From Hyphomicrobiales bacterium (GTDB lineage: Bacteria > Pseudomonadota > Alphaproteobacteria > Rhizobiales > Kaistiaceae), in the NCBI GenBank assembly GCA_017305815.1, contig JAFKJZ010000507.1, forward strand, positions 1 to 10,031: 10,031 nucleotides of DNA, read 5' to 3'. The notes beneath the pieces were generated by a model. That model saw nothing but the letters and a program-made list of their open reading frames with translations. It ran no database searches and was not told the DNA's origin. Numbering within the stretch: position 1 is the first letter of the stretch; each line of letters starts with the position of its first letter. This document shows, one piece after another, positions 1-10,031 of the stretch. The translations under genes and the position numbers were made by a program.

Positions 1-606
1 CGGACGTGTGAATTCCGTCTTCACGAAGCCGGGCTCGATGGCGTTGACCTGGATGTTGTCGTCGACCCATTCGCGCGCCATTGCCTTGGTCAGCTGGCTG
101 ACGCCGGCCTTGGAGGCGGCATAGACCGAGATGGTGTTGAAGGCGTGCTTGGCGCTCAAGGACGAGATGTTGACGATCTTGCCGCCGCCCTGCGCCGCCA
201 TGTGCGGCTGCGCCGCCTGCGACAGGAAATAGATGCTGCGCAGGTTGACGTCGATGATGGCGTCGAAGTCCTCCGGCGTCACCTCGAGGATCGGCTTGCG
301 GCGGTTGGTGCCGGCGCTGTTCAGCAGGATGTCGAGGCGGCCGAGGGCGGCCTGCGCCTCGTCGACCAGCGAACGGCAGGCCTTGGCGTCGGTGAGGTCG
401 GCCTTGAAGGTCAGGACCTTGCCGCCGGCCTCTTCGATGAAAGCCTTGGCCGAGGCGAGGCGGTCATCGTCGAAATCGTGAATGGCGATGGTGGCGCCGC
501 TTTCGGCCAGCGCCCGGGCCAGCACGCGGCCGATGGCGCCGCCGGCGCCGGTGACGAGCGCCGTCTTGCCTTCCAGCGAAAAGAGTTTCTCGGTGATACG
601 AGCCAT
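1..606 (-). CDS. SDR-family dehydrogenase, gluconate 5-dehydrogenase/KduD-like (3' end off window)
   Basis: Classical short-chain dehydrogenase/reductase; 202 residues are visible and the C-terminus lies beyond the left edge. The order of motifs is complete: the nucleotide-binding TGAGGAIG at residues 19-26, NSAG at 96-99 (the usual NNAG), Asn121 in DVNL, Ser148/Ser149 in ISS, and Tyr162-x3-Lys166, giving the Asn-Ser-Tyr-Lys catalytic tetrad. The opening FSLEGKTALVTGA, the NSAGTNRRKP stretch and the late NAIEPGFVKTEFT resemble gluconate 5-dehydrogenase and 2-keto-3-deoxygluconate dehydrogenase (KduD) relatives, so an NAD(P)-dependent sugar-acid or polyol oxidation in the cytoplasm is likely. 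The ATG at 606 has a GGAG ribosome site 7 bases upstream. It follows the sulfurtransferase gene by 86 bases with no convincing terminator between them, so it may belong to the same operon. The exact substrate cannot be read from the sequence. Confidence 0.9.
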   Translation of the reverse strand, partial: MARITEKLFSLEGKTALVTGAGGAIGRVLARALAESGATIAIHDFDDDRLASAKAFIEEAGGKVLTFKADLTDAKACRSLVDEAQAALGRLDILLNSAGTNRRKPILEVTPEDFDAIIDVNLRSIYFLSQAAQPHMAAQGGGKIVNISSLSAKHAFNTISVYAASKAGVSQLTKAMAREWVDDNIQVNAIEPGFVKTEFTRP

Positions 607-692
607 TTCATTGCTCCAGCAGGATGCTTTGGGTTCCGGGCGGCGGGTCGGCCGGCCGGCTGAGAACGGGGATTCAGGTCGGGTAAGGGGCG

Positions 693-1541
693 TCAGAGCT
701 CGACGGGGCGCGCCGGATCGAGGATCCACTCGCTCCACGAGCCGATGTAGTGCTTGGCGTCGCCGAGCCCGGCATGGGCCAGCGCCACCAGGTTCTGCGC
801 CGCCGTGACACCGGAGCCGCAATAGAAGATCGTCTGCGAGGAGGGCACGTCGCCGAGCAGGCCGAGATAATGGGCGCGCAGTTCCTCGGGCGTACGGAAA
901 TGGCCGTTGGCGTCGAGCGTGTCGGCGCGGTTGGCGAGCCGGGCGCCGGGAATGTGGCCGCGGACGGGGTCGTGATAGACGCCGCCGCCATGGAAGCCTT
1001 CCTTGGAGCGGGAATCGAACACGGCCCAGGCGGGATCGAGGCGCACGCGGTCGACGTCTTCCAGAGAGGCGAAGAGTTGCGGCCGTTCGTTGAGCGGGAA
1101 TTCGGTCGGCTGGCGCTGCACGGCATCCGACGAGACGGGGCGACCTTCCTTGGTCCACGAGGTCCAGCCGCCATCGAGCACGGCGACCGCGTCATGGCCG
1201 GCCCAGCGCAGCATCCACCAGACGCGCGAGGCCGCCATCAGCCCGCCGCTGGCGTCATAGACGACGACCTGCGTGTCGGCGCCGACGCCCCAGTCGGACA
1301 GCGTCTTCGCGAAGGTGGCGATGTCGGGCAGTGGGCGGCGGCCGGTCTTGCCGGGGATGATCGGTCCGGAGAGGTCCGTGGCGAGGTCGGCGTAGATCGC
1401 GCCGGGGATGTGGGCGCGCTCATATTCGTTGCGGCCCCACTGCTCGTCGTCGAGCGTGAATCGGGCGTCGATGACGAGCCAGTTCGGGTCGTCGAGGTGC
1501 TCCGCCAACGTCTGGGCGGGAAGGATGGTGGTAAAGGCCAT
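693..1541 (-). CDS. sseA: 3-mercaptopyruvate sulfurtransferase (tandem rhodanese)
   Basis: A 282-aa two-domain rhodanese. Domain 1 (about residues 6-137) is the non-catalytic half: the position equivalent to the active cysteine is Asp96 in VVYDASGG. Domain 2 (about 155-278) carries the active loop CGSGVTA with Cys241. In this family CGSGVTA is typical of 3-mercaptopyruvate sulfurtransferases such as E. coli SseA, whereas thiosulfate sulfurtransferases usually have CRKGVTA. The C-terminal GSWSEWILDPARPVE is also typical. It would move sulfur from 3-mercaptopyruvate to a thiol or cyanide acceptor in the cytoplasm. The ATG at 1541 has an AGAGGA site about 6 bases upstream. It lies 29 bases after the aldo/keto reductase stop, on the same strand, so co-transcription with the sugar genes is likely although no direct metabolic link is obvious. 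The length is normal and no motif is missing. Confidence 0.92.
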   Translation of the reverse strand: MAFTTILPAQTLAEHLDDPNWLVIDARFTLDDEQWGRNEYERAHIPGAIYADLATDLSGPIIPGKTGRRPLPDIATFAKTLSDWGVGADTQVVVYDASGGLMAASRVWWMLRWAGHDAVAVLDGGWTSWTKEGRPVSSDAVQRQPTEFPLNERPQLFASLEDVDRVRLDPAWAVFDSRSKEGFHGGGVYHDPVRGHIPGARLANRADTLDANGHFRTPEELRAHYLGLLGDVPSSQTIFYCGSGVTAAQNLVALAHAGLGDAKHYIGSWSEWILDPARPVEL

Positions 1542-1570
1542 GATCGTTCCTCTGTGGGTCGGCGCCGTAG

Positions 1571-2617
1571 CTAGGCAATCTCGGGCAGGGCGGCTGCCGG
1601 GATCGGGATGTCGTCGCCGAGCAGGGCTTCGGCGCGGAGTTCGAGCCAGAAATCAGCCGGGATCGGATGGCGGAAATGCCGGAGGTTCTGCTCGATCTCG
1701 CCGACGCGCGACGGGCCGTTCAGCACGCTCGCGACCGCGTCGAAGCCGAGCGGGAACTGCAGCGCGGCGGCGGCCAGCGGCACGCCATGGCGCGCCGCCA
1801 CCGCTTCCAGCCGGCGCACGCGCTCGAGGACGGCCGCCGGCACGGCGCCATATTCGTAGCGGCCGGCGCCCGAGGTGCCCGTCGCCAGGATGCCGGAATT
1901 GAACGCGCCGCCGATGACGATGCCGGCGCCCTCGCGCTCGGCACGCAGCAACTCGTCGGCGAAGATCGTCTGTTCCAGCAGTGTGTAGCGCGAGGCGACG
2001 AGGAAGGCGTCCAGCGGGTAACGGTCGAGGAAGCGGTCGATCATGCCGCGTTCGTTGATGCCGGCGCCGATGGCGCCGATCTCGCCGGCTGATTTCAGCT
2101 CTTCCAGCGCTCGGAATCCGCCGGTCTCCAGTTCGCGCAGCCGCGCCAGAAGGTCGGCCTCGTCGGGGAAATAGCCGCTGTCGAGATCGTGGATGTAGAG
2201 GATCTCGACCTTGTTGATCCCGAGCCGCTGCAGGCTGTCTTCATAGGAGCGCAGGATGCCGTCATAGGAGTAATCGTGCACATGCTCGAAGGCGAGGCCG
2301 CCCTTCCATTTCGAGCCGTCGAAACGGGCGCGGTCGCGCGGGCGGAACAGCCGGCGCCCGACCTTGGTCGAGAGCACGAATGCCTCGCGCGGCCGGCGGT
2401 AGAGCGCGCGGCCGGTGCGGTGCTCGCCCTGGCCGAGACCGTACCAGGGCGCGGTGTCATAGAGCCGGACGCCGCCATCCCAGGCGGCCTCCAGCGTGGC
2501 GCTGGCTTCCGCCTCCGGGATCGCCTCGAAGAGATCGCCGAGCGGGCACGTGCCGACGCCGAAGACGGGAAGCTGGAGATCGGTCCTGCCGAGCCGGCGG
2601 GTCGGGAACAGGGTCAT
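1571..2617 (-). CDS. Aldo/keto reductase, D-threo-aldose (L-fucose) 1-dehydrogenase type
   Basis: A 348-aa TIM-barrel aldo/keto reductase. The catalytic tetrad is readable: Asp54 and Tyr59 in YDTAPWYGLG, Lys85 in STKVG, and His143 in YIHDLD. The DTAPWYGLG block, the long insert around residues 88-120 and the overall length fit the subgroup that oxidises aldoses at C1 with NAD(P)+ (D-threo-aldose 1-dehydrogenase, L-fucose or galactose dehydrogenase; pyridoxal 4-dehydrogenase is a relative). The product would be an aldonolactone, which suits the lactonase encoded two genes upstream. The ATG at 2617 shares ATGA with the stop of the preceding dehydrogenase, and a GGGAG site sits 8 bases before it, so translational coupling is likely. 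Substrate choice (L-fucose, D-arabinose, apiose or another sugar) cannot be settled here. A reductive detoxifying role is possible but fits the context less well. Confidence 0.88.
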   Translation of the reverse strand: MTLFPTRRLGRTDLQLPVFGVGTCPLGDLFEAIPEAEASATLEAAWDGGVRLYDTAPWYGLGQGEHRTGRALYRRPREAFVLSTKVGRRLFRPRDRARFDGSKWKGGLAFEHVHDYSYDGILRSYEDSLQRLGINKVEILYIHDLDSGYFPDEADLLARLRELETGGFRALEELKSAGEIGAIGAGINERGMIDRFLDRYPLDAFLVASRYTLLEQTIFADELLRAEREGAGIVIGGAFNSGILATGTSGAGRYEYGAVPAAVLERVRRLEAVAARHGVPLAAAALQFPLGFDAVASVLNGPSRVGEIEQNLRHFRHPIPADFWLELRAEALLGDDIPIPAAALPEIA

Positions 2618-3660
2618 GCGGGGTCTCCCACAAGTCGGTCGGGATGGATGAGCCTGCCGCTGGCGGCGGAGAGATACGCCGCTTCGAGCAGGGCATAGGT
2701 GGCGAGGCTGTCGCGGCCGGACGTTGCCGGCTCGGTGCCCTGGCGCAGGCTGTCGATGAAGTGGCGCTGGGTGTGGACGACGCTGTCCTGGATCTGCGTC
2801 CAGGGCGCGCTGGTCCAGGCGCGGCCGTCCTGCGGCACAGGGATCGGTCGCGTGCCGCCCTTGCCATGCACGGTCAGCACCTGGTCTGCGCCGATCACCA
2901 GCGTGCCATCGGTCCCCTCGATCTCGCCCAGCGTCTGCGGGAACGGATCGGGATCGCGCCTGGTGGCGTAGCTGAAGTCGAGGATCGACGTCGCGCCCTG
3001 CGCATGGCTGAGCAGGATGGTCGCGGCATCCTCGCCCGCGATGCCTTCCCTGATCTGCTGCGTGCGGCAGAAGACGCCATTCGCCTCGCCGAACAGGAAG
3101 CGGGCGAGGTCGAGCAGGTGGATGCCGACATCCATGATCATGAAGCGTTCGACGTGCACCAGATAGGGCTGGTTCGAATAGACGTCGATGCCGGTGCGCC
3201 AGGAGAGGCGGCCGAAGGTCAGCCGGCCCAGCTCGCCACTGTCGAGGATCTGCCGCACCGTCCGGAACAGATTCTGGAAGCGGAAATCCTCGTGGATCAT
3301 CAACGGCACGTTGGCCGCTTCGGCGGCGGCGACGATCCGCCGGCAGCCGTCGAGATCGGGCGCGAACGGCTTCTGCAGGATCACCGGCACGCCATGGGCG
3401 AAGGCGAGCGCCGTCAGCGCCTCATGCGTCTCCATCGTCGTCGGGATGTCGACGAAGTCGAGCGCCTCGGTGGCGAACAGGGTTTCGGCGCTGGTGTAGA
3501 CGCGGGCGATGCCGAACCTCTCCGCTGCAAGCCTGGCCTTGGCTTCATCGAGATCGCAGACGGCGACGATCTCGACGTCGTCGAGGTCGGCCCAGCCATA
3601 GAGGTGGTTCTGGGCAAAGAAACCGCAGCCGATGACCGCGCCCTTCAAGCGTGCGGTCAT
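2614..3660 (-). CDS. Gfo/Idh/MocA dehydrogenase, possible D-apiose dehydrogenase (ApsD-like)
   Basis: A 348-aa NAD(P)-dependent sugar dehydrogenase of the Gfo/Idh/MocA family. The Rossmann motif GCGFFA is at residues 11-16, followed by VCDLDEAKA with an acidic end to beta-2, which suggests NAD(H) preference. The family EKP motif reads QKP (96-98). The substrate-side helix contains DVGIHLLDL (177-185) with His181. The start at 3660 is preferred over longer openings because the fold begins directly with TARLKGAVIGCG, a GGGAG site lies 7 bases upstream, and the ATG overlaps the stop of the 657-aa gene as ATGA. D-apiose dehydrogenase (ApsD), which makes D-apionolactone, belongs to this family, and the ApnL-like gene next door makes that role attractive. 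The specific assignment is inference; myo-inositol or other sugar dehydrogenases are alternatives. Confidence 0.85.
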   Translation of the reverse strand: MTARLKGAVIGCGFFAQNHLYGWADLDDVEIVAVCDLDEAKARLAAERFGIARVYTSAETLFATEALDFVDIPTTMETHEALTALAFAHGVPVILQKPFAPDLDGCRRIVAAAEAANVPLMIHEDFRFQNLFRTVRQILDSGELGRLTFGRLSWRTGIDVYSNQPYLVHVERFMIMDVGIHLLDLARFLFGEANGVFCRTQQIREGIAGEDAATILLSHAQGATSILDFSYATRRDPDPFPQTLGEIEGTDGTLVIGADQVLTVHGKGGTRPIPVPQDGRAWTSAPWTQIQDSVVHTQRHFIDSLRQGTEPATSGRDSLATYALLEAAYLSAASGRLIHPDRLVGDPA

Positions 3661-5630
3661 GCGGCCGCTCCCGTTTCGGAGAGGGTCGCGACCGCATAGG
3701 CGTCGAGCGTCAAAGTCCCCTCGGCGGGCAGGCTGACGGTCGCTTCGCGGAACGCGGACGGGTCGAGGGCTGCGGCCTCGAAGCTTTCGGCGTCGAGCCG
3801 CCGCAGCGTCGCGGCGCCGAGACCGGTGAGACGGAGTGTCACGGGCCGGTTGGAGAGATTGGCAAGGATGACATGCCGCCGTCCGTCTTGGGTCCAGCCG
3901 AGCGCCGCGATGTCGGGGTTCGGCGCGTCGATCGAGAGCCGGGGCTTGCCGGAAGCGCCAGCGAGATCGGCGGCGACATGGAACAGCGGATAGGCGCTGC
4001 CTTGGGCGACGTCGTCCCACCACGGCCGGGCATAGGCCTGTGGCGTCGAGACGAGCCCGAACGGGCCGACCGGCGCGCCGAGGACGAGCGCATCGATGCC
4101 GAAGGGCGCGATCGCAGCGGCATAGCCGACATGCCAGGCGGCGCCGAGCAGCGCGCGCTGGCGCGGATCGGCCGCGGCGAGGCCGACGCGGCCATTGTCG
4201 GGATTGGGTGTCGGTCCCGGCCCATAGGGGTTGAGCCGCGCGCCGATGCCGATCGGGCCGATGTGATGCGGTGCGCTGCCGGCGATCGCCCGTGCCGAGC
4301 GCAGGATATGCGGCAGCGATTGCAGCGTTTCGATCACAGAGAGATCGTCGGCGGCATGCACGGTCGGCGCGGTGGCGTGGGTGATGAAATCGAAGGTGCC
4401 GGCGGGCGGCCGCTTGCGGTTCAGCTCGGTGAAGAAGGCCGGCGAGCCGCTGCCGGCCGGAATGCCGGGGAAGCTTTCGCGGAGGGCATCATGGATGGCC
4501 GCCTCGCTCGGAGCCGGCGGACGCGCCTCGCCCGGCTGGAACGACGCCTCGTCGACCTTGGGGAAGGCGGCGACCGAAAGCGGCGCGATTCCGGCATCGG
4601 CGAGCAGCCGCGCCGCCTCGGCGATTTCCGGGCGGGGATCGGCCGGGGCGGCGAGCAGAAGCTCGAAGGCGATGGCGAGGCCGGTGCGGCGCGAGAGTTC
4701 CGCCGCCGCGCCGATGTCTTCCGGCGTGTCGCCGGCCGAGGGATCGTAGCGGAGCAGAAGATGCGCGCCGACAAGCGTTGAAAGCTGCGGCGCCACCGCC
4801 AGCGCCGCATCGGCGAGCGCGGCCGGCAGGCCGATGCCGATGCGGGGCAGGCGGACATCCGTCGCCTTGCCGATCGTGACGGTCGTGGGGTCGCTCGCGC
4901 CCGAGGCGGCAGCCGCCGGCTGTTTCCGCTCGAGGTCGTCCCGGACCGTGACGGTCACCGATTGCCGCGTCGGCGTGCCGGCTTCGAGCCGGTAGGGATA
5001 GGGCAGGCCGATCGGCCTGCTATAGGTCTTGAACGAGGCGTCGGACCAGTTGCGGTGGTCCTCCATCTCGAACACGTCGCCCTCGAAGCGGACCGCGACC
5101 GAGAGGCCGGGCTCGGGCGAGTGGGTGATGGCGCGGATGTCGAACAGCGGCTGGCCGGGGCTTATCGCCTCCGGCATGACGAAGGCTTCGGTGCCGCCCG
5201 AAGCATGTTCGACCGACAGTTCCCGGCCGACGACGCCGTCGAGGGGATGCAGCACAACGAAGCCGGTGCGGTTGGTCTCGAAATCCGTCTCCGGCAGGAT
5301 CGTCGCGGTGGCGTCGAGCGTGCCGACTGCGGTGCCGGTGAAGCGGATCCGGGCCGAGACGATCGCCGCGCCATTGCGGTAGCGCGCCGTGTAGCCGACC
5401 GAGAACTGGGCCGTGTCCTCGGCGATTTCCAGTTCGCTGATCTCGGCGTCCGGCGTTCCCCAGCCCGGCGTGCGGACGAGGAAGGAGAGGCCGCGCAGGA
5501 TCTCCCGGCCGTGCCAGCGGACCCAGCGCAGCGCGCCGCGATCATAGCTGGCCGTGAGCGCGCCGGCGGCGAGATTGCGGACCGGCGGCTCGAGGCTCGC
5601 CGTGCCGGTGAGGAAGAGGGGACGGCTCAT
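3657..5630 (-). CDS. apnL: Three-domain protein resembling D-apionate lactonase (ApnL)
   Basis: A 657-aa protein with no signal peptide, so probably cytoplasmic. Three parts can be seen: an N-terminal beta-rich domain (about 1-235) ending in the conserved-looking block MEDHRNWSDASFKTYSRP (189-206); a middle TIM-barrel-like domain (about 255-560) with FFTELNRKRPP (399-409), THATAPTVHAADD (417-429) and NPDNGRVG (476-483); and a short C-terminal beta domain (about 575-650) like those of glycoside hydrolases. From memory, this N/M/C architecture and these blocks match D-apionate lactonase, which hydrolyses D-apionolactone to D-apionate. Glu402 is a visible acidic candidate in the barrel; its role is unproven. 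The preferred start is ATG 5630, which overlaps the permease stop as ATGA. The open frame runs further upstream, but that part only shadows the permease. Only a weak AAGAAG precedes the ATG. An unusual glycosidase is the main alternative. Confidence 0.72.
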   Translation of the reverse strand: MSRPLFLTGTASLEPPVRNLAAGALTASYDRGALRWVRWHGREILRGLSFLVRTPGWGTPDAEISELEIAEDTAQFSVGYTARYRNGAAIVSARIRFTGTAVGTLDATATILPETDFETNRTGFVVLHPLDGVVGRELSVEHASGGTEAFVMPEAISPGQPLFDIRAITHSPEPGLSVAVRFEGDVFEMEDHRNWSDASFKTYSRPIGLPYPYRLEAGTPTRQSVTVTVRDDLERKQPAAAASGASDPTTVTIGKATDVRLPRIGIGLPAALADAALAVAPQLSTLVGAHLLLRYDPSAGDTPEDIGAAAELSRRTGLAIAFELLLAAPADPRPEIAEAARLLADAGIAPLSVAAFPKVDEASFQPGEARPPAPSEAAIHDALRESFPGIPAGSGSPAFFTELNRKRPPAGTFDFITHATAPTVHAADDLSVIETLQSLPHILRSARAIAGSAPHHIGPIGIGARLNPYGPGPTPNPDNGRVGLAAADPRQRALLGAAWHVGYAAAIAPFGIDALVLGAPVGPFGLVSTPQAYARPWWDDVAQGSAYPLFHVAADLAGASGKPRLSIDAPNPDIAALGWTQDGRRHVILANLSNRPVTLRLTGLGAATLRRLDAESFEAAALDPSAFREATVSLPAEGTLTLDAYAVATLSETGAAA

Positions 5631-6661
5631 CGCTTGCACTTCTTGATGAAGATGTCGAAGGTGACCGCGCCGACGATGATCGCGCCGATCAGCAATTGCT
5701 GGACATAGGGCGACACGTTGAGGATCACGAGACCGTTGAGCAGCACGCCGATCAGCAGTGTGCCGATCACCGTTCCGGCGATGCTGCCGGTGCCGCCATA
5801 GAGGCTGGTGCCGCCGATCACGACGGCGGCGATGACATTGAGCTCGTACTGGTTGCCGGCGACCGCCTCCGCCGAATTGAGCCGCGAGGCGAGCAGGAAG
5901 CCGCCGAGCCCGGCGCAGAGCCCGGTCAGCGCATAGACGCTGACCAGCGTGCGGTTGACGTTGAGGCCGCAGAGCCGCGCCGCCTCCGGGTTGGAGCCGA
6001 TGGCGTAGACCGAGCGGCCATAGCGGGTCGAATGCAGCACGAAGCCGGCGATCACGACGACGACGAGGAAGACGATGACCGGCACCGGTACGGCGCCGAC
6101 CATGCCGCGTCCCCACCAGCCGAAGCTTTCGTCGAAGCCGCTGATCGGGCCGCCATTGCCGATGATCAGCGCTAGGCCGCGGAAGATGGTCATGCCGCCC
6201 AGCGTCACGACGAAGGCGGGCACGCTGAGCCTCGCGACGAAGACGCCCTGCAGCGCGCCGGCGACGCCGCCGACGACGATCGCGGCGAGCGCCGCCCAAT
6301 ACCAGGCGAAGGGCGCGCCGCCGGCGGTCAGCTCCAGCCGGCCGGGAATGCCGCCCTTGGCGACGACGGCGGCGACGAGGCCGGTCAGCGCGATCAGCGC
6401 GCCGATCGAGAGGTCGATGCCGCGCGTCAGGATGACGAAGGTCATGCCGACGGCGACGATGCCGAAGATCGAGACCTGGCGCAGGATGTTGAACAGGTTC
6501 AGCGACGACAGGAAGCGCGGCGCCAGGAAGGTGAAAAGCGCCATCAGCAGCAGCAGGAAGATCAGCGGCGCGAAGCGGGCGAGAAGCGCGAGCGCATTCG
6601 TCGACCGCGGGCGGGCGAGGGAGGGCGAGGGGGCCACGGAGGGCGACGGAACAAGGGACAT
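5627..6661 (-). CDS. Sugar ABC transporter permease, RbsC-like (CUT2)
   Basis: A 344-aa inner-membrane permease of the ribose/xylose branch. Hydrophobic segments run from about residue 24 to the end. Family blocks are present: GIVAVGMTFVILTRGIDLSIGA near the first third, GGMTIFRG, YAIGSNPEAARLCGLNV (the cytoplasmic loop contacting the ATPase), and NVIAAVVIGGTSLYGGTGS near the C-terminus. Length and order are normal. The N-terminus before the first helix is a short Pro/Ser-rich stretch with a PSPS repeat. It starts 19 bases after the ATPase stop, and I see no clear Shine-Dalgarno sequence in that gap, so translation may rely on coupling. The stop overlaps the next start (ATGA at 5630). A homodimer would form the pore for the sugar delivered by the binding protein encoded at 8150-9124. 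Confidence 0.95.
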   Translation of the reverse strand: MSLVPSPSVAPSPSLARPRSTNALALLARFAPLIFLLLLMALFTFLAPRFLSSLNLFNILRQVSIFGIVAVGMTFVILTRGIDLSIGALIALTGLVAAVVAKGGIPGRLELTAGGAPFAWYWAALAAIVVGGVAGALQGVFVARLSVPAFVVTLGGMTIFRGLALIIGNGGPISGFDESFGWWGRGMVGAVPVPVIVFLVVVVIAGFVLHSTRYGRSVYAIGSNPEAARLCGLNVNRTLVSVYALTGLCAGLGGFLLASRLNSAEAVAGNQYELNVIAAVVIGGTSLYGGTGSIAGTVIGTLLIGVLLNGLVILNVSPYVQQLLIGAIIVGAVTFDIFIKKCKR

Positions 6662-6680
6662 GGTTTCAACCGGGTTGGGA

Positions 6681-8153
6681 TCAGGCTGCCGCCTTGGGGA
6701 GCGTCATCAGCCGCATCAGGCTTTCCTCGTCGGCATCGCGGCCGGCGAGTTCGCCGGTCAGGCGGCCGGCCCGCAGCGTCAGGATGCGGTCGCTGAGCGC
6801 CAGCACTTCCGGCAGGTCGGAGGAGATCAGCAGGATGGCGACGCCATCGGCGGCGAGTTCACGCAGCAGGCGATGCAGGTCCCCGGAAAGCGTGGCGATC
6901 GGCGCGTCGGCGCCGGCCGAGCGCAGCTTCAGCCGATCGCGAAAATGCTGGAACGCGCCTTTCTCGGCCTTGCGGCGCAGGATGCCGAACGGGCCGGCGG
7001 GCACGCCGCCTGCGGCTGCGAAATTCTCGCTGATGGCAAGCGTCGGGAACAGCGACTGCTGCTTGCGGTCCTCGGGCACGAGGGCGACGCCGGCGGCGAT
7101 CGCGTCTCCCGGACCCTTGGGTCGATAGGCCTCGCCGTTCAGGCGGATCGAGCCGCCGCCGATCGGATCGGCGCCGAAGATCAGGCGGGCGATCTCGGTG
7201 CGGCCGGCGCCGACCAGCCCGGCCAGACCGACGATCTCGCCGGCGCGGACGGAGAAGCTGACGCCCTCGACGGAAGCCGAACGGGCGGAGCGCGGCCGGC
7301 TTTTCAGCCCCTCGACCTCAAGCACCACGGCGCCGGGCTTCGAGGCGGCGTGATGGCGGTCTTCCTCGAGCAGTTCGCGGCCGACCATCCAGCGGACGAG
7401 ATCGTCGATCGTCGCGTCGGCGATGTCACCGCTCGCGACGACGACGCCGTCGCGCAGCACGGTGAAGCTGTCGGCGAGTTCCTTTACCTCTTCCAGCCGG
7501 TGGCTGACGAAGAGGATGGCGACGCCTTCGGCGGTGAGCGCGCGGACGACCGCCTTCAGGCGATCCACTTCGCGCGGCGTCAACGATGCCGTCGGTTCGT
7601 CCATGATGATCAGGCGGGACTTCAGCGTGAGCGCGCGGCCGATCTCGACCAGCTGCTGCTCGGCGATGCTCAGATCCGCGACGCGCCGTCCGGGCGCGAT
7701 CTCGGCGCCGAGCTGCTGCATCACCTCTATGGTCTGACGGGCGATGCGGCGCCAGTCGACCAGGCCGAAGCGATTGACGGGCAGGCGACCGGCAAAGATC
7801 GTCTCGGCCACGGTCAGGTCGGGAAACAGGCTGAATTCCTGGTGGATCGTCGAGATGCCGCGCTTCTGCGCGTCGTTCGGCCCGGTCAGCTCGACCGTCT
7901 CGCCGTCGAGCCGGAGCGATCCGCCATCCGGCTTGCGGATGCCGCTCAGGAGGTTGATCAGCGTCGACTTGCCGGCGCCGTTCTCGCCGAGCAGCGCATG
8001 AACCTTGCCGGCGGTGAGCGCCAGCGAGACGCGGTCGAGCACCGTCACGCCGAAGAAGTGCTTGGAGAGGGTTTCGAGGCTCAGAAACGAAGCCTCGGGT
8101 GGCGTGACGCCACCCGAGGAAACCGTCCCGGCATCGCTGCCGATCGCGGTCAT
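6681..8153 (-). CDS. Sugar ABC transporter ATPase, RbsA/XylG-like, with internal deletion in NBD2
   Basis: A 490-aa tandem ATPase of CUT2 sugar importers. NBD1 is intact: Walker A GENGAGKST (56-64), Q-loop Gln105, signature LSIAEQQ (161-167), Walker B LIIMDE (181-186) and His218. NBD2 has the family's degenerate Walker A GLVGAGRTE (312-320) and VPEDRK (359-364), then TLSG (421-424) runs straight into DLHRLLRELAADG. In E. coli RbsA the corresponding stretch is LSGGNQQK, Walker B ILDEPTRG and VDVGAK, so about 34 residues (about 102 bases) are missing in frame at 6881/6882. In this family the working ATP site pairs NBD1 Walker A/B with the NBD2 signature, so function is doubtful. The stop of the binding-protein gene overlaps this start (ATGA at 8153), with no Shine-Dalgarno visible. 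About 20 residues precede the domain proper. The frame is otherwise clean, so I list it as a CDS rather than a pseudogene. Confidence 0.9.
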   Translation of the reverse strand: MTAIGSDAGTVSSGGVTPPEASFLSLETLSKHFFGVTVLDRVSLALTAGKVHALLGENGAGKSTLINLLSGIRKPDGGSLRLDGETVELTGPNDAQKRGISTIHQEFSLFPDLTVAETIFAGRLPVNRFGLVDWRRIARQTIEVMQQLGAEIAPGRRVADLSIAEQQLVEIGRALTLKSRLIIMDEPTASLTPREVDRLKAVVRALTAEGVAILFVSHRLEEVKELADSFTVLRDGVVVASGDIADATIDDLVRWMVGRELLEEDRHHAASKPGAVVLEVEGLKSRPRSARSASVEGVSFSVRAGEIVGLAGLVGAGRTEIARLIFGADPIGGGSIRLNGEAYRPKGPGDAIAAGVALVPEDRKQQSLFPTLAISENFAAAGGVPAGPFGILRRKAEKGAFQHFRDRLKLRSAGADAPIATLSGDLHRLLRELAADGVAILLISSDLPEVLALSDRILTLRAGRLTGELAGRDADEESLMRLMTLPKAAA

Positions 8154-9124
8154 TGCGTGATCGTGCCGATGCGTTCGGCGTCGGCGAGGTTGGCCTTGGT
8201 GATGGCGACCGGCTCGACGAGGATGTTGGAATTGGCGGGCTTCACGCCTTCGCGGATGAAGTCGACCAGCGTCTTGACCGCGACGCGGCCCTGCTTGCCC
8301 GGGAACTGGTCGACGGTGGCGGCGAGCGAGCCGTCGCTGACGGCCTTCAGCGCGTCGGTCGAGCCGTCATAGCCATAGATGGCGATCTTGCCGTTGAGCT
8401 TGCGAGCTTCGACCGCCTGGGCGGCGCCGAGCGCGCTGTCGTCATTGGCGGCGACGATGACCTGCGGCAGCTCGGCCTGGCCGGTCAGGATGTTCTCGGT
8501 GACCGAGAGGCCCTGGTCGCGGCTGAAGCGGGCGGTCTGCTCCGAAACGAACTTGTATAGGTCGGGCTGCTTGTCGAGGACGTTGTGGACGCCCTGGTTG
8601 CGGTCATTGGCGGTCTTGTCGCCGGGGATGCCCTGCAGGTTGATGATCGTCGCGCCCTTCGGGAACTGCGCGGCGATCGCCTCGCCCTGGCGCTCGGCGC
8701 CCTTGAGGTTGTCGGCGGCGACATTGGCGAGCACTTCCGGCACGCCATTGACGGGGCGGTCGATGGTCACGACCGGCACGCCGGCGTCGATCGCCGCCTT
8801 GACGGCGGGGGCGAGCGCGTCGGCATCGGCCGGGGCGATGATGATGCCGTCGACGCCCTGAACGATGGCGGCCTCGATGTCGGCGATCTGCTTCGGCGCG
8901 CTCAGCTGGCCGTCGGCGCGCAGCACCTTGACCTTGCCGATCTTGGCTGCTTCATCCTCGAGCTGTTCCTGCAGGAACACGAAGTGCGGGAAGGAGTAGG
9001 TCAGCGAGGAGACGAGGATCGTGACCTCGGCGTCCTTGCCCTTCGGTTCCGCAAAGGCGTGCGAAACGGGCGCGGCCGCCAGCGCCGCGAGAGCGATCGC
9101 GGAAAATGTCGTCTTGATCGACAT
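8150..9124 (-). CDS. Periplasmic sugar-binding protein, RbsB-like (type I fold)
   Basis: A 324-aa solute-binding protein of the ribose-type family. Residues 1-25 form a Sec signal peptide (Lys4, hydrophobic core, AFA before Glu26), giving a periplasmic protein. Ligand positions known from RbsB can be traced: aromatic FPHF (45-48), Asp122-Arg123 in TIDRP, Arg175, Asn227 in AANDDSALGA, Asp253 in GYDG and Gln273 in VDQF. The set suits a pentose or similar small sugar. The ATG at 9124 has AAGGAA 9 bases upstream, the best ribosome site of the transporter genes, as expected for the first gene of the operon. It is followed by the ATPase gene with an ATGA overlap. The ligand is inferred from the enzymes downstream: D-apiose if the lactonase call is right, otherwise an aldose such as L-fucose or D-arabinose. 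Confidence 0.94.
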   Translation of the reverse strand: MSIKTTFSAIALAALAAAPVSHAFAEPKGKDAEVTILVSSLTYSFPHFVFLQEQLEDEAAKIGKVKVLRADGQLSAPKQIADIEAAIVQGVDGIIIAPADADALAPAVKAAIDAGVPVVTIDRPVNGVPEVLANVAADNLKGAERQGEAIAAQFPKGATIINLQGIPGDKTANDRNQGVHNVLDKQPDLYKFVSEQTARFSRDQGLSVTENILTGQAELPQVIVAANDDSALGAAQAVEARKLNGKIAIYGYDGSTDALKAVSDGSLAATVDQFPGKQGRVAVKTLVDFIREGVKPANSNILVEPVAITKANLADAERIGTITQ

Positions 9125-9184
9125 GAGTTTGAATTCCTTGATGTTTTCGGCGCCGTCCTGGCGGCTCCGTCTGATACTCCTTAA

Positions 9185-9214
9185 TGTATATTGAATTTGT
9201 CGTCTTTTTCAGAA
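9185..9214 (-). promoter_or_regulatory. Candidate promoter of the sugar operon
   Basis: On the minus strand a TATACA (9190-9185) lies 18 bases after TTCTGA (9214-9209), a moderate -10 with a poor -35 match. It sits within the only AT-rich stretch of the window (9181-9262). A start near 9178 would give a leader of about 54 bases before the ATG at 9124. The weak -35 would fit a promoter that needs an activator. This is a pattern match only. Confidence 0.35.
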
Positions 9215-9218
9215 GGCA

Positions 9219-9258
9219 GGAATTTCCGTTGGAATTGGAAGGTTGGAAACGAAATTCC
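9219..9258. promoter_or_regulatory. Imperfect inverted repeat, candidate regulator-binding site
   Basis: GGAATTTCCGTT (9219-9230) is mirrored by AACGAAATTCC (9248-9258), with one base missing from the right arm. The 17-base spacer holds further TTGGAA copies, so TTGGAA occurs at 9229-9234, 9235-9240 and 9243-9248. It lies just upstream of the candidate -35, where an activator would bind. Which family of regulator uses it is unknown; none is encoded in the window. Confidence 0.4.
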
Positions 9259-9281
9259 AAAAAGGGATCGATCCCGGGATC
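9259..9281 (-). terminator. Overlapping palindromes followed by a T-run, weak terminator or operator
   Basis: Two perfect 12-bp palindromes overlap: GGGATCGATCCC (9264-9275) and GATCCCGGGATC (9270-9281). Read on the minus strand they are followed by five T (9263-9259). That resembles an intrinsic terminator, but the practical stem is only about 4 bp with a 4-base loop, so an operator is as likely. Confidence 0.25.
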
Positions 9282-9312
9282 GGCAGAAACGGGTGATGGA
9301 CGGGTCGCGCGG

Positions 9313-9332
9313 GAGTTGCAGAGGGGCAACTC
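9313..9332. repeat. Small stem-loop, 7-bp perfect arms
   Basis: GAGTTGC (9313-9319) and GCAACTC (9326-9332) enclose a 6-base loop. No T-run follows on either strand. It lies in the untranslated stretch between the dipeptidase and the sugar operon; it may be an RNA structure or chance. Confidence 0.35.
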
Positions 9333-9435
9333 GGCAAGGGCGCGAGGGCACGCGGGGCCGGCGTCAGGCAAGGCCGGGGGCTGGCGACACATCCGGTGAC
9401 GCCGGTCGCGCGCGGCGGAGACGGCGAGGCGGGGA

Positions 9436-9453
9436 GGGCGCCACGTGGCGCCC
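9436..9453 (-). terminator. Perfect 18-bp palindrome after the dipeptidase gene
   Basis: GGGCGCCACGTGGCGCCC is fully self-complementary (7-bp GC stem with ACGT loop as RNA). It begins 35 bases after the dipeptidase stop on the minus strand. The position suits a transcript-end hairpin, but no U-run follows, so it would act as an mRNA-stabilising or Rho-assisted structure rather than a classical intrinsic terminator. Confidence 0.45.
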
Positions 9454-9488
9454 CCGGGGACTTCACGATGTGGTGCGCCGGAAGGGTG

Positions 9489-10031
9489 TCAGCGCGGCGA
9501 CCAGGTGCGGTCGAGCACGTCGAGCCAGTTTTCCGAGGCGATCCGGCGGATCAGCGCGTCGCCATAGCCATGCGCCTGCATCGCCTCGATCAGCCGGGGC
9601 AGCAGCGAGACGTCGGCGACGCCCTCCGGCACCACGGCGCCGTCATAGTCCGAGCCGAGCGCCACGCCGGTCTCGCCGAGCCGCTCCAGCATGGCGTCGA
9701 GATGGCGGATCATCACGTCGAGGCCGGTCGCCGCGTCCATGTGGCCGTCCGGGCGCAGGAAGGCGGTGGCGTAGTTGAGCCCGACCACGCCGCCGCTGGC
9801 GCGGATTGCCTCATACTGCGCATCGGTCAGGTTGCGCGAGACGGGGCAGATTGCATGGACGTTGGAATGGGTCGCGACCAGCGGCGCGTTGCTGGTTTTG
9901 GCGACCTCCCAGAAGCCCTTCTCGTTCAGGTGCGAGAGGTCGATCAGGATGCCGAGCCGGTTGCAGGCGCGGACCAGGTCGAAGCCGGCGTGCGTCAGGC
10001 CGGGGCCGGTATCGGGCGAACTCGGGAAGCG
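9489..10031 (-). CDS. M19 (membrane/renal-type) dipeptidase, C-terminal part
   Basis: The frame is open from the right edge to the TGA at 9489; 180 residues are visible and the start is outside. Counting from the edge, His34 in LIDLSHLN and His55 in VATHSN are 21 residues apart, and Arg66 in SRN is 11 further on. These spacings match the zinc ligands His198 and His219 and the substrate Arg230 of human renal dipeptidase. LGSDYDGA (125-132) carries the later conserved aspartates, and RIASENWLDVLDRTW is the typical end. The N-terminal HxD metal site is beyond the window. It would be a zinc enzyme cleaving dipeptides. About 360 non-coding bases with a hairpin separate it from the sugar operon, so it is probably a different transcription unit. 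An open frame starting at the internal Met at 9788 is only the tail of this gene. Confidence 0.93.
   Translation of the reverse strand, partial: RFPSSPDTGPGLTHAGFDLVRACNRLGILIDLSHLNEKGFWEVAKTSNAPLVATHSNVHAICPVSRNLTDAQYEAIRASGGVVGLNYATAFLRPDGHMDAATGLDVMIRHLDAMLERLGETGVALGSDYDGAVVPEGVADVSLLPRLIEAMQAHGYGDALIRRIASENWLDVLDRTWSPR

Follow-up and report, generated by a model that had tools for sequence, protein, structure and literature searches.

The 102-bp gap in the ATPase gene of a sugar importer from a Kaistia draft genome is very probably an assembly artefact of that draft, a systematic short-gap error laid over what would be a normal importer. A fault of assembly is a better explanation than a biological loss because similarly clean gaps are found in unrelated genes of the same draft. 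The DNA analysed here (the window) is a stretch of 10,031 nucleotides and makes up the entire contig C520 of the draft, G000, which consists of 719 contigs and 4.21 Mb, at 92.07% completeness and 5.28% contamination. The source organism, a member of Kaistia judging by its relatives, would most likely carry an intact operon for ABC sugar import, its RbsA/AraG-type ATPase being ordinary and of full length. During assembly or gap joining, stretches of approximately 40-100 bp would have been dropped at many sites and their flanks joined, and the NBD2 signature and Walker B would have fallen within one such stretch, in frame by chance. If so, the cause would be technical, and the reads would contain the missing bases.

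The importer locus

In the 490-aa open reading frame of the ATPase (features are listed in the table), the residues around the joint are ...IATLSG|DLHRLLRELAADGVAILL..., LSG running straight into the residues that follow it in NBD2. Alignment of the DNA to three orthologous loci, L016 (genome G009), L017 (G012) and L018 (G001), places the absence of exactly 102 bp at a single point, with flanks of 80-91% nucleotide identity to the three. The size of about 34 residues, or about 102 bases, given in the preliminary description is thus exact, and a single clean joint is confirmed, but its position, formerly put at 6881/6882, was one base off. As read from G009, the 34 absent residues comprise the NBD2 signature from GNQQK onward (after LSG), Walker B, and the D-loop, and the window ATPase as assembled accordingly has none of the NBD2 signature LSGGNQQK, Walker B and D-loop. 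NBD1, on the other hand, looks complete in translation (GENGAGKST, LSIAEQQ, IIMDEPT), with both Walker A and Walker B present and a full-length ABC_tran match at residues 39-189. The Walker A of NBD2 is degenerate (GLVGAGRTE), as had been noted before. The window protein and its G009 orthologue each have two ABC_tran stretches, indicative of two fused ABC domains, with an ABC_tran score of 183.1 bits in the orthologue versus 142 in the window form.

Features of the window, and frameshifting gaps at other sites of the same draft
Feature	Position	Strand	Basis or remark
Aldo/keto reductase, full length	1571..2617	-	Pfam match and orthologue comparison
Gfo/Idh/MocA oxidoreductase, full length	2614..3666	-	Pfam match and orthologue comparison
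ORF resembling D-apionate lactonase	3657..5627	-	NCBIfam NF049900, 557.8 bits, below the cut-off of 750
RbsC-type permease (BPD_transp_2), full length	5627..6661	-	Pfam match and orthologue comparison
RbsA/AraG-type sugar ABC transporter ATPase	6681..8153	-	490 aa as assembled; orthologues 524-525 aa
Joint without 102 bp (34 codons) that three orthologues have	6882..6883	-	DNA alignment
RbsB-type substrate-binding protein (Peripla_BP_4), full length	8150..9124	-	Pfam match and orthologue comparison
73-bp gap, frameshift, adenosine deaminase	contig C546 (L151), near 7614
95-bp gap, frameshift, BPD_transp_2 permease	contig C546 (L151), near 11577
46-bp gap, frameshift, FGGY kinase	contig C457 (L175), near 8052
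61-bp gap, frameshift, short-chain dehydrogenase	contig C20 (L192), near 2686
100-bp gap, frameshift, second RbsA-type ATPase	contig C127 (L183), near 5236

No microhomology was found at the window joint, and no second breakpoint of equal score in the alignment to G009, nor is there a stop codon in the frame of the ATPase. The dN/dS value is 0.108 for the window ATPase versus G009, 0.122 for the G009 versus the G012 gene, and 0.071-0.169 for the five neighbours of the window ATPase versus G009. There is no sign in these values of relaxed constraint on the window ATPase, and, with no stop in its frame and no excess of 1-2 bp indels in the draft, the gene does not have the marks of a decaying pseudogene.

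The search for orthologues covered 61 genomes, this draft and 60 relatives, 13 of the latter belonging to the same genus. Clear orthologues were found in three of the 13 same-genus genomes searched, all full length, with identities over the first 425 residues of 92% (G009), 87% (G012), and 82% (G001), the next best match being at 55%. The segment around the NBD2 signature was found in 122 of 124 RbsA-like loci, 44 of them from the genomes of our own set and 80 from contigs of named genomes, with one frame considered per locus and with some genes present twice (L017 and L055, for example, are both from Kaistia terrae). Besides the window gene, the only exception is one that runs off the end of its contig, and thus the short form, which the preliminary description had proposed to seek in relatives, is not seen outside the window gene among these loci. 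A strict-pattern motif count, which flagged 12 of the 124 loci, was dropped, as alignment of the segment revealed that the flagged loci, besides the window's own, represent variant motifs or contig ends. Elsewhere in the draft we found no intact copy of the segment, the only matches, besides the window's own flanks, being paralogues of 67-81% identity. A search of solved structures with the G009 orthologue returned other ABC ATPases among the matches listed (60 of 563).

The rest of the operon is intact, as previously stated: the permease, the binding protein, the Gfo/Idh/MocA oxidoreductase, the aldo/keto reductase and the lactonase-like ORF all match orthologues of equal or near-equal length, and the permease and the periplasmic sugar-binding protein adjoin the ATPase on its two sides. 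In its intact form the locus is, judging by the relatives, an ordinary ABC monosaccharide importer, composed of a binding protein, a double-NBD ATPase, and a permease. The lactonase-like ORF covers model NF049900 nearly end to end, with a score under the cut-off, and has no Pfam match. Its position beside the importer hints at a pathway for an apiose-type sugar in Kaistia, and it is on the resemblance of this ORF to D-apionate lactonase that we base our guess that the importer may function in the uptake and breakdown of an apiose-like sugar.

Two further observations concern the edges of the window. A gene for a rhodanese-type sulfurtransferase (693-1541, minus strand) occupies a part of the window (approximately 620-1590) where G009, G012, and G001 have only about 80-110 bp between the flanking matches; it thus looks like either a gain of the gene in the present genome or a loss in those three. 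At the right-hand edge, the stretch 9267-10031, with an ORF at 9489-10031 (minus strand) that is presumably dipeptidase-like, does not align to the operon neighbourhoods fetched from G009, G012, and G001.

Gaps elsewhere in the draft

For the draft-wide counts, we set 38 contigs of the draft (the window included; four truncated to 20 kb) against 41 stretches of G009; the contigs had been picked for their ABC ATPase matches, and the sample is therefore non-random. An alignment of 1 kb or more to G009 was obtained for 28 of these contigs, 234 kb in total, and the remaining ten were without a 1-kb counterpart among the G009 stretches fetched. Matches (HSPs) below 78% identity (80% in the alignment that located the window joint) or shorter than 150 bp, locus pairs with less than 1 kb aligned, gaps shorter than 30 bp, and those whose short side has over 15 unmatched bases were dropped before counting, and the final counts also leave out gaps longer than 250 bp (the draft has one such gap, of 469 bp). 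A gap was considered sharp if at least 90 of the 120 bases around the joint matched.

Over the 234 kb, the draft has 18 one-sided gaps of 30-250 bp and G009 has one; 10 and one of these, respectively, are sharp. A similar imbalance is seen against Kaistia terrae (G012; 21 stretches, 120.8 kb aligned), with 10 gaps versus none, and seven versus none sharp. All 10 of the latter gaps recur in the comparison with G009, their lengths equal to within 1 bp, and therefore they are sited on the side of the draft, while for four of the 10 gaps that are sharp versus G009 no counterpart was reported in the G012 stretches fetched. As a control, the better-assembled pair of G012 and G009, compared over 296 kb, has eight and three gaps, respectively, two and none of them sharp. 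The unfiltered rates are 8.1 per 100 kb for the draft versus 0.4 for G009, and 2.7 and 1.0 for the control pair of G012 and G009. The natural rate of such gaps is thus above zero, as the control pair is also gapped, itself unevenly (eight and three), although control gaps pass the test of sharpness less easily because this pair is more diverged. Likewise, the eight of the 18 draft gaps that are not sharp versus G009 may represent ordinary divergence. The shortest indels show no excess in the draft, with 180 versus 175 indels of 1 bp and 59 versus 78 of 2 bp (draft versus G009).

The ten sharp gaps measure 78, 73, 95, 46, 66, 81, 38, 100, 61, and 102 bp, and four of these lengths (78, 66, 81, and 102) are multiples of three. 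Eight are clearly within Pfam-matched genes, three of them in frame (the window ATPase, a two-domain aldolase/dehydrogenase, and a [2Fe-2S]/FAD protein) and five frameshifted, the latter given in the table. One example is the second RbsA-type ATPase, whose sequences on the two sides of the gap are 95% and 98% identical to G009 and contain no stop codon. The two sharp gaps that are not clearly coding are the 38-bp gap, on contig C127, and the 81-bp gap, upstream of an MGS domain on contig C585. Another gap, on contig C487, of uncertain frame, in a gene that we take from its sequence to encode an RND-type pump, measures 61 bp versus G009, where it is not sharp, and 60 bp versus G012, where it is. 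In these frame checks the G009 genes were taken as stop-to-stop frames, a few of which include leader sequence ahead of the start, and single stops occur in two or three of the comparisons. Overall, clean gaps do occur elsewhere in the draft, independently of the reading frame.

As to the technical cause of the gaps, GC content, hairpins, and exact repeats give no clear signal across the 18: the missing pieces are not extreme in GC (mean 0.671 versus 0.669 in the flanks), and the strength of their hairpins is near background (mean z of -0.60, with -1.68 for the window piece and -3.60 for one gap). Most of them possess exact repeats no longer than those of random pieces, but the window piece and one more have longer ones, of 29 and 38 bp, respectively. 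For the ten sharp gaps, microhomology allows for zero to three further equivalent breakpoints each, the window having zero.

Weighing the explanations

The preliminary description had offered three options, namely a recent deletion that inactivates the gene, an ATPase that works together with another NBD, and an assembly or sequence artefact; the draft-wide gaps favour the last over the other two. As to the deletion, a real and very recent event would have removed 102 bp with the NBD2 signature, Walker B, and D-loop, and, with these motifs lost, the ATPase would no longer work, the importer would be inactive, and the operon would be at the start of its decay. The cleanness of the gap within otherwise ordinary flanks agrees with such an event, and, as all three orthologues found are intact, the gap would indeed be derived; the rest of the gene, free of signs of decay, would fit a very recent date, and the fact that the window gap is in frame counts against an artefact. 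However, this deletion would be only one of many, given the 18 one-sided gaps against a single one in the reverse direction, and those that shift the frame interrupt unrelated genes whose halves remain highly similar to the genes of the relative. Natural decay is expected to bring many small frameshifts along with relaxed constraint, while indels of 1-2 bp are not in excess here, and the joint is formed without a direct repeat or microhomology. We thus consider a recent inactivating deletion improbable, though it is the more serious of the biological alternatives.

It is far less probable still that the short form works as it stands, by pairing with the NBD of another transporter or by forming a single ATP site in some other way. 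The in-frame gap, the complete look of NBD1, and the many RbsA-type paralogues in the genome as possible lenders of an NBD can all be cited for such a variant, and so can the low dN/dS, but the latter fits a gene that is truly full length equally well. The segment is kept in all but two of the RbsA-like loci, one exception being the window gene itself and the other a gene cut by a contig end, and the pattern of gaps across the draft calls for no special function. The most specific form of this proposal, that a natural ATPase dispensed, without a shift of frame, with the signature, Walker B, and D-loop of NBD2 yet continues to energize transport by using the NBD of a paralogous transporter, we regard as highly implausible.

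What remains favoured, then, is the assembly artefact, because the clean gaps recur in unrelated genes without regard to the reading frame. For the same reason, the earlier statement that the ATPase "has lost" these motifs is unsupported as biology, and the gap itself is probably without biological significance. More generally, before a clean in-frame loss of a catalytic motif in a fragmented draft is taken for evolution, other genes of that draft should be examined for gaps of the same kind, and equal caution is due with any other finding in this genome that depends on the absence of approximately 40-150 bp.

Comparison with known systems

The window ATPase resembles the double-NBD monosaccharide importer ATPases of the AraG/RbsA/XylG family, which we take to be of the CUT2 class. 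It scores best with the NCBIfam models for AraG, RbsA, AlsA, and a xylose ATPase, although among the 25 model scores listed all are below cut-offs, for the intact G009 orthologue as well, and it shares with the family the pair of ABC_tran stretches, the degenerate Walker A of NBD2, and an RbsC-type permease and an RbsB-type binding protein alongside. It differs from the family in that the form assembled in the window is without 34 residues of NBD2, and as a result the profile matches break at residue 424. A named example of the full-length form is the orthologue from Kaistia terrae DSM 21341 (G012; L055, the same gene as L017), which is 87% identical in amino acids over the first 425 residues and lies in DNA that is collinear with the window across positions 1604-9262, but which is 525 aa long.

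A parallel of another kind is presented by sequencing and assembly errors that break genes and can mimic pseudogenes, as described in the abstracts of two papers (PMC11017572, PMC12007338). What is shared with those cases is that conserved genes are broken technically within otherwise intact sequence; the difference is that the cases described there are frameshifts and premature or internal stops, while those described here are clean gaps of approximately 40-100 bp.
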